Below, piece after piece: positions 1-64,000 of a DNA stretch of 64,000 nt. A program made the translations under genes and the position numbers. The DNA lies in NCBI GenBank assembly GCA_937891825.1, contig CALAHN010000088.1:114009-178008 (forward strand), written 5' to 3'. Numbering within the stretch: position 1 is the first letter of the stretch; each line of letters starts with the position of its first letter. This DNA is from an uncultured Alphaproteobacteria bacterium. GTDB lineage: Bacteria; Pseudomonadota; Alphaproteobacteria; Bin95. The notes under the pieces are model-generated. The model was given only the letters and a program-made list of their open reading frames with translations. It ran no database searches and was not told the origin of the DNA.

Positions 1-674
1 CAGACATAGCCGCGCGCGGCGTTGACGCCCGCGGCCAGCGCGACCTTGAACTTCACGCCGCGCGGCAGCACGGCGATTTCGCCGGGCGCGATGTCGACGA
101 TCCCCATTTCCGTAAAGAACCGCAGGCCGCCGATCTCCGGCACGATCAGCATCTCGCCGTCCGCGTTATAGAAATAGTCGTCCGTCATGCTTTCGGTGAC
201 GGCGTAGACGTGGACCGCGAACCCGGTCTGGGTCATCACGTCGCCGCCGGTCGTGATCGTGCGCATGCCGGAGAGAAATGTCAGGCGCTCATCGGTTGGG
301 ATTGGCGCAGGGTCCCAGCGCATCGGCCCGAGCGGTAGGCCGCACTCGCCGAGCGTCGGGGCGGAGCGGAAATGCGGCAGATCGAGGCGGATCGCCGCCC
401 CGAGATGCCGGACCGAAGGCAACTTCCGATAGAGCCACGATCGCCGATTACTCGCGCGCGGCGCCGTGAAGGGCGTGCCGGACAGCTGTTCTGCGTAGAG
501 GCCGTAGGGACAGCGCTGCGGCGAGTTCTGGCCGATGGGCAAGGCCCCCGGCACGGCCTCGGTCTCGAAGTCGTTGCCGAAGCCCGGCATGTAGCCGGCA
601 TTGTACTGGGCGCGGGTCTGGGCCCGCGTGAACCCCGGCGGCGTCTGCTCCATCTCAGCCTCCTGGCTAGCCAT
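1..674 (-). CDS. hmgA: Homogentisate 1,2-dioxygenase, C-terminally truncated by window edge
   Basis: Reverse-strand translation reads [51 protein letters not shown]...NRRSWLYR...[44 protein letters not shown], typical of HmgA; ATG at 672-674. Confidence 0.9.
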
Positions 675-683
675 TGCAATCAA

Positions 684-2084
684 TTAGCCCATTGCAGCAT
701 CGACGTTTTCATGAAGCCAGCGGGCGATGCCTGCGACGCGGGCGTCCTCGCCGGGCTGGCCCATGGTCTGCAATCCGACCGGCATGCCGCCGACGCTCAT
801 GTGCGGCGTCGTGACGACCGGCGCGAACAGCATCGAACTTGGATAGTTGAAGATGGCGTCGCCGGTCGGGCGGCGGGCGAGAGGTTCGCCGGGGCGGTCG
901 CCGGCCCAGATCGGCGCCGGGCCGGGGCAGGCCAGCGTGATCGCCGCATCGCCATATCCTGCCAGTTGCCGGTAGGTGGTCTGCGCGATTTCCCGGTCGA
1001 GCAGCGCCGCCCGGTAGTCCGCGACCGTCATGGCCTCCGCCTTCGCCAGAACCGCCTGGATGCGGGCGCTCACCCCTTCAGGACCGTGATTATCAAGCAA
1101 GGCCCGTGTGTTCCAGCGGTTCTCCCAACCGGTAATATCGACGGCGATGCGCGCCGCATCGGCGATCGCATGCTCCAGGCGTTCGACCGCCGCATGCTCC
1201 TCACGGCGAAGGAGGGTGACGCCTGCGGTGCCGATCCCGTCGAGCAAACTGGCGAACGCCTGCCGGGTCGCGTCATCGACGCCTGCCCAACCGGCGGTCT
1301 CGAGGACGATCAGCCGGTTTGGCTTGATCGGCTCCGGGGCCGTCGCCGGCCCGACGATGCCGGGATTGCCCCGGTCGCCGCCGACACGGGCGACGATCGC
1401 CGTCGTCACATTCCAGATATCCCTGAAGCTGTTGGCGTGAACGCCGTGCGTGCTCATGCTCGTCGCCTGGCGTTCGCCGCGATTGATCCCGCCCTGACTG
1501 GGCTTGAGCGCAATGTTGCCGCAAAAGCCGGCCGGACGAATGATCGAGCCGCCGACCTGAGTGCCGATCGCCGCCGGCATCATGCCGGCCGCCACGGCCG
1601 CCGCCGACCCGGACGACGATCCGCCGGGCGTGCGGGCGGGGTCCCATGGGTTCGTTGTGGCGGCTGGATGGGACCCCCCCAGTTCCGCCGTCGTCGTCTT
1701 GCCGAAGATGACCGCGCCGGCCCGGCGGAGCGCCCATACAGCCGCATTGTCGCGCTTCGGGAAATTCCCCTTGAGCGCTGCGCAATTCATCTCCGTCGGC
1801 ATGTCGACCGTTTCCAGGAGGTCCTTGACGCCTATCGGCATCCCGTCGATCTCGGAGAGCGGGCTGCCGGCGCGATACCGGTCCGTGCTGGCGTCCGCGG
1901 CGGCGCGCGCCAGCTCAGGATTCAAATGGGCGAAAGCATTGACGACCGGCTCCCGGTCAGCGACAACCGCCAGACACCGTTCCAGATAGGCGCGCGGGCT
2001 GTCATCGCCTGCGAGAAAGCTCGGGCGACGGCTCGCAAAATCGAGACCGCGGAAGGTTTTTGGATCGTAGGCGGGCGATGACAT
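684..2084 (-). CDS. Amidase (amidase signature family)
   Basis: 466 aa; GVKDLLET, GGSSSGSAAAVAAGM and GTQVGGSIIRPAGFCG carry the Ser-Ser-Lys amidase signature. Confidence 0.85.
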   Translation of the reverse strand: MSSPAYDPKTFRGLDFASRRPSFLAGDDSPRAYLERCLAVVADREPVVNAFAHLNPELARAAADASTDRYRAGSPLSEIDGMPIGVKDLLETVDMPTEMNCAALKGNFPKRDNAAVWALRRAGAVIFGKTTTAELGGSHPAATTNPWDPARTPGGSSSGSAAAVAAGMMPAAIGTQVGGSIIRPAGFCGNIALKPSQGGINRGERQATSMSTHGVHANSFRDIWNVTTAIVARVGGDRGNPGIVGPATAPEPIKPNRLIVLETAGWAGVDDATRQAFASLLDGIGTAGVTLLRREEHAAVERLEHAIADAARIAVDITGWENRWNTRALLDNHGPEGVSARIQAVLAKAEAMTVADYRAALLDREIAQTTYRQLAGYGDAAITLACPGPAPIWAGDRPGEPLARRPTGDAIFNYPSSMLFAPVVTTPHMSVGGMPVGLQTMGQPGEDARVAGIARWLHENVDAAMG

Positions 2085-2163
2085 TGTTGGTGGCGCTCCT
2101 CAGGTTCGGACAATAGGCTAGCATCGCCGTCTGACGGTCGCTATCGCCAAGGAGAGAAAGCCC

Positions 2164-2991
2164 ATGCTTCAGTCCTACCCGGTTGCTGTCGAGGATGTCG
2201 TCTATCGGACGATCGACGGGACATCCCTGCTGGCCAGGCTGTACAAGCCGGAAGGCCCCGGACCCTTTCCCGGCGTCGTCGAGGTGCATGGCGGCGCCTG
2301 GACGATGAACGACCGGCTGGCCAATGTGGCGATCCACCAGCCGCTTGCCGCACGGGGAGTCGTGGTCATGGCCATCGACTTCAGAATGCCGTCGGACGTG
2401 CAATACCCGGCGCCATTGGCCGACATAAACTATGCCGTCCGTTGGCTGAAAGCCCATGCCAAAGACTACGGCGCGGCGGCGGACCGGATCGGGCTGCTCG
2501 GCACCTCCAGCGGCGGCCATCAGGCAATGCTGGCGGCGATGCGGCCCGCCGACCCCCGCTACGCCGTCGACCGGCTCGAGGCGGCGCCGGATATGGATGC
2601 GACGGTCGCGTTCATCGTGCTCTGCTGGTCCATCGTCGATCCGCTGGCGCGCTACAAGATGGTGACGAGCAACGGCAACGACCGGCTGGCGGCGGCGCAC
2701 CGAGCCTATTGGCCGGACGAGGCGGCGATGGCCGAGGGCGCGCCGCAATTGATCCTGGAACGCGGCGAACCGGCAGCGTTGCCGCCCGGCATCCTGCTCC
2801 AGGGGACCAATGACGACAACGTGACGCCAGACATGGCCGCCAGGTTCGTCGCGGCCTACAAGGCGGCCGGCGGGTCGATGACGTTGCACGAATTTCCCGG
2901 CGCGCCCCATGCCTTCACCGCGCGCGAGCCTGAAAGCGCGGCGTCCAAGCAGGCGATTGAGAACATCGTGGGGTTCATCGCGGGTTTTTAA
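2164..2991 (+). CDS. Alpha/beta hydrolase (HSL/esterase-like)
   Basis: 275 aa; HGGAW oxyanion-hole motif, GTSSGG nucleophile elbow, C-terminal APHAF His; stop is 3 nt upstream of the next gene. Confidence 0.8.
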   Translation: MLQSYPVAVEDVVYRTIDGTSLLARLYKPEGPGPFPGVVEVHGGAWTMNDRLANVAIHQPLAARGVVVMAIDFRMPSDVQYPAPLADINYAVRWLKAHAKDYGAAADRIGLLGTSSGGHQAMLAAMRPADPRYAVDRLEAAPDMDATVAFIVLCWSIVDPLARYKMVTSNGNDRLAAAHRAYWPDEAAMAEGAPQLILERGEPAALPPGILLQGTNDDNVTPDMAARFVAAYKAAGGSMTLHEFPGAPHAFTAREPESAASKQAIENIVGFIAGF

Positions 2992-2994
2992 CGA

Positions 2995-3297
2995 ATGTCA
3001 GAGATACCCTTCGTGCCGAGTGCGGACGACCCCGTCTGGCGCGCTTTGCAGGCGGCGCTGAAGACCGCCGCGCCCTATAGGCCCTTGATCGAAGCCGACG
3101 CCCCGTTGTTTGAGGGCGGCCTCGACCTGATGTCGCTGGAGCTTCTGGAATTCTTCCTGGCGATCGAGCGGGAATTGAAGGTTCCCATCGCGACGGAGGC
3201 CCTGCCAGAATCGGCGCTGTTGTCGCTCGGCTCGTTGCATGAACATGTCGCCAAACTTCTCCGAGACCGCGAGCGGCTATATAGCCGAGATGGATGA
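2995..3297 (+). CDS. Acyl-carrier-protein-like protein
   Basis: 100 aa; EGGLDLMSLELLEFFLAIERELKVPI resembles the phosphopantetheine attachment region of ACPs, with MSL where DSL is usual. Confidence 0.65.
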   Translation: MSEIPFVPSADDPVWRALQAALKTAAPYRPLIEADAPLFEGGLDLMSLELLEFFLAIERELKVPIATEALPESALLSLGSLHEHVAKLLRDRERLYSRDG

Positions 3298-5332
3298 GGG
3301 GAAGGCTCACAGGGCAGCGTCGCCCCGCGAACGGCGGTTGAAAGCCCGGTCGCTTTACGCAAAACGGGACTTCAATGCGGCGGCGGCGATGCTGATCGAC
3401 GCTTTGGATCATCCCGCCGATCAGGTGTTCAGGGCGCGCTGCCTGGCTGAAGCCGGCAGGGCGGAGACAGCGATAGCGGTCTTGCGGGATGCGATCGCCG
3501 CCTGGCCTGATTTTGGCCGCTCGCATTTGGCGCTCGCAAGATTGCTTGCGGCGGCCGGCGACCTTGCTGGGGCGACACGGGCGGCGGCGGAGGCTTGCCG
3601 ATTGGAGCCAAATGCCCCATCCGGCACGCTGTTTCTGGGCTCGCTGCATCTGCGTGGCGGGGATCCTGAGCGAGCGATCGCCGCTTACGCAGCGGCCGCC
3701 GACTTGGATGCTTCATCTGCCCCAGCCTTTTCGGGGCTCGCATTGGCCTATGAGCGCCTGCAGGATTATGGCAATGCCGTAGTCGCCCTTCGCAAGGCGC
3801 TTGCAGCGAAGCCGGACGATGCGCGCGTCAAGGCGCGCCTGGCGCGGCTGGAGGCGCTCGCGAAAAGGCAGGGCCAAGGCGACGCGTTTGACGACCACTT
3901 CGGGCGCGCCCAGTTATTGCGTGACATGGGCGAATTCAGCGCGGCCGCGGTCGCTGCAGGCAAGGCTGCCGCCGCTGATCCTGATGCGTCGGCGCCGCTC
4001 TTATTGCTCGGTTGGCTTCGACAGAAATTGGGCGCGGTCGATCCTGCGCTCGACGCGTTTACCAGCGCAGCGCACCGCGATCCGGGCTCGATACGGGCGC
4101 ATATCGGCATCGCCGCCGCCCGCCGCCAGCAGAAAGAATATGACGCCGCACTTGCCGCGATCGATGCCGCATTGGCGATTGATCCGGCTGCGGAAGGCGC
4201 GCTTCGACTGCGGGCGACAATTCTCTTCGAAATCGGGCGCGATCATCGAGCGATTGATGCAGCATTTGCTGAAGCGCTCGCGGCGGCTCCCGAGGATGTG
4301 GCGCTCTGGGTCGGCCGTGCCGCCGCTTTCGCAAGCGCCGGCGATTGGCAAGGCGAAGCCGATGCACTGATAATGGCTGCGACCTTGTCGAAGGAGCCCA
4401 AGGCTAAGACGTTGAATCAGGCGCGGCTGGCCAATCGGTATGCCGAGGCGGGCGATATGGCATCCGCCGCCATGTGGGCGCGATGGGCAGCGGGCGAGGC
4501 CGGGACGGCTTTCGCCGCCGCTACATCCGAAGGCGAGATCAATGCAATCTGGAACGCTGCGCAGAAAGTCGATCTGAAACCACTGAACAATCGATTTGAA
4601 CGCGTATTGGCCGAGCGGGCGGCGGCGCATTGGGCCAGCCGTGGCTGCGTCAATGCCGGGGACTGGGCGCGGCGGCGTATGGAATTTGGCGCAATGGCGT
4701 CGCGCTGGACCTGGTTGAGGTCACTTGCTCCGCCGGATGCGGCTGACCCATGGCGCGACTGCATCGATGAAGGCGCCTGGAAAGCGTTCGCCGCTCAGTC
4801 GTCGACGCGGCCAACGCTGCTGATAGCCGGGCACATCGGCCCGACCGTAATCATGCAACACCGCATTGCGCTTCATACGCCAGACGTCTATTGCCTATCG
4901 AGCAATGCGGCATTCTGGTTGTCCCGGGCGCGCCACGACCGTTTCATCTATGCGAGCCGTGCTGGCCAGATCGTGGTCAAGGCTTTCGCAGCGCTTCGTC
5001 AGAACCGGACATTGTTCATAGGAGCGGACGGCGGCATCGGCAAGCGGTCTTTGCCGGGGCGCGTATTCGGGATGGACACGCTTTGGCCAAGCGGCGCGGC
5101 GACCTTGGCCTATAAGACCGGCGCTCGTATCTTCTGCTCCCACGCGATCTGGAGGGGCGATACAATGGCAATTTCCCTGGAGCCCGGTCCCGACCCGGCC
5201 GACGCAGCTTCCGAAGACGTGTGGCTTGCGGATTTCGCGGCCTGGTATGGCGCAATGCTGGAGCGGCTGCTGATCGAAGATCCCGCGAATTACCGGCCGA
5301 ACGCCTACCGCTATTTCAGCATCGATCCATGA
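3239..5332 (+). CDS. TPR-repeat protein with C-terminal LpxL/HtrB-like (LPLAT) acyltransferase domain
   Basis: 697 aa; repeated TPR motifs (AIAAYAAAADLDASSAPAFSGLALAYERLQDYGNAVVALRKAL) followed by IAGHIGPTVIMQH...GADGGIGKRSLPGRVFGMDTLWPSGAATLAYKTGARIFCSHAIWRGDTM...LADFAAWYGAMLERLLIEDPANYRPNAYRYF. An alternative start at 3290 would reduce the overlap with the ACP gene to 8 nt. Confidence 0.7.
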   Translation: MNMSPNFSETASGYIAEMDEGKAHRAASPRERRLKARSLYAKRDFNAAAAMLIDALDHPADQVFRARCLAEAGRAETAIAVLRDAIAAWPDFGRSHLALARLLAAAGDLAGATRAAAEACRLEPNAPSGTLFLGSLHLRGGDPERAIAAYAAAADLDASSAPAFSGLALAYERLQDYGNAVVALRKALAAKPDDARVKARLARLEALAKRQGQGDAFDDHFGRAQLLRDMGEFSAAAVAAGKAAAADPDASAPLLLLGWLRQKLGAVDPALDAFTSAAHRDPGSIRAHIGIAAARRQQKEYDAALAAIDAALAIDPAAEGALRLRATILFEIGRDHRAIDAAFAEALAAAPEDVALWVGRAAAFASAGDWQGEADALIMAATLSKEPKAKTLNQARLANRYAEAGDMASAAMWARWAAGEAGTAFAAATSEGEINAIWNAAQKVDLKPLNNRFERVLAERAAAHWASRGCVNAGDWARRRMEFGAMASRWTWLRSLAPPDAADPWRDCIDEGAWKAFAAQSSTRPTLLIAGHIGPTVIMQHRIALHTPDVYCLSSNAAFWLSRARHDRFIYASRAGQIVVKAFAALRQNRTLFIGADGGIGKRSLPGRVFGMDTLWPSGAATLAYKTGARIFCSHAIWRGDTMAISLEPGPDPADAASEDVWLADFAAWYGAMLERLLIEDPANYRPNAYRYFSIDP

Positions 5333-6666
5333 CGGCGGGCGCGACATTCCTCTGGGAGAGTCTGGCGGCCGAGATGGCGCGTCATGGCGCCCTGACCGCC
5401 TTGGCGAGCGACGACAGGGCGCTTTCCTATGCCGACCTGATCGACCGGGCCATCAAGCGCGGGCGGGAGATCGGAGGATCGTCAGGCGGCGGCGGCCGGT
5501 GGCCTGTCGAGGAAGCCAGCGGCCCCATCGCGACGACGATTGAGGTTCTGGCCGCATGGTCGGTCGGGCGGGCGCCCCTGGTGATCCGCCGGACGATGGC
5601 TGAAGCCGCCAGGGCCGAGACGCTCGACCTGATGTTGGCGGCGCCCCAGGCCGATGCGGAAGGTTTGCTCGGCCGCACATCCGGCACCACGGGCGCGCCG
5701 AAACTGGCGGCCTTGCCCGGCGCCGGCGTCAACCAGTCCATGGCGGCGATCGCGGGGGCCTTTGGGTGGCGGCAAGGGGACAGGCTGCTTGCGGCCACCT
5801 CTCTCTCCTACAGCCTTGGCCTGACGGGCGGGGTTCTGGCGGCGCTGCATGCCGGCGTCACGATCCATGCCATGCGACCTGGCGCGCCGGCGCCGTTGAT
5901 CCTGCAAAAACTCCGCTCCGCCGAGATCACGTTGATCCAGGGGCCGGCGTCCCTGCACCGCATCCTGGCGACGCTCGCCAGGGGCGGGGCATTCCCGGCG
6001 GTGCGCGTCGCTGGACAAGGCGGCGAGGTCTGCACGCCCGCCGCCGCCGCCGCCATGGCGTCGCTTTATCCGAATGCGCGCCGGGTGCAGTACTTCGGCA
6101 TGACCGAAGCTGGGCCGCGTGTCGCCCATATCGATATGGACGATCCGGAATGGCCGCTCGGCGCCATGGGCGCGCCGTTTCCCTTCTTCGACTGGCGCGC
6201 GGTTCCGCTTGCGGACACGCCCTTGAAGCAGCTCTGGCTGAAAGGGCCGACCGTCCTGCTCGGATATCTGGGCGAGGCTGGCTATGTCGGTCTGGACGGC
6301 GAGGGCGGCTTTCTCTCCGGCGACGCGATCGACCTGACGCCGGGCGGCCTGCCGTGCTACCGGGGTCGGATCAATCGCTGTTTCAAGAGCGGCGGCCAGT
6401 GGGTCAATCCGTACACAGTCGAGGCGGCGCTGGCGGGCGAGGCGGGGATCGCGGGCAGCCTCTGCCGGGCAGAGCCGCATGACCTCTTGGGACAAACGCC
6501 CGTCGTCGACATCATCCTCGATGCCGCGACGGACCCGGCAAGCATCGACCTGACGGAGCTTCGCGCACGCCTCGCCCTGGCGCTGGAGCCATTTGAACTC
6601 CCGACCCAGTTTCGCTTCGTCGCCGACCTCGCGCGAACCGACGCCGGCAAGATCGCGCTGGCTTGA
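5329..6666 (+). CDS. AMP-dependent synthetase/ligase (acyl/aryl-adenylate forming)
   Basis: RTSGTTGAPK P-loop, YFGMTEAGP, LSGDAI, YRGRINRCFKSGGQWVNP and C-terminal RTDAGKIALA. ATG at 5329 overlaps the preceding TGA (ATGA); the ORF track's upstream start is probably not used. Confidence 0.8.
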   Translation: MTAGATFLWESLAAEMARHGALTALASDDRALSYADLIDRAIKRGREIGGSSGGGGRWPVEEASGPIATTIEVLAAWSVGRAPLVIRRTMAEAARAETLDLMLAAPQADAEGLLGRTSGTTGAPKLAALPGAGVNQSMAAIAGAFGWRQGDRLLAATSLSYSLGLTGGVLAALHAGVTIHAMRPGAPAPLILQKLRSAEITLIQGPASLHRILATLARGGAFPAVRVAGQGGEVCTPAAAAAMASLYPNARRVQYFGMTEAGPRVAHIDMDDPEWPLGAMGAPFPFFDWRAVPLADTPLKQLWLKGPTVLLGYLGEAGYVGLDGEGGFLSGDAIDLTPGGLPCYRGRINRCFKSGGQWVNPYTVEAALAGEAGIAGSLCRAEPHDLLGQTPVVDIILDAATDPASIDLTELRARLALALEPFELPTQFRFVADLARTDAGKIALA

Positions 6667-6678
6667 GCGCAGGCCGCG

Positions 6679-8325
6679 TCAGTTCGCGACGTTGCGCTTC
6701 GGCTTGAAGCTGTCGGGGTCGGCGACGGACCAAGGCACGTCGTAAGCCGTTCCTTGAGGATCGGCGAGCAATTGGCCGGATTTCAGAAAGGTATAAAGCT
6801 CATCTGCCGGCGACAGCACATAGGGGCTGAGGCGGTGGTAGAGGTTATGCGGCTCCAGTTCCGAAGGATGATCGAGGCCGGCGGCCGCGACGATTTCCTT
6901 CAGGGCGCGCAAGGTGTGGGCATGGAACCGGCGCACGCGCTCCGCTTTTTCCGGGATGACGAGGGCGCGCTGGCGCATGGGGTCCTGGGTCGCGACGCCG
7001 ACCGGGCACCCGCCTGTGTGGCACTTCAGGGAATGGATGCAGCCGACCGTGAACATGAAGGCTCGCGCGGCATTGGTCCAATCGGCGCCGATGGCCGCAT
7101 TCGACGCGATCGCGAACGCGCTTGTCGCCTTGCCGGCCGCGCCGATGCGCACCCGGTCCTTGAGGCCGGCCCCGACCAGGGCATTGCGGGTCAGGATCAG
7201 GCCCTCGCGGAGAGGCATGCCGACATGATCGACGAATTCCTGGGGAGCGGCGCCCGTGCCGCCTTCGGCCCCATCGACGACGATGAAGTCCAGCGTCACG
7301 CCCATCTCCAGCATCGCCTTGGTCAGCGCGAAGACCTCATGGGGCTTGCCGACGCAGAACTTCGCGCCGATGGGCTTGCCGCCGCTCAATTCCCGGAGCC
7401 GAGCCGCCCAGGCGATCAATTCTCGCGGCGTCGAGAATGTCGTGTGATAGGCAGGCGAGATGCAATCCTCGCCGATGGGGATGCCGCGGGTGGCTGCGAT
7501 CTCTGCCGTCACCTTGGCGCCGGGCAACATGCCGCCATGGCCGGGCTTGGCGCCCTGACTGATCTTGATCTCGATCATCTTGACCTGGTCGTTCTGGGCG
7601 TTGGCCTGGAACGCGCCTTCGTCGAACGATCCGTCACGGTTGCGGCAGCCGAAATAGCCTGAGCCGATCTCCCAGACGAGGTCGCCGCCATGCTTGCGGT
7701 GATAGGGGCTGATCGAGCCTTCGCCGGTGTCATGATAGAAGCGGCCGAGCTTGGCTCCGAGATTGAGCGCTTCTATCGCATTGCCGCTGAGCGAGCCGAA
7801 ACTCATGGCCGAAATGTTGAAGATCGAGCTTGAATAGGGCTGAGTGCAATCTGGGCCGCCGACATCGACGCGGAGGTCCCCGGCGCTGAGGGGCTTCGGC
7901 GCCATCGATTGGGTGATAAAGGCATACTCGCTTGAGCCGACGTCCAGCGCCGTGCCGAAGGGCACTGCATCTTCCTCGCCCTTGGCCCGGGCATAGACGA
8001 CCGAGCGCGACGCGCGGTCGATCGGCCGGCCGTCCCGGTCGCTCTCGACGATATACTGGCGGAGATAGGGGCGCAGTTCCTCAAAGATCCAGCGGGCCCG
8101 GCCGATGATCGGATAGTTCCGCATCAAGCTGTGGCGGGTTTGGAAATAGTCGTAGGCGCCAAGCCCCGTCAGGCCGCCAAACCCCGCGGCCGGCAAGATC
8201 GCGCCATCCCACCAGAAAGCCGAAATCAGGCTGACGATCAGCCCAACCGCCGCGCCCCCCAAAATGGCGAACCGCCAGAAATATGGCGGCACGCGCATAC
8301 GGCCAAGATCGCTATCGACAGCCAA
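6679..8325 (-). CDS. FMN-binding glutamate synthase family protein (GltB-like domain)
   Basis: 548 aa; FNISAMSFGSLSGNAIEALNLGAKLG, YHTTFSTPRELIAW, VVDGAEGGTGAAPQEFVDHVGMPL and CHTGGCPVGVATQDP motifs. Confidence 0.88.
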   Translation of the reverse strand: MAVDSDLGRMRVPPYFWRFAILGGAAVGLIVSLISAFWWDGAILPAAGFGGLTGLGAYDYFQTRHSLMRNYPIIGRARWIFEELRPYLRQYIVESDRDGRPIDRASRSVVYARAKGEEDAVPFGTALDVGSSEYAFITQSMAPKPLSAGDLRVDVGGPDCTQPYSSSIFNISAMSFGSLSGNAIEALNLGAKLGRFYHDTGEGSISPYHRKHGGDLVWEIGSGYFGCRNRDGSFDEGAFQANAQNDQVKMIEIKISQGAKPGHGGMLPGAKVTAEIAATRGIPIGEDCISPAYHTTFSTPRELIAWAARLRELSGGKPIGAKFCVGKPHEVFALTKAMLEMGVTLDFIVVDGAEGGTGAAPQEFVDHVGMPLREGLILTRNALVGAGLKDRVRIGAAGKATSAFAIASNAAIGADWTNAARAFMFTVGCIHSLKCHTGGCPVGVATQDPMRQRALVIPEKAERVRRFHAHTLRALKEIVAAAGLDHPSELEPHNLYHRLSPYVLSPADELYTFLKSGQLLADPQGTAYDVPWSVADPDSFKPKRNVAN

Positions 8326-8548
8326 GTCGTCGCTCCTTTCAGCAAGCTACGGTCGACATGCGCCCAGATGCATGCCTGACGCAAGGCGCGTCCGGATCGA
8401 CGCGCAGCGCATGCTCGCCTCAATTGCTGGCGATCACCTTAAAATTGTTTGGGCAATGCCGCCGAAGGCTTGGATGAACGGAAGCCGAAGCGGCGTGAAC
8501 GATCTGGAAAATCGCAGCGATCGAAGCGTCAAGCGCGGCCCCCGCGCC

Positions 8549-8974
8549 TTATTCGCGGACGATCAGCATCGAGGCTTTCGCGTGGCGCATGACGAGATCG
8601 GCATTCGGCCCGATCAGGGCGTCCTGAAGTTCCGGGCGGTGGGACGCCATCACGATCAGATCGGCCTCGATCGCGTCGGCCTGCCTGAGGATGGACCTGT
8701 AGATCCGTCCGGTGGCGATATGCTGCGTCACCTTGCGTCCTGGCAATGTGGCCGCGACCACGGCCTTGAGCGCGGCCTCGGTCGCGGCTATGGATTTCGC
8801 TTGGAAGTTCGCTGGAAAATGCTGGGCCGCCATGGCGCTCCTGACGCCGGGCGCGACCGACATGACGTGAAGGTCGGCCCCGAACGCATCGGCAAGCGCA
8901 GCCGCCGTCGGCACGGCCTTGACCCAGGAACTCTCGTGGTTGACGTCGAGCGCGATCAGGATGGTTTTATACAT
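8549..8974 (-). CDS. Universal stress protein (UspA family)
   Basis: MYKTILIALDVNHESSW...GRIYRSILRQADAIEADLIVMASHRPELQDALIGPNADLVMRHAKASMLIVRE; start overlaps the TRAP permease stop by 8 nt. Confidence 0.88.
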   Translation of the reverse strand: MYKTILIALDVNHESSWVKAVPTAAALADAFGADLHVMSVAPGVRSAMAAQHFPANFQAKSIAATEAALKAVVAATLPGRKVTQHIATGRIYRSILRQADAIEADLIVMASHRPELQDALIGPNADLVMRHAKASMLIVRE

Positions 8975-11723
8975 TGACGGTCGCTCCCCCGGCCGCTGGT
9001 TGAATGCGGCGGCGTTGCAGCAAGATGACGAAACCAAGCAGGATGAGAGCTGGCAGGAACATCAGGTATTTCGAGGGCGTGTCCGCCGCCGACCGGACCG
9101 CCAGGATCGTCTGATCCCAGTCGAGGCCGAGTTTCTTGGCGGGGCTATCGAAGGCGACATTGTCGATAATTGTCTTGTCGCCGCGCTGCACGATCGTCAG
9201 GCCAAGCGCTTCAAGCTTGGCCTCGCCCGTAGCGCCCGCGGGCACGGTGAGCGGCGTCACCCATTCCCGGGCTTGCCCCACGGCATCGAGGCCGGCGACG
9301 CGCAGGCGGACTTCCGAGCCTTCGGGCGCGGCGTTGAAGGCCTGCACAATCTCCGCCGGCGCGATATCGTTATAGGGCGGATAGATCTGATCCATCCAAT
9401 AGCCGGGTCGGAAGAAACTGAAAGCGATCAGCAAGAGCAAGACAGTTTCCCAGGGCTTGTTCCTGGTCAAGAACCAGCCTTGCGTCGCGGCGGCAAACAG
9501 CAACATCGCGATCGTCGCGACGCAGAAAACCAGGATGCCCTCGAAGACCGTCACATCAATCAACAGCAAGTCGGTGTTGAAGATGAACAGGAAGGGCAAT
9601 GCGGCCGTCCGCAAGGAATAGAAGAAGGCGACAAAGCCGGTCTTGATCGGATCGCCGCCGGAAATTGCGGCGGCCGCGAACGATGCAAGCCCGACCGGCG
9701 GCGTCACGTCCGCCATGATGCCGAAGTAGAAGACGAAGAGATGCACCGCGATCAGCGGGACGATGAGGCCGTTTTCCTGCCCAAGCGTCACGATCACGGG
9801 CGCCAGCAGCGCGGAAACGACTATGTAGTTCGCCGTCGTCGGCAAGCCCATGCCGAGGATCAGCGACAGGATGGCCGTAAGGAACAGGATGGCGAGGAGA
9901 TTGCCGCCCGCCAGCACTTCCACGACATCCGCCAATGCGGAGCCGACGCCGGTCTGGGAGACCGCGCCGACGATTATGCCGGCCGTCGCAGTCGCGATGC
10001 CGATGCCGATCATGTTGCGGGCGCCTGAAATCAAGCCCTCCAGCAGATCGGAGAAGCCGCGGCGTACTTCAGCGCCCATGTCGCCGGTCTTGCGGAAGAA
10101 AGCGAACAAGGGCCGTTGCGTCGCCAGAATGAAGATCATGAAGGCGGACGCCCAGAATGCCGAAAGTCCGGGCGACAGCCGGTCGATCATCAAGGCCCAG
10201 ACCAGGACCACGACCGGCAGGATGAAATGCAGGCCTGACTTGATCGTCGGACCCGGCAGCGGCAGCGCCGACACGGGCGCATTCGGATCGTCCAGTTTCG
10301 GCTCCGGGTAGCGCGCGCCGTATGCGACAAGCCCCACATAGACCGCCGTCAATAACGCGAAGACGATATAGAAGGCGGCGTCGCCGAATGCCGGCCGCAT
10401 CCAGCCCATGCCGTAATAGACCGCCATACTGACCGCGCAGAGCAGCAGGACCCCAAATACAAATCCGACGAGCCGGCGCAGGAGCGGCCCTGGCGTATAG
10501 GAGCGCGGTAGGCCCTCCATCCCCTTCTTGCAAGCTTCAAGATGCACGATATAGACGAGCGCGATGTAGGAAATCAGCGCCGGCAGGAAGGCGTTGGTGA
10601 CCACATCGAAATAGGGGATGCCGACATATTCCACCATCAGGAACGCGGCGGCGCCCATGACGGGCGGCATGATCTGGCCATTGACTGAGGACGCGACCTC
10701 GACCGCGCCGGCTTTCTCGGACGAGAAGCCGACCTTCTTCATCAGTGGGATTGTGAAGGTGCCGGTCGTGACGACGTTTGCGATCGACGAACCGGAAATC
10801 AGGCCCGTCATGGCGGAGGAGACGACAGCGGCTTTCGCAGGTCCGCCGCGCAAGTGGCCCATCAGCGAAAAGGCGACCTGGATGAAATAGTTCCCGGCGC
10901 CGGCCTTATCCAGCAGCGCGCCGAACAGGACAAACAGGAACACGAACGACGTCGACACGCCAAGCGCGATGCCGAACACGCCTTCGGTCGTGATCCAGTG
11001 GTGATTGATGATTTCGCGAAGATTGTTGCCCTTGTGGGCGATGATGTCGGGCATGTACGGCCCAAGCACCGTATAGAGCAGAAACGTCGAAGCGACGATG
11101 ACCAGCGCCGGACCGAGCGCCCGCCGTGTCGCTTCCAGCAAAATGAGCAGTCCGGCGATCGACAGGATAAAATCAAGGAAGATCGGTTGCCCGACGCGCT
11201 CCGACAAATCGCGGTAGTACAGGAAAAGGTAGGCGGCGCAGAAGCCGCCGACTGCGGCGAGGGCCCATTCCTGCAGCGCGACGCGGTCGGTCCGGGTGGG
11301 GAGCGCGCAGGCGACGGCGATCGCGACGCTGATCGCGATCACGATCCAGACAGGAAAAATGTCGCCGGCCGAAATTGCCAGCAGGCCGCCGATAATGAGC
11401 GGCGTCGCGACGCCGAGCACTCGCTGAAACGTGCTTTGCTCCGGCGGAAACGCCAGAAAGGCCAACACCACGGCGAAGGCAAGATGGATTGAACGAGCTT
11501 CGGTGTCGTTAAAGACGCCGATGCCGAGGGCGAACGGCAGCGGCGAGGCGAACCAGAGCTGAAAGAGCGCCCAGACAAGGGCGATGCCTGCAATCAGTTT
11601 GGCGATGAAGCCGCCAGCTTGCCTGCCCCCAGTATCGGAGGACGCGACGAGCGCGTCGATCTCCGCCTGACTAAGACCTGCTGTCGCATCGCGTTCGCTG
11701 CCCGCTTCAGCCATCTGTCGCAT
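8967..11723 (-). CDS. TRAP transporter, fused 4TM/12TM permease (DctQM-type) with C-terminal DUF3394/PDZ-like extension
   Basis: 918 aa polytopic protein with GSSIANVVTTGTFTIPLMKKVGFSSEKAGAVEVASSVNGQIMPPVMGAAAF and ILGMGLPTTANYIVVSALLAPV; C-terminal DNVAFDSPAKKLGLDWDQTI. Confidence 0.9.
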   Translation of the reverse strand: MRQMAEAGSERDATAGLSQAEIDALVASSDTGGRQAGGFIAKLIAGIALVWALFQLWFASPLPFALGIGVFNDTEARSIHLAFAVVLAFLAFPPEQSTFQRVLGVATPLIIGGLLAISAGDIFPVWIVIAISVAIAVACALPTRTDRVALQEWALAAVGGFCAAYLFLYYRDLSERVGQPIFLDFILSIAGLLILLEATRRALGPALVIVASTFLLYTVLGPYMPDIIAHKGNNLREIINHHWITTEGVFGIALGVSTSFVFLFVLFGALLDKAGAGNYFIQVAFSLMGHLRGGPAKAAVVSSAMTGLISGSSIANVVTTGTFTIPLMKKVGFSSEKAGAVEVASSVNGQIMPPVMGAAAFLMVEYVGIPYFDVVTNAFLPALISYIALVYIVHLEACKKGMEGLPRSYTPGPLLRRLVGFVFGVLLLCAVSMAVYYGMGWMRPAFGDAAFYIVFALLTAVYVGLVAYGARYPEPKLDDPNAPVSALPLPGPTIKSGLHFILPVVVLVWALMIDRLSPGLSAFWASAFMIFILATQRPLFAFFRKTGDMGAEVRRGFSDLLEGLISGARNMIGIGIATATAGIIVGAVSQTGVGSALADVVEVLAGGNLLAILFLTAILSLILGMGLPTTANYIVVSALLAPVIVTLGQENGLIVPLIAVHLFVFYFGIMADVTPPVGLASFAAAAISGGDPIKTGFVAFFYSLRTAALPFLFIFNTDLLLIDVTVFEGILVFCVATIAMLLFAAATQGWFLTRNKPWETVLLLLIAFSFFRPGYWMDQIYPPYNDIAPAEIVQAFNAAPEGSEVRLRVAGLDAVGQAREWVTPLTVPAGATGEAKLEALGLTIVQRGDKTIIDNVAFDSPAKKLGLDWDQTILAVRSAADTPSKYLMFLPALILLGFVILLQRRRIQPAAGGATVNV

Positions 11724-11799
11724 CCCCCCTCAAGGAAAATCTGTCTCAGTCAATCGCGTATACGGTATTCCGACTCTGCATTCTGAAGAAAAGAACGAT

Positions 11800-11828
11800 G
11801 GCGGGCGCCGGAAGATCCGGCGCCCGCC
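11800..11828 (-). terminator. Perfect 12-bp stem-loop between the TAXI SBP gene and the TRAP permease gene
   Basis: GGCGGGCGCCGG-AAGAT-CCGGCGCCCGCC; on the minus strand it is followed by ATCGTTCTTTTCTTC (T-rich). Lies 9 nt past the SBP stop codon. Confidence 0.75.
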
Positions 11829-11837
11829 GACGCTGGA

Positions 11838-12812
11838 TTACATCCAGCCGCGTTCCCTGTAGTAACGCACAGCGCCAGCATGCAGCGGCGCGGAGTTGCC
11901 CGCGGTCAGCATGTCGGCTTCCTTCAGATTGGCGAAAGCCGGGTGGAGCTGCTTGAAGCGATCGAAGTTGTCGAACACTGCCTTGACGATCTGATAGATG
12001 GTCTCTTCCGGCACGTCGGAGGACGAAACGAACGTCGCCTTCACGCCGAAAGTGGTCGTGTCGACATCGGTGCCCTTGTACATGCCGCCGGGCACGGTCG
12101 CCTTGGCGTAATAGGCGTTTTCCGCGATCAGCTTATCGATCGCCGGCCCGGTTACAGGCACCAGATTGGCGTCGGTCGTGGTCGTCGCTTCCTGGATCGA
12201 GCCCGAGGGATGGCCGACGGTGAAGATCATCGCATCGATCTTGTTGTCGCCAAGCGCGCCAGCCTGTTCAGCGGACTTCAGCTCGGACGCCAGGCTGAAT
12301 TCAGCCGTGGTCCAACCCATGGCGGCGAGAACGACATCCATCGTCGCGCGCTGGCCGGAGCCGGGATTGCCGATGTTGACGCGCTTGCCCTTGAGATCGT
12401 CGAAGGACGTGATGTTGGCGTCCTTGCGGGCGACGACGGTGAACGGCTCGCCATGCACGGAGAACACCGCGCGCAGCTTGTCGTACTTCTCGCCTTCGAA
12501 CTTCGATGTCCCGTTATAGGCATGATACTGCCAGTCGGACTGCGCGACGCCCATCTGGCGATCGCCGTTCTTGATGGCGTTGATGTTGTCGATCGACCCG
12601 CCGGTGGACGGCGCCGTGCACTTGATGCCGTGTTGCTCCGCCCCGCGGTTCACGAGACGGCAAATCGACTGGCCGACGACGTAATAGACGCCGGTCTGGC
12701 CGCCAGTGCCGATGGTGACGAAGCTTTCTTCAGCCGCGATCGCGGCTGTTCCAAAGCCGCCTGCCGACAGCATCAGCGCTGCGGCCCCGGCAAGAACCCC
12801 GTATTTTTTCAT
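11838..12812 (-). CDS. TAXI family TRAP transporter solute-binding subunit
   Basis: 324 aa with signal peptide; VTIGTGGQTGVYYVVGQSICRLVNRG, VNIGNPGSGQRATMDVVL, FTVGHPSGSIQEA. Confidence 0.9.
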   Translation of the reverse strand: MKKYGVLAGAAALMLSAGGFGTAAIAAEESFVTIGTGGQTGVYYVVGQSICRLVNRGAEQHGIKCTAPSTGGSIDNINAIKNGDRQMGVAQSDWQYHAYNGTSKFEGEKYDKLRAVFSVHGEPFTVVARKDANITSFDDLKGKRVNIGNPGSGQRATMDVVLAAMGWTTAEFSLASELKSAEQAGALGDNKIDAMIFTVGHPSGSIQEATTTTDANLVPVTGPAIDKLIAENAYYAKATVPGGMYKGTDVDTTTFGVKATFVSSSDVPEETIYQIVKAVFDNFDRFKQLHPAFANLKEADMLTAGNSAPLHAGAVRYYRERGWM

Positions 12813-13364
12813 AGTATGCTCCCTTTAAGTGATGGATGAACAAGAAACTTCGACAATCCGTCCAAAGAAGCAATGCTTGGGCTTTGCTTTCAGGCGCATT
12901 TCTGCCCTTTCCTTGGCCAAACTGCGGCTCCGTCGAATTTTTTTCACACTCTGCGGCGATTGATCGAGCATCGGCTTTCCATTTGCCAGAGGCTGTTCGG
13001 TCAAAAGGTCGGCGGCGTGCAGGCGGAGATCACCACGCATCTGCACGCCCGCGATTGCGAAGATGGTCAAGGACGGTGCTCCAATTTCCGGAAACGGTCT
13101 GCATGCATGTGCTGACAGCTATTCGTTACGTGGCGCAGTTGGCTATGGTTATCAATGAACAATGGCGGTTGGAGCACGCGCCGTGCATAGGCAAAGATTG
13201 CCCATAATATTCCTTATCGGACGTTTAGATGGCCTGGACGCGCGCCGCTATCGTCGCCCTGCCTCGTGTCCTGGCGCATGTTCAAGCTGGCTCGCATCTC
13301 TATCGGCGCCCCGCTAGACTGCCCGCATCAACCCGCTGCAACAGTCGAACAGAGGCCTCCGCTC

Positions 13365-14144
13365 ATGTCGTTTGAAACAATCCTCTACGAAGAAGACGGC
13401 CCGATCGGCTGGATCACCCTGAACCGTCCGGACGCGGGCAATATGTTCAACGTGACCATGTGCCATGAACTCAGGGACTGCATGAACGCGATCCGCCGCG
13501 AAACCCGTACCCGCGTCGTCGTGTTGACCGGCGCCGGCGACCGCTTCTTCTGCATTGGCGGCGAAAAGACCGGCATGGAAGAAACTCTGCTTTATCCCGG
13601 CGTTTTGCCGACTTTGGAAATCTACGAAAGCATCGAACGGCTGCAGAAGCCTGTTATCGCAAGCGTTAATGGCTATGCCGTCGGCGGCGGCAATGTCTTG
13701 CAGGTGGTCTGCGATTTGACGATCGCCAAGGAAAGCGCGGTTTTCCGCCAGGTCGGTCCGATGATGGGGTCGTTCGATGCCGGCTACGGCACCTGGAAGC
13801 TGGAAGACCTGGTCGGCAGCAAGCGCGCCAAGGAAATGTGGATGCTGAACGACAGGCTGTCGGCCGCTGAAGCGATGGCGCGGGGACTGATCAATCGGGT
13901 CGCCCCGGATGGGCAGTTGCGTGAAGCGACTCGGGAAATGGCGCTTGCCGTCGCCGAGCGCGGCCCCTTCGCCCTCGCCGCGATCAAGCATGCGTTCCTG
14001 GCGCGGCACGGCGGCGTCGCCGGGCTTTCCCGGGTGACCCATGACCTTCTCCTGCGGCCCTTCCTGGAAACGCAGGAATCCAAGGAGCTTGGCGCGTCGT
14101 TCCGGGAAAAGCGGAAGCCCGATCCCTCGACCTTCGGCCACTGA
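13365..14144 (+). CDS. Enoyl-CoA hydratase/isomerase family protein
   Basis: MSFETILYEEDGPIGWITLNRPDAGNMFNV...VVLTGAGDRFFCIGGEK...VIASVNGYAVGGGNVLQVVCDLTIA; ATG at 13365. Confidence 0.87.
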   Translation: MSFETILYEEDGPIGWITLNRPDAGNMFNVTMCHELRDCMNAIRRETRTRVVVLTGAGDRFFCIGGEKTGMEETLLYPGVLPTLEIYESIERLQKPVIASVNGYAVGGGNVLQVVCDLTIAKESAVFRQVGPMMGSFDAGYGTWKLEDLVGSKRAKEMWMLNDRLSAAEAMARGLINRVAPDGQLREATREMALAVAERGPFALAAIKHAFLARHGGVAGLSRVTHDLLLRPFLETQESKELGASFREKRKPDPSTFGH

Positions 14145-14165
14145 CGCGCGGAGCCAGCCAGTCCC

Positions 14166-15845
14166 ATGTCCGCTGCTCCTCCATCCGCCGCGCGCCCGAT
14201 CGCGCCGCTCCTCACCCTGCACCATCCGGCGACCAGCCGCCGCTTCTATGACGCCGGGTTATGGCGGAGCGAAACCTTCTACGACCTGTTGAGCGCCCAT
14301 GCCGCCGCGCGTCCAAATGCATTCGCCATTCGCGATTCCGGACGCCGCCTGACCTGGGCCGAGTTTCAGGCGCTGGTCGACCGCATTTCCGGGCATCTTG
14401 CCGATGCAGGGCTGCGGCCCGGCGAAAGGGTCGGCCTCAGGCTGTCCAACCGGATCGAGGGCGTCGCGGCGCTTCTGGCGGCGGCGCGTCTCGGCGCGGT
14501 CGCCAATCCGTCCTTGCACCAGAACTATACCGCCAGGGAAGCGATCGGCCTCGTCACGGCGATTGACGCGAAGGTCGTCCTGGCCGAGGACGGGTTCGGG
14601 GTCGATGCGGCGACTGCGGACTTCGCCGGCATGGCGGACAGCTTGGCCTCGGTCCGCCGCGTCATCCGCCTGCCCGCCGGCCGTTCCGGCGGCGGCCTGC
14701 TGGACGCGCCGGTCGCGGTTCCGCCGAAGCGCGACGATCCGGACGCGATTTGTTATCTGGTCTTCACCTCCGGCACGACGGGGCAGCCCAAGGGCGTCAC
14801 CCATTCCGCCAACACGCTGCTTGCAAACGCGCGGGACATGGTGCGGGACTGGGGGCACGACGCTTCGACGGTCCTCCTGTCGCTTTCGCCCCTCACCCAT
14901 CACATCGCCTGGGTCGCGACCGCCCAGGCGCTCGCCTGTGGCGGCGAGCTTGTGCTGAACGATCCGCCGAAGGGCATGGCGACCCTGGACTGGCTGCTGG
15001 AAAGCCGCGCCACCTATGTGATGGGCGTGCCTACCCATGCCATGGATATTCAGGCCGAGGTCCGGCAGCGCGGTTTGCAGCGGCTCGGCGATGTCCGCGT
15101 GTTCTATATGGCGGGCGCGCCGATCCCGCCGGCGGTCGCGAAGGCGTTCCGGGCGCTCGACGTGCTGCCGCAGAATGTTTACGGGATGAGCGAGAACTCC
15201 TCCCATCAATACACCCAGCCGACCGACAGCGATGCGGTCATCGTCTCGACCTGCGGCCGCGGCGGCCCGGCCTACAGCGTCAAGATTGTCGATCAGGATA
15301 ATCCGGACCTGGACGCCCAGCCTGGCGAGATCGGCCAGATCGCAGGCCATGGCGCTTGCCTGATGCTCGGGTATTTCGCCAATCAGGCGGCGACCGAGGC
15401 CTCGTTCAACAAGGATGGCTGGTTCCTCTCGGGCGATCTCGGGCGGCTCGACGCAAACGGCAATCTGGAGGTGACGGGGCGCCTGAAGGACATCATCATT
15501 CGCGGCGGCCATAATATTCACCCCGCCAAGATCGAGGATATCGCCGTCGCCCATCCGGCGATCGCCAAGGCGGCTGCGTTCCCCCATGCGGACGACCGCC
15601 TGGGCGAGCGCGTCTGCCTGGCGGTCATCCCGGCGGCCGGCCAGCCAGCGCCGGACGCAGATCAGGTCTTGCGCCACCTGGCGGCGGGCGGGCTCTCCCG
15701 CAATCACATGCCGGAATATTTCATCGTGCTGCCGGAATTTCCGCTGACCGCATCGGGAAAGATCCTGAAGCGCGGGCTTGTCGATCAATTGAAGGCCGGC
15801 GCGTTCACGCCAGCCCCATGCCGCTACACGCCGCCGGCCACATAG
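14166..15845 (+). CDS. Acyl-CoA synthetase (AMP-binding)
   Basis: 559 aa; YLVFTSGTTGQPKGVTHS, NVYGMSENSS, GWFLSGDLGRLDANGNLEVTGRLKDIIIRGGHNIHPAKIED, LTASGKILKR. Confidence 0.88.
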   Translation: MSAAPPSAARPIAPLLTLHHPATSRRFYDAGLWRSETFYDLLSAHAAARPNAFAIRDSGRRLTWAEFQALVDRISGHLADAGLRPGERVGLRLSNRIEGVAALLAAARLGAVANPSLHQNYTAREAIGLVTAIDAKVVLAEDGFGVDAATADFAGMADSLASVRRVIRLPAGRSGGGLLDAPVAVPPKRDDPDAICYLVFTSGTTGQPKGVTHSANTLLANARDMVRDWGHDASTVLLSLSPLTHHIAWVATAQALACGGELVLNDPPKGMATLDWLLESRATYVMGVPTHAMDIQAEVRQRGLQRLGDVRVFYMAGAPIPPAVAKAFRALDVLPQNVYGMSENSSHQYTQPTDSDAVIVSTCGRGGPAYSVKIVDQDNPDLDAQPGEIGQIAGHGACLMLGYFANQAATEASFNKDGWFLSGDLGRLDANGNLEVTGRLKDIIIRGGHNIHPAKIEDIAVAHPAIAKAAAFPHADDRLGERVCLAVIPAAGQPAPDADQVLRHLAAGGLSRNHMPEYFIVLPEFPLTASGKILKRGLVDQLKAGAFTPAPCRYTPPAT

Positions 15846-15881
15846 GCTCGCTCAGCCAGGATCGGCGCAGCGGGCGGCGCT

Positions 15882-16367
15882 TTACCGCCCGCCCGATTGC
15901 GGGCCGTCGCTTGGCTCTCCTGCCCGCTTACGATCATCCGGGCGGGGCCGCCGCCGTTCCGCAAGCTTTTTCCGGGTTTCATGGGGCAATGCCGGCAGCA
16001 CCTCGATGAAAACGCCTTCCATGAGCGCGCCAAGCGCGTCCTTGGATTTCCGGCGCGCTTCGAAAGCTTCGGCGAGCGCGCCTCGATCGACGACTTCCGC
16101 GGTCATCGCCGCCTTCAGGGCTTCGCCGGAAGCTCTGGCCGCGCGTCCGGCCGCCTGAATTTCCGCCTCTCGGGCCGCCATGGCCCGGTCGATCAGCGGC
16201 CGGACTTCCGGCCCGGCCTCGCGCAGGATGCGCCGAAGCGGCGGCGGATGGTCCGGCCCGCCGCGATGTCCCGACAGCAACGCCGAGCCGATCAAGCCGG
16301 CAAAAAACACATTGAGCGCCAGGGCGGCCAGCAGCAGCCGCGGACGCGGTTCCTGAAACCAGCCCAT
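15882..16367 (-). CDS. Periplasmic heavy-metal-sensor-like (CnrX/Spy-type) protein
   Basis: MGWFQEPRPRLLLAALALNVFFAGLIGSALL signal anchor, then a helical charged domain GPDHPPPLRRILREAGPEVRPLIDRAMAAREAEIQAAGRAARASGEALKAAM; in a sigma/anti-sigma locus. Confidence 0.6.
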   Translation of the reverse strand: MGWFQEPRPRLLLAALALNVFFAGLIGSALLSGHRGGPDHPPPLRRILREAGPEVRPLIDRAMAAREAEIQAAGRAARASGEALKAAMTAEVVDRGALAEAFEARRKSKDALGALMEGVFIEVLPALPHETRKKLAERRRPRPDDRKRAGEPSDGPQSGGR

Positions 16368-16804
16368 CAGCCCTGCTCCCCGTCCAGCCCATCGAGGGCC
16401 GCGACTTCGGCCCAGGCATCGTCCGACAGGCCGGCAAAGCCGCTGCTGTCCAAAGCCTCGCCGCCATAGAGCGCGCCGATCATGACGCCAAGGCACAAAC
16501 TCGCGACCGCAAGCCCGCCAATGCCGAACGGCTGGACGCGCTGGCGGCGCTCCGGCGCCGCCGCGACGCCGATTGCGGCGAGCAGACGCGCCTCGAACCG
16601 CTCCGGCTGACCGCCTTCCGGCGCGGCCAGATCGAGCGCCCGGTCGAGATGCCGTTCCGCCGCCAGCGCCTGCCGGAAGGCGGGCGAGGTCAGCCAGGCG
16701 ATCCAGCCTCGGAGCTGGCCATGAGGCCAGCGGCTGATCCGCCCGCCGTAGATTTCGGCCATCTGGATCGGCCGTTTCATCCTTGCTGCGCCGTTTTCAG
16801 TCAT
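16367..16804 (-). CDS. Putative anti-sigma factor (single TM)
   Basis: MTENGAARMKRPIQMAEIYGGRISRWPHGQLRGW...FGIGGLAVASLCLGVMIGALYGG; directly downstream of an ECF sigma gene. Confidence 0.5.
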   Translation of the reverse strand: MTENGAARMKRPIQMAEIYGGRISRWPHGQLRGWIAWLTSPAFRQALAAERHLDRALDLAAPEGGQPERFEARLLAAIGVAAAPERRQRVQPFGIGGLAVASLCLGVMIGALYGGEALDSSGFAGLSDDAWAEVAALDGLDGEQG

Positions 16805-16839
16805 TGCGCCCTTCCCCGGCGGTTTGCCGCCGCCGCATC

Positions 16840-17487
16840 TCATCGTACATCCTGATATGTCGCCTTGAGCGTATGGCGAAGCGTGCGCCGCGCTCTCGAT
16901 AGTAACGATTCAACGGCCTCAGCGCTTGTATCCAGCGCTTCAGCGATCTCTTCGCCTGACAAGCCATCATTATGGGCCAGCAGGATCGCGGCCCGCTGAC
17001 GCTCCGGCAAACGCGCCAGAGCCTTGCGAATGGCCACGCCCAGTTCGCCTCCAAGGGCTTCGGTCTCCGGACTGGACCGAGTGTCCTCGGTTTGCTCCAG
17101 AATCGCCTCGGCGCCCTCGCCCACGAACCGTCTCGTCCGGCGCAGGCGATCGATCGCCAGGGTGTATGCGCTCCGACGGAGCCATCCAAATACCAGTCCC
17201 TCCGGCCGCCAGTCCGCGGCGCCGCGCCACAGGCGCATAATCGCTTCATGGGCGATGTCCTCGCCCTCGGCGGCGTCGTTCAGAATGCCGCCGGCGAAGG
17301 CCGCGATCGGGCGCGCATAGCGGCTGACAAGCAGACGCGCGGCCTGCTCATCGCCCGCCGCCAGTCGTCGCATCAGCGCCCGGTCTTGCGCAATCTGATC
17401 CGCTCGCGTCATACCTGCCCGATCGGCCGCTGAAGTTTCCCCATGGAAGCCGCGCGCTTCCAGGGGCCGCATATTAGAGCAACGCAC
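16840..17487 (-). CDS. RNA polymerase sigma factor, sigma-70/ECF family
   Basis: NDAAEGEDIAHEAIMRLWRGAADWRPEGLVFGWLRRSAYTLAIDRLRR...ALARLPERQRAAILLAHNDGLSGEEIAEALDTSAEAVESLLSRARRTLR (regions 2 and 4). Actual start may be internal (e.g. 17412). Confidence 0.85.
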   Translation of the reverse strand: MRCSNMRPLEARGFHGETSAADRAGMTRADQIAQDRALMRRLAAGDEQAARLLVSRYARPIAAFAGGILNDAAEGEDIAHEAIMRLWRGAADWRPEGLVFGWLRRSAYTLAIDRLRRTRRFVGEGAEAILEQTEDTRSSPETEALGGELGVAIRKALARLPERQRAAILLAHNDGLSGEEIAEALDTSAEAVESLLSRARRTLRHTLKATYQDVR

Positions 17488-17687
17488 GACGGCCGCATTC
17501 CCGTCGCCGCATCCGTAGAATCCCCTGCATGCGACGCTTAAGCCCTATAGCTTCAGCCGTTAAACCGACATTTACGATCTTGTGCTTTGCCGCCGCAAAT
17601 GGTCTAATCCTTTCATGTCATTGGCTAGGAACGGCCGATGCTATCGCATGACGGGGGTCGGCGATATCTCTGAAAGGGAGCAGCAGG

Positions 17688-17879
17688 ATGCTAAAAGCGG
17701 CCATTGGATTGGGGGCGCTCGTATTCCTTTTCGTCTTGGCGATAATCTACGTGCCAAGCGTTGCGGAAATCATTCCACAGTCAGATTTCGTGCGGGAAGC
17801 TGCGGCGCCGTTGGCGGTGCTGGTGAGCTTGGCAGCATTGATGGTTTGGCGCCCGAAAGGTCAGGGTCAGGCGGACTGA
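17688..17879 (+). CDS. Small (63 aa) putative two-TM membrane protein
   Basis: MLKAAIGLGALVFLFVLAIIYVPSVAEIIPQSDFVREAAAPLAVLVSLAALMVWRPKGQGQAD; purine-rich GAAAGGGAGCAGCAGG just upstream of ATG. Confidence 0.5.
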   Translation: MLKAAIGLGALVFLFVLAIIYVPSVAEIIPQSDFVREAAAPLAVLVSLAALMVWRPKGQGQAD

Positions 17880-17934
17880 TTCGCCGCGCCCGATCGTGCG
17901 CATTCTTGACGGATGCGCTGATTGAGAAATCGTT

Positions 17935-17974
17935 CATTCGGCCCTGGCGTCCAACGTGGCGTCAGGGCCGAATG
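17935..17974. terminator. Long stem-loop between convergent genes; probable bidirectional terminator
   Basis: CATTCGGCCCTG ... CAGGGCCGAATG, 12 bp perfect stem that extends inward by about 5 more pairs including wobbles. Confidence 0.6.
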
Positions 17975-18026
17975 CGTTTGTGGGCCTGTCAGAGCGCCCC
18001 CATTGCCCGCATGCTTTTCGGCAGGA

Positions 18027-19241
18027 TCAGCCGACAACGCCGGCTGCGCGGAACGCGACGATTTCGGCCGCGGAGTAACCGATTTCGCCCAGGACCGCGT
18101 CGGTGTGCTGGCCAAGATTGGGGGTCGTCGGCAAGGCCGTGTCCGTGACATTATCGACCCGGAAGGGCGCGCCAACCGTCCGAAATTCGCCATTCAAGCC
18201 ATCCGGCGCCGGCGCGGTCTTGATCAGGCCGCGCCCGGTCACTTGCGGATCCGCCGTCATTTGCGGGATCGTCAGGACCGCGCCCGCCGGCACGCCGGCT
18301 TTGGCGAGCTTGGTCTCCCAATAGCGCGCATCGGCTGTCGCGAAGGATTTCAGCAGTTCTTCCCGCAAAGCGGCGGCATTGGCGATCCTTGCCTGTCGAT
18401 CCAGAAAGCGCGGGTCCGCGATCAGGTCTTCGCGGGCGAGCGCGCGGGCCTGGGCATTGAATTGCCCTTGCGTCGCCGCCGCGACCTGCAGCAGCCCGTC
18501 CGCCGTCTCGTAAATCGACGACACGCTTGAGCCCGCGGGCGAGCCATTGCCCATCAAGGCCGGCTCGACACCGAAATTCAGGTAATTGTTGATCATGGGC
18601 GAGATCAACGAGGCGGCGACATCCAGCATCGAAACATCCAGATAAGCCCCGGCGCCCGTCCGCGCCTGGCGGGACAGCGCCGCCGCGATCGCGAACGCCG
18701 CCGTGATGCCCGTCGACATGTCGCAGACCCAGAACCCGACTTTCGTCGGACCCGTCACGCCGTCGAATCCGGTTAGCGTCATCATGCCGGAATTGGCCTG
18801 GATGATCGGATCATAGGCGGGCGCGCCTGCCTTTGGCCCCGACTGCCCGAATCCCGAGATTGAGCAATAGACAATTTCCGGCTTGATGGCCTTCGCCCAA
18901 TCGTAGCCATAGCCCAGCCGGGCGATCGCGCCGGCCTTGAAATTCTCGATCACGACATCGGCCTGGGCGACAAGTTTGGCGACAATCGCCCGTGCTTCCG
19001 GCCGCTTCAGATCAATGGCCAGCGAGCGTTTCCCGGCATTGAACGACAGAAACATCGGCGACTGGCCGGCAGCGGCGAACGGGCCTGTGGGCGTCATCAT
19101 AGAGCGCGACTGGTCGCCGCCGGTCGGCTGCTCCAGCTTGACGATCTCCGCGCCCTGCTGCGCCAGCATGAAACCGGCATAGGGACCGGAGATGACTTGA
19201 GTGAAATCAACGACGCGAACGCCGTCCAGAAGTCCGGACAT
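18027..19241 (-). CDS. CaiB/BaiF family CoA transferase
   Basis: MSGLLDGVRVVDFTQVISGPYAGFMLAQQGAEIVKLEQPTGGDQSR...NAGKRSLAIDLKRPEA...IVYCSISGFGQSGP; ATG at 19239-19241. Confidence 0.88.
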   Translation of the reverse strand: MSGLLDGVRVVDFTQVISGPYAGFMLAQQGAEIVKLEQPTGGDQSRSMMTPTGPFAAAGQSPMFLSFNAGKRSLAIDLKRPEARAIVAKLVAQADVVIENFKAGAIARLGYGYDWAKAIKPEIVYCSISGFGQSGPKAGAPAYDPIIQANSGMMTLTGFDGVTGPTKVGFWVCDMSTGITAAFAIAAALSRQARTGAGAYLDVSMLDVAASLISPMINNYLNFGVEPALMGNGSPAGSSVSSIYETADGLLQVAAATQGQFNAQARALAREDLIADPRFLDRQARIANAAALREELLKSFATADARYWETKLAKAGVPAGAVLTIPQMTADPQVTGRGLIKTAPAPDGLNGEFRTVGAPFRVDNVTDTALPTTPNLGQHTDAVLGEIGYSAAEIVAFRAAGVVG

Positions 19242-19335
19242 GAGAAGGCTTCGTCCTTGAAAGTGACTGTCGGACCAAAGGCTAGTGCATGTTTTCGCGG
19301 AGCGTAAGTAACTGCTCGCCCGGCCGCGGTCGGGC

Positions 19336-20652
19336 TCAGTCGTGGCGGCCGCCGCGGCCGACGCCGTCATAGGCGAAGCCAAGCGCGCGCGCCGCGCCCG
19401 GACTGTAGAGATTGCGGAAATCGGCCAGGCGCGGCGTCCGCATCTGGGCTTTCAGGCGTTCGAGATCGATCGCGCGGAACTCGTTCCATTCCGTCAGGAT
19501 CAGAACGCAGTCGGCGCGCTCCGCCGCCTCATAGGGGTTGGCTGCCCAGGCGACGCCGGGCAGCAACTGGCGCGCTTCGCCGTGGGCCTGGGGATCGTAG
19601 GCGACGACCTCTGCGCCGGCCGCCAGCAGCGCCGGCAGGATATCCAGGGCCGGCGCTTCGCGCATATCGTCGGTGTTGGCCTTGAAGGTGACGCCAAAGG
19701 CCGCGATGCGCTGGCCACTGACTGAGCCGCCGCACAACGCGACGACTTTCCGGGCCATGGTCTCGCGCCGGGCCCGATTCGCCCCGACGACCGCATCGAC
19801 GATGGCGGACGGTCGTCCGACGCCGCGCGCCGTCTCCGCCAGAGCGGCGGTATCCTTGGGGAAACAGGACCCGCCATAGCCAGGACCCGGCTGCAGGAAC
19901 CGCGCGCCGATGCGCTCGTCCAGGCCCATCCCCCGCGCGATGCCTTCGATGTCGGCGCCGACGACTTCCGCGATATCCGCCATTTCGTTGATGAAGGCGA
20001 TCTTCGTCGCGAGGAAGGCGTTCGAGGCGTACTTGATCAGTTCGGCCGTTTCGAGATCGACCAGCACCAACCGGGATTTCGATAGCCGGAGCGGCCGGTA
20101 GAGCGCCTTCAGAAGCGCGTTGGCATTGTCGTTCTCGACGCCGATCACGACTCTGTCCGGGCGCATGAAATCTTCGATCGCCGAGCCTTCGCGCAGAAAT
20201 TCCGGGTTGGATGCGACGACGAACCCAGCGTCGGGGCGGATAGTTTTCAGGATGCGGGCGACCTCCCGCCCGGTGCCGACTGGCACCGTCGACTTGGTGA
20301 CGATGACAGCGCCGTCCGGCGCCGCGGCGGCGATCTCGGCCGCGGCGGCGTAGACATAGGTCAGGTCGGCATGGCCGTCGCCGCGCCGGGACGGCGTGCC
20401 GACGGCGATAAAAACGGCGTCAGCGTCTTTGACGGCGGCCGGGAGATCGGTGGTGAACGCAAGCCGCCCGGCCCCGACATTCGACTCGATCATGGCGTCA
20501 AGGCCGGGCTCGAAAATCGGCGCTTTCCCGGTCTTGAGCGTGGCGATGCGCGCTGCGTCCTTGTCGACGCAAATGACATCGACGCCGAATTCGGCAAAGC
20601 AGGCGCCGGAGACCAGCCCGACATATCCCGCCCCGATCATCGCGATGCGCAT
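19336..20652 (-). CDS. ugd: UDP-glucose 6-dehydrogenase
   Basis: MRIAMIGAGYVGLVSGACFAEFG...VFIAVGTPSRRGDGHADLTYVYAAA...NPEFLREGSAIEDFMRPDRVVIG...GPGYGGSCFPKDTAAL. Confidence 0.92.
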   Translation of the reverse strand: MRIAMIGAGYVGLVSGACFAEFGVDVICVDKDAARIATLKTGKAPIFEPGLDAMIESNVGAGRLAFTTDLPAAVKDADAVFIAVGTPSRRGDGHADLTYVYAAAAEIAAAAPDGAVIVTKSTVPVGTGREVARILKTIRPDAGFVVASNPEFLREGSAIEDFMRPDRVVIGVENDNANALLKALYRPLRLSKSRLVLVDLETAELIKYASNAFLATKIAFINEMADIAEVVGADIEGIARGMGLDERIGARFLQPGPGYGGSCFPKDTAALAETARGVGRPSAIVDAVVGANRARRETMARKVVALCGGSVSGQRIAAFGVTFKANTDDMREAPALDILPALLAAGAEVVAYDPQAHGEARQLLPGVAWAANPYEAAERADCVLILTEWNEFRAIDLERLKAQMRTPRLADFRNLYSPGAARALGFAYDGVGRGGRHD

Positions 20653-20711
20653 GCGTCGGCTGCTCCTCTTCGATCAATCGGATTGGGGTCTGACGGATTA
20701 GTGCGCCAAGA

Positions 20712-21734
20712 TCAAGCAGCCGCTTCCCGCATCGCCCAGCGATAGGCGTCGCCGACGATATCGAGGATGTCGGCGTGGGCAGGACGCCAGCCAAGCGCCG
20801 CCTTGACCGCGCTGGCGTCGGCGACCAATTCCGGCGGATCGCCTGCCCGGCGCGGCGCCGATCGGGCGCGCGCAGGACGACCGGCAACGCTTGCCGCAGC
20901 GGCGACGATCTCCTTCACCGAGTAACCGCGGCCGACGCCCAGATTGAACGCAGCGCTTCCGCCGCCGCCCAGCAAGCGCCGCAGCGCCAGCACATGCGCC
21001 GCCGCCAGATCGGCCACATGGACATAGTCCCGGAGCGGCGTTCCATCGGGCGTTGGATAATCCTCGCCGAAAATCTGCAGGGTAAAGTCGCCGGGCATCG
21101 CGGCGCGAATCGCAAGGGGGATGAGATGCGTTTCGGGGCTGTGGCGTTCGCCGATCGTCGCTTCGGGCTCGGCGCCGGCCGCATTGAAGTAGCGGAGCGC
21201 AATCGTGCGCAGGCCATGGGCGCTTTCGGCGTCCTGAAACAATCTTTCGGCCGCGAGCTTGCTGAAGCCATAGGGATTGATCGGCTGGCGCGGCGCCGAT
21301 TCGGGTATCGGCGAAACGCCCGGCGCGCCATAGACCGCGCAGGTGCTGGAGAAGATCAACGACCGCACATCCGTCGCTGCGGCCGCTTGCACGATGGCGA
21401 CCGCGCCGCCGATGTTCACATCGAAATAAAGCGCCGGCGCCTGGAGGCTCTCCGCGACTTCCGCTTTGGCGGCGAAGTGGAGAATGGCCTGAGCCGAATG
21501 GGTCCGGATGGCGGTTTCCAGGGCCTCGGCGTTCCGGACATCGCCTTCGATCGCCGGCCCCCAGCGGACAAAGTCACGGTGGCCGCGAGAAAAATCATCG
21601 TAGACGACGGGTTGGAAGCCTGCTTCGGCGAGGGCCTTGCACGCATGGGCGCCGACATACCCTGCCCCGCCCGTGACCAACACGTTCACCCTGTCGCCAG
21701 CCAAACGACTGCCTCCCAACCCGACGCCCGCCAA
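20712..21734 (-). CDS. galE: UDP-glucose 4-epimerase
   Basis: NVLVTGGAGYVGAHACKALAEAGFQPVVYDDFSRG...SSTCAVYGAP...NPYGFSKLAAERL; the native start may be GTG at 21689. Confidence 0.9.
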   Translation of the reverse strand: MAGVGLGGSRLAGDRVNVLVTGGAGYVGAHACKALAEAGFQPVVYDDFSRGHRDFVRWGPAIEGDVRNAEALETAIRTHSAQAILHFAAKAEVAESLQAPALYFDVNIGGAVAIVQAAAATDVRSLIFSSTCAVYGAPGVSPIPESAPRQPINPYGFSKLAAERLFQDAESAHGLRTIALRYFNAAGAEPEATIGERHSPETHLIPLAIRAAMPGDFTLQIFGEDYPTPDGTPLRDYVHVADLAAAHVLALRRLLGGGGSAAFNLGVGRGYSVKEIVAAAASVAGRPARARSAPRRAGDPPELVADASAVKAALGWRPAHADILDIVGDAYRWAMREAAA

Positions 21735-21753
21735 TGTTTGCGAAATCGCAGCG

Positions 21754-22482
21754 TCAGTAAGCGTTCTTGCGCTCGAACGGGACCGAGAGGGTCTTCAGCA
21801 GGCACACGATATCCGTCCAGGGCGTCCAATGCGCCAGGTAGTGGCGCTGCAGGACCAGGCGGTCCCGGTAGCTGCCGCTGTTGCGGAACCGCACCTGCCA
21901 GGGACCGGTGATGCCGGGACGTTCGGCCAGATAATAGCGGAACTGGTCGCCCCAATGCTTTTCTTCGCCAAGCGCGATCGGACCCGCGCCGACAAGGCTC
22001 ATCTCGCCGACCAGGACGTTCCAGAGCTGCGGCAGTTCGTCGAGGCTGGTGCGGCGCAGAATCCGGCCGATCGCCGTGACCCGCGGGTCATCCTTCAATT
22101 TGGCGGTCGCATTCCATTCGGCCAAGGCCTTGGGATCGCTTTGCAGCAAGGCGTCCAGGCGCGCGTCGGCGTCTACCGACATCGTCCGGAATTTCCAGCA
22201 CTTGAACGTGGCGCCGTCCTGCCCCCAACGGGTGTGGCCGTAAAATATCGGCCGGCCGCTTTGCAGCATGACCAGCCCCATCACGATCAAGAACAGCGGC
22301 GCGAGCGCGACCAGCAGAACGGCCGCCCCAAGCGGGTCGATAAACGATTTCCACAAGCCGCGAACGATGTCGCGGCGCGAACGCGCCCTCGCAGGCCGCT
22401 GCATTGGCCACAGCGGCATTCTGATGAACGCCTCGAACAAAGGGCTGAGAGCGACCAGCCCCGACTTAGCGATCCGCTCCAT
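21754..22482 (-). CDS. Bacterial sugar transferase (undecaprenyl-phosphate hexose-1-P transferase type)
   Basis: PLGAAVLLVALAPLFLIVMGLVMLQSGRPIFYGHTRWGQDGATFKCWKFRTMSVDADARL...GRILRRTSLDELPQLWNVLVGEMSLVGAGPI. Confidence 0.9.
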   Translation of the reverse strand: MERIAKSGLVALSPLFEAFIRMPLWPMQRPARARSRRDIVRGLWKSFIDPLGAAVLLVALAPLFLIVMGLVMLQSGRPIFYGHTRWGQDGATFKCWKFRTMSVDADARLDALLQSDPKALAEWNATAKLKDDPRVTAIGRILRRTSLDELPQLWNVLVGEMSLVGAGPIALGEEKHWGDQFRYYLAERPGITGPWQVRFRNSGSYRDRLVLQRHYLAHWTPWTDIVCLLKTLSVPFERKNAY

Positions 22483-22663
22483 GAGCTACCTGCCCCCTAG
22501 CGTACACGCGACAACAAAACGGCATTTCCGACTAATCCGGCTACGCCAAGTATCCCCCGTCGGTCGTCCAATGGCGGAAGCCATCGAGCGCTTGCCGGCT
22601 GAAGGTACTAGTTTTTTAACGCATTCGGCTGATTTCGCCAAACCTTACTTAGGATCAAATGGC

Positions 22664-23917
22664 TTAATTATCAGTAATGCCGAGCGCAACTCGGCCATTC
22701 GCGCGCCGCAGAGCTGGTTCGACCGCGTCCAAATGACGCTCGATGGTATGCGGCCGCTTCCAATAGCGCCGATGCGCCGCGGCGCCCATGCGGCGCGCGA
22801 CGTCCGTCGCCATAAGCGTGCGCATCGCCGCCGCCAGCGCATCGACGCTTTGACTGGCGACATGCAAGCCGGTTTCGCCGTCAGCCACATATTCAACGCC
22901 GGCGCAATTGTCGCTGACGATGACCGGAACGCCTTGCGCGAGGGCTTCGAGCACGGTCAGCGGCTGGCATTCGTACCAGATGGACGGAAAGACGAGCGCG
23001 CGCGCCTGCCGCATCCGCGCCGAAACGGCCTCAGGCGTCAGCCATCCGGTGAACTCCGCGGTCGGCGCGCATTGCCGCAGGATGGGGCCTAGCTCGCCGT
23101 CGCCGACGAAGGCGATCGGCGCGCCGGCGTCATGGGCGGCGGCTGCGGCCAGATCCGCCCCCTTCTCCCGGGAAAACCGGCCGACGAACAGGAACGGCGC
23201 ATCGTCGGCGATCGCCGCGGGGCCCTGGTCTTCGACGTCGATCGGGTTGGGCGCGTAGACCTCCGACTCGGGCGGCGGCAGCCAGGCCGACAGGACGCGC
23301 TTCTGCAGATCGCTGATCGCCACGCGATGTTTCAGATTGCGGCGGAAGCGTCCCGGGCCGTTCAGGGCGGCCTGCCGGACGACGCGGAACAATTTGTGGC
23401 GGTAAGCGCGCGCGTCGCAATTTGCCGTGATGCAGGCGAACGACATCGGCCGACGCTGACAGTTCTCGCCGGCCGGGTAGTCAAAGAACGCGCCATTCGG
23501 GCAGGCCGCAAAATATTCGTGCATATGGTAGAGGGTCGGGATGCCGCTCGCCGCGATCGCCTGCTGGCAGGCAGGCGACATCGCTTTCGACCAGCCGTGC
23601 TGGTAGATCACCGTCGTCTTCGGATCGTGGCCGTCGAGCAGCCGCCTCAGGGCCGCCGCCGCTTTCCGGTTCCATATGCCGCGGACGGCAGCGCTCAGGG
23701 CATTCGCATCGCCAAGCAGGTCGGGCTGATCGAGGACGACGGTCTTGACCCCGCCCGCCGCAAGCCGCGGATCGGCAGGGCCGACAGGGGCGAAGTAAGC
23801 CACCCGGTGGCCGCGCGCCGCCAGCCCGAGCGCGCCGGCGATCGCGACTTTCGCCGCGCCGCCGTTCACAAACCCGTAGTCATAAGTGACGACGATATCC
23901 AACTTGCCGTCGGTCAT
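22664..23917 (-). CDS. Glycosyltransferase family 4 protein
   Basis: 417 aa; FLFVGRFSREKGADLAAAAAHDAGAPIAFVGDGELGP...RALVFPSIWYECQPLTVLEALAQGVPVIVSDNCAG. Confidence 0.88.
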   Translation of the reverse strand: MTDGKLDIVVTYDYGFVNGGAAKVAIAGALGLAARGHRVAYFAPVGPADPRLAAGGVKTVVLDQPDLLGDANALSAAVRGIWNRKAAAALRRLLDGHDPKTTVIYQHGWSKAMSPACQQAIAASGIPTLYHMHEYFAACPNGAFFDYPAGENCQRRPMSFACITANCDARAYRHKLFRVVRQAALNGPGRFRRNLKHRVAISDLQKRVLSAWLPPPESEVYAPNPIDVEDQGPAAIADDAPFLFVGRFSREKGADLAAAAAHDAGAPIAFVGDGELGPILRQCAPTAEFTGWLTPEAVSARMRQARALVFPSIWYECQPLTVLEALAQGVPVIVSDNCAGVEYVADGETGLHVASQSVDALAAAMRTLMATDVARRMGAAAHRRYWKRPHTIERHLDAVEPALRRANGRVALGITDN

Positions 23918-24124
23918 GGGCGCTCCGCTCTGCGAGATCTGTCCATTATTGGCAGTGCCGGCAACGAAAAGTTTAGTTGTTCCTGCCCGATATGTCGCCG
24001 CGGGAAATCAGCGCGCGTCTGGGCGCATGGCCTTTCCGCGCCTGGAAATACTGGCATTCATCCCGTTTTCACCTGGACATCGTTATAATCTGTGCTTTCT
24101 TACGCCCGATGTCGTTGATATTCG

Positions 24125-25288
24125 ATGACCGCGCCGGGCGAAATTCCTTGCCCTTCCCTCTGGAGCGCCCAAGCCATGCCCTTCCCCGCCCCACATGAAC
24201 CGGCGCCGCACTTCATCTGCGAGGCGTCGAATAATCCGCGCTTCAATTTCACGACCGTTGGCGGCCGATATATCTTGCTGACGTTCTTTGGATCGGCGGC
24301 GGAACCGGGCATGGCGAAGGTGTTGGCGGACGCAGCGGCCGAGCCGCTGTTCGACGATGTTCAGGCGTCCTTCTTCGGGATTTCGATCGACCCGGACGAC
24401 AAGGCCATGGAACGGGTCAAGCCAAAGACCATCGGCTACCGCTTCTTCTGGGATTTCGATCAGGCCATTTCAAAGCTCTATGGGGCCATTGAAGGCGAAG
24501 GCCGGGCGGACGGCTCTGTCGATTTCAAGCCGGTCTCGATCCTCATCGATCCGATGATGCGGATCATGGGCCATCAACCGATTGACGATCCGGCCACCCA
24601 TATCCAGCGGCTCGCGGATTTTCTGCGCAAGCTGCCCGCGATCGGCGCGCCGGTCGCCGCCCAGGGCCATGCGCCGGTTCTCGTGATTCCACGGATCTTC
24701 GAGCCGGATTTCTGCAAGCAGCTCATCGGCCTTTATAACCAGCATGGCGGCGAGGATTCGGGCTTCATGCGCGAGATCGACGGCAAGACCGTCGGCATCG
24801 TCGACTACAGCCACAAGCGGCGGCGGGACTACATCATCGACGATCAGAAGCTGATCCAGGCCTGCCAGGCGCGCATTCGCCGGCGCCTGGCGCCGGAAAT
24901 CAAAAAAGCCTTCCAGTTCGAACCGACCCGGATGGAGCGCTACATCGTCGCCTGCTACGATTCCGGCGAGGGCGGTTACTTCCGGCCGCATCGCGACAAT
25001 ACGACAAAAGGCACTGCTCACAGGAAGTTCGCAGTGACGCTCAATCTGAATGCTGAGGATTACGATGGCGGCTACCTGCGTTTCCCGGAATTCGGGCCGC
25101 ATCTCTTCAAGGCGCCGACCGGCGGCGCCGTCGTGTTCTCATGCTCGCTGCTCCATGAAGCGCTTCCTGTCGTCAAGGGCACGCGCTATGTTTTCTTGCC
25201 CTTCCTGTATGACGACGCGGGCGCGGAGCTTCGGGAGAAGAATAATGCCTATCTCGCGGAAAATGTCGTTAATTATCAACGCGGCTGA
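24125..25288 (+). CDS. Peroxiredoxin-like domain fused to 2OG-Fe(II) oxygenase (prolyl-4-hydroxylase-like)
   Basis: N-terminal thioredoxin-fold-like region (PAPHFICEASNNPRFNFTTVGGRYILLTFFGSAAEPGM...FFGISIDPDD); C-terminal YFRPHRDNTT (HxD), LHEALPV and GTRYVF motifs. Start may be 24176, which has a better ribosome-binding site. Confidence 0.8.
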   Translation: MTAPGEIPCPSLWSAQAMPFPAPHEPAPHFICEASNNPRFNFTTVGGRYILLTFFGSAAEPGMAKVLADAAAEPLFDDVQASFFGISIDPDDKAMERVKPKTIGYRFFWDFDQAISKLYGAIEGEGRADGSVDFKPVSILIDPMMRIMGHQPIDDPATHIQRLADFLRKLPAIGAPVAAQGHAPVLVIPRIFEPDFCKQLIGLYNQHGGEDSGFMREIDGKTVGIVDYSHKRRRDYIIDDQKLIQACQARIRRRLAPEIKKAFQFEPTRMERYIVACYDSGEGGYFRPHRDNTTKGTAHRKFAVTLNLNAEDYDGGYLRFPEFGPHLFKAPTGGAVVFSCSLLHEALPVVKGTRYVFLPFLYDDAGAELREKNNAYLAENVVNYQRG

Positions 25289-25878
25289 TGTCTGACGATT
25301 GGGCGCGCTATTATCAGGCGCTGGCGGGCCGGCCGCCGCGCCCGACGCTGGTCTATGCCGCGCGCCGCTTTGCCCGTCCCGGCCTCGCGGTCGATCTCGG
25401 CTCCGGCGGGGGACGGGATGCGGCGCCGTTGCTGCGCGCGGGCTGGCACGTGGTCGCGGTCGACCGGGAGGGAAGCGGCCACGCGGCGTTGCGCGCCGCT
25501 GTGACGCCCGCCGAAGCTGGCCGCCTGACGACGATCGAAGCTGCGATCGAGTCCGCCGATTGGCCGATCGCCGACCTTGTGAATTCAAGCTTCGCGCTGC
25601 CCCTGGTCCCGAAAGCCGCCTTCCCTCTAGTCTGGCGCCGAATTCGTGAGCGACTGGCGCCGGGCGGGCGGTTTTCCGGCCAGCTTTATGGGCCGCGGGA
25701 TAGTTGGGCGAAAGGCGGATCGCCCGATGGCGTCGTCGCCCATAGCCGTGAAGCGTGCCTGCGGCTCTTTCACGGCATGACGATCGAATTCTTCGAAGAA
25801 GAGGAGCATGACGGCCTGACGCCGAAGGGCCGCCAAAAGCACTGGCACATTTTTCATTGCGTCGCCCGCGCGCCATAG
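25288..25878 (+). CDS. Class I SAM-dependent methyltransferase
   Basis: FARPGLAVDLGSGGGRDAAPLLRAGWHVVAVDREGSG; start overlaps the upstream stop. Confidence 0.82.
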   Translation: MSDDWARYYQALAGRPPRPTLVYAARRFARPGLAVDLGSGGGRDAAPLLRAGWHVVAVDREGSGHAALRAAVTPAEAGRLTTIEAAIESADWPIADLVNSSFALPLVPKAAFPLVWRRIRERLAPGGRFSGQLYGPRDSWAKGGSPDGVVAHSREACLRLFHGMTIEFFEEEEHDGLTPKGRQKHWHIFHCVARAP

Positions 25879-26078
25879 CCGGCGGTCAAAGTTTCGCCAT
25901 TGTCGGATGGTTCAGGTTATGACTTTCAGGGAGCGACCGGGACATCCGGGCGACGCGAACCGGGAACTCATCGGCGTGGGCGGCATTGAACTGGCAGGGC
26001 GGGCGTGCATTTTCCGGCCTTCCGACTTAAAACACGCCTTGGATTAGCGGCAGCAGCGCCATAAGGGCGGTATTGGTT

Positions 26079-28604
26079 ATGGGACGTTGGATCGTCGGTC
26101 TATTCAAATTCAGCGTAATTGCGGGCCTTCTGGGCGCGCTTGCCGCGGTCGCGGTCGCGGTTGTCCTGATCCGGGGCTACGGCGCAGACCTGCCGAATCA
26201 TGCCGGGCTGACGCAATACGCCCCGCCAATCACGACGCGGGCCCATGCAGGCGACGGCCGAGTGCTGGCGGAATTCAGCCGGGAACATCGCCTGTTCGTT
26301 CCGATCGCCCAAATTCCGGCATTGGTGCGGGGCGCTTTCCTTTCGGCGGAAGACAAAAGTTTTTACAAGCATCCGGGCTTGGACATTCAGGCGCTGTTGC
26401 GCGCGGTCGTCCGCAATCTTGAAGGCATGGTCAGCGGGCGCCGCCCGGTCGGCGGTTCGACGATCACCCAGCAGGTTGCGAAGAATTTTTTACTGACGAA
26501 CGAAGTTTCCTATGAACGCAAGGTCAAGGAAGCAATTCTTGCGTTCCGCATCGAGCGCGCGCTGACCAAAGACCAAATTCTGGAACTTTATCTGAACGAG
26601 ATCTATCTGGGCGAAGGCGCTTATGGGGTCGCCGCCGCCGCGATGACCTATTTTGGCAAATCCCTCGATGAAGTGACCGCCGAGGAAGCCGCCTACATGG
26701 CGGCGTTGCCCAAGGCGCCGAGCAATTATCACCCGGTCCGCCGCCTGGATGCGGCGACCGCCCGCCGCAATTGGGTGCTGGGCCGCATGGCGGAGGACGG
26801 CCGCTTGACTGAGGCCGAAGCAGCGGAGGCCGAGGCCCGGCCCTTGACGATTTCCGGTCGCGCCCAGGAGGAGAAGTTCCCTTCCCTCTGGTTCGCCGAG
26901 GAAATTCGCCGCGAATTGCTTGATCGTTATGGCGAGCCGACGTTGTATGGCGGCGGTATGTCAGTGCGCGCCACCATCGACCCTGTCCTGCAGGACATCG
27001 CCGATACGGCCCTGGTCGATGGGCTGGAGGACTACGACCGCCGACACGGCTATCGCGGCCCCATTGACCGGATCCTGCTGGATGCGACGTGGCAGGCTCG
27101 GCTCGCGGCGTTGCCGCCGCCGCCCGGCATGCGCGGCCGCTCGCTTGCTGTGGTCCTCAGGACAAGCGGCGACGCCGCCGAAATTGGCCTGGCCGACGGT
27201 TCGGTCGGCGCAATTCCCTTTGAGGAACTGAGCTGGGCGAGCAAGGCGCTGCCCGATCAGGCCGTCGGCCGCAAGCCGCGGAAGGTTAGCGACGTTCTGG
27301 GCCCGGGCGATGTGATCGCCGTCCGTCCGGCGCTGCAGGACGCCAAGAAGCGGGACTATCCGCCAGCAACATTCGCCCTGGACCAAGTGCCAGACGTCGA
27401 TGGCGGGATTGTTGCGATCGACCCCCATACGGGCCGCGTCCTGGCGATGGCCGGCGGCTATTCGGCCGAACGCAGCCAATTCAATCGCGCGACCCAGGCA
27501 GCCCGGCAGCCGGGCTCCGCGATCAAGCCCTTTGTCTATCTGGCCGCCCTGGAAGCTGGCTATACGCCGGCGACGCTCGTCCTCGATGCGCCGTTCGTCA
27601 TCGATATTCCCGGCCGCGGCTTGTGGAAGCCCACGAACTATTCCGGCAAGATCTACGGCCCAAGCCCGATGCGTCTCGGCCTGGAAAAGTCCCGCAATTT
27701 GATGACGGTGCGGCTGGCGCAGCATATCGGCATCGGCGCGGTCATTGAGACGGCCAAACGCTTCGGGGTCGGGGAAAAGATGCGCCCCGAACTCGGCTCC
27801 GCGCTTGGCACAGGCGAGGTATCGCTGATCGAGATGACGGCGGCCTTCGCCATGTTGGCCAACGGCGGCAAGCAGGTGACTCCGTCCTTCATCGACACGG
27901 TTCAGGACCGGCATGGCCGCTTGATTTTCCGGCATGACGACCGCGATTGCCCCCGTTGCGCCGGCGCGGAAGCCACCGCCAACGCCCCGCCTGAACTTCC
28001 GGATACGCGCATCGCGGTCGACGACCCGCGCCTGAACTATCAGATCGTCTCGATGCTGCAGGGCGTCGTCGAAAATGGCACGGCCAGACGGGTCTATATG
28101 CCTGGGCGTCCGCTCGCCGGCAAAACCGGCACGACGAACGACAGTTTCGACGCCTGGTTCGTCGGGTTTTCCTCGAACCTGGCGGTTGGCGTCTATGTCG
28201 GTTTCGATCAGCCGCGCACGCTTGGCGAGCGCGAGGCCGGCGGCAGCGCCGCCGCCCCGATCTTCAAGCAATTCATGGAGAAAGCGTGGCCGATCAGGCC
28301 AGGCGCGCCTTTCAAGGTGCCGTCGGGCCTGGAGTTCACGCGGGTGAGCCGCTCAACCGGCCTGCCGCCGGAACCGGGCGACGGCGACGTGATCCTGGAG
28401 GCGTTCATTCCAGGCACGCGGCCAGAACAGCTTGGCCCGGTCATCGGCGGCGGCCTCTCGGGCGGAAATCAGCCGGAGCTCGTCCCCATGTCGCAGGATG
28501 CTCAGCCAGGCGACGCCTCCGCCGCTCAGCCCGTGCCCGCGGCGTCGGACAGCGGCGCTTCGCCCCGCCGCCGCCCGCGCGGCAGCCTCGGCAGGGTCTA
28601 TTGA
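26079..28604 (+). CDS. mrcA: Penicillin-binding protein 1A (bifunctional transglycosylase/transpeptidase)
   Basis: AFLSAEDKSFYKHPGLD, GGSTITQQVAKNFLL, ATQAARQPGSAIKPFVYLAALE (SxxK), GKTGTTNDSFDAWFVGFS (KTG). Confidence 0.93.
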   Translation: MGRWIVGLFKFSVIAGLLGALAAVAVAVVLIRGYGADLPNHAGLTQYAPPITTRAHAGDGRVLAEFSREHRLFVPIAQIPALVRGAFLSAEDKSFYKHPGLDIQALLRAVVRNLEGMVSGRRPVGGSTITQQVAKNFLLTNEVSYERKVKEAILAFRIERALTKDQILELYLNEIYLGEGAYGVAAAAMTYFGKSLDEVTAEEAAYMAALPKAPSNYHPVRRLDAATARRNWVLGRMAEDGRLTEAEAAEAEARPLTISGRAQEEKFPSLWFAEEIRRELLDRYGEPTLYGGGMSVRATIDPVLQDIADTALVDGLEDYDRRHGYRGPIDRILLDATWQARLAALPPPPGMRGRSLAVVLRTSGDAAEIGLADGSVGAIPFEELSWASKALPDQAVGRKPRKVSDVLGPGDVIAVRPALQDAKKRDYPPATFALDQVPDVDGGIVAIDPHTGRVLAMAGGYSAERSQFNRATQAARQPGSAIKPFVYLAALEAGYTPATLVLDAPFVIDIPGRGLWKPTNYSGKIYGPSPMRLGLEKSRNLMTVRLAQHIGIGAVIETAKRFGVGEKMRPELGSALGTGEVSLIEMTAAFAMLANGGKQVTPSFIDTVQDRHGRLIFRHDDRDCPRCAGAEATANAPPELPDTRIAVDDPRLNYQIVSMLQGVVENGTARRVYMPGRPLAGKTGTTNDSFDAWFVGFSSNLAVGVYVGFDQPRTLGEREAGGSAAAPIFKQFMEKAWPIRPGAPFKVPSGLEFTRVSRSTGLPPEPGDGDVILEAFIPGTRPEQLGPVIGGGLSGGNQPELVPMSQDAQPGDASAAQPVPAASDSGASPRRRPRGSLGRVY

Positions 28605-28678
28605 AGCAGGGGCTATTACGTCTGGCGGCAAAGCCGATCCATCACCGTTTTTCGTTCTGGTTCTGAAGGGTTTTAATC

Positions 28679-29801
28679 ATGCGTGCGGATGCTCAAGCAC
28701 TGGTCGATCAGATCATGGAAGCCGTCACCTTGCTCCGGAGGCATCTTTGACTGGGATAACGCTCTCCTCCGCCTCGAAGAACTGAACGCCGAGGCCGAAA
28801 ACCCCGATCTCTGGAACGATCCCGAGCAAGCTCAGGCGATCATGCGGGAGCGCACGCAACTGGCCGACGCCATCGCGGCCTGCCGTGCGCTGGAAAGCGG
28901 CGCGGCCGATAATGCCGAACTGATCGAACTGGCAGAGGCCGAGGACGATCAGGATCTGGTCGCAGAAGGCCTCGCCGCATTGCAGGCGCTTGGCAAGCAA
29001 AGTGCGCGGGCGCGGCTTCAGAGCCTCCTCTCCGGCGAAGCCGACAGCAATGATTGCTATCTCGAAGTTCATGCCGGCGCCGGCGGCACCGAGGCCCAGG
29101 ATTGGGCAGAGATGCTGCTCCGCATGTACGCGCGCTGGGCGGAAAAGGAAGGCTACAAGCTGGAGTATATGGAGGAGAGCCCCGGCGAAGAAGCCGGGAT
29201 CAAATCGGCGACGATCAAGATCGCCGGGCCGAACGCCTATGGGTGGCTGAAAACCGAGTCTGGGGTGCATCGCCTCGTCCGGATTTCGCCCTATGACAGC
29301 CAGGCGCGCCGGCACACCAGTTTCGCTTCGGCCTGGGTGTTTCCCGTTGTCGACGACACGATCGATGTGGTGATCGAGGACAAGGACCTCAGGATCGACA
29401 CGTATCGAGCGTCGGGCGCCGGCGGGCAGCACGTCAACCGGACCGATTCGGCAGTGCGGATCACCCATATCCCGACCAACATTGTCGTGCAGTGTCAGAA
29501 CGACCGGTCCCAGCACCGCAACCGCGCGACGGCGATGGATATGCTCCGCGCCCGGCTCTATGAGCATGAACTGCGCATCCGCGAAGAAGCAGCCGCTGTC
29601 GAGAATGCCCAGAAATCGGACATAGGCTGGGGCCATCAGATCCGGTCCTATGTCTTACAACCCTATCAGATGGTGAAAGACCTGCGCACCGGTGTTGAGA
29701 GCGGCAATCCGGACGCGGTCCTGGGCGGTGAGATCGGCCCTTTCCTCGCTGCGTCCCTGGCGGCCAGGGCCGGCATGGACCGGACAGCGGAAGGGCCATG
29801 A
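28679..29801 (+). CDS. prfB: Peptide chain release factor 2, expressed by programmed +1 ribosomal frameshift at CTT TGA C (28745-28751)
   Basis: Zero frame from ATG 28679: [23 protein letters not shown] then TGA (28748-28750). +1 frame continues [24 protein letters not shown]...[44 protein letters not shown]. Internal SD-like CGGAGG three nt before CTT. Confidence 0.95.
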
Positions 29802-29823
29802 AAGCAAAAACTTCCATGGCCCT
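29792..29823 (+). terminator. Stem-loop overlapping and following the prfB stop codon
   Basis: AGGGCCATG ... CATGGCCCT, 9 bp perfect stem with A-rich loop; no strong U-tract. Confidence 0.45.
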
Positions 29824-29942
29824 GGCGGGGGATTTGCTTGACGTCAGGGCGGCGGGTCCGGATGCTCGGATTGGGGGCTGAAACGCCCGGACCCGCCTGG
29901 CGCTGCATTCATTGGGGGAACGCAGCGCTTCTCGGAACCGCT

Positions 29943-30293
29943 CTAGTGGATCGTCTTGCGGAGCGGTTGATAGGAAATCGGCATTTCGGCCTCGGCGCGG
30001 ACTGGCGTGGCGCGGCGGTGATTGGAGGGGTTGGCCTCTGTCGGCTGGCGGAGCGCCTCGCCGATGCGTTCAGCGCGCTGCTGGACGATCATGGCGCCCA
30101 GCCGGCGTGTCTCGCTGGCGAAGAATGCGGCCGTTTTGGCCTGCGCGGCATCTAGCGCATCAAGCCGACGCCGGACAGCGCCCATCGCGAATGGCAGCGC
30201 TGCGCACGCGACGGCGGCGACGCCTGCCGACACGCCCAGCATTGCCAGGCTGAAGACGGGGTTCGCAATGAGGGCAAGGACGGATTCGGGCAT
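29943..30293 (-). CDS. Hypothetical membrane-anchored protein
   Basis: 116 aa; N-terminal hydrophobic segment FSLAMLGVSAGVAAVACAALPFAMGAV then a charged helical region; between prfB and bcp. Confidence 0.5.
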   Translation of the reverse strand: MPESVLALIANPVFSLAMLGVSAGVAAVACAALPFAMGAVRRRLDALDAAQAKTAAFFASETRRLGAMIVQQRAERIGEALRQPTEANPSNHRRATPVRAEAEMPISYQPLRKTIH

Positions 30294-30518
30294 GGCGTTG
30301 TTAACTCCCTGACTGGCTGCCGCGGCCGAAGTCGATCTCGGGACGCGACGGATATGCCAGGAATGTGCAAGGCAGGCGCCGAAACCGCCATCAAGGCGGC
30401 ATCCGCAGAATCCCTTGCATTTTATCTAATCTTTCCGCAATTTAATGAAATCCGAAGGCGAGCTGCGTCGCAATTTGCGATTCCGTTTGCGGATTGCGTC
30501 GGCCGCGCCGCGCTCGGT

Positions 30519-30977
30519 CTAATCCGCCAGGGCCTTCCGCACGGCTTCCACATGGCCCGGGACCTTTACCTTCCGCCAGATTGCCTGCAACGTCCCGTCG
30601 GGGCCGATCAGGAATGTCGAACGCTCCACGCCCATGTATTTTCGGCCATACATGCTCTTTTCGACCCAGACGCCATAGGCCTCTAACGTCGTCTTTTCCT
30701 CGTCGGATGCGAGCTTAAACGGCAGGCCATGCTTGGCCTTGAATGCGTCGTGCTTCTTGGGGTTGTCGGGCGATACGCCGATGACGATGGCGTTCACGGC
30801 ATTGAAATCCGGGGCCGCGTCGCGGAAGTCGCACGCTTCCTTGGTGCAGCCGGACGTATCGTCCTTCGGATAGAAGTAGAGCACGACTGAGCGGCCGGCG
30901 AGTTCTGACCGGGTGACAGAGCCGCCGTTGTCGGTCGGCAGGGTAAAATCCGGTGCGGCGTCGCCAATGGAAAGCAT
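30519..30977 (-). CDS. bcp: Thioredoxin-dependent thiol peroxidase (BCP-type peroxiredoxin)
   Basis: MLSIGDAAPDFTLPTDNGGSVTRSELAGRSVVLYFYPKDDTSGCTKEACDFRD, canonical Prx motif. Confidence 0.93.
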   Translation of the reverse strand: MLSIGDAAPDFTLPTDNGGSVTRSELAGRSVVLYFYPKDDTSGCTKEACDFRDAAPDFNAVNAIVIGVSPDNPKKHDAFKAKHGLPFKLASDEEKTTLEAYGVWVEKSMYGRKYMGVERSTFLIGPDGTLQAIWRKVKVPGHVEAVRKALAD

Positions 30978-31004
30978 GGGTCATATCTCCTCGTTCGACT
31001 GTGA

Positions 31005-33929
31005 TCAGGTCTGGTCCGACGACGCAGCTTTGTCGAAAATGTCAGCGAACGCGGCGCTGACGGCATTCGCCAAGGCTTCCCGGCGGACTGTCGCCGCCGT
31101 GTAATCTGGCGCGGATAGCGCTGTCGCCAAGGTGGTCTGTGTGCTTGGGTGCTCAAGCTCGGCGCCGGCGGCGATATCGTGGCCGATCAGCCGGAGCATC
31201 CACTGGGCGGCAAGCCAGAATTCGGCGGCCTCGGCGATCGCCTGCCCCAATGCCGGCGTCGCTACGCCAGCCGCGACCAGCGCCCGCATCTGCGCCCCGG
31301 GTTGGCGCGCTTCGGCCACGCCGACAGAGTCGCCATGGGCCAGGGCCAGCGCCTGGGCGACGAATTCCGTATCCACCATCCCGCCAGGTCGGCGACGCAC
31401 ATCCCACGGTCCGCCGCCAGCGCCCTTCGCCGAAGCCAGCCGTTGGCGCATTGCTTTCGCATCGGCAAACAGGTCTGGACGCCCGGCGGCGGCAGCCAAA
31501 GCGTCCCGGCGAAGCTGCTCAATCCGCGCGCACAGGTCAGCGTCGCCGGCAGCAGCTCGGGCGCGGGTCAACGCCATTAATTCCCATGTCCACGCGGCGC
31601 TAATCAGGTAAAGCGCAAGCGCGTCGATATGGGTCGCGATCGGCCCGTCGACGCCGCTTGGCCGGAGGCGTTGGTCGACCTCGAACAGCCGCCCCTCCCC
31701 TGTGGCCGTGGTCAAGGCTGTTACAAGGCGTTGCGTAAGCCGCATGTAGTAGACAGCCGCCTGTAGCGGTTTCTCGCCATCGGAGACAGCGCCTTCGGGC
31801 GCATCGTAGACCGCGACCAGGTCGAGATCGGACCCGATCGTCACCTCCCCGCTACCCCACTTCCCGTATGCGAGCACGGCGAATGCGCCGCCCGGGATCG
31901 CGCCATGCGCCTCCTCAAAGGATGCGCGAACGCTATTCAGCATGACGTTGGCGACGCAATCGGCGGCGAAGGTAATGGTCTGGGCGGCTTGGGCGACCGC
32001 AAGGCGGCCTTCCATCGTCTGGACGCCAAGGCTGAGGCGAAGATCGTTCAGCCAGCGCCGGGCCGAATCGAGCGCGTCCTGCATATCAGCCGCATCCGAG
32101 AGCGCCTGGGCCAGCTCCCGCATCAAGGTCGGCTTGTCGCCGGGCGGCTGCATGAAATCGTCGGTCAGCGCAGCGTCGAGCACGTGCGGTCGGCGGCCGA
32201 TCAGGTCCGCCAGATAGGCCGACCGACCCAGAACGCGCGCGACAAAATCCAGCAATCCGAGATTGGCTTGAAACAGGGCAAAGATCTGAACGCCCGCAGG
32301 CAGGCCCTCGACAAAGGTCTGGAACGCCCGGAAAGCCCGATCCGGGTCCGGCGTCGCGCCGAACCGCTTCAGGATATCGGGCGTCAACTCGGTCAATAGT
32401 TCCCGTCCCCGTTGGGTCCGGGTGGCGCGGATGTGGCCATGATGCCAACTGCGGATTGTCGCCGTGATATATTCCGGCGCGGCAAAGCCCATGGCGCTGA
32501 TGGTCGCCAGGGTGTCGGGATGTTCATCGGCGCCTGTGAATGACAACGCCCCGCCGCCGCCCAGTGTAGGTTCGTCGGAGAACAGTTCGGCGAAATGGCG
32601 TTCGACCCGCGTCAGGGCGGCGCTGACATCCTCCTCGAACGCCTCAAGGCTGGAGAAGCCCGCGAACCGGACGAAGCCCTCGGCGTCCGCCCGCTTCGGC
32701 GTCGTGTGGGTCTGCCGGTCGTCGACCATCTGCAAGCGATGCTCAAGATCGCGCAGTTTCAGATAGGCGGCCGACATTTCCTCGGCGACGGCGGGCGCGA
32801 CATGACCGGCCGCGCTCAGGGCCTGCAGGGCCTGCAGCGTCTGGCTGCTGCGCAAGGCGGAATTGCGTCCGCCCCAGATCAATTGTTGGGTCTGGGCGAA
32901 GAATTCGATCTCGCGGATGCCGCCGCGGCCGAGTTTGAGATTGTGGCTGAACGCCGAAATCGGCTCCCCGCCCTCGCGGCGGTCGATCTGGCGCTTGATC
33001 GACTGGATGTCGCGGATGGCGTTGAAATCCAGCGACCGCCGCCAGATGAACGGCCGGAGCTCCGCGAGGAACTCGTGGCCAGCGGCGATATCGCCAGCGA
33101 CCGGCCGCGCCTTGATCATCGCGGCCCGTTCCCAGTTCTGCCCCATGCTTTCATAGTAGGCCGTCCCAGCCGTGACCGTGATCGCCGGCGGCGTCGAAGC
33201 TGGATCGGGCCGCAGACGAAGGTCGGTGCGCGCGACATAGCCATCGGTCGTCCGCTCATCGAGCATCTGGACCAGCGCTCGGGTCAGGCGGGTCATCTCG
33301 TGCTGCATGCGATCCGGGCGGGCGAAGCCCATTTTTTCCGGATCGTAGAACAGCATCAGGTCAATATCGCTGGAGTAGTTCAGCTCATAAGCGCCGAGCT
33401 TGCCCATGCCGAGGACGATTATCCCACGGGTCGGATCGGCTGCGTCCTGATGGACGAACACGCCGCGAGCGGCGCCGTCCTGCATCAGCCAGACAAGCGC
33501 GCCGTCGACGGCCGCCGCTGCCGCAATGGATAGCGCCTGGGTCGCCTGCATCGTCGGCCAGACGCCGGCGAGATCGGCCAAGCCTACAGTCAAGGCCGCC
33601 CGGATTCGGGCTTCGCGCAAGGTCTTCATCGCCGCTCGCAGGGACGGCGCCGACGGGACCGATTGGAACATGGTCATGACGGCCTCGAAGGCGGCGTCCG
33701 GCCCATCGGTCAGAGTGGCGGCAAGGGTGTCCGGCGCCGTGCGCATCGCGGCCCCCAGGAACGGGCTGCCGCACAACACGCCTTCCAGAAAGGCCATGCC
33801 CCTGGGATCGGCCAGAAACGGCAGCAGCGCAGGCCCCGCCGGGCCGTCGGCGAGCGCCTGAACATCGTCGGCGACGCGACGTCCGTCCGGGGTCGATGGG
33901 CCTTTAGCCATGCAATCGAGAAATGCCAT
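31005..33929 (-). CDS. glnE: Bifunctional glutamine-synthetase adenylyltransferase/deadenylylase
   Basis: 974 aa with two nucleotidyltransferase repeats (GIIVLGMGKLGAYELNYSSDIDLMLFYD; FAVLAYGKWGSGEVTIGSDLDLVAVYD) and KLGRGGIREIEFFAQTQQLIWGGR. Confidence 0.93.
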   Translation of the reverse strand: MAFLDCMAKGPSTPDGRRVADDVQALADGPAGPALLPFLADPRGMAFLEGVLCGSPFLGAAMRTAPDTLAATLTDGPDAAFEAVMTMFQSVPSAPSLRAAMKTLREARIRAALTVGLADLAGVWPTMQATQALSIAAAAAVDGALVWLMQDGAARGVFVHQDAADPTRGIIVLGMGKLGAYELNYSSDIDLMLFYDPEKMGFARPDRMQHEMTRLTRALVQMLDERTTDGYVARTDLRLRPDPASTPPAITVTAGTAYYESMGQNWERAAMIKARPVAGDIAAGHEFLAELRPFIWRRSLDFNAIRDIQSIKRQIDRREGGEPISAFSHNLKLGRGGIREIEFFAQTQQLIWGGRNSALRSSQTLQALQALSAAGHVAPAVAEEMSAAYLKLRDLEHRLQMVDDRQTHTTPKRADAEGFVRFAGFSSLEAFEEDVSAALTRVERHFAELFSDEPTLGGGGALSFTGADEHPDTLATISAMGFAAPEYITATIRSWHHGHIRATRTQRGRELLTELTPDILKRFGATPDPDRAFRAFQTFVEGLPAGVQIFALFQANLGLLDFVARVLGRSAYLADLIGRRPHVLDAALTDDFMQPPGDKPTLMRELAQALSDAADMQDALDSARRWLNDLRLSLGVQTMEGRLAVAQAAQTITFAADCVANVMLNSVRASFEEAHGAIPGGAFAVLAYGKWGSGEVTIGSDLDLVAVYDAPEGAVSDGEKPLQAAVYYMRLTQRLVTALTTATGEGRLFEVDQRLRPSGVDGPIATHIDALALYLISAAWTWELMALTRARAAAGDADLCARIEQLRRDALAAAAGRPDLFADAKAMRQRLASAKGAGGGPWDVRRRPGGMVDTEFVAQALALAHGDSVGVAEARQPGAQMRALVAAGVATPALGQAIAEAAEFWLAAQWMLRLIGHDIAAGAELEHPSTQTTLATALSAPDYTAATVRREALANAVSAAFADIFDKAASSDQT

Positions 33930-33995
33930 GCAGCTACCATAGCTTGGCCGCCGCTACCGCCAAAGTGATATCAAAATGCGGCTCGCTGCTTTACC

Positions 33996-36900
33996 TTGCC
34001 GGCCGAACAGACCGATGCGAGACCGGATAATCAGCACGTGGCCGCCAGACCCCTAGCTTGGTTCCTTCGAGGCGCCCTCGCGGCCGTGGCAATCCTTGCG
34101 ATCGCCTTCGTCGCGCTCGCCGCAAGGCTGGCGCAAGGACCGCTCGACCTTGGCTATTTCAAACCGCAACTGGAATCGGCGCTCACGGAATCACTGGGCG
34201 GCGGCATCTCCGTCCGCCGCTTCGCGCTGCGGGCTGCCGATGGCGAAATCGCGTTATCCGCCTTCGGCGTCGTCCTTGCCGGCGATGACCGGAAAACGAT
34301 CGGCCATGCGGAGGAAATCAAGCTCAGCTTGCAGCCGAACGCCTTATTGAGGGGCAAGCTGCGCCCGCAACGTCTGACCGTCGTCGGGGCAGAGCTTGTC
34401 GCAGAGCGCGGGCCCGACGGTCAACTGAAACTCCTGGCGACAGCGACCGACGATCGCAACGGCGGCGACCTGCCGCCGATGGATATTCTGGAGATCGTAG
34501 AACGCTGGATCGCAGGCGATGTCGATACAAAGCGACTGCCCGATATCCGCCTGGAGACCGTGACAGTGACGGCGCGGGTCGCCGGCACGGGCGAAGTTCT
34601 GTGGCGCGGTCAAGCCGCGGCTGAACTCACGCTCTCCGGCGAGGAGATCAATATCTGGGCCGCGATCGGGCTGGACCGCGCGCGCCCGGAGCCCCCGCTG
34701 CGGATCGCCGTGGCGCTCGTCCGAGACCGCGGCGGCGACGTGACGGCGAATTTTACCAACGCCAAGTTGTCGGGGATCGCCGAAGCTATCGGACTGCTCG
34801 GCCTCAAACTGCCGCCGCTCTCCGGACGGATTGACGGCGATCTGGCTTTCACGTTCGACGCCAAACTCAAACCTGGGGCTTTGAAGGCCAATCTGAGCGG
34901 CGCCGGTCTCCGCGGCGACTTCGACGGCATGGAGCGGATTGCGATCGAGCGCGCCGATGTGGAACTCCGCGCCGACATTCCGGCCCGCACGTTGATAATA
35001 TCGGGATTCCGAATTGGCGGCGACCGGCCGATCCTGATCGGCGCGGGCGCCGTCCGACCGGAGGCCGCCGGCCCTGAGGGGGGAGATGTCTATCAGGCGT
35101 CCGGCCGACTGGATCATGTCGACGGCGCTGCGCTGGCCCGCCTGCTCGGCCTGGACGACGCCTTGAAGGGGGTGTCGATCTCTGCAGCGGCCGATTTCGA
35201 CGTGACGGTGCGCGACGGCGCATTCGTGAGCGCAGAGACGCGGATCAGCGGCAGCGGCGCATTCCGCCATCCGGATTTCTATGCCGAGCCGCTCGCCTTG
35301 AGCGCGGCAAGCGGTTTCGCGGCCTATGATGCGGCGACCCGCACGTTTTCGCTGTCGGGGCTGACCGGACGGCTCGACGGCGTCGCGGTCGCGGGCGAAG
35401 GTCGCTTCGGGTTGACGGCGGCCGGGGCGATCGAAACCGCGTCGGCATTTCTGAAGACCGGGGCGTTCGACATCGCGAAGCTTGTCCGGCTGTGGCCGAA
35501 ATCGCTGGCGCCGGGGGGCCGCGTCTGGATCGCTGAGAACATCACCGCCGGGACCCTAACGGAAGCCGACTTCGAATTTCAGCAGACGGCCGGCGCGCCG
35601 ATGAAGGTATCCGGCTCGTTTGCCGGCAAGGATCTGGCGATCCGCTATTGGCCGCCCTTGCCGCCAGTCACCGGCGTCAGCGGTCGGGGACGGTTCTTTG
35701 ACGATGTCATCGAGATCAAAGTCGATCGTGGCGTCATCGGCGCGATGAAGACGAATCAAGCGACGGTCAGGATCTATGACCTGGGCGCCAAACGCGAGAT
35801 GATCGCGGTCGACAGTGCGGTCCAGGGTCCCGCCGACGCGCTGCTGACGATCCTCAATCGCCCGCCGCTCCGTTACGCCGAATGGCTCGGCATCGATCCG
35901 ACGAAGGCCCGCGGCGCGGTCGACGGCCGCATCAAGCTGAAGTTTCCCCTGATCGACGCATTGCAGATGGCGGATATCGATCTGGTGGCGACAGGCGCGA
36001 TCGCCAAGGCGTTCGTCCCGAAGGCCGTAAACGGCTGGGATCTCGCCGCCAAGCGCCTCGCGATCAAGGTGACCCCGCAGCAACTGGACGTCGGCGGCGT
36101 CGGGACGCTGCTGGATCAACCAGTGAGCTTCGATGGCGTGATCGCATTCGGCCCCGGCGACGAGCGCGCGCGCTTTACCGGCGACTGGCGCTTGACCCGC
36201 GCTGTCCGTCAGGCGCTTGGCATTGGCGGACGGGCAATCAGCCGAAGACTGACAGGCGCTACCCCGGCGACCTTCGATATCGTCGTGCGCCCGCGGGAGC
36301 GCTACGAGATCGCCGTCGTAGCTGACCTCACGGACGCCACCTTGCTGGCGCAGGAAATCGGGTGGATCAAGCCAAAGGGCCGGCCGGCGAGCGTCAAGTC
36401 CAAGATCATTCTGGAGAACGGCGCGCCGGTGCGCATCGACGGCATCGCGCTCCGCGCAGCCGATTTGGAAATGGATGCCGACATCCAGTTTGCCGATGGC
36501 GAAATCCGACGGGTCGGCGTCCGGCGCCTGCTTGGGGCGGGCCATGATCTCCGCGCCGAAATCCTACTTGGGGATAGTGAGGAAAGCGTTCGAATATCCG
36601 GCAAGCGCATGGACCTCAGGCCGCTCTTCAAACTGGATGCGCCGCCGAAGGACGCCGTTGCAGGCCGGAACGGCCTGCCCGCGCCGGCGATGCGCCGCGT
36701 CCTCACGATATCGACCGATGCGGCGCGCCTCACCAAACATCTGGAGCTGGCGAACCTCAAGGCTTCCGCGACCGTGATGGACGATTGGCCGGTCGCGCTG
36801 GCGGGCGCCGCCCAGTATCCTGGCGGCGCGCTGGCCGTCGGCACAAATCCCGCGGACGACAACCAGATCGTCCTGACTGCGAGCGACTTCGGCAAGCTGC

Positions 36901-37472
36901 TGGCGGCGGCCAATGTGACGGCTGGCGTCGCCGACGGGCCGATGCGGCTGACGATCGACCGGGCGCGCGATGACAGTCTCAGCCTGGACCTGCGCGTCCG
37001 GGACTTTACGGTTTCAAAAACCGCATTGAGCCGGTTTGCCGGCGGAAAGTCGGGCGGTCTCGTCGATTCGCTTTCCCGGACCGATCACATCGCCTTCGAT
37101 CGCATTGGGGCGATCGGGCGTTATGCCGGCGGCCAACTGACCTTGAGCGACGGCCGCTTATCGGGCGACGCGCTTGGCGTCAGCGCGCGCGGCATCATCG
37201 ATTTTCGCCAGGAGTTTCTCGACATTTCCGGCGCGATCACGCCTGCCTATGGCTTTTCCCGCATCCTCGCCGCCATTCCGGTGCTGGGCGCGTTGCTGAC
37301 CGGAGCGAAACGCGAGGGACTGTTCGCCGCCAATTACAAGGCCTTCGGCGCTCTGGACGATCCGGAGTTTGAGGTAAACGCGCTTTCCGCCCTTGCGCCC
37401 GGCATTCTGCGGGACGCTTTCTCAGGCCCGCGCGCGCCGGCCGCGCCATCGCAGACGAACAACGACCCTTGA
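33996..37472 (+). CDS. AsmA-like / DUF3971-family envelope protein (YhdP-like)
   Basis: 1158 aa; N-terminal TM, long beta-rich body, C-terminal GIIDFRQEFLDISGAITPAYGFSRILAAIPVLGALLTGAKREGLFAANYKAFGALDDPEFEVNALSALAPGILR. Confidence 0.8.
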   Translation: MPAEQTDARPDNQHVAARPLAWFLRGALAAVAILAIAFVALAARLAQGPLDLGYFKPQLESALTESLGGGISVRRFALRAADGEIALSAFGVVLAGDDRKTIGHAEEIKLSLQPNALLRGKLRPQRLTVVGAELVAERGPDGQLKLLATATDDRNGGDLPPMDILEIVERWIAGDVDTKRLPDIRLETVTVTARVAGTGEVLWRGQAAAELTLSGEEINIWAAIGLDRARPEPPLRIAVALVRDRGGDVTANFTNAKLSGIAEAIGLLGLKLPPLSGRIDGDLAFTFDAKLKPGALKANLSGAGLRGDFDGMERIAIERADVELRADIPARTLIISGFRIGGDRPILIGAGAVRPEAAGPEGGDVYQASGRLDHVDGAALARLLGLDDALKGVSISAAADFDVTVRDGAFVSAETRISGSGAFRHPDFYAEPLALSAASGFAAYDAATRTFSLSGLTGRLDGVAVAGEGRFGLTAAGAIETASAFLKTGAFDIAKLVRLWPKSLAPGGRVWIAENITAGTLTEADFEFQQTAGAPMKVSGSFAGKDLAIRYWPPLPPVTGVSGRGRFFDDVIEIKVDRGVIGAMKTNQATVRIYDLGAKREMIAVDSAVQGPADALLTILNRPPLRYAEWLGIDPTKARGAVDGRIKLKFPLIDALQMADIDLVATGAIAKAFVPKAVNGWDLAAKRLAIKVTPQQLDVGGVGTLLDQPVSFDGVIAFGPGDERARFTGDWRLTRAVRQALGIGGRAISRRLTGATPATFDIVVRPRERYEIAVVADLTDATLLAQEIGWIKPKGRPASVKSKIILENGAPVRIDGIALRAADLEMDADIQFADGEIRRVGVRRLLGAGHDLRAEILLGDSEESVRISGKRMDLRPLFKLDAPPKDAVAGRNGLPAPAMRRVLTISTDAARLTKHLELANLKASATVMDDWPVALAGAAQYPGGALAVGTNPADDNQIVLTASDFGKLLAAANVTAGVADGPMRLTIDRARDDSLSLDLRVRDFTVSKTALSRFAGGKSGGLVDSLSRTDHIAFDRIGAIGRYAGGQLTLSDGRLSGDALGVSARGIIDFRQEFLDISGAITPAYGFSRILAAIPVLGALLTGAKREGLFAANYKAFGALDDPEFEVNALSALAPGILRDAFSGPRAPAAPSQTNNDP

Positions 37473-37553
37473 CCCGCCTCTGTGGGCGCGCCGTTTCCCC
37501 GCCGTCCGAGACACAGTAGACTGGAGCATCACATCCCTGAACTGGAGCGTCCG

Positions 37554-38930
37554 ATGCCTGACAGCGCATTATCCAATTCCCCTATCGTCGCCGCCTACCG
37601 GCAGAAGACGGCCGGTTCGGAAGCGCTGGCAAAGCGGGCGCTTGCATCCTTCCCAAGCGGCATCACCCACGATTCGCGGCATCTTGAACCTTATGGCGTC
37701 TATATCGACCGCGCCGACGGGGCACGGAAGTGGGATGTCGACGGCAATGAGTATGTCGACTATTTCGGCGGCCACGGCGCGCTCATCCTGGGCCATAACC
37801 ATCCGGACGTCGCGGCGGCCGTCCATGCAGCTTATGCCAAGGGCACGCATTTCGGCGCCAGCCACGCGCTTGAGGTGGAATGGGCCGAGCAAGTGCTGTC
37901 GATGGTGCCCTGCGCCGAGAAAATCCGCTTCACCTCCTCAGGCACCGAGGCGACGCTGATGGCGGTCCGGCTGGCGCGCGCCTATACGAAGCGCTCGAAG
38001 ATCCTCCGCTTCCGGACGCATTTCCATGGCTGGAACGATCACATGGCGCCTGGCCAGGCCAACCACTATGACGGAACCGCGACCGCAGGCGTGCTCGACG
38101 GCGTCGCAGCAGGCGTCGTCCTGGTCGATCCCAACGACCGCGACGGCGTCACGGCGGCGCTCGCGGCTGGGGACATCGCCGGCATCATTCTCGAGCCGAC
38201 AGGATCGTCGACCGGCATGGTCCCGACCGCGCCAGGCTTCCTCGCGTTCCTGCGCGAGGCGACCGAGGCTGCCGGGGCGCTTCTGATTTTCGATGAGGTC
38301 GTGACGGGCTTCCGGGTGGCGCCGGGCGGCGCCCAGGCGGCGCTTGGTGTCACGCCCGATCTTGCGACATATGCCAAGATCATCGCAGGCGGCCTGCCCG
38401 GCGGCGCGGTCGCGGGCAAAGCCGATATCTTCGACTTGCTGGACTTCGAGAAAGCCCGCGCCGGCGGCTTCGAGAAGATCGGCCATCAGGGCACCTACAA
38501 CGCCAATCCTGTCGCCGCCGCCGCCGGTCTGACAGCGCTCCGACTGATCGCCACGACTGCAGCCTGCGACCGCGCCAACGCCTTTGGCGACGCCATGCGG
38601 GCGCGCCTCAATCAGGCGATTCGCGAGGCCGGGTTGGCTTGGGCGGCTTACGGCGAGCATTCCGCCGTTCACGTCTTCACCAATCCCGCGGCGCGCGCCG
38701 GCATCGGGCCGGACAGCTTCGACCCGCTCGCCCTGCCCTTCATGGAGTTGAAGGGCAATGCTCCAGGGGTCGCGCAGAAGCTGCGCCTCGCGATGTTGCT
38801 GAATGGCGTCGATATGAACGGATGGCCGGGCGGCACAATTTCCGCCGCCCATGGGCCTCGGGAGCTCGATGAGACCGACGCCGCTTTCCGGAGCGCCATC
38901 GCCATGCTCAAGGCCGAAGGCGTCGTCTAA
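37554..38930 (+). CDS. PLP-dependent class III aminotransferase (glutamate-1-semialdehyde aminomutase-like)
   Basis: GHNHPDVAAAVHAAYAKGTHF, IRFTSSGTEATLMAVRLARAYTKRSKILRF, LLIFDEVVTGFRVAPGGAQAALGVTPDLATYAKIIAGGLPGGAVAGKADI. Confidence 0.87.
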   Translation: MPDSALSNSPIVAAYRQKTAGSEALAKRALASFPSGITHDSRHLEPYGVYIDRADGARKWDVDGNEYVDYFGGHGALILGHNHPDVAAAVHAAYAKGTHFGASHALEVEWAEQVLSMVPCAEKIRFTSSGTEATLMAVRLARAYTKRSKILRFRTHFHGWNDHMAPGQANHYDGTATAGVLDGVAAGVVLVDPNDRDGVTAALAAGDIAGIILEPTGSSTGMVPTAPGFLAFLREATEAAGALLIFDEVVTGFRVAPGGAQAALGVTPDLATYAKIIAGGLPGGAVAGKADIFDLLDFEKARAGGFEKIGHQGTYNANPVAAAAGLTALRLIATTAACDRANAFGDAMRARLNQAIREAGLAWAAYGEHSAVHVFTNPAARAGIGPDSFDPLALPFMELKGNAPGVAQKLRLAMLLNGVDMNGWPGGTISAAHGPRELDETDAAFRSAIAMLKAEGVV

Positions 38931-38938
38931 CAGCGCCC

Positions 38939-40096
38939 ATGCCCGTTAGATTTGATATCGCCATTGTCGGCGGCGGAATAGCGGGCGCCAGCCTCGCCTA
39001 TCGACTCGCCAATTCGTCAGCCAGAAGCGTTCGCCGCATCCTGCTGCTGGAGCGGGAAAGTCAGCCTGGATATCATGCGACGGGCCGCTCGGCGGCGCTT
39101 TATACGCAAGCTTACGGTAATGCGGCGATCCGGGCCTTGACCGTCGCTTCTCGCGCTTTCTACGACGCCCCGCCAGCGGGATTTGCCGACCATCCGCTCC
39201 TTACGCCCCGCGGCGCCATGGTGATTGCGACGCGAGCGCAGGCTGACAAGCTGGAAGCGGAAACCCTCGACGTGCAGCGGCAAGCGCCCCAGGTCCAGTT
39301 GATCGGGGCGGCCGAAGCGCGGGCGCTGGCGCCAATGCTGCGTCAGGATTATGCAGCGCTTGCAGCCTATGAGCCCGACGCCATGGATATGGACGTCAAC
39401 GCCATTCTCCAGGGGTGCCTGCGGGGCGCGAAGGCGGCTGGGGTCGATATTCGGACCGATGCGCCTGTAACCGACCTCGCGAGACTGAATGACGGATGGC
39501 GGCTTGAAACGCCGACGGGCGCCGTCACGGCTGGAATCGTCGTGAATGCGGCTGGCGCCTGGGCGTCGGAGGTCGCAGCATTGGCGGGCGCGCAGAAGAT
39601 CGAAATCACGCCGAAACGCCGGACCGCGTTTCTGTTCAAGGGACCGGCGGGTCTGAACCTCAGCGATAGGCCGATGGTGATCGACGTCGACGAGCAATTC
39701 TATTTCAAGCCCGATGCCGGCCTCATCCTCGGCTCGCCGGCCGATGAAACGCCGATGCCGCCCCATGACGCCAGCCCGGACGAACTGGATATCGCCGTCG
39801 GCGCGGACCGGATCCAACGGGCGGCCGATCTGCCGATCCGGCGGATCGAAAGCAGTTGGGCAGGCCTTCGCAGTTTCACGAGCGACAAGACGCCGGTCGT
39901 CGGGTTCGATTGTGCGGCGCCAGGCTTCTTCTGGTTCGCCGGCCAGGGCGGGTATGGCATTCAGACAGCCCCAGCCATGGCGGCCGTCGCGACGGCGTTG
40001 CTGGAGGGCACGCCAATCGCCCACACCTTGCCGAAGTTAGCTTTATCGGCGACCGCGCTGGCGCCGGATCGCTTCTCGGCGCCGCCCAGGCAATGA
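38939..40096 (+). CDS. FAD-dependent oxidoreductase (DAO/glycine oxidase-like)
   Basis: FDIAIVGGGIAGASLAYRLANSS Rossmann motif; VVNAAGAWASEVAALAG; WAGLRSFTSDKTPVVGFD; WFAGQGGYGIQTAPAMA. Confidence 0.87.
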   Translation: MPVRFDIAIVGGGIAGASLAYRLANSSARSVRRILLLERESQPGYHATGRSAALYTQAYGNAAIRALTVASRAFYDAPPAGFADHPLLTPRGAMVIATRAQADKLEAETLDVQRQAPQVQLIGAAEARALAPMLRQDYAALAAYEPDAMDMDVNAILQGCLRGAKAAGVDIRTDAPVTDLARLNDGWRLETPTGAVTAGIVVNAAGAWASEVAALAGAQKIEITPKRRTAFLFKGPAGLNLSDRPMVIDVDEQFYFKPDAGLILGSPADETPMPPHDASPDELDIAVGADRIQRAADLPIRRIESSWAGLRSFTSDKTPVVGFDCAAPGFFWFAGQGGYGIQTAPAMAAVATALLEGTPIAHTLPKLALSATALAPDRFSAPPRQ

Positions 40097-40104
40097 ACTG
40101 CCAG

Positions 40105-40680
40105 TCATTGCCAGCGGAAGGTCGCAATAGCGTCGAACGGGTTTCGGTCGCTAGCCGATTTCGTCGTAAATTCTCCGTAGCCAAGGCCGATGCCGACGGT
40201 GATCCGTTCGCCTGCCTCTATCCCGAACTGCTGCGCGAGCGGCTCTTCCAGGCCGCGAAATTCGCTGATGATGCAGGTATCGACGCCATAGCCCATGGCG
40301 GCAAGGGCAATGGCATTGACGAAGCCGCCGTGATCGAGCCAGTCGCCGGGCCCGGCATCTCCGCCGATCAGGCACAGGATACCGACGGGCGCCTCGAAGA
40401 ACCGAAGGCCGCTTCGGCGCGCCATGCCGACATCCGCCGCGGTTCCGGGCGCCGCGGTTTGCGGCTTGGCGGACGCGCTCGCTTCATGGGCGACAGCTGC
40501 GTTCACCATATCCGCCAAAGCGTCACCGGAGCAGACGATAACTCTCCAGGGTTGTCTATTCCCTTCGCTCGGGGATTTCACGGCATTCCGAAGAATGCTC
40601 TCGATTATGGCCCTGTTCGGCGCGCGCAGTTTGAATGCGCGCGCGGTCCGGCGCGCCCTCATCGCATCCAAAACATGCAT
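40105..40680 (-). CDS. Nitroreductase family protein
   Basis: MHVLDAMRARRTARAFKLRAPNRAIIESILRNAVKSPSEGNRQPWRVIV...GFVNAIALAAMGYGVDTC; probable start at 40680, inside the longer ORF. Confidence 0.83.
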   Translation of the reverse strand: MHVLDAMRARRTARAFKLRAPNRAIIESILRNAVKSPSEGNRQPWRVIVCSGDALADMVNAAVAHEASASAKPQTAAPGTAADVGMARRSGLRFFEAPVGILCLIGGDAGPGDWLDHGGFVNAIALAAMGYGVDTCIISEFRGLEEPLAQQFGIEAGERITVGIGLGYGEFTTKSASDRNPFDAIATFRWQ

Positions 40681-40750
40681 GCCGCCCGGTCCCTCGGACC
40701 TGAAGTCAGGGACTATCCGCCTGACTTCATTGAAACTATGGAGAATTTTT

Positions 40751-41395
40751 ATGTCTAACGTCAAGGCGGTATTCTGGGATTTCGGTGGGGTCGTCACCTC
40801 CAGTCCGTTTGAAGCTTTTGCCCGTTTGGAGGCGGAATCCGGGCTGCCGGCCGGCTTTATCGCCTCTGTCAACCGAATCAATCCCGACGCGAATGCCTGG
40901 GCGCAATTCGAAAGAAGCGAGATTGACCGCGCAACTTTTTCGCGTCTCTTCGAAGCGGAATCCAAGGCGCTTGGCCATTCCGTGCCGGGCGACAGGGTTC
41001 TGGCCTGCCTCGCGGGCGAGCCGCGTCCGGTGATGGTCGCCGCCCTCAAGGCTGTCCGTCGCCGATTCACAATCGCCTGCCTGACGAACAATGTCGCGAA
41101 GCTACCGCGCCCGCCGGACCAGGCGGCGGCGCTCCAGGAGGTCATGGCGCTTTTCCACCATGTAATCGAATCAAGCAAGATCGGCGTCCGGAAGCCGGAG
41201 CGGGCCTTCTACGAACATGCCCTCGCGGCGGTCGGCTGCCGGGCCGACGAAGTCGTCTTTCTGGATGACCTCGGCGTCAACCTGAAAACGGCGCGCGCGA
41301 TGGGCATGACGACGATCAAGGTGGACGCGCCCGAACCGGCGCTCGAAGCCCTGTCAGCGATTCTCGATCTGCCCCTACTAGCGCCGGGCGCTTGA
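40751..41395 (+). CDS. HAD family hydrolase
   Basis: MSNVKAVFWDFGGVVTSSPFEAF, CLTNNVAKL, IGVRKPERAFYEHALAAVGCRADEVVFLDDLGVNLKTARAMGMTTI. Confidence 0.88.
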   Translation: MSNVKAVFWDFGGVVTSSPFEAFARLEAESGLPAGFIASVNRINPDANAWAQFERSEIDRATFSRLFEAESKALGHSVPGDRVLACLAGEPRPVMVAALKAVRRRFTIACLTNNVAKLPRPPDQAAALQEVMALFHHVIESSKIGVRKPERAFYEHALAAVGCRADEVVFLDDLGVNLKTARAMGMTTIKVDAPEPALEALSAILDLPLLAPGA

Positions 41396-41455
41396 GCGAG
41401 GCACAACATCAGTCTGGCCTCCCTGCCCCTTTTGACCCCCACGGAGCATCGCCCC

Positions 41456-42628
41456 ATGGATAGCGCGTTTCCCAAAGCAACGATCACGCCCGAAGACGAG
41501 CGTCAGATCATGGATGCGATCGAAAAATTCCTGGCGCGCGACGTGCGCCCCTATGTGATGGCGCTTGAGCATGACGACGAATATCCCGCCGATATCGTTG
41601 AGGGCATGAAGGAGCTTGGCCTGTTCGGCGCGATCATCCCAGCCGAATATGGCGGCCTCGGTTTGCCGACGACGACCTACGCCAAGATCGTCGAATTGGT
41701 CTCTGAGACATGGATGTCGCTGTCGGGCATCTTCAATTCCCACCTCATCATGTCTTCGGCCGTCATCCGCCACGGCACAGAAGATCAGAAGCGGACCTGG
41801 GTGCCGAAATTCGCAACCGGTGAAATCCGCGGCGGCCTCGCCCTGACGGAGCCGAATTGCGGCACCGATTTGCAGGCGATCCGCACTACGGCCAAGCGCG
41901 ACGGCGACGCTTATGTCGTCAATGGCACAAAAACGTGGATTTCCAACGGCATTCACGGCACGGTCTTCGCGCTCCTTGTGAAGACCGACCCGGCGGCCAA
42001 GCCTCGACATGCCGGAACGAGCTTGTTTCTCGCCCAGAAAGGCCCTGGCTTCGCAGTCTCCCGGAAGCTGGAAAAGCTTGGCTACAAGGGGATCGATTCG
42101 GCCGAACTGGTTTTCGATAACTACCGAATTCCCGCCGACCGGCTGATCGGCGGCGTCGAGGGCCTGGGCTTGCGCCACGCGCTCGGCGGGCTGGAGCTTG
42201 GCCGCATTAATGTGGCGGCGCGCGGCGTCGGCGTCGCGTCGGCGGCGCTGAAGGAGTCCGTGAAATATGCCCAGCAGCGCGAAACCTTCGGCAAGCCGAT
42301 CGCCGAGCACCAATCCATTCAGATCAAGCTGGCCGACATGGCGACCAATGTCGAAGCCGCGCGCCACCTGACGCGGGCCGCCGCCGAAGCCTTCGACCGT
42401 GGCGACCGCTGCGACATGGAAGCCGGCATGGCGAAGCTGTTCGCCACCGAAGCCGCAGTCACCAACTCGATGGAAGCCATGCGCGTGCATGGCGGCTACG
42501 GCTATTCCAAGGAATTCCCGGTCGAGCGGTTCTATCGGGACGCCCCGCTCCTGGTGATCGGCGAAGGCACGAATGAGTTGCAGCGCATCCTGATCGCCCG
42601 CCAGCTCGTCCAGCGGAATCCGATCTGA
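41456..42628 (+). CDS. Acyl-CoA dehydrogenase
   Basis: LALTEPNCGTDLQAIRTTAKRDGDAYVVNGTKTWISNG; EAMRVHGGYGYSKEFPVERFYRDAPLLVIGEGTNELQRILIARQL. Confidence 0.92.
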   Translation: MDSAFPKATITPEDERQIMDAIEKFLARDVRPYVMALEHDDEYPADIVEGMKELGLFGAIIPAEYGGLGLPTTTYAKIVELVSETWMSLSGIFNSHLIMSSAVIRHGTEDQKRTWVPKFATGEIRGGLALTEPNCGTDLQAIRTTAKRDGDAYVVNGTKTWISNGIHGTVFALLVKTDPAAKPRHAGTSLFLAQKGPGFAVSRKLEKLGYKGIDSAELVFDNYRIPADRLIGGVEGLGLRHALGGLELGRINVAARGVGVASAALKESVKYAQQRETFGKPIAEHQSIQIKLADMATNVEAARHLTRAAAEAFDRGDRCDMEAGMAKLFATEAAVTNSMEAMRVHGGYGYSKEFPVERFYRDAPLLVIGEGTNELQRILIARQLVQRNPI

Positions 42629-43833
42629 TGCCCGCCCCCCGTCGCCCGCTGGAAGGCGTGCGCATCGTCGCAGTCGAGCAGTATGGCGCGGGACCGCATG
42701 GCGCGATGCAGCTTGCCGATCTCGGCGCCGAGATCATCAAGGTCGAGAACGGGTCGGACGGCGGCGATGTCGGCCGCCATGTCAAACATCCGAACGAGCG
42801 GACGCCGCCCGGTGACAGCCTGTTCTTCCAGGCGTTCAACCGGAACAAGCGCTCGATCGTGCTGGACCTCAAGTCGACCGATGGCCAGACTGCGTTCCGG
42901 CGGCTTGCGGCGACGGCGGACGCGGTCTTCAACAATCTCCGCGGCGATATTCCGGACCGGCTTGGCCTGAACTATGACAGCCTGAAGGCCATCAATCCTC
43001 GCCTCGTCTGCGTTCATCTCTCGGCCTATGGCCGGACCGGCGACCGCGCCGCCTGGCCGGGCTATGATTTTCTGATGCAGGCGGAATGCGGCTATCTCTC
43101 CGTCACCGGCGAGAAAGGCGGGCCGCCATCGCGCATGGGCCTGTCGATCGTCGATCTCTCGACAGGTCTCCAAGCTGCGATCGCCATGGTTTCCGGCATC
43201 GTCGGCGCCCGGACGACCGGGATGGGCGGCGACTATGACGTCAGCCTCTATGACGTCGCGATGACGAACCTTTGCTACGTCTCCGCCTGGCACATGACGC
43301 TCGGCGAGACCGTCGGCCGGGAATTGCGCTCCGCCCATCCCAATCTTGTGCCGAGCCAGCTCTACAAGACCCAGGACAGCTGGATTTTCCTGATGTGTAA
43401 CAAGGAGAAGTTCTGGCCGGTGTTGTGCCGCAAGCTTGGGCGGCCGGACCTCGCCGCCGACGACAGGTTTCGGACATTCCAGGGCCGCCTCGCCCATCGG
43501 GATCTCCTGACCGATCTTCTGGACGACGCGCTTTCGGGCAAGACGACGGACGCCTGGATGGCGCTTTTTGCGGGCGAGGTTCCGGCAGCCCCGGTTTATG
43601 ATGTCGGTCGGGCGCTCGACAGTCCGTTCAGCCAAACCACCGGGCAGATTATCGAACTCGAGACGCCGGGCGGTCAGACGGTCAAGACTATCGGTCCCGG
43701 CGTGCGGCAACCGGGCCTGCCACCCCGCGCCGAAGCCGCGCCAGCGCTCGCAGCTGACCAGCAGGCGGTCCTGGGGAGCCTCGGTTATACGGCGGATGAA
43801 GCCGAAGCGCTTTTGAAGGCGGCCGGCGGATGA
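42628..43833 (+). CDS. CaiB/BaiF family CoA transferase
   Basis: LEGVRIVAVEQYGAGPHGAMQLADLGAEIIKVENGSDGGDVGRHV; NRNKRSIVLDLKSTDGQ; HLSAYGRTGDRA. Confidence 0.9.
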   Translation: MPAPRRPLEGVRIVAVEQYGAGPHGAMQLADLGAEIIKVENGSDGGDVGRHVKHPNERTPPGDSLFFQAFNRNKRSIVLDLKSTDGQTAFRRLAATADAVFNNLRGDIPDRLGLNYDSLKAINPRLVCVHLSAYGRTGDRAAWPGYDFLMQAECGYLSVTGEKGGPPSRMGLSIVDLSTGLQAAIAMVSGIVGARTTGMGGDYDVSLYDVAMTNLCYVSAWHMTLGETVGRELRSAHPNLVPSQLYKTQDSWIFLMCNKEKFWPVLCRKLGRPDLAADDRFRTFQGRLAHRDLLTDLLDDALSGKTTDAWMALFAGEVPAAPVYDVGRALDSPFSQTTGQIIELETPGGQTVKTIGPGVRQPGLPPRAEAAPALAADQQAVLGSLGYTADEAEALLKAAGG

Positions 43834-44675
43834 AGGACGTCAAGGGCAGTCTCGCTGTCATCACGGGCGGCGCATCGGGCATCGGTTATGGCCTCGCGTC
43901 GGCATTCGGCAAGGCCGGCGCGCGCCCGATGCTGCTGGATATCGAGGCGAAGGCCCTCGATGCGGCCGTGGCGAAGCTCGTGGCCACCGGCATCGATGCG
44001 GCAGGCGCGGTCGTCGATGTGACCGACCGTCAGGCGATGCGGCAGGTCGCGGGCGAGATCGAAGCGGCCCACGGACCGATCCACATGCTCTGCAACAATG
44101 CCGGCGTCGGCACGGCCGACCCCTTGCAGATCGCCCGCGGCGACGATTGGGACTGGGTGCTCTCGGTCAACCTGATGGGCGTGATCAACGGACTGCTGGC
44201 GTTCCTTCCCGCGATGACGCGCCATGGCGAGCCGGGCCATATCGTCAACACAGCCTCCGTCGCAGGGCTGTTTCCCATGCGCGATATCGGCATCTACAAC
44301 ACGTCGAAGTTCGCGGTCATTGGGTTGACGGAAACCCTTCGCGATGATCTGGCGGGCACGACTATCGGCGTCTCGGCGCTTTGCCCCGGATATGTGAACA
44401 CCAACATCAATCAGAGCCGGCGGAACCGCCAAGCCGCATTCGGCGCATCGCGCCCGCCGCAAATCTCGGCGGACGCAATGCGGGCGATCGACCGCGCGCT
44501 CAAGACCCGTGGCCTCGCGCCTGAAGCTGTCGGCGAGATGGTTCTGGATGGGATGCGCCGGGACCTGTTCTATATCGTGACCGACCCGACCTTCTGGCTG
44601 CCTGTCCGGCGGCGGTTCGAGCGTATGGCGCACGATATCGCCGCCCTGCATGGCGGCCTGCCGGCTTCCGAATAG
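43830..44675 (+). CDS. SDR family oxidoreductase
   Basis: GSLAVITGGASGIGYGLASAFGKAGARPMLLDIE; NNAGVG; YNTSKFAVIGLTETL. Confidence 0.9.
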   Translation: MKDVKGSLAVITGGASGIGYGLASAFGKAGARPMLLDIEAKALDAAVAKLVATGIDAAGAVVDVTDRQAMRQVAGEIEAAHGPIHMLCNNAGVGTADPLQIARGDDWDWVLSVNLMGVINGLLAFLPAMTRHGEPGHIVNTASVAGLFPMRDIGIYNTSKFAVIGLTETLRDDLAGTTIGVSALCPGYVNTNINQSRRNRQAAFGASRPPQISADAMRAIDRALKTRGLAPEAVGEMVLDGMRRDLFYIVTDPTFWLPVRRRFERMAHDIAALHGGLPASE

Positions 44676-44701
44676 CCTGCGACGCTGCTCAGCCGCGCAC
44701 G

Positions 44702-45091
44702 TCAGGCGTGCGGGGGATTCGCGTTCGCTTCCGCGTGTTTGGGATCGACGTAGAAGCTTTCGCCGCACCCGCAGGCGCCGACGGCATTGGGATTCTTGAA
44801 GGTGAAGCCTGAGGAAAACTGACTTTCCTCATAATCGACCACCGACCCGATCAGGAACATGGTCGCGGCCGGATCGATCAGCACCTTGACGCCGTCCTGG
44901 TCGATCACCTCCTCGAAGCGCTTCGGCTCCTCGGCATAATCCACCGAATAGGACAGGCCGGAGCAGCCGCGCGCGCTGACGCCGATGCGCAGGCCAAGCA
45001 CGGGTTTCTGGCTCCGGGAGATCAGATGCTTGACGCGGGCGACGGCGCGGTCGGTCAATGTCACCATCGGGGGTAATTGGCGAGCGTTCAT
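44702..45091 (-). CDS. sufA: Iron-sulfur cluster assembly accessory protein (SufA/ErpA-type)
   Basis: VTLTDRAVARVKHLISRSQKPVLGLRIGVSARGCSGLSYSVDYA...CGCGESF, A-type scaffold cysteines. Confidence 0.88.
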   Translation of the reverse strand: MNARQLPPMVTLTDRAVARVKHLISRSQKPVLGLRIGVSARGCSGLSYSVDYAEEPKRFEEVIDQDGVKVLIDPAATMFLIGSVVDYEESQFSSGFTFKNPNAVGACGCGESFYVDPKHAEANANPPHA

Positions 45092-45105
45092 AGTCCAGCC
45101 TCCTA

Positions 45106-45525
45106 TCAGAACCAGTCGAGCGCGACCCGCGCTTCATCGGACATGCGCTCGGGCGTCCAGGGCGGGTCGAAGGTCAGCGTGACCTCGATCTCGCCGAAGC
45201 CCGGCACGGCGACCAGCGCGTCGGCGACCATGCCCGGCATTTCGCCTGCGACCGGACATCCGGGCGCGGTCAAGGTCATCTGAATGACGACAGCGCCGTC
45301 CTTCGGGTCGATATCAATCGTGTAGATCAGCCCCAACTCCCAGATATCGACTGGGATTTCAGGGTCGTAGACGGTCTTCATGGCGGCGATGGCGTCTTCG
45401 CGCGTCCCGATGGCCTGACCTTCGGGCAAGGGCGCGCCGCGCCGCGCGCGGAAGTCGCCTTCGCGGGCGTCCGGCCCGTCGTGATCCATAAACATGCGGA
45501 AGTGCTGGTGCATGGCGCCGGTCAT
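45106..45525 (-). CDS. sufT: SUF system Fe-S assembly protein SufT-like (DUF59/MIP18)
   Basis: AIAAMKTVYDPEIPVDIWELGLIYTIDIDPKDGAVVIQMTLTAPGCPVAGEMP; ATG overlaps the sufS stop (ATGA). Confidence 0.85.
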   Translation of the reverse strand: MTGAMHQHFRMFMDHDGPDAREGDFRARRGAPLPEGQAIGTREDAIAAMKTVYDPEIPVDIWELGLIYTIDIDPKDGAVVIQMTLTAPGCPVAGEMPGMVADALVAVPGFGEIEVTLTFDPPWTPERMSDEARVALDWF

Positions 45526-46769
45526 TTGAATATCTCGATGGTTTTGGCGACGGCCGCAACGAGCGCGTCCGCTTCCGCCTGGGTGTTGTACATGCCGAAA
45601 CTGGCGCGGGCCGTCGCATGGACGCCGAACCGCTCCATCACCGGCTGGGCGCAATGCTGACCCGCCCGAACAGCAACGCCCATCTGGTCGAGTATGGTCC
45701 CGACGTCGTGGGCGTGGGCGCCCTTGACGTTGAACGACAGGACCGAGGTCTTGCGCCCAGGCTGGCCGGTGAAGACCACCTCGGGCATGGCGCGCAATTG
45801 CGCCTCCGCATGGGCCGTAACCGCGGCTTCATGGGCGGATATGGCCTCAAGGCCGATGGACTGCACGTAGTCAATCGCGGCGCCCAGCCCGGCCGCCTCG
45901 ACAATCGCTGGGGTGCCAGCCTCGAAGCGATGCGGCGGCGCCTGATATGTGGACCCGGTCAGGGTGACCGTCTCGATCATCTCGCCGCCGCCCTGGAAGG
46001 GCGGCATGTCGGTCAGGATGTCCGGGCGGCCGTAGAGCGCGCCGATGCCGGTCGGGCCATAAAGCTTGTGGCCGGAGAAAGCATAGAAATCGACGCCGAG
46101 CGCCTGCACGTCGACGGGCATATGGGGCGCGGCCTGACAGCCGTCCGCCAGCATGACCCCGCCGTAGCGGTGGGCGAGCGCCGCCAGTTCCGCGATCGGC
46201 AGCACGGTTCCCATAGTGTTGGCTACATGGGCGGCGGCGACGATCTTGGTGCGCGGGCCGATCAGGCTGCGTGCTGCGTCCATATCCAGTTCGCCCGCGT
46301 CGGTCATCGGGATGAACTTGACCGTGGCGCCTTGCCGCTCCGCCAGCAACTGCCACGGTACGATGTTGGAGTGGTGCTCCAATTCCGTGGTCACGATCTC
46401 GTCGCCGGGCCCAAGCCGTTGGCCATAGGAATAAGCGACGAGGTTGATGCCTTCCGTCGCGCCGCGGGCAAAGACAATCGCGTTCTCGTCGGGCGCATTC
46501 AGGAAGCGCGCGGTCTTGACCCGGGCGGCTTCGAAGATGTCGGTCGAGCGTTGGGAGAGCGCATAGACCCCGCGGTGCACGTTCGCGTAATCGCGTTCCA
46601 TGATGTCGACCATGGCCTGGATCACCTGCCGGGGCTTCTGGGCGCTCGCGGCCGTATCCAGAAACACCAGATCGTGGCCGTTCACCTGCTGATGCAGCAC
46701 GGGGAAGTCGGCGCGGATCGCTTCGACATCGTAATTTGGCCGTTCAACGGCGCGCATCGCGGCGGTCAT
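45522..46769 (-). CDS. sufS: Cysteine desulfurase, SufS type
   Basis: DVEAIRADFPVLHQQVNGHDLVFLDTAASAQKPRQVIQAM; DFYAFSGHKLYGPTGIGALYGR; VAVRAGQHCAQPVMERFGV. Confidence 0.93.
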   Translation of the reverse strand: MTAAMRAVERPNYDVEAIRADFPVLHQQVNGHDLVFLDTAASAQKPRQVIQAMVDIMERDYANVHRGVYALSQRSTDIFEAARVKTARFLNAPDENAIVFARGATEGINLVAYSYGQRLGPGDEIVTTELEHHSNIVPWQLLAERQGATVKFIPMTDAGELDMDAARSLIGPRTKIVAAAHVANTMGTVLPIAELAALAHRYGGVMLADGCQAAPHMPVDVQALGVDFYAFSGHKLYGPTGIGALYGRPDILTDMPPFQGGGEMIETVTLTGSTYQAPPHRFEAGTPAIVEAAGLGAAIDYVQSIGLEAISAHEAAVTAHAEAQLRAMPEVVFTGQPGRKTSVLSFNVKGAHAHDVGTILDQMGVAVRAGQHCAQPVMERFGVHATARASFGMYNTQAEADALVAAVAKTIEIFK

Positions 46770-48055
46770 GATGCAATCTCCAGTCCGAGCGCGCCGTCGA
46801 TGGCGTCCAGAATGACGGTTCGGACGGTCTCGTCGGACAAGCCGGCCGCAGCTTCGGCAAGGAAGCCCCGCACGACAAGCTGGCGCGCTTGCACGGCTGG
46901 GATGCCCCGGGCGCGCAGGTAGAACAATTGGTCGTCGTCGATATCGCCGGCGGTCGCGCCGTGGCTGCATTTCACGTCATCGGCGTAGATCTCGAGGATC
47001 GGCTTGGCGTCGATTTCCGCCTGATCGGAGAGCAGCAGCGCTCTATTGAGCTGATGGCCGTCGGTGCGCTGGGCCAGTCGGTCGACGACGATCTGGCCTT
47101 GAAACACGCCCCGCGCCTGCCCGTCGATGGCGCCCGCGAAGACCTGACGGGAGCGCGTATCCTCGGCCAGATGGTCGATGCGGCTGGTATGATCGGCATG
47201 TTGACGACCATCAATGGCATAGGCGCCATTCAAGCGCACCTCCGACTTGGTCCCCGACAAACTGACCGCTGCTTCGTTCCGGCAGAGGCCCGCGCCCAGG
47301 GTCAACACGAAATTGTCGTAGAGCGCATTCCGGCCGACATCGACCCGGGTCATCGCCAGATGACGCGCGTCTTTTGCCTCGGTCTGGATTTTTGCGTGAA
47401 CGAGCACGGCGCCGTCGCCGAGCCGGATATCGGCGCCGTGATTGGCGAGATATGCGCCGTCCTCAAGGCCGATATGGCGCTCGAGAATGAGCGCGCGAGC
47501 ATTCGGCGCAAGGTCGATGGCGAGCCTGGGATGCCACATCCGCGGGCGTGCGCCGGGCGCCGCCAGGAACACGATCTCCAGCGGCCGCGCGAGCGCGCTG
47601 CCTGCCTCGACCCGGATGGCAAGGCCATCGGTGAAGGCGGCGGCGTTCAGGGCGTACATCGCCTGGTTCGGCGGGTTGGCCGTCACCGTATCCGCGAGCC
47701 ATTGCGCTGTCGCGACGCGCGCCCAGGGCTGCACGGCGGCGTCGAGGCCGTCGAGATCGGAGAGATCGGCATTGAGCCGGCCGTTCACGAAGACCGCCTG
47801 CGCCGCGCCCGCGATCAACGGCTTCGGGATCGCGGCGCCTTCGGCGAGTGCGTCAACCTGTTCATATTTCGCGCGAGCAAGCGGGCGTAGGCTCGTGTAT
47901 TTCCAAGCTTCATCTCGATTGGTCGGAAGGCCGACTTCGCGGAAGCGCGCGGCGCCGGCGCCCCTGAACGCCGTAAGCCAGCCGGGTTCGCCCGATGGCA
48001 GGGCAAACCCGCCTTCAAATGCGGCGACGCCGATGGGATCGGTGGCGCGCGCCAT
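46766..48055 (-). CDS. sufD: Fe-S cluster assembly protein SufD
   Basis: RDEAWKYTSLRPLARA; GVFQGQIVVDRLAQRTDGHQLNRALLLSDQAEIDAKPILEIYADDVKCSHGATAGDIDDDQLFYLRARGI. Confidence 0.93.
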   Translation of the reverse strand: MARATDPIGVAAFEGGFALPSGEPGWLTAFRGAGAARFREVGLPTNRDEAWKYTSLRPLARAKYEQVDALAEGAAIPKPLIAGAAQAVFVNGRLNADLSDLDGLDAAVQPWARVATAQWLADTVTANPPNQAMYALNAAAFTDGLAIRVEAGSALARPLEIVFLAAPGARPRMWHPRLAIDLAPNARALILERHIGLEDGAYLANHGADIRLGDGAVLVHAKIQTEAKDARHLAMTRVDVGRNALYDNFVLTLGAGLCRNEAAVSLSGTKSEVRLNGAYAIDGRQHADHTSRIDHLAEDTRSRQVFAGAIDGQARGVFQGQIVVDRLAQRTDGHQLNRALLLSDQAEIDAKPILEIYADDVKCSHGATAGDIDDDQLFYLRARGIPAVQARQLVVRGFLAEAAAGLSDETVRTVILDAIDGALGLEIAS

Positions 48056-48807
48056 CAGGCGGCCAATCCCGCCAGAATGTCGCCGTAGCCCTTCTCCTCG
48101 AGCTCAAGCGCCAATTCCGGGCCGCCGGTCCGAATGATCCGGCCCCTGGCGAGCACGTGCACCTTGTCGGGGCGGATATAGTCGAGCAGGCGCTGATAAT
48201 GGGTGATGACCAGCATGCCGCGATCCGGCGCGCGCAGGCGGTTGACGCCGTCGGCCACCACCTTCAGGGCGTCGATGTCGAGCCCGCTGTCGGTTTCGTC
48301 CAAGATGCAGAATTTCGGCCGCAGCAGCGCCATCTGCAGCACTTCATTGCGCTTCTTCTCCCCGCCGGAGAAGCCGGTGTTGACCGGCCGCTTTAGCATC
48401 GCCTCATCCATGCTGAGGTCCTTGAGCGTGGCGCGGACCAGCTTCAGGAATTCCAGCGCCGTAAGCTCCGGCTCGCCGCGGGCTTTGCGTACGGCATTGA
48501 GCGCGGTCTTGATGAAGGTCATGCCGGCGACGCCTGGGATTTCGACCGGGTACTGGAACGCGAGAAACAGGCCGAGCGCCGCTCGCTCTTCCGGCTCCAG
48601 CCCCAACAGATCCGCGTCGCCGAGCGTGGCCGACCCCGATTGGGCTTCATAGCCGTCCCGCCCGGCCAGCGTGTAGGCAAGCGTGCTCTTGCCCGCGCCG
48701 TTCGGTCCCATGACCGCGTGGACTTCGCCCGCAGGCACAGTCAGCGAAAGGCCCGTCAGGATCGGCTTGCCATCCAGAGAGACATGGAGATCTTTGATAT
48801 TCAGCAT
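48055..48807 (-). CDS. sufC: Fe-S cluster assembly ATPase SufC
   Basis: HAVMGPNGAGKSTLAYTLAGRDGYEAQSGSATLGDADLLGLEPEERAALGLFLAFQYPVEIPGV; FSGGEKKRNEVLQMALLRPKFCILDETDSGLDIDAL. Confidence 0.96.
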   Translation of the reverse strand: MLNIKDLHVSLDGKPILTGLSLTVPAGEVHAVMGPNGAGKSTLAYTLAGRDGYEAQSGSATLGDADLLGLEPEERAALGLFLAFQYPVEIPGVAGMTFIKTALNAVRKARGEPELTALEFLKLVRATLKDLSMDEAMLKRPVNTGFSGGEKKRNEVLQMALLRPKFCILDETDSGLDIDALKVVADGVNRLRAPDRGMLVITHYQRLLDYIRPDKVHVLARGRIIRTGGPELALELEEKGYGDILAGLAA

Positions 48808-48818
48808 CGCATTCGTTC

Positions 48819-50279
48819 CTAACCCACGCTGCCTTCAAGGCTTATGCCGACAAGCTTCTGCGCTTCGACGGCAAACTCCATGGGCAATTGCTGTAAGACT
48901 TCCCGGCAGAAGCCGTTGACGACAAGCGCCACGGCGGCTTCCTCGCCGATGCCGCGCTGGCGGCAATAGAACAACTGATCTTCGCTGATCTTCGAGGTCG
49001 TAGCTTCATGCTCGACCCGCGCCGACCGGTTCTGGCTCTCGATATACGGGAATGTGTGGGCGCCGCAACGGTTGCCAATCAGCAGCGAGTCGCACTGGGT
49101 GAAGTTCCGCGCCTTCGCCGCCGTCGGCAGCATCTTGACGAGGCCGCGATAGGTGTTCTGCGCCCTTCCCGCCGAAATGCCCTTGGAGATGATACGCGAG
49201 CGCGTGCGCTTGCCCATATGGATCATCTTCGTCCCGGTATCGGCCTGCTGCATATGATTGGTGATCGCGACCGAGTAGAACTCGCCCTGGCTGTCGTCGC
49301 CTTTCAGGATGCAGCTCGGATATTTCCAGGTAATTGCCGAGCCGGTTTCGACCTGAGTCCAGCTTACCTTCGAGCGGTCGCCTTCGCAGAGCGCGCGCTT
49401 GGTCACGAAATTGTAGATGCCGCCCTTGCCGTTCTCGTCGCCTGGATACCAGTTCTGCACGGTCGAATATTTGATCTCCGCGTCCTTGTGGGCGATCAAC
49501 TCGACCACGGCGGCGTGCAATTGGTTCTCGTCGCGCATCGGCGCCGTGCAGCCTTCGAGATAGCTGACATAGGAGCCTTCGTCGGCGATGATCAGGGTCC
49601 GCTCGAACTGGCCGGTATTCAAGGCGTTGATGCGGAAATAGGTCGACAGCTCCATCGGGCAGCGAACGCCCTTCGGGATGTAGACAAACGACCCGTCCGT
49701 GTAGACCGCGCAGTTCAACGCCGCGAAGTAGTTGTCGTCGGTCGGCACCACCGAGCCCATGTATTTCCGGACGAGATCGGGATAGTCCCGCGCCGCCTCG
49801 GAAATTGGGCAGAAGATCACGCCAGCTTCCGCCAGCTTCGCCTTGAACGTCGTCGCGACTGAAACGCTGTCGAACACGGCGTCGACCGCGACATTCCGGA
49901 CGCCCGCCAGCATTTCCTGTTCTTTCAGGGGAATGCCGAGCTTTTCGTAAGTGCGGAGCAATTCGGGGTCGACCTCGTCGAGGCTGGCCGGACCGTCGCC
50001 TTTCTTCGGCGCGGAATAGTAGTAGGCATCCTGATAGTCGATCGGCGGATAACCGAGTTTCGCCCAATCGGGCTCGCGCATTTCAAGCCAGCGGCGGTAG
50101 GCCGCCAACCGCCAGTCGAGCAGCCATTCAGGCTCCTCCTTCTTGGCGGAAATGAAGCGGATGACATCTTCGGAAAGGCCCTTCGGGGCCGTATCGGATT
50201 CGATGTCCGTCACGAAGCCATACTTGTAGCGCTCAGCGAGGCGCTCGACGTCGGCGACGGTTTCAGCGGTGGCGTTCAT
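48819..50279 (-). CDS. sufB: Fe-S cluster assembly protein SufB
   Basis: [96 protein letters not shown]. Confidence 0.96.
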
Positions 50280-50725
50280 GGTCGCTGCTCCGTGGCTGTG
50301 GGTTGGACTTTGAAATTGAAGAGCGGGGCCAGCATGTCCGCGAGGCTGACATTCGAGAGAGCGGTTTCAATCGCGTCGTTGACCGCATCCCAACTGCCGC
50401 GCAGCAGGCAGACGCTCTCCACCGTGCACGGGTCGTCCGCGCCTTCGACGCAGGCGGTGATCGCCACCGGACCGTCGAGCGCGGTCACGATCTCGGCGAC
50501 GGAAATCTCGGCCGGCGTCCGTGACAACACGTAGCCGCCCTGGGCGCCGCGGGCGCCGGAAACCAGTCCGCCCGCGCCAAGCGCCTTCAAGACCTGGCCG
50601 ACAGTCGCCGGCGGCAGGCCGGTCGCCTCAGCGATTTCTGCCGCTGACTGGCGCGTATCGGGGCGGGAGGCCAGGCGGCCCATCACCACGACCGCGTAAT
50701 CCGTCATCTTGCTTAATCGCAGCAT
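50276..50725 (-). CDS. sufR: Rrf2 family transcriptional regulator of the SUF operon
   Basis: [69 protein letters not shown], with [15 protein letters not shown] three-Cys cluster-binding region; overlaps sufB. Confidence 0.85.
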
Positions 50726-50762
50726 GGGGCGGTAATCCGTATCAAAACATTACGAATTCTTA

Positions 50763-50783
50763 TTTGGACCGAATTACTCCGAA
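50763..50783 (-). promoter_or_regulatory. Candidate operator palindrome upstream of sufR
   Basis: TTTGGA-CCGAATTAC-TCCGAA: inverted half-sites TTyGGA/TCCrAA separated by 9 nt, about 38 nt before the sufR start. Confidence 0.4.
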
Positions 50784-50809
50784 AGGCAAGGCCCCGGCGC
50801 GTCGGCAGG

Positions 50810-50831
50810 CTGTCATCAGGCCGTCATGAAG
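50810..50831 (+). promoter_or_regulatory. Pho box (PhoB-binding direct repeat) upstream of phoX
   Basis: CTGTCAT-CAGG-CCGTCAT-GAAG: two 7-mers in 11-bp phase, one mismatch to CTGTCAT; 49 nt before the phoX ATG. Confidence 0.82.
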
Positions 50832-50880
50832 GGTTGGCAGAAGCAGCCCATTAGCGACGCAAATCCAGCAGGAGAGCCAG

Positions 50881-52764
50881 ATGTCCGATCGTGTATCTTT
50901 CGACGAATTCGATGAAATGAACTACCCGCGCCCCGACCGGACCGACTTCGACGTCCTGGTCGAGAAAGCGCTGTCCCGGCGCGCCTTCATGCGCGGCGCC
51001 GGCGCCGCCGCGGTCGTGCTGGGCGCGGCCACGGCCCTGCCGCGGAGCGTCCGCGCCGCAAGCAGCGTCAGCCGCCTCGCGTTCAAGCCAGTCGCCGCCA
51101 ACACCCTTGACACGGTCACGGTGCCGGAAGGCTTCAGCTGGCGTCCCCTCGTCCGCTGGGGCGACCCGCTCTGGTCCTATGGGAAAGACTTCGATCCCGC
51201 GACCCGTGGCGACGCAGCTTCCCAGGCAATGGCGTTCGGCGACAACAATGACGGCATGGAAATCTTCCATCACAACGGCCGCACCATCATGGCGGTCAAC
51301 AATGAGTATGTGAACCGCGACATCATTTATGGCGCCAACGCTTCGAAGAAGCCGGAAACCGCCGACGATGTCGCCAAAGGCAAGGCCGGACACGGCGTCT
51401 CCATCTTCGAGCTGACGAACGCCGGCGACGGTTGGTCGGTCGTGAAGGACTCGCCGTTCAACCGCCGCATCACCGCCGATACGCCGATGGCGATCACCGG
51501 TCCGGCGCGCGGCCATGACCTCATGAAGACTACCGCCGATCCAAAGGGCGAAAGCTCTCTCGGCACTTGGAACAATTGCGGCGCGGGCCGTACCCCCTGG
51601 GGCACCTTCCTGGCCTGCGAAGAGAACTTCAACGGCTATTTCTCCTCCAGCAATCCCGATCTCGTGCAGACGGCCGCGCAGCAGCGCTACGGCGTCGGCA
51701 TCAAGGATTGGGGCTATGCCTGGGCGACCGCCGACGAGCGCTTCGATATCTCGAAGCATCCGAACGAGCCGAACCGCGCTGGGTATGTCGTCGAAATCGA
51801 CCCGGCCAATCCCCAGTCGATGCCGAAGAAGCGCACCGCCCTCGGCCGCTTCAAGCATGAGAACGCCGAAATCGCGATCGCGGCGAACGGCCAGGTCGTC
51901 GTCTATCTCGGCGACGACGAGCGCGGGGAATTCATCTACAAGTTCGTCAGCGCCGGGCGCTATGCCGCCGGCGGCGACAATGGGGATCTACTGGACGACG
52001 GCCAGCTTTATGTCGCGAAATTCAGCGACGGCGGCCGCGGCCAGTGGGTCGCCCTGACCCCCGCGGCGACAGGCATGGCATCCAAGGCCGAAATCGCGAT
52101 CAATACCCGTCAGGCGGCCTCCGCCGTCGGCGCGACGACCATGGACCGGCCGGAATGGGTTGCCGTCAACCCCCATAAGGCCGAGGCCTATTGCTGCCTC
52201 ACCAACAACAAAAATCGCGGCCAGAAGCCGAATGCCGGCGGCGACGCGACGCCGGTTGGCGGCCCGAACCCGCGTGAAGGCAACCCGTACGGCCAGATCG
52301 TCCGCTGGGTTCCCGACGGCGCCGACCATGGGGCCGACGGTTTTGCCTGGGACCTGTTTGCAATCGCGGGCAATCCCACCCAGCACACCGACGCGTTTGC
52401 CGGGTCCAGCAACATTACGGCCGACAACATGTTCAACAGCCCGGACGGCCTCAAGTTCGATACGCGCGGCCTGCTCTGGATTCAGACCGACGGCAACTAC
52501 TCCGACAAGGACGCCTTCGCCGGCCAAGGCAACAATCAGATGTTGGTCGCCGATCCTGAAACCGGCGAGATCAAGCGTTTCTTCGTCGGGCCGAAGCAGT
52601 GCGAGGTCACTGGCCTGACCTGGAGCGCGGACCGCCGGACGATTTTCGTCGGCATCCAGCATCCTGGTGAAAAGGGCGATAGCCACTTCCCGGAAGGCGG
52701 CGATAGCGTCCCCCGTTCGGCGATCATCGCGGTCTGGCGGAATGACGGCGCGACTATGGTCTGA
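50881..52764 (+). CDS. phoX: PhoX-family alkaline phosphatase (DUF839), Tat-exported
   Basis: Tat-like signal LSRRAFMRGAGAAAVVLGAATALP; NNEYVNRDIIYG, NCGAGRTPWGTFLACEENFNGYF, GRFKHENAEIAI, NSPDGLKFDTRGLLWIQTDGNYSD. Confidence 0.9.
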   Translation: MSDRVSFDEFDEMNYPRPDRTDFDVLVEKALSRRAFMRGAGAAAVVLGAATALPRSVRAASSVSRLAFKPVAANTLDTVTVPEGFSWRPLVRWGDPLWSYGKDFDPATRGDAASQAMAFGDNNDGMEIFHHNGRTIMAVNNEYVNRDIIYGANASKKPETADDVAKGKAGHGVSIFELTNAGDGWSVVKDSPFNRRITADTPMAITGPARGHDLMKTTADPKGESSLGTWNNCGAGRTPWGTFLACEENFNGYFSSSNPDLVQTAAQQRYGVGIKDWGYAWATADERFDISKHPNEPNRAGYVVEIDPANPQSMPKKRTALGRFKHENAEIAIAANGQVVVYLGDDERGEFIYKFVSAGRYAAGGDNGDLLDDGQLYVAKFSDGGRGQWVALTPAATGMASKAEIAINTRQAASAVGATTMDRPEWVAVNPHKAEAYCCLTNNKNRGQKPNAGGDATPVGGPNPREGNPYGQIVRWVPDGADHGADGFAWDLFAIAGNPTQHTDAFAGSSNITADNMFNSPDGLKFDTRGLLWIQTDGNYSDKDAFAGQGNNQMLVADPETGEIKRFFVGPKQCEVTGLTWSADRRTIFVGIQHPGEKGDSHFPEGGDSVPRSAIIAVWRNDGATMV

Positions 52765-52801
52765 CCCTAAAGGGCTTTCGCCCGAAGCTTTGCGACCGCT
52801 T

Positions 52802-52829
52802 GAGGCGGCGCCTGCAACGGCGTCGCCTC
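52802..52829 (+). terminator. Stem-loop downstream of phoX
   Basis: GAGGCGGCGCC-TGCAAC-GGCGTCGCCTC with one mismatch; weak T-rich tail TTGCATTTC. Confidence 0.45.
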
Positions 52830-52888
52830 TTGCATTTCAAGCCAATGGGTTGGATGAAACAGCGTCCCTTGAAGCGGAAGCCCCCACC

Positions 52889-54052
52889 ATGCGCATTGTC
52901 GATATCGTCGAGAAGACCGTCTCCCTGAAATCCAATATCCGCAATGCCTATGTGGATTTCAGTCAGATGACCTGCAGCGTCGTCGCGGTCGTCACCGACC
53001 TGATCAAGGACGGCAAGCCGGTCATCGGCTACGGCTTCAATTCGAACGGCCGGTATGGCCAAGGCGCGCTGATGCGGGATCGCTTCATCCCGCGCATCCG
53101 CGCCGCCGACCCCAAGGCGCTTGTCGGCGAGGACGGCCTCATTGATCCGGCGAAGGTCAATCGCATCATGCGGGTCAATGAGAAGCCCGGCGGCCATGGC
53201 GAGCGGTCGGTCGCTGTCGGCACGATCGACATGGCGCTCTGGGACCTGCTGGCGAAAGCCCATGGCGTCCCGCTTTGGCGCTTGCTCGCCGACCGCTTCA
53301 ATGGCGGCCAGGCCGATGCCAGCGTCTTCGTCTATGCAGCGGGCGGCTACTACTACCCCGGCAAAGGTCTGGAAGCTCTGCAGGATGAGATGCGGGGCTA
53401 TCTCGATCTAGGCTATGACATCGTCAAGATGAAGATCGGCGGCGACGGCATCGACGCCGATAAAGCGCGCATCGAAGCTGTTCTGGCGGTTGTCGGCGAC
53501 GGTCAGCGCCTCGCGGTCGACGCCAACGGCCGGTTCGATCTCGCGACCGCAATCGCCTATGCCGAGATGCTGAAGCCCTACAATCTGTTCTGGTATGAGG
53601 AAGCGGGCGATCCGCTGGACTATCAGCTTCAGGCGGTTCTAGGCGAAATCTATCCCGGTTCGATGGCGACTGGCGAGAATTTGTTCTCGGTCCAGGACGC
53701 CCGCAATCTGATCCGATATGCCGGCATGCGGAGCGACCGGGACTGGCTGCAGTTCGACCCGCCATTGTCCTATGGCCTGGTCGAGTATCTCGATGTTCTC
53801 GCGATGCTCAAGGAACTCGGTTGGTCGGCGCGGCGGTGCGTGCCCCATGGCGGCCACCAGTTTGCGCTGAACATCGCGGCCGGCCTTGGGCTTGGCGGCA
53901 ATGAAAGCTATCCGGGGGTCTTCCAGCCGTTCGGCGGTTTCGCCGACGACGCGAGGGTCGAATCCGGCCGGATCGCCCTGCCCGACGCAATCGGCGTCGG
54001 CTTCGAATTGAAGTCGACCTTGTGGCGGCAGGTGCTCAAGGACCTAGCGTAA
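52889..54052 (+). CDS. Enolase-superfamily dehydratase, D-tartrate dehydratase-like
   Basis: MRIVDIVEKTVSLKSNIRNAYVDFSQMTCSVVAVVTD...GYGFNSNGRYGQG...NEKPGGHGERSVAVGTIDMALWDLLAKAHG...YDIVKMKIGG...AVDANGRFDL...CVPHGGHQFALNIAAGLGLGGNESYPGVFQPFGGF resembles Bradyrhizobium TarD as recalled. Confidence 0.8.
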   Translation: MRIVDIVEKTVSLKSNIRNAYVDFSQMTCSVVAVVTDLIKDGKPVIGYGFNSNGRYGQGALMRDRFIPRIRAADPKALVGEDGLIDPAKVNRIMRVNEKPGGHGERSVAVGTIDMALWDLLAKAHGVPLWRLLADRFNGGQADASVFVYAAGGYYYPGKGLEALQDEMRGYLDLGYDIVKMKIGGDGIDADKARIEAVLAVVGDGQRLAVDANGRFDLATAIAYAEMLKPYNLFWYEEAGDPLDYQLQAVLGEIYPGSMATGENLFSVQDARNLIRYAGMRSDRDWLQFDPPLSYGLVEYLDVLAMLKELGWSARRCVPHGGHQFALNIAAGLGLGGNESYPGVFQPFGGFADDARVESGRIALPDAIGVGFELKSTLWRQVLKDLA

Positions 54053-54085
54053 CGTCGATCGCGCTTACGCGGGACGGGAGCGGCG

Positions 54086-54664
54086 TCAGTTCCGCGCCGC
54101 CTGCATCGCGATCGCGACGCGGTTCATCAGGTTGGGAAAGTCGGCGCTCGCAATCTCGTTTGCCGAGCTCGCGATCGCGTCCAGCATCGGCTCGAGCCAA
54201 TCCCGATCGCTCTTGGCGAAATCGCCGAGCACATAGCCATGAACGCGCTCGGGCCGTCCGGGATGGCCGATGCCGATGCGCACGCGCCAGAAGTCCGCGC
54301 CGCAATGGTTGATCAGCGACCGAATGCCATTATGCCCTGCCGCGCCGCCGCCTTGCTTGACGCGCAGCTTGCCGGGCGCAAGGTCGAGCTCGTCATAGAG
54401 CACGATCATATTTTCCGGCGGGATCTTGTAAAAATCCAGCGCCTGTCGGGCGGCGCGCCCGCTTTCGTTCATGAACGTCATGGGCTTCAGCAGCAGGACA
54501 CGTTCCCCGCCGACCGAGCCTTCCGCCGCCATGCCCTGAAAACGACTGCGGAACGGACCGATATTGGCCCGTTCCGCTAATCGATCCAGCGCCATGAAGC
54601 CGACATTATGCCGGTTTCCAGCATAAGCAGCGCCAGGATTGCCGAGGCCAAGGATCGCGCGCAT
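54086..54664 (-). CDS. pth: Peptidyl-tRNA hydrolase
   Basis: MRAILGLGNPGAAYAGNRHNVGFMALDRLAER; LLKPMTFMNESGRAA; KQGGGAAGHNGIRSLINHCGADFWRVRIGIGHPG. Confidence 0.95.
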   Translation of the reverse strand: MRAILGLGNPGAAYAGNRHNVGFMALDRLAERANIGPFRSRFQGMAAEGSVGGERVLLLKPMTFMNESGRAARQALDFYKIPPENMIVLYDELDLAPGKLRVKQGGGAAGHNGIRSLINHCGADFWRVRIGIGHPGRPERVHGYVLGDFAKSDRDWLEPMLDAIASSANEIASADFPNLMNRVAIAMQAARN

Positions 54665-54704
54665 CGATTACCTCTGCTGCTTTCCTGGCCCCGACGAACC
54701 GGAC

Positions 54705-55343
54705 CTAGTCGTCCTTTTGGCCGTCTTCATCCGCCTCGACCGGCTCCGCATCGCCATCGGCGACGTCAGGCATGACGGACGGCGCGGCGATCGTCGCAAT
54801 CGTGAAGTCGCGGTCGGTGATCGTCGGCTTGACGCCATCCGGCAGCTTCACGCTGCTGATGTGCAGCGAATCGCCGATCTGCGCTTGCGCCAGATCGATT
54901 TCGATCTGCTCCGGGATCGCGTCCGGACGGCACTCGACTTCGACTTCATGGCGAACAACGTTCAGGATGCCGCCTTCGCGCAAGCCCGGGCAGGCTTCTT
55001 CATTGATGAACACGACCGGCACTTCGACCGTGATCGCTTCATTCACATCGACCCGCAGGAAGTCCACGTGCATCGGCCGGTCGGTGACAGGGTGGACCTG
55101 CACGTCGCGGGCCAGCACGCTCATGGCCTGGCCATCGAAGGCCAGGCGATAGAGATGCGAGAAGAACGCGGCGCCGCGCATGCGCAAGCGATTCAGTTCA
55201 CGCTCGCCCAGCGCGATCGCGACGGGCGCCTGATCCAGGCCATACACGATGCCGGGGATCATGCCGGCCCGCCGTGCGGCGCGCGCAGCGCCTTTCCCGA
55301 CCGCATCGCGGCGCTGGACGTTGATTGTTTCGATTTCGCTCAT
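54705..55343 (-). CDS. rplY: 50S ribosomal protein L25/general stress protein Ctc
   Basis: MSEIETINVQRRDAVGKGAARAARRAGMIPGIVYG...HPVTDRPMHVDFLRVDVNEAITVEVPVVFINEEACPGLREGGILNVVRHEVEVECRPDAIPEQIEIDL. Confidence 0.93.
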   Translation of the reverse strand: MSEIETINVQRRDAVGKGAARAARRAGMIPGIVYGLDQAPVAIALGERELNRLRMRGAAFFSHLYRLAFDGQAMSVLARDVQVHPVTDRPMHVDFLRVDVNEAITVEVPVVFINEEACPGLREGGILNVVRHEVEVECRPDAIPEQIEIDLAQAQIGDSLHISSVKLPDGVKPTITDRDFTIATIAAPSVMPDVADGDAEPVEADEDGQKDD

Positions 55344-55476
55344 TTTCTTGCTCCATGCCTCCGCCGAACCGCCCCCACTGCCTCCGACTGGCAGATGAGC
55401 GTCCGGCGCACGCGCTAGGCCCCGCACACGTCCCGAAAAGCGTCGGGGGACGGATTGGGGCGAAAAAAACCTGTGG

Positions 55477-56409
55477 TCAGTCGAATAGGCTCGACACCGA
55501 TTCCTCGCTGCTGATCCGCTTGGCGGCTTCCGCCAGCAAGGGCGCGATCGAAAGCTGGCGGATATTCCGGGCGACGCGCACGGCTTCCGTAGCCTGAATG
55601 CTGTCCGTGATGACCAGTTCGTCCAGCGGGGCCGCCGTTACGCGGGCGACCGCGCCGCCGGAGAGAACGCCGTGCGTCACATAGGCCGAGACCGACGCCG
55701 CGCCCTTCGCTTTCAGCGCGACCGCCGCATTGCAGAGCGTGCCGGCGGAATCGACGATATCGTCCACCAGAATGCACCTGCGGCCATCGACTTCGCCGAT
55801 GATGTTCATCACTTCCGACACGCCGGCTTTCGGGCGGCGCTTGTCGATGATCGCAAGATCGGCGTTCAGGCGGCTGGCGATGGCGCGGGCGCGCACGACG
55901 CCGCCGACGTCCGGCGAAACCACGACAAGGTCATCGCCCGAAAAGCGCTCGCGCATGTCTTGCACGAAGACCGGGCGGGCAAACAGATTGTCGGTTGGAA
56001 TATCGAAGAAGCCCTGGATCTGGCCGGCATGCAGGTCCAGGGTCAGGACTCGGTCGGCGCCCGCCTTGGTGATCAGATTGGCGACCAGCTTCGCGGTGAT
56101 CGGCGTGCGCGGCCCGGTTTTCCGGTCTTGGCGCGCATAGCCGTAATAGGGGATGACCGCTGTCACGCGCCTGGCAGAACCGCGTTTCAGCGCGTCCAGG
56201 CAGACCAGCAATTCCATCAGATTGTCGTTTGCGGGATAGGATGTGCTCTGGACGACAAAGACATCCTCGCCGCGGACGTTTTCCTCGATCTCGACAAAGA
56301 CCTCCATGTCGGAAAATCGTCGGATCGTCGCAGCCGTCAGCGGCAAATTCAGATAGGCGCTGATTGCTGCGGCAAGCGGGCGATTGCTGTTTCCAGCCAA
56401 AACCTTCAT
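55477..56409 (-). CDS. prs: Ribose-phosphate pyrophosphokinase
   Basis: [25 protein letters not shown]...[51 protein letters not shown]...[18 protein letters not shown]. Confidence 0.95.
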
Positions 56410-56444
56410 CGGGCCGCGCTCCGTTGCATTGCTTTTGGTGTCCG

Positions 56445-56484
56445 CAAACAAAAACAGCCGGTGAGCGGCGTCGCCGCCCGGCTG
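56445..56484 (-). terminator. Rho-independent terminator downstream of the ClC gene
   Basis: Minus strand CAGCCGGGCGGCGACGCCGCTCACCGGCTG followed immediately by TTTTTGTTTG. Confidence 0.85.
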
Positions 56485-56536
56485 GGTGGGAAGTGTTTAT
56501 CGCGCCGCGTCGGCTATGTAAACGGGATTGATCCGC

Positions 56537-58336
56537 CTAAAATGCCGCGCCTTCTTCCCGGTGCAACCTGACCAACGCTTGATTGTAGGCCAGCATTACG
56601 TCCCGTTCGTGAACGACGCCGATGATTTCACGATTCTCCCGGTTCCTGACGACGGGAATATGCGCCTCAGACCGACTCTCCATCAGGCCAAGCGCATCCT
56701 GCAAGCTATCTTCCGCGGCCAGCATCGGCGGATGCAAGCGCGCGACGTCCCGCGCGACGATGAGCGTATCCAATTCCCGCTCGAAGGCTTCCGGCGCCAG
56801 GTCCGCCAAGGTGATGGTGCCGATCAGGCGGCGTTCGGCGCTAACGACGAACAATTCCCCGAATGCGGCCGTTTGCAATTGCAGCCGGACGTCACGGAGG
56901 CAGGCTTCGGGCAAGGTCGTCGAATAGGCGCTGCTGATGACCCCGCCAACCTGAATATCGCGCAGCAGATCTGCTTCGATCCGCGACCGGTCGACATCGA
57001 TGCCGCGCCGGGCCAGTTGCCCGCGGAAATACGAGGCGCCCTGCAAGCTGTTCACGGTCGCGACCGACGCCACGACGGCAATCATCACCGCCGTCGTCAT
57101 GGCGTAGTCAGTGGTGATTTCGAACACCATCAGGATTGTCGAGATCGGCGCGCCGAGCGTCGCCGCTGCGAATGCGCCCATGCCGACCAGCGCATAAGCG
57201 CCTTCGCCCGCGAAGATATCGCTATTGGGGGCCAGGACGCCTGGGGCGATCATGCCGGCGATATAGCCGAAGGCGCCGCCGATCGCCGCGCCAAGGAACA
57301 GCGACGGCGAAAATATGCCGCCGCCAAAGCCGCTGCCCAGCGTGATTGCGGTCGCGGCCGTCTTGGCGATGGCGAGGCCCACCAGGAAGGCAAGCTCGAA
57401 ATCCATGGTGAGGATGCTGCTCGTCGCGCCATATCCGACGCCCATGACCTGGGGGAAGCCAAGCGCGATGACTCCGACCAGAAAGCCGCCGAGCGCCGGG
57501 CGGACCCAGCACGGGATATGCAGGCGGTCGTGGACTTTCTCGACAAAGAGGACGGAGCGCATGAACAGGATTGCGACTGCTGCAGCGCCGACGCCCAGGA
57601 TCGCGAAAGCCGGAAACTCAAGATTAGAGCCAATTTCGAACGGCGCCAGTTGAAACGCCGGATACGGCCCATAGACGGCGCGGGTCACGGCCGTCGCGAC
57701 GACGGACGCCGCGACGATAGGGGCAAGCGCGCCGATCGCATAATGGCCGATGACGACCTCGAGCGCGAAAAAGACCCCGGCGAGCGGCGCGTTGAACGCA
57801 GCCGCGACAGCCGCCGCAACGCCGCAGCCAAGCAGCACGCGGGCGCCGCTGGACGGCAGCCCCAGCATGTCGGCGACCTTCGCGCCAACCGTGGCGCCCA
57901 GGTGCACCACCGGCCCCTCCCGACCGGCCGAAGCGCCGACGCCGAGCGAAAAGAAATTGACGACAGCGCCGTGCAGCCCGTCCCGCATCGACATCCGCCC
58001 GGATCGGAGCGCGCTTGCCTCCATAACTTGCGCCACGCCGACCGGCCGCCCTCCCGGCATCACCCAGCGAATATAAAGGCCGACAATCAAGCCGCCGAGC
58101 GTCGGCACGGTCAGGAGCACATACCAGGGCAATTCCGCGAACAGGCGCCACGAATCTTCGTCGGCGAAGCCGTAGCCCAGATACTGAATGGAGCCGATCG
58201 CCTCCCGGAAGCCGATCGAGAGCGCGCTCGACGCAATGCCGATAACGACAGCGGCGATCACAATGACGATGCCGCGAAAGCTTGTCTTTGGCGCGCGGGC
58301 CGCCCAGGCGCAGAGATGCTGAGCGATCCGCGGCAC
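56537..58336 (-). CDS. ClC family chloride channel/antiporter with C-terminal CBS domains
   Basis: GASAGREGPVVHLGATVGAKVADML, GCGVAAAVAAAFNAPLAGVFFALEVV, GSGFGGGIFSPSLFLGAAIGGAFGYI; C-terminal CBS-like repeats. Confidence 0.92.
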   Translation of the reverse strand: MPRIAQHLCAWAARAPKTSFRGIVIVIAAVVIGIASSALSIGFREAIGSIQYLGYGFADEDSWRLFAELPWYVLLTVPTLGGLIVGLYIRWVMPGGRPVGVAQVMEASALRSGRMSMRDGLHGAVVNFFSLGVGASAGREGPVVHLGATVGAKVADMLGLPSSGARVLLGCGVAAAVAAAFNAPLAGVFFALEVVIGHYAIGALAPIVAASVVATAVTRAVYGPYPAFQLAPFEIGSNLEFPAFAILGVGAAAVAILFMRSVLFVEKVHDRLHIPCWVRPALGGFLVGVIALGFPQVMGVGYGATSSILTMDFELAFLVGLAIAKTAATAITLGSGFGGGIFSPSLFLGAAIGGAFGYIAGMIAPGVLAPNSDIFAGEGAYALVGMGAFAAATLGAPISTILMVFEITTDYAMTTAVMIAVVASVATVNSLQGASYFRGQLARRGIDVDRSRIEADLLRDIQVGGVISSAYSTTLPEACLRDVRLQLQTAAFGELFVVSAERRLIGTITLADLAPEAFERELDTLIVARDVARLHPPMLAAEDSLQDALGLMESRSEAHIPVVRNRENREIIGVVHERDVMLAYNQALVRLHREEGAAF

Positions 58337-58341
58337 CGCGG

Positions 58342-58827
58342 CTAGCTTTTCCGGCGGATGCCGATGACGCGCCCTACTTGTCGCGGCTTTGGCAAGGGCC
58401 GATGCGCCGCGAGAGCCGCTTGCAGTCGATCTTGCAGATGTTGCGGCATCGCTTTGGAGCGGCGCTCGATCATGTCGATATGCATGCCGATCAACTCGTT
58501 TGTGGCCGCGAGATAGCCCTTCTCGGCGTGATGCATCTCATGGATATAGTGGATGCGCTTCTCGTCGCAGTCCAAGAGATACGTCGTGAACGTGAGTTCA
58601 TCGCCTTCCATGACCTCCTGGTTATAGGTGATATGGCCTTCGAGGGTGAAGGTCGAGCAATCGCTATCGTTCTTGTAGCTGAGCCCGATGCCGAGCGCTT
58701 CGTAGAAAGCGTCGGTCGCCTCATCGAACGCCGCCACGTAGTAGGCGACGTTCATGTGGCCATTATAATCGATCCACTCCGGCCGGACACGGCCTCGGTA
58801 GGCTTTGAAGGGTGCGGGAAATGTCAT
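58342..58827 (-). CDS. Thioesterase family protein (4HBT-like hotdog fold)
   Basis: RGRVRPEWIDYNGHMNVAYYVAAFDEATDAFYEALGIG...THITYNQEV-like strand...RIHYIHEMHHAEKGYLAATNELIGMHIDM. Confidence 0.85.
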   Translation of the reverse strand: MTFPAPFKAYRGRVRPEWIDYNGHMNVAYYVAAFDEATDAFYEALGIGLSYKNDSDCSTFTLEGHITYNQEVMEGDELTFTTYLLDCDEKRIHYIHEMHHAEKGYLAATNELIGMHIDMIERRSKAMPQHLQDRLQAALAAHRPLPKPRQVGRVIGIRRKS

Positions 58828-58935
58828 GGGGCGGACTATAAACGGCGCATGTCGGGAGGCCAAGGCGACCGCAGGACCTCGAACACCCTGTATCGCGGCC
58901 AATACTTGGGGCATATTGCCGCGATCAGCGCCGTC

Positions 58936-59394
58936 TTAGCTCGGGTTGCTCATCGCCGTATGGCGAAGCTGGATCGCCGTCGGCCATGTCGATTTAATAT
59001 AGGCGAGCGACGCCAGGATATCGCTGTCAGACAGAATGCCCTCGAACGCGAACATGTCGCTTTCATATCCGGGGCCGGCAAACTTGGCGACGCCATATTT
59101 GGTGATCTCGAAGAGATGCTGGTCGACGTGATGCCAGGTGTGCCCGGTTTCGTCATGGGGCGGCGCCGGCAAGCGGCCGTTCGGCAGCCGCTCGCGCCAG
59201 TTTGGCTGGCCTTCCAGATTGGCGCCGTGGCAACTGGCGCAGGCCTCGGCATAGACCGCTTTCCCGCGAGCGACCGCCGTGCTGTCGCCGAAGGGGATGC
59301 GGACGGTCGTCAATTCGTCGCCCGGCCAGTACCGGCTCGCAACGCCGGCCGCGGCCAGGATGGCGATCGCGCCAATAGCAATCCATTTCAGCAT
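58936..59394 (-). CDS. c-type cytochrome (membrane-anchored or secreted)
   Basis: MLKWIAIGAIAILAAAGVASRYW anchor; ARGKAVYAEACASCHGANLEGQPNW (CxxCH); FEGILSDSDILASLAYIKSTWP. Confidence 0.87.
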   Translation of the reverse strand: MLKWIAIGAIAILAAAGVASRYWPGDELTTVRIPFGDSTAVARGKAVYAEACASCHGANLEGQPNWRERLPNGRLPAPPHDETGHTWHHVDQHLFEITKYGVAKFAGPGYESDMFAFEGILSDSDILASLAYIKSTWPTAIQLRHTAMSNPS

Positions 59395-59527
59395 CGAGAC
59401 GTCCGTCCTCGTGAAAAACCCGGGCGATCAGCCCCTTCGCGCCTATAGCTAGCGCAACGACCGCTTTACGCCAACGCGGCGCCTGCTTACGCTTCCATCT
59501 GATCCTCGATTTCACGGAGAGAATTGC

Positions 59528-61165
59528 ATGAACGGCGGTGATGCCCTTGTTGAAACGCTGCTGGCCTGGGGCGTCGATGCCGCCTTTTCAGTGCCCGGCG
59601 AAAGCTATCTGCCGATATTGAACGCCATCCAGCGGAATTCGAACCGCATCCGGATGTTCACGCCCCGGCATGAGTCCGGCGTTACCTTTGCGACCGAAGC
59701 ATATGGGAAGTTGACCGGACGACCGGCGATCGGCCTCGTCAGCCGCGGACCGGGCGCGACCAATGCCTCGATCGGCGTGCATGTCGCCCGGCAGGATTCG
59801 ACGCCGATGCTGCTGGTGATTGGCCATGTGCCGACCGCAACCAAGGGCTTGGAGGCCTTTCAGGAGATCGACTATCACTCGATGTTCCAGAATGTCGCCA
59901 AGGCGGTGCTGGAGCCGCAAAGCTCCGCGCTGGTCGCCAAGACGACAGCCCGCGCCCTGGCGCTCGCGACCAGCGGCCGGCCCGGCCCCGTGGTCATGGT
60001 GATGCCGAAGGACATAACCGAAGGCGACGCTGGCGACGGCCCGATCCCCGGCCCGATCCCCCGCGCCGTCAGCGCGCCTCCGCCCCAGGCGATCCAGGCT
60101 GCCGCCCGGATGATTGACAAGGCTGAGCGGCCCATGGTGATCGCCGGCGAAATGGTGGCCAACGAAGGCGCGCAGGGCGCCCTCGCCCGGTTCGCCGAAG
60201 CTTCCGGCGTCGCCGTATCCTCGGCATATCGCCGCCAGGATGCGCTGGCCAACGGTCATCCCGCCTATGCCGGCCACCTCGAGATCAATCGCGTCCCATG
60301 GCAGGAGAAAGCGTTCGCCGAGGCCGATCTGATTATCGCCGTCGGCGCCCGCATGGACGGCATCACGTCGCTTGAATTCAAGTTGGTCCGGCCGGATCAG
60401 GGCTTCATCCATGTCTTCCCGGACCCCGACGTCCTGGCGCGCCTGCCGCACACCCTGGCGCTCGCTGCCGATTCCGGCCCGACCCTCGCGGCCCTGGCGG
60501 ACTCGGTCAGCCCGCCATCGGCTGCGCGCCTGAAATGGCGGAACGATCTGCACCAGACCTATCTTGCCTTCGCCGTCCCGGGCGAGATCAAGGTCAAGGG
60601 CGCGGTCGATATGGCGGCATGCGTCGCCGCGGCTCAGACCCAACTTCGGGACGACGCCGTGATCCTGACGGACAGCGGCACCTTCGCACGCTGGGTGCAC
60701 CGCTATTACCAGTTCCGGGAAGGCCGCACCCAGGCCGGGCCGATGTGCGGCGCCATGGGCTATGCGGTCCCCGGCGCGGTCGGCGCTGCTGTCGCCAAGC
60801 CGGATGCGCAAATCGTCGCCTTCGTCGGCGACGGCGGCTTCCAGATGACGGGGCAGGAATTGATGACCGCCGTCGCCCATGATCTGCCGATCAAGGTTAT
60901 AGTCGCGGACAATCAGGCCTGGGGCTCGATCCTGGTTTCCCAGCAGCGCCGCTATGGCGAGCCCGGCGTGTTCGGGACCCGTCTGCAGGCCCCGGATTTC
61001 GCGGCCCTCGCCCGAGCTTACGGCATGCCCGCATGGCGGATTGAAGCAACGTCCGAGTTCGGCCCCGCCTTCGCGGAGGCCTTGGCGCATGAAGGGCCGG
61101 CCTTGCTGCATCTCGTGCTGGATGAGCGCGATGTGTCGCCGTTCCTGGCGGAGCAATCGGTTTGA
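59528..61165 (+). CDS. Thiamine-pyrophosphate-binding protein (acetolactate synthase-like)
   Basis: GGDALVETLLAWGVDAAFSVPGESYLPILNAI; GRPAIGLVSRGPGATNASIGVHVA; FVGDGGFQMTGQELMTAVAHDLPIKVIVADNQAWGSI (ThDP motif). Confidence 0.9.
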   Translation: MNGGDALVETLLAWGVDAAFSVPGESYLPILNAIQRNSNRIRMFTPRHESGVTFATEAYGKLTGRPAIGLVSRGPGATNASIGVHVARQDSTPMLLVIGHVPTATKGLEAFQEIDYHSMFQNVAKAVLEPQSSALVAKTTARALALATSGRPGPVVMVMPKDITEGDAGDGPIPGPIPRAVSAPPPQAIQAAARMIDKAERPMVIAGEMVANEGAQGALARFAEASGVAVSSAYRRQDALANGHPAYAGHLEINRVPWQEKAFAEADLIIAVGARMDGITSLEFKLVRPDQGFIHVFPDPDVLARLPHTLALAADSGPTLAALADSVSPPSAARLKWRNDLHQTYLAFAVPGEIKVKGAVDMAACVAAAQTQLRDDAVILTDSGTFARWVHRYYQFREGRTQAGPMCGAMGYAVPGAVGAAVAKPDAQIVAFVGDGGFQMTGQELMTAVAHDLPIKVIVADNQAWGSILVSQQRRYGEPGVFGTRLQAPDFAALARAYGMPAWRIEATSEFGPAFAEALAHEGPALLHLVLDERDVSPFLAEQSV

Positions 61166-61173
61166 TCCGGGGC

Positions 61174-61201
61174 TTGCATCGGGAATGTCGCTGCCTACAT
61201 T
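61174..61201 (+). promoter_or_regulatory. Candidate sigma-70-type promoter of dps
   Basis: TTGCAT - 16 nt - TACATT. Confidence 0.45.
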
Positions 61202-61202
61202 G

Positions 61203-61219
61203 TTTAGAACCATTCTAAC
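61203..61219 (+). promoter_or_regulatory. Irr box / iron control element (ICE)-like palindrome upstream of dps
   Basis: TTTAGAA-CCA-TTCTAAC, 7+3+7 inverted repeat with one mismatch, centred near the predicted transcription start, 14 nt before ATG. Confidence 0.72.
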
Positions 61220-61233
61220 AAAGGATTGAACCG

Positions 61234-61713
61234 ATGCGCCCCACCCGCAATGACCTCGCTGAAAATGCGCGAGCCGCCCTCATCGCCTTGCTGAACGCCC
61301 GACTGGCGGATGCCCTGGACCTCGCCGCCATCATGAAGCAAGCCCACTGGAACGTGCGCGGCCCGCATTTCCAGCCGCTCCATGAATTGTTCGACAGCGT
61401 GACCGATGCGGTTCGCGGCCATGCCGACGACATCGCCGAGCGGATTACCGCGCTTGGAGGCGTCGCCAAGGGGCGCACTCAGGATATCGCGGCCGCGACC
61501 GCGCTGCCGGAATATCCATTGCAGGCGGAAGCTGGCGCGGACCACGTCAAGGCCGTCGCCGACCGATTGGCCATGACCACGAACGCCATGCGCGCTGCGA
61601 TCGGCGAATCCGACGAGATGGGCGATGCGGTCACGGCGGACCTCTTTACTGGCGTCGCCCGCGACCTCGACAAACAGCTTTGGTTCGTCGAGGCCCACGA
61701 AAACAAATCCTGA
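61234..61713 (+). CDS. dps: Dps family DNA-binding ferritin-like protein
   Basis: LIALLNARLADALDLAAIMKQAHWNVRGPHFQPLHELFDSVTDAVRGHADDIAERITALGGVAKG; ferroxidase-type HW...H...D..AER pattern. Confidence 0.92.
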   Translation: MRPTRNDLAENARAALIALLNARLADALDLAAIMKQAHWNVRGPHFQPLHELFDSVTDAVRGHADDIAERITALGGVAKGRTQDIAAATALPEYPLQAEAGADHVKAVADRLAMTTNAMRAAIGESDEMGDAVTADLFTGVARDLDKQLWFVEAHENKS

Positions 61714-61766
61714 CCGCGGGAACGTCCCTTTCCTGACCAACCCCTTCCCTGACCCGGAGTCCGACC

Positions 61767-63011
61767 ATGGCCGCACGCAACCTCCGCATCGACCCGCAGC
61801 GCCTTTGGGACATGCATATGGCGATGGCCGAAATTGGACCCGGGATCGCCGGCGGGAACAATCGCCAGACCGTGACCGCGGAGGATCGCGCCGGCCGCGA
61901 CCTCTTCAAGACCTGGTGTGAGGCGGCGGGGTTGACGGTCACGGTCGACCGCATGGGCAATATGTTCGCCCGTCGATCCGGGCGCGACGACAGCCTCGCG
62001 CCCGTCATGGCGGGCAGCCATCTCGACACCCAGCCGACGGGCGGCCGGTTCGACGGCATCACCGGCGTGCTGTCGGCGCTCGAAGCGGTCCACACCATGA
62101 ACGATCTCGGCATTCAGACCGAACGGCCGATCGAGATCGTCAACTGGACCAACGAAGAAGGCGCGCGGTTCGGGCCGCCGATGATGGGGTCCGCGGTTTT
62201 TGCCGGCCTTATCGACGAAGCGAAGGCTTACGCGACCGAAGATTCCGATGGCGTGACCTTTGGCGAGGCGCTGAGCGCGATCGACTATCAGGGCGAAGCG
62301 CCAGCGGTCGCGCGCCCGATCCACGCGATGTTCGAGGTGCATATCGAGCAAGGGCCCTTTCTGGAAGCCGAGGGCAAGGCCATCGGCGTCGTCACCGGCG
62401 TGCAGGCGATGCGCTGGTACAAGGCGCGGACGCTCGGCGAAGCGCGCCATGCCGGCACGACCCCGCCCGCCGCGCGTAAGGACGCGCTGACCGCCGCCGC
62501 CCGGCTGCTGCTCGCGCTGGATGCGATCATGCAGAAGCGCGGCATGGACGGCCGGGTGACGGTCGGCATGCTCCAGGCCTATCCGGGTTCGCCGAATGTC
62601 TGCCCCGACCGGGTCGAGTTTACGGTCGACATGCGCAACCCCGAAACCGATGAATTGAACGCCATGGACCGGGAATTCCGAAAAGCGGCTGAAGACCTCT
62701 ACAGCGAAACCGGTTGCGGCGTCGAAATCGAAGAATCCTGGTTCTCGCCGCCCATCGCGTTCGACGCCGATTGCGTCGCCGCGGTGCGCCGAGGCGCAGA
62801 AGCAAACGGCCATGCCTGGCGCGAAATCATGTCTGGCGCCGGCCATGACGCCGTGAACGTCAACAAGGTCGCGCCGGCCGCGATGATTTTCATCCCCTGC
62901 GCCGATGGCATCAGCCACAACGAGGCGGAATACGCCTCGCCAGAGGCAGTCGCGGCCGGCGCGGACGTCCTCCTGGCCGCCATGCTGGAGGCAGCGGGGA
63001 CGGTCGACTAG
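61767..63011 (+). CDS. Zn-dependent hydrolase, M20 family (N-carbamoyl-L-amino acid hydrolase/allantoate amidohydrolase-like)
   Basis: MAGSHLDTQPTGGRFDGITGVLSALEAV; VNWTNEEGARFGPPMMGSAVFAG; HIEQGPFLEAEGKAIGVVTGVQAMRWY; SGAGHDAVNVNKVAPAAMIFIPCADGISHNEAEY. Confidence 0.92.
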   Translation: MAARNLRIDPQRLWDMHMAMAEIGPGIAGGNNRQTVTAEDRAGRDLFKTWCEAAGLTVTVDRMGNMFARRSGRDDSLAPVMAGSHLDTQPTGGRFDGITGVLSALEAVHTMNDLGIQTERPIEIVNWTNEEGARFGPPMMGSAVFAGLIDEAKAYATEDSDGVTFGEALSAIDYQGEAPAVARPIHAMFEVHIEQGPFLEAEGKAIGVVTGVQAMRWYKARTLGEARHAGTTPPAARKDALTAAARLLLALDAIMQKRGMDGRVTVGMLQAYPGSPNVCPDRVEFTVDMRNPETDELNAMDREFRKAAEDLYSETGCGVEIEESWFSPPIAFDADCVAAVRRGAEANGHAWREIMSGAGHDAVNVNKVAPAAMIFIPCADGISHNEAEYASPEAVAAGADVLLAAMLEAAGTVD

Positions 63012-63018
63012 AACACTC

Positions 63019-63810
63019 TCACGTCCTGGAGGATGGAGAGCGAGCACCGGTCACGCGTGACGGAAACACACAGCACACAGCGAGCGCTGCGAGGCAGTGT
63101 TTTAAGGTATGACCGCTCGCCACGCCTAAAGTTTGATAGATTTCTGTGTCGAAAACTTCAGTCGCCTTGGCAGCGCCATACAAGGCGATCATCGCGATGA
63201 TGCGTGATGCCGGAAGGATGGCGCCCGGGTGTTTCGCCAGGGCCGTCAGGATCAGCCCGGCCAAGATCGGCGAAACTTGCAGCATGACATAGAGGCGTAG
63301 GTCCCCGGTCACGTGAGCGACGGAGACCGCGGCGAAAGCATAGAGGCCGGCGATGGCCAGCAGCCTGAATCCCGTTTGGGTCGATAATTTCAAACGATCA
63401 ATTGTCAGAATGGCGAACAGAGCGGCTCCAGCCAAAGCAATGGGCGCTCGGTCAGGCAATATGGTCGCCGCGTCCGGCGCCAGATGAAAATAGGCCGACC
63501 CTGCGGCCGTCAGACCGATGCTCGCGAAGAAGCAATGGAACGACCAGACCAGCGCAGGATTGGTCTTCGAATATCGTCTGGCGCGGTCAGTCAGGGCTGC
63601 CCCGGCCATGCCGACCGCCAGAAATGGCGCATTGGATACAACGTCCGCAAAATTCGGGATGCCCAGCGCCATGCGTTCATCCGCGAACTCAAAATATCCG
63701 GCAGGGACGAGGATCGGGCCGAAGACCGCAAGGCCCGAAGCGACGGTCAGCATAGCGCCAGCGAGGATAAACGCTGCTGCTTGAATGTTGACTGGCTTGT
63801 AGGGGATCAT
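63019..63810 (-). CDS. CREST-superfamily (alkaline ceramidase-like) integral membrane protein
   Basis: 263 aa, about 7 TM; NFADVVSNAPFLAVG, GSAYFHLAPDAATILPDRAPIAL and GHTLKHCLAALAVC provide the Ser/Asp/His pattern of the ceramidase/CREST family. Confidence 0.72.
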   Translation of the reverse strand: MIPYKPVNIQAAAFILAGAMLTVASGLAVFGPILVPAGYFEFADERMALGIPNFADVVSNAPFLAVGMAGAALTDRARRYSKTNPALVWSFHCFFASIGLTAAGSAYFHLAPDAATILPDRAPIALAGAALFAILTIDRLKLSTQTGFRLLAIAGLYAFAAVSVAHVTGDLRLYVMLQVSPILAGLILTALAKHPGAILPASRIIAMIALYGAAKATEVFDTEIYQTLGVASGHTLKHCLAALAVCCVFPSRVTGARSPSSRT

Positions 63811-63826
63811 GTGACCGACCTATGTT

Positions 63827-63843
63827 AATGAACAATGTGCATT
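63827..63843. promoter_or_regulatory. Candidate TetR operator between divergent genes
   Basis: AATGAAC-AAT-GTGCATT, 7+3+7 inverted repeat with one mismatch, between 63810 (minus start) and 63879 (plus start). Confidence 0.5.
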
Positions 63844-63878
63844 TATATGGTCATCCTCTTCCACTGCGCAAGGCTGTC

Positions 63879-64000
63879 ATGCCCAGAACCGCCGACCCAA
63901 CGCTAAAAACCCGCATCCTTGAAGCTGGCGTTACTGTCATTCGAAGGGGCGGCCCGCACGCTTTCCAAGCGCGAGCGGTCGCGGCAGAAGCCGGATGCGC
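63879..64000 (+). CDS. TetR family transcriptional regulator, N-terminal fragment (runs off window)
   Basis: ATG 63879: MPRTADPTLKTRILEAGVTVIRRGGPHAFQARAVAAEAGC, TetR N-terminal HTH-like. Confidence 0.75.
   Translation, partial: MPRTADPTLKTRILEAGVTVIRRGGPHAFQARAVAAEAGC

Follow-up and report, generated by a model that had tools for sequence, protein, structure and literature searches.

A divergent TPR-LPLAT acyltransferase of the VexE-typified group encoded alongside its own carrier and ligase genes in an uncultured alphaproteobacterium

We found that a TPR-LPLAT protein of an uncultured Alphaproteobacteria bacterium (Bin95) is encoded together with a carrier protein and an adenylate-forming ligase of its own, an arrangement that is new among the genomes we could search. 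Sequence comparison places the transferase within the TPR-LPLAT group that VexE typifies, as a new and divergent member and a paralogue rather than VexE itself. We give a probability of about one half to the reading that the carrier, the TPR-LPLAT and the ligase constitute a single acyl-activation and acyl-transfer cassette. The analysis covered a window of 64,000 nt from contig CALAHN010000088.1 (GCA_937891825.1), and all coordinates below are positions in this window.

2164..2991, + strand: BD-FAE / HSL-type esterase, 275 aa, with a GTSSGG nucleophile motif and an HGGAW oxyanion motif
2995..3297, + strand: ACP-like carrier protein, 100 aa, closest match to ApeE-type carriers
3133..3135, + strand: codon of Ser47, the presumed phosphopantetheine site, in the motif LMSLEL, with MSL in place of DSL
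3239..5332, + strand: TPR-LPLAT fusion, 697 aa, with an alternative start at 3290
3323..4519, + strand: TPR superhelix, residues ~29-427
4559..5329, + strand: C-terminal part with the LPLAT domain, residues 441-697
4832..4834, + strand: codon of the predicted catalytic His532, motif GHIGPTV
5027..5029, + strand: codon of the predicted catalytic Asp597, motif GADGGIG, at the position of VexE D532 as judged by spacing
5329..6666, + strand: short adenylate-forming ligase, 445 aa, with RTSGTTGAPK, YFGMTEAG, GRINRCFKSGG and DAGKIAL
684-2084, opposite strand to the cluster: amidase, upstream flank
6679-8325, opposite strand to the cluster: FMN-glutamate-synthase-like gene, downstream flank
3-683: homogentisate-dioxygenase-like ORF

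The initial annotation had described four same-strand genes joined by a 3-nt gap, an 8-59 nt overlap and an ATGA overlap, and every one of these junctions was recovered. The carrier ATG follows the esterase stop after 3 nt; the carrier and TPR genes overlap by 59 nt if translation of the latter begins at ATG 3239 and by 8 nt if it begins at ATG 3290 (residue 18); and the TPR-gene stop and the ligase ATG (5329) overlap as ATGA. The frames of the carrier, the TPR-LPLAT and the ligase are all open, and both junctions between them overlap. Since the flanking amidase and FMN-glutamate-synthase-like genes lie on the other strand, the unit is bounded. Such gene coupling is direct sequence evidence of co-expression and not of shared chemistry. 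The ORF content also agrees with the annotation in that no KS, KR or FAS/PKS gene adjoins the four-gene cluster. Genes for a UDP-glucose dehydrogenase, GalE, a WbaP-type sugar transferase and a glycosyltransferase are located at 19.3-23.9 kb of the window, and any tie between them and the cluster is speculation. Considered as a defence system, the cluster gave no match in PADLOC, save a weak match of the TPR region to PrimPol. An exosortase-A system was rejected because the NCBIfam AMP-ligase and TPR-protein models both fell below cut-off.

We characterized the transferase by Pfam, NCBIfam, profile and tree analyses. Pfam recognised many TPRs in it, with TPR_16 at 4.4e-17, and the protein scored 15.7 bits against Lip_A_acyltrans (PF03279), below the Pfam gathering score of 22.3. 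A single-sequence search matched a mycobacterial PIM acyltransferase at E 0.003, the NCBIfam VexE model aligned to residues 277-686 at E 0.017, and the LPLAT part matched LpxM 5knk in a profile search. A held-out profile, made from seven other TPR-LPLAT/VexE-like domains with the window protein excluded, yielded 71 bits on the window C-terminus, against 43 for the best canonical LpxL row and 3.3 for the best of 200 shuffles. Consistent with this, hhalign of the LPLAT part against the TPR-LPLAT/VexE-like profile gave 98.7% over 215 columns. In a tree for which the reading frames of the LpxL rows were checked by homology, the window protein and the TPR-LPLAT/VexE-like proteins split from LpxL/HtrB with support of 100/98. 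These results support the LPLAT homology that had been proposed for the C-terminus of 3239-5332, and they identify it, at the level of sequence, as an LPLAT-type acyltransferase. From a two-row alignment AlphaFold gave a good model of the TPRs and an unreliable one of the LPLAT part, and the claim of an LPLAT fold therefore rests on sequence profiles.

VexE is the ACP-dependent C-6 beta-hydroxyacyltransferase of the Vi-antigen glycolipid anchor, with UDP-GlcNAc as the acceptor (PMC9597891; NCBIfam NF011721). Loss of its His abolishes activity and loss of its Asp strongly reduces it (H466, D532; PMC9597891), and its domain combination was reported as having no structurally characterised precedent (PMC9597891). 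The window protein has in common with VexE an N-terminal TPR superhelix, a C-terminal LPLAT domain and a His-Asp dyad with near-identical spacing (65 for His532-Asp597 versus 66 for H466-D532); His532 and Asp597 are both invariant in a six-row alignment with VexE-like proteins. The acidic residue of the H(X)4D/E motif is missing in both, the window protein reading HIGPTV with Val at position six. A further common trait is the lack of a membrane anchor: no membrane segment was found in the window TPR-LPLAT, and Achromobacter VexE is soluble. Because VexE already combines TPRs with an LPLAT domain, the architecture is a known one, and of the 'undescribed' system suggested at the outset there stands the placement of such a protein with its own carrier and ligase, which is new within our search.

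With LpxL/HtrB (PF03279) the window protein shares the LPLAT superfamily, but it lacks the H(X)4D/E acid and the hydrophobic N-terminal segment, carries a TPR fusion and belongs to a separate clade. The earlier label 'LpxL/HtrB-like' is thus not the best one, since the protein stands closer to the soluble TPR-LPLATs of the VexE type and lacks a membrane-anchor segment. There are also differences from VexE itself. Against the VexE model NF011721 the window protein reached 13.3 bits (cut-off 1200), whereas the true VexE-like proteins in our set reached 440-675. In the tree it grouped (94/78) with a plasmid-encoded Marinibacterium protein that carries the annotation VexE, and it fell outside the five-row VexE-type clade on a long branch; its exact placement is uncertain because the branches are long. 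Unlike VexE, it has an amidase and an FMN-glutamate-synthase-like gene as neighbours instead of a capsule ABC-export locus, and carrier and ligase genes of its own alongside.

Other TPR-LPLATs were found in capsule ABC-export loci (Alteraurantiacibacter L027, G753 L051 and Caballeronia L080), on Mesorhizobium plasmids directly after three glycosyltransferase genes (one of them has an ACP gene ~11 kb upstream), alongside glycosyltransferase and sulfotransferase genes in a region of Marinibacterium, and within a P450/methyltransferase cluster (G462). A theme common to these settings is that sugars or polar metabolites are acylated, and for this reason we prefer a sugar nucleotide or a small hydroxylated molecule over lipid A as the acceptor of the window protein. 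The source genome encodes two ordinary LpxL-family LPLATs elsewhere.

The small carrier scored 16.9 bits against PP-binding (PF00550), below the Pfam gathering score of 20.8, and matched ACP models of Pfam and NCBIfam weakly. Its Ser47 region aligned gap-free with known ACPs and the phosphopantetheine serine is kept, with Met replacing the Asp of the DSL motif before it (MSL). Comparison with ApeE yielded 17.8 bits, while the best of 500 shuffles gave 8.2. AlphaFold of the carrier alone returned a poor fold (pLDDT 51). On these alignments we consider the protein a weak but real ACP, ApeE-like, which upholds its initial description as carrier-like, though it stays below the Pfam cut-off. The Asp-to-Met change before Ser47 could affect phosphopantetheinylation, and it is the weakest link.

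The ligase matched AMP-binding (PF00501) with 87.3 bits (cut-off 29.9; 1.2e-24) and keeps its P-loop, YxxTE, hinge and C-terminal lysine motifs, in support of its earlier assignment to the adenylate-forming enzymes; the C-terminal domain PF13193 gave 24.4 bits for a cut-off of 24.5. Fatty acyl-AMP ligases (FAALs), a related class, are marked by an insertion specific to them (PMC11837247). No close relative was found among 386 Alphaproteobacteria, the best matches being 27-32% identical and two of them also short (425 and 444 aa). No relative was found in viral contigs either, and a six-row alignment was too diverse for use. The 425-aa match is encoded in genome G328 immediately after an ACP gene, within an SDR-ACP-ligase cassette (L098 7838-10204). 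As in the window, a carrier gene is followed at once by a short adenylate-forming ligase, but a reductase stands where the window has the TPR-LPLAT, and ligase identity is ~30%. The pair is a precedent for the pairing and no proof of orthology with the window ligase. In a tree, the short ligases stood apart from the full-length ones; since this separation vanished upon adding ApeH, we did not take it as evidence of orthology. ApeH, tried as a ligase orthologue, was rejected for its low score of 12 bits and the great length of its branch.

Aryl polyene operons combine the same three roles, namely the carrier ApeE, the LPLAT-family acyltransferase ApeD and the direct acyl-ACP synthetase ApeH (PMC8253772), and the window carrier is most similar to ApeE. 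The trio might on these grounds be the remnant of an aryl-polyene-type cluster after ketosynthase loss. We consider this highly improbable, given that the ligase scores 69-88 bits with ordinary ligases versus the 12 bits with ApeH, that no significant match links the TPR-LPLAT to ApeD, a protein with a strong hydrophobic segment, and that no KS remnant adjoins. The ketosynthases, ketoreductase, dehydratases and exporter of the aryl polyene gene list (PMC8253772) are absent beside the window genes, and neither ApeH nor ApeD is a close relative of the window ligase or transferase. The window trio is reminiscent of ApeE/ApeD/ApeH but is no member of that system.

The esterase is an ordinary one of its type (Pfam BD-FAE 2.6e-27, Abhydrolase_3 2.9e-19). 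Homologues 58-65% identical to it are encoded by three congeners, a member of the family and another alphaproteobacterium. In the stretches examined around them in these five genomes, no carrier, LPLAT or amidase homologue was found, and genes of glyoxalase, acyl-CoA dehydrogenase and luciferase-like monooxygenase type are among the neighbours; the four genomes from the genus and family lack the TPR-LPLAT. Because no carrier gene follows the homologues, the esterase is separable, and the hydrolase that the initial annotation had placed in its scheme is not supported as a conserved member of it. It probably lies outside the core unit, and we take it as a likely catabolic enzyme placed by chance at the head of the operon. 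One could nevertheless take its 3-nt coupling, together with the catabolic flanks (the homogentisate-dioxygenase-like ORF and the amidase), as the sign of a catabolic or detoxifying four-gene operon, in which an acid released by the esterase would be activated by the ligase and parked by the transferase. A carrier and a TPR-LPLAT are unexpected for catabolism, and the missing carrier gene in the five genomes argues against this reading as well, making it quite improbable.

Co-conservation of the gene set as a whole, whose absence had been named beforehand as refuting, was not found: the trio occurred in one genome only among the genomes searched. The search comprised a single scan of the whole collection, made with two short patterns, plus samples of a few hundred genomes, and the trio was not found in four congeners, nine family members or the 386 Alphaproteobacteria sampled. 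The LPLAT part had no match in the same congeners and family members or in the other relatives searched, and distant matches only among the 386 Alphaproteobacteria and 399 phylum members. The whole-collection scan, run with a three-row LPLAT profile, returned only Alteraurantiacibacter, with its VexE-like TPR-LPLAT in a capsule locus. In two genomes, G001 and G003, the conserved block holds the glutamate-synthase-like and transporter genes and ends at a neighbour other than the cluster, so the cluster segment varies even within the genus. The replacing neighbour is an ORF of 800 residues that resembles a membrane transporter and, judged by eye, a sodium/proton antiporter.

The failure to find the trio elsewhere in the genomes searched also fits another explanation, in which the TPR-LPLAT would serve envelope or capsule-anchor acylation with housekeeping acyl-ACP, while the carrier and ligase serve a different reaction or decay and their adjacency is incidental. 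VexE indeed works in vitro with acyl-ACP made with E. coli ACP (PMC9597891), the carrier motif is altered, and two Poly_export genes are present elsewhere in the source genome. Yet both junctions overlap, the three frames are open, the ligase motifs are intact and no capsule exporter adjoins, and we judge this explanation unlikely.

The cassette reading draws on the overlapping genes, the VexE-like profile and tree placement, the His-Asp spacing and the ACP-dependence of VexE, as well as on the ApeE match, the ACP-ligase precedent of G328, the sugar and capsule settings of TPR-LPLATs and the lack of a membrane segment. Against it stand the trio's occurrence in no second genome among those searched, the carrier's score below the Pfam cut-off with an altered DSL, the unreliable AlphaFold LPLAT part and the lack of any acceptor-making gene adjoining the cluster. 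The arrangement of the genes, the families they belong to and the conservation of the catalytic residues are established here; under the cassette model, we infer carrier loading, donor, acceptor and product as follows. The ligase would adenylate a carboxylic acid, as its intact motifs suggest, and would hand the acyl group to the adjoining carrier, for which the gene coupling and the ACP pairings of ApeH and the G328 ligase are our guides. The cytosolic TPR-LPLAT would then receive the acyl group that the carrier bears and, by means of His532 and Asp597, esterify a hydroxyl on a soluble polar acceptor such as a sugar nucleotide, in the manner of VexE acting on UDP-GlcNAc. Guidance of the amphipathic product may fall to the TPR superhelix, by analogy with the proposal made for VexE, and the upstream esterase would at most be co-transcribed with the cassette.

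A more specific version, which we put forward only tentatively, is that this self-contained set of ligase, dedicated carrier and soluble TPR-LPLAT might join a non-housekeeping acid, for instance an aryl or exogenous one, to a sugar nucleotide or a small molecule, as a VexE-type reaction independent of fatty acid synthesis and capsule export. The distribution of TPR-LPLATs over capsule loci, rhizobial plasmid glycosyltransferase loci, a P450/methyltransferase cluster and the present carrier/ligase locus suggests that they form a wider group. Should the cassette function in this way, it would reveal how a TPR-LPLAT can be fed with acyl groups from outside fatty acid synthesis, and it would offer a compact system for finding what TPR-LPLATs acylate.

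Speculatively, an acceptor for the cluster's TPR-LPLAT could come from surface-polysaccharide genes located ~13 kb from the cluster in the same window:

window 19336-23917: UDP-glucose dehydrogenase, GalE, WbaP-type sugar transferase and GT4

The window also encodes an unusual-looking fusion:

window 24125-25285: single protein, AhpC/TSA-like in its N-terminal part and a 2OG-Fe(II) oxygenase in its C-terminal part

A second ACP-ligase pair was observed in comparison genome G328, where the tandem lies close to genes resembling sugar or surface-glycan functions and no FAS genes were seen adjoining the pair:

L098 7838-10204: tandem SDR, ACP and short AMP-ligase genes

Genome G462 carries a VexE-like TPR-LPLAT of 654 aa, scoring 88 bits against the VexE model, on one of two contigs with parallel loci:

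L099 1-6945: VexE-like TPR-LPLAT locus
L100 4789-10673: parallel copy, accompanied by a carbamoyltransferase

P450-like genes, small methyltransferase genes and genes judged by eye to be radical-SAM-like adjoin this TPR-LPLAT, in a neighbourhood that looks like an undescribed biosynthetic cluster.

On Mesorhizobium plasmids, a TPR-LPLAT directly follows three large glycosyltransferases, the one checked containing TPR plus GT4:

L079 3790-12801: glycosyltransferase/TPR-LPLAT locus
L081 1-17565: same type
L082 1949-14774: same type

With glmS nearby, and in one record also an ACP gene, these possibly represent an acylated-glycan locus on plasmids of root-nodule symbionts.
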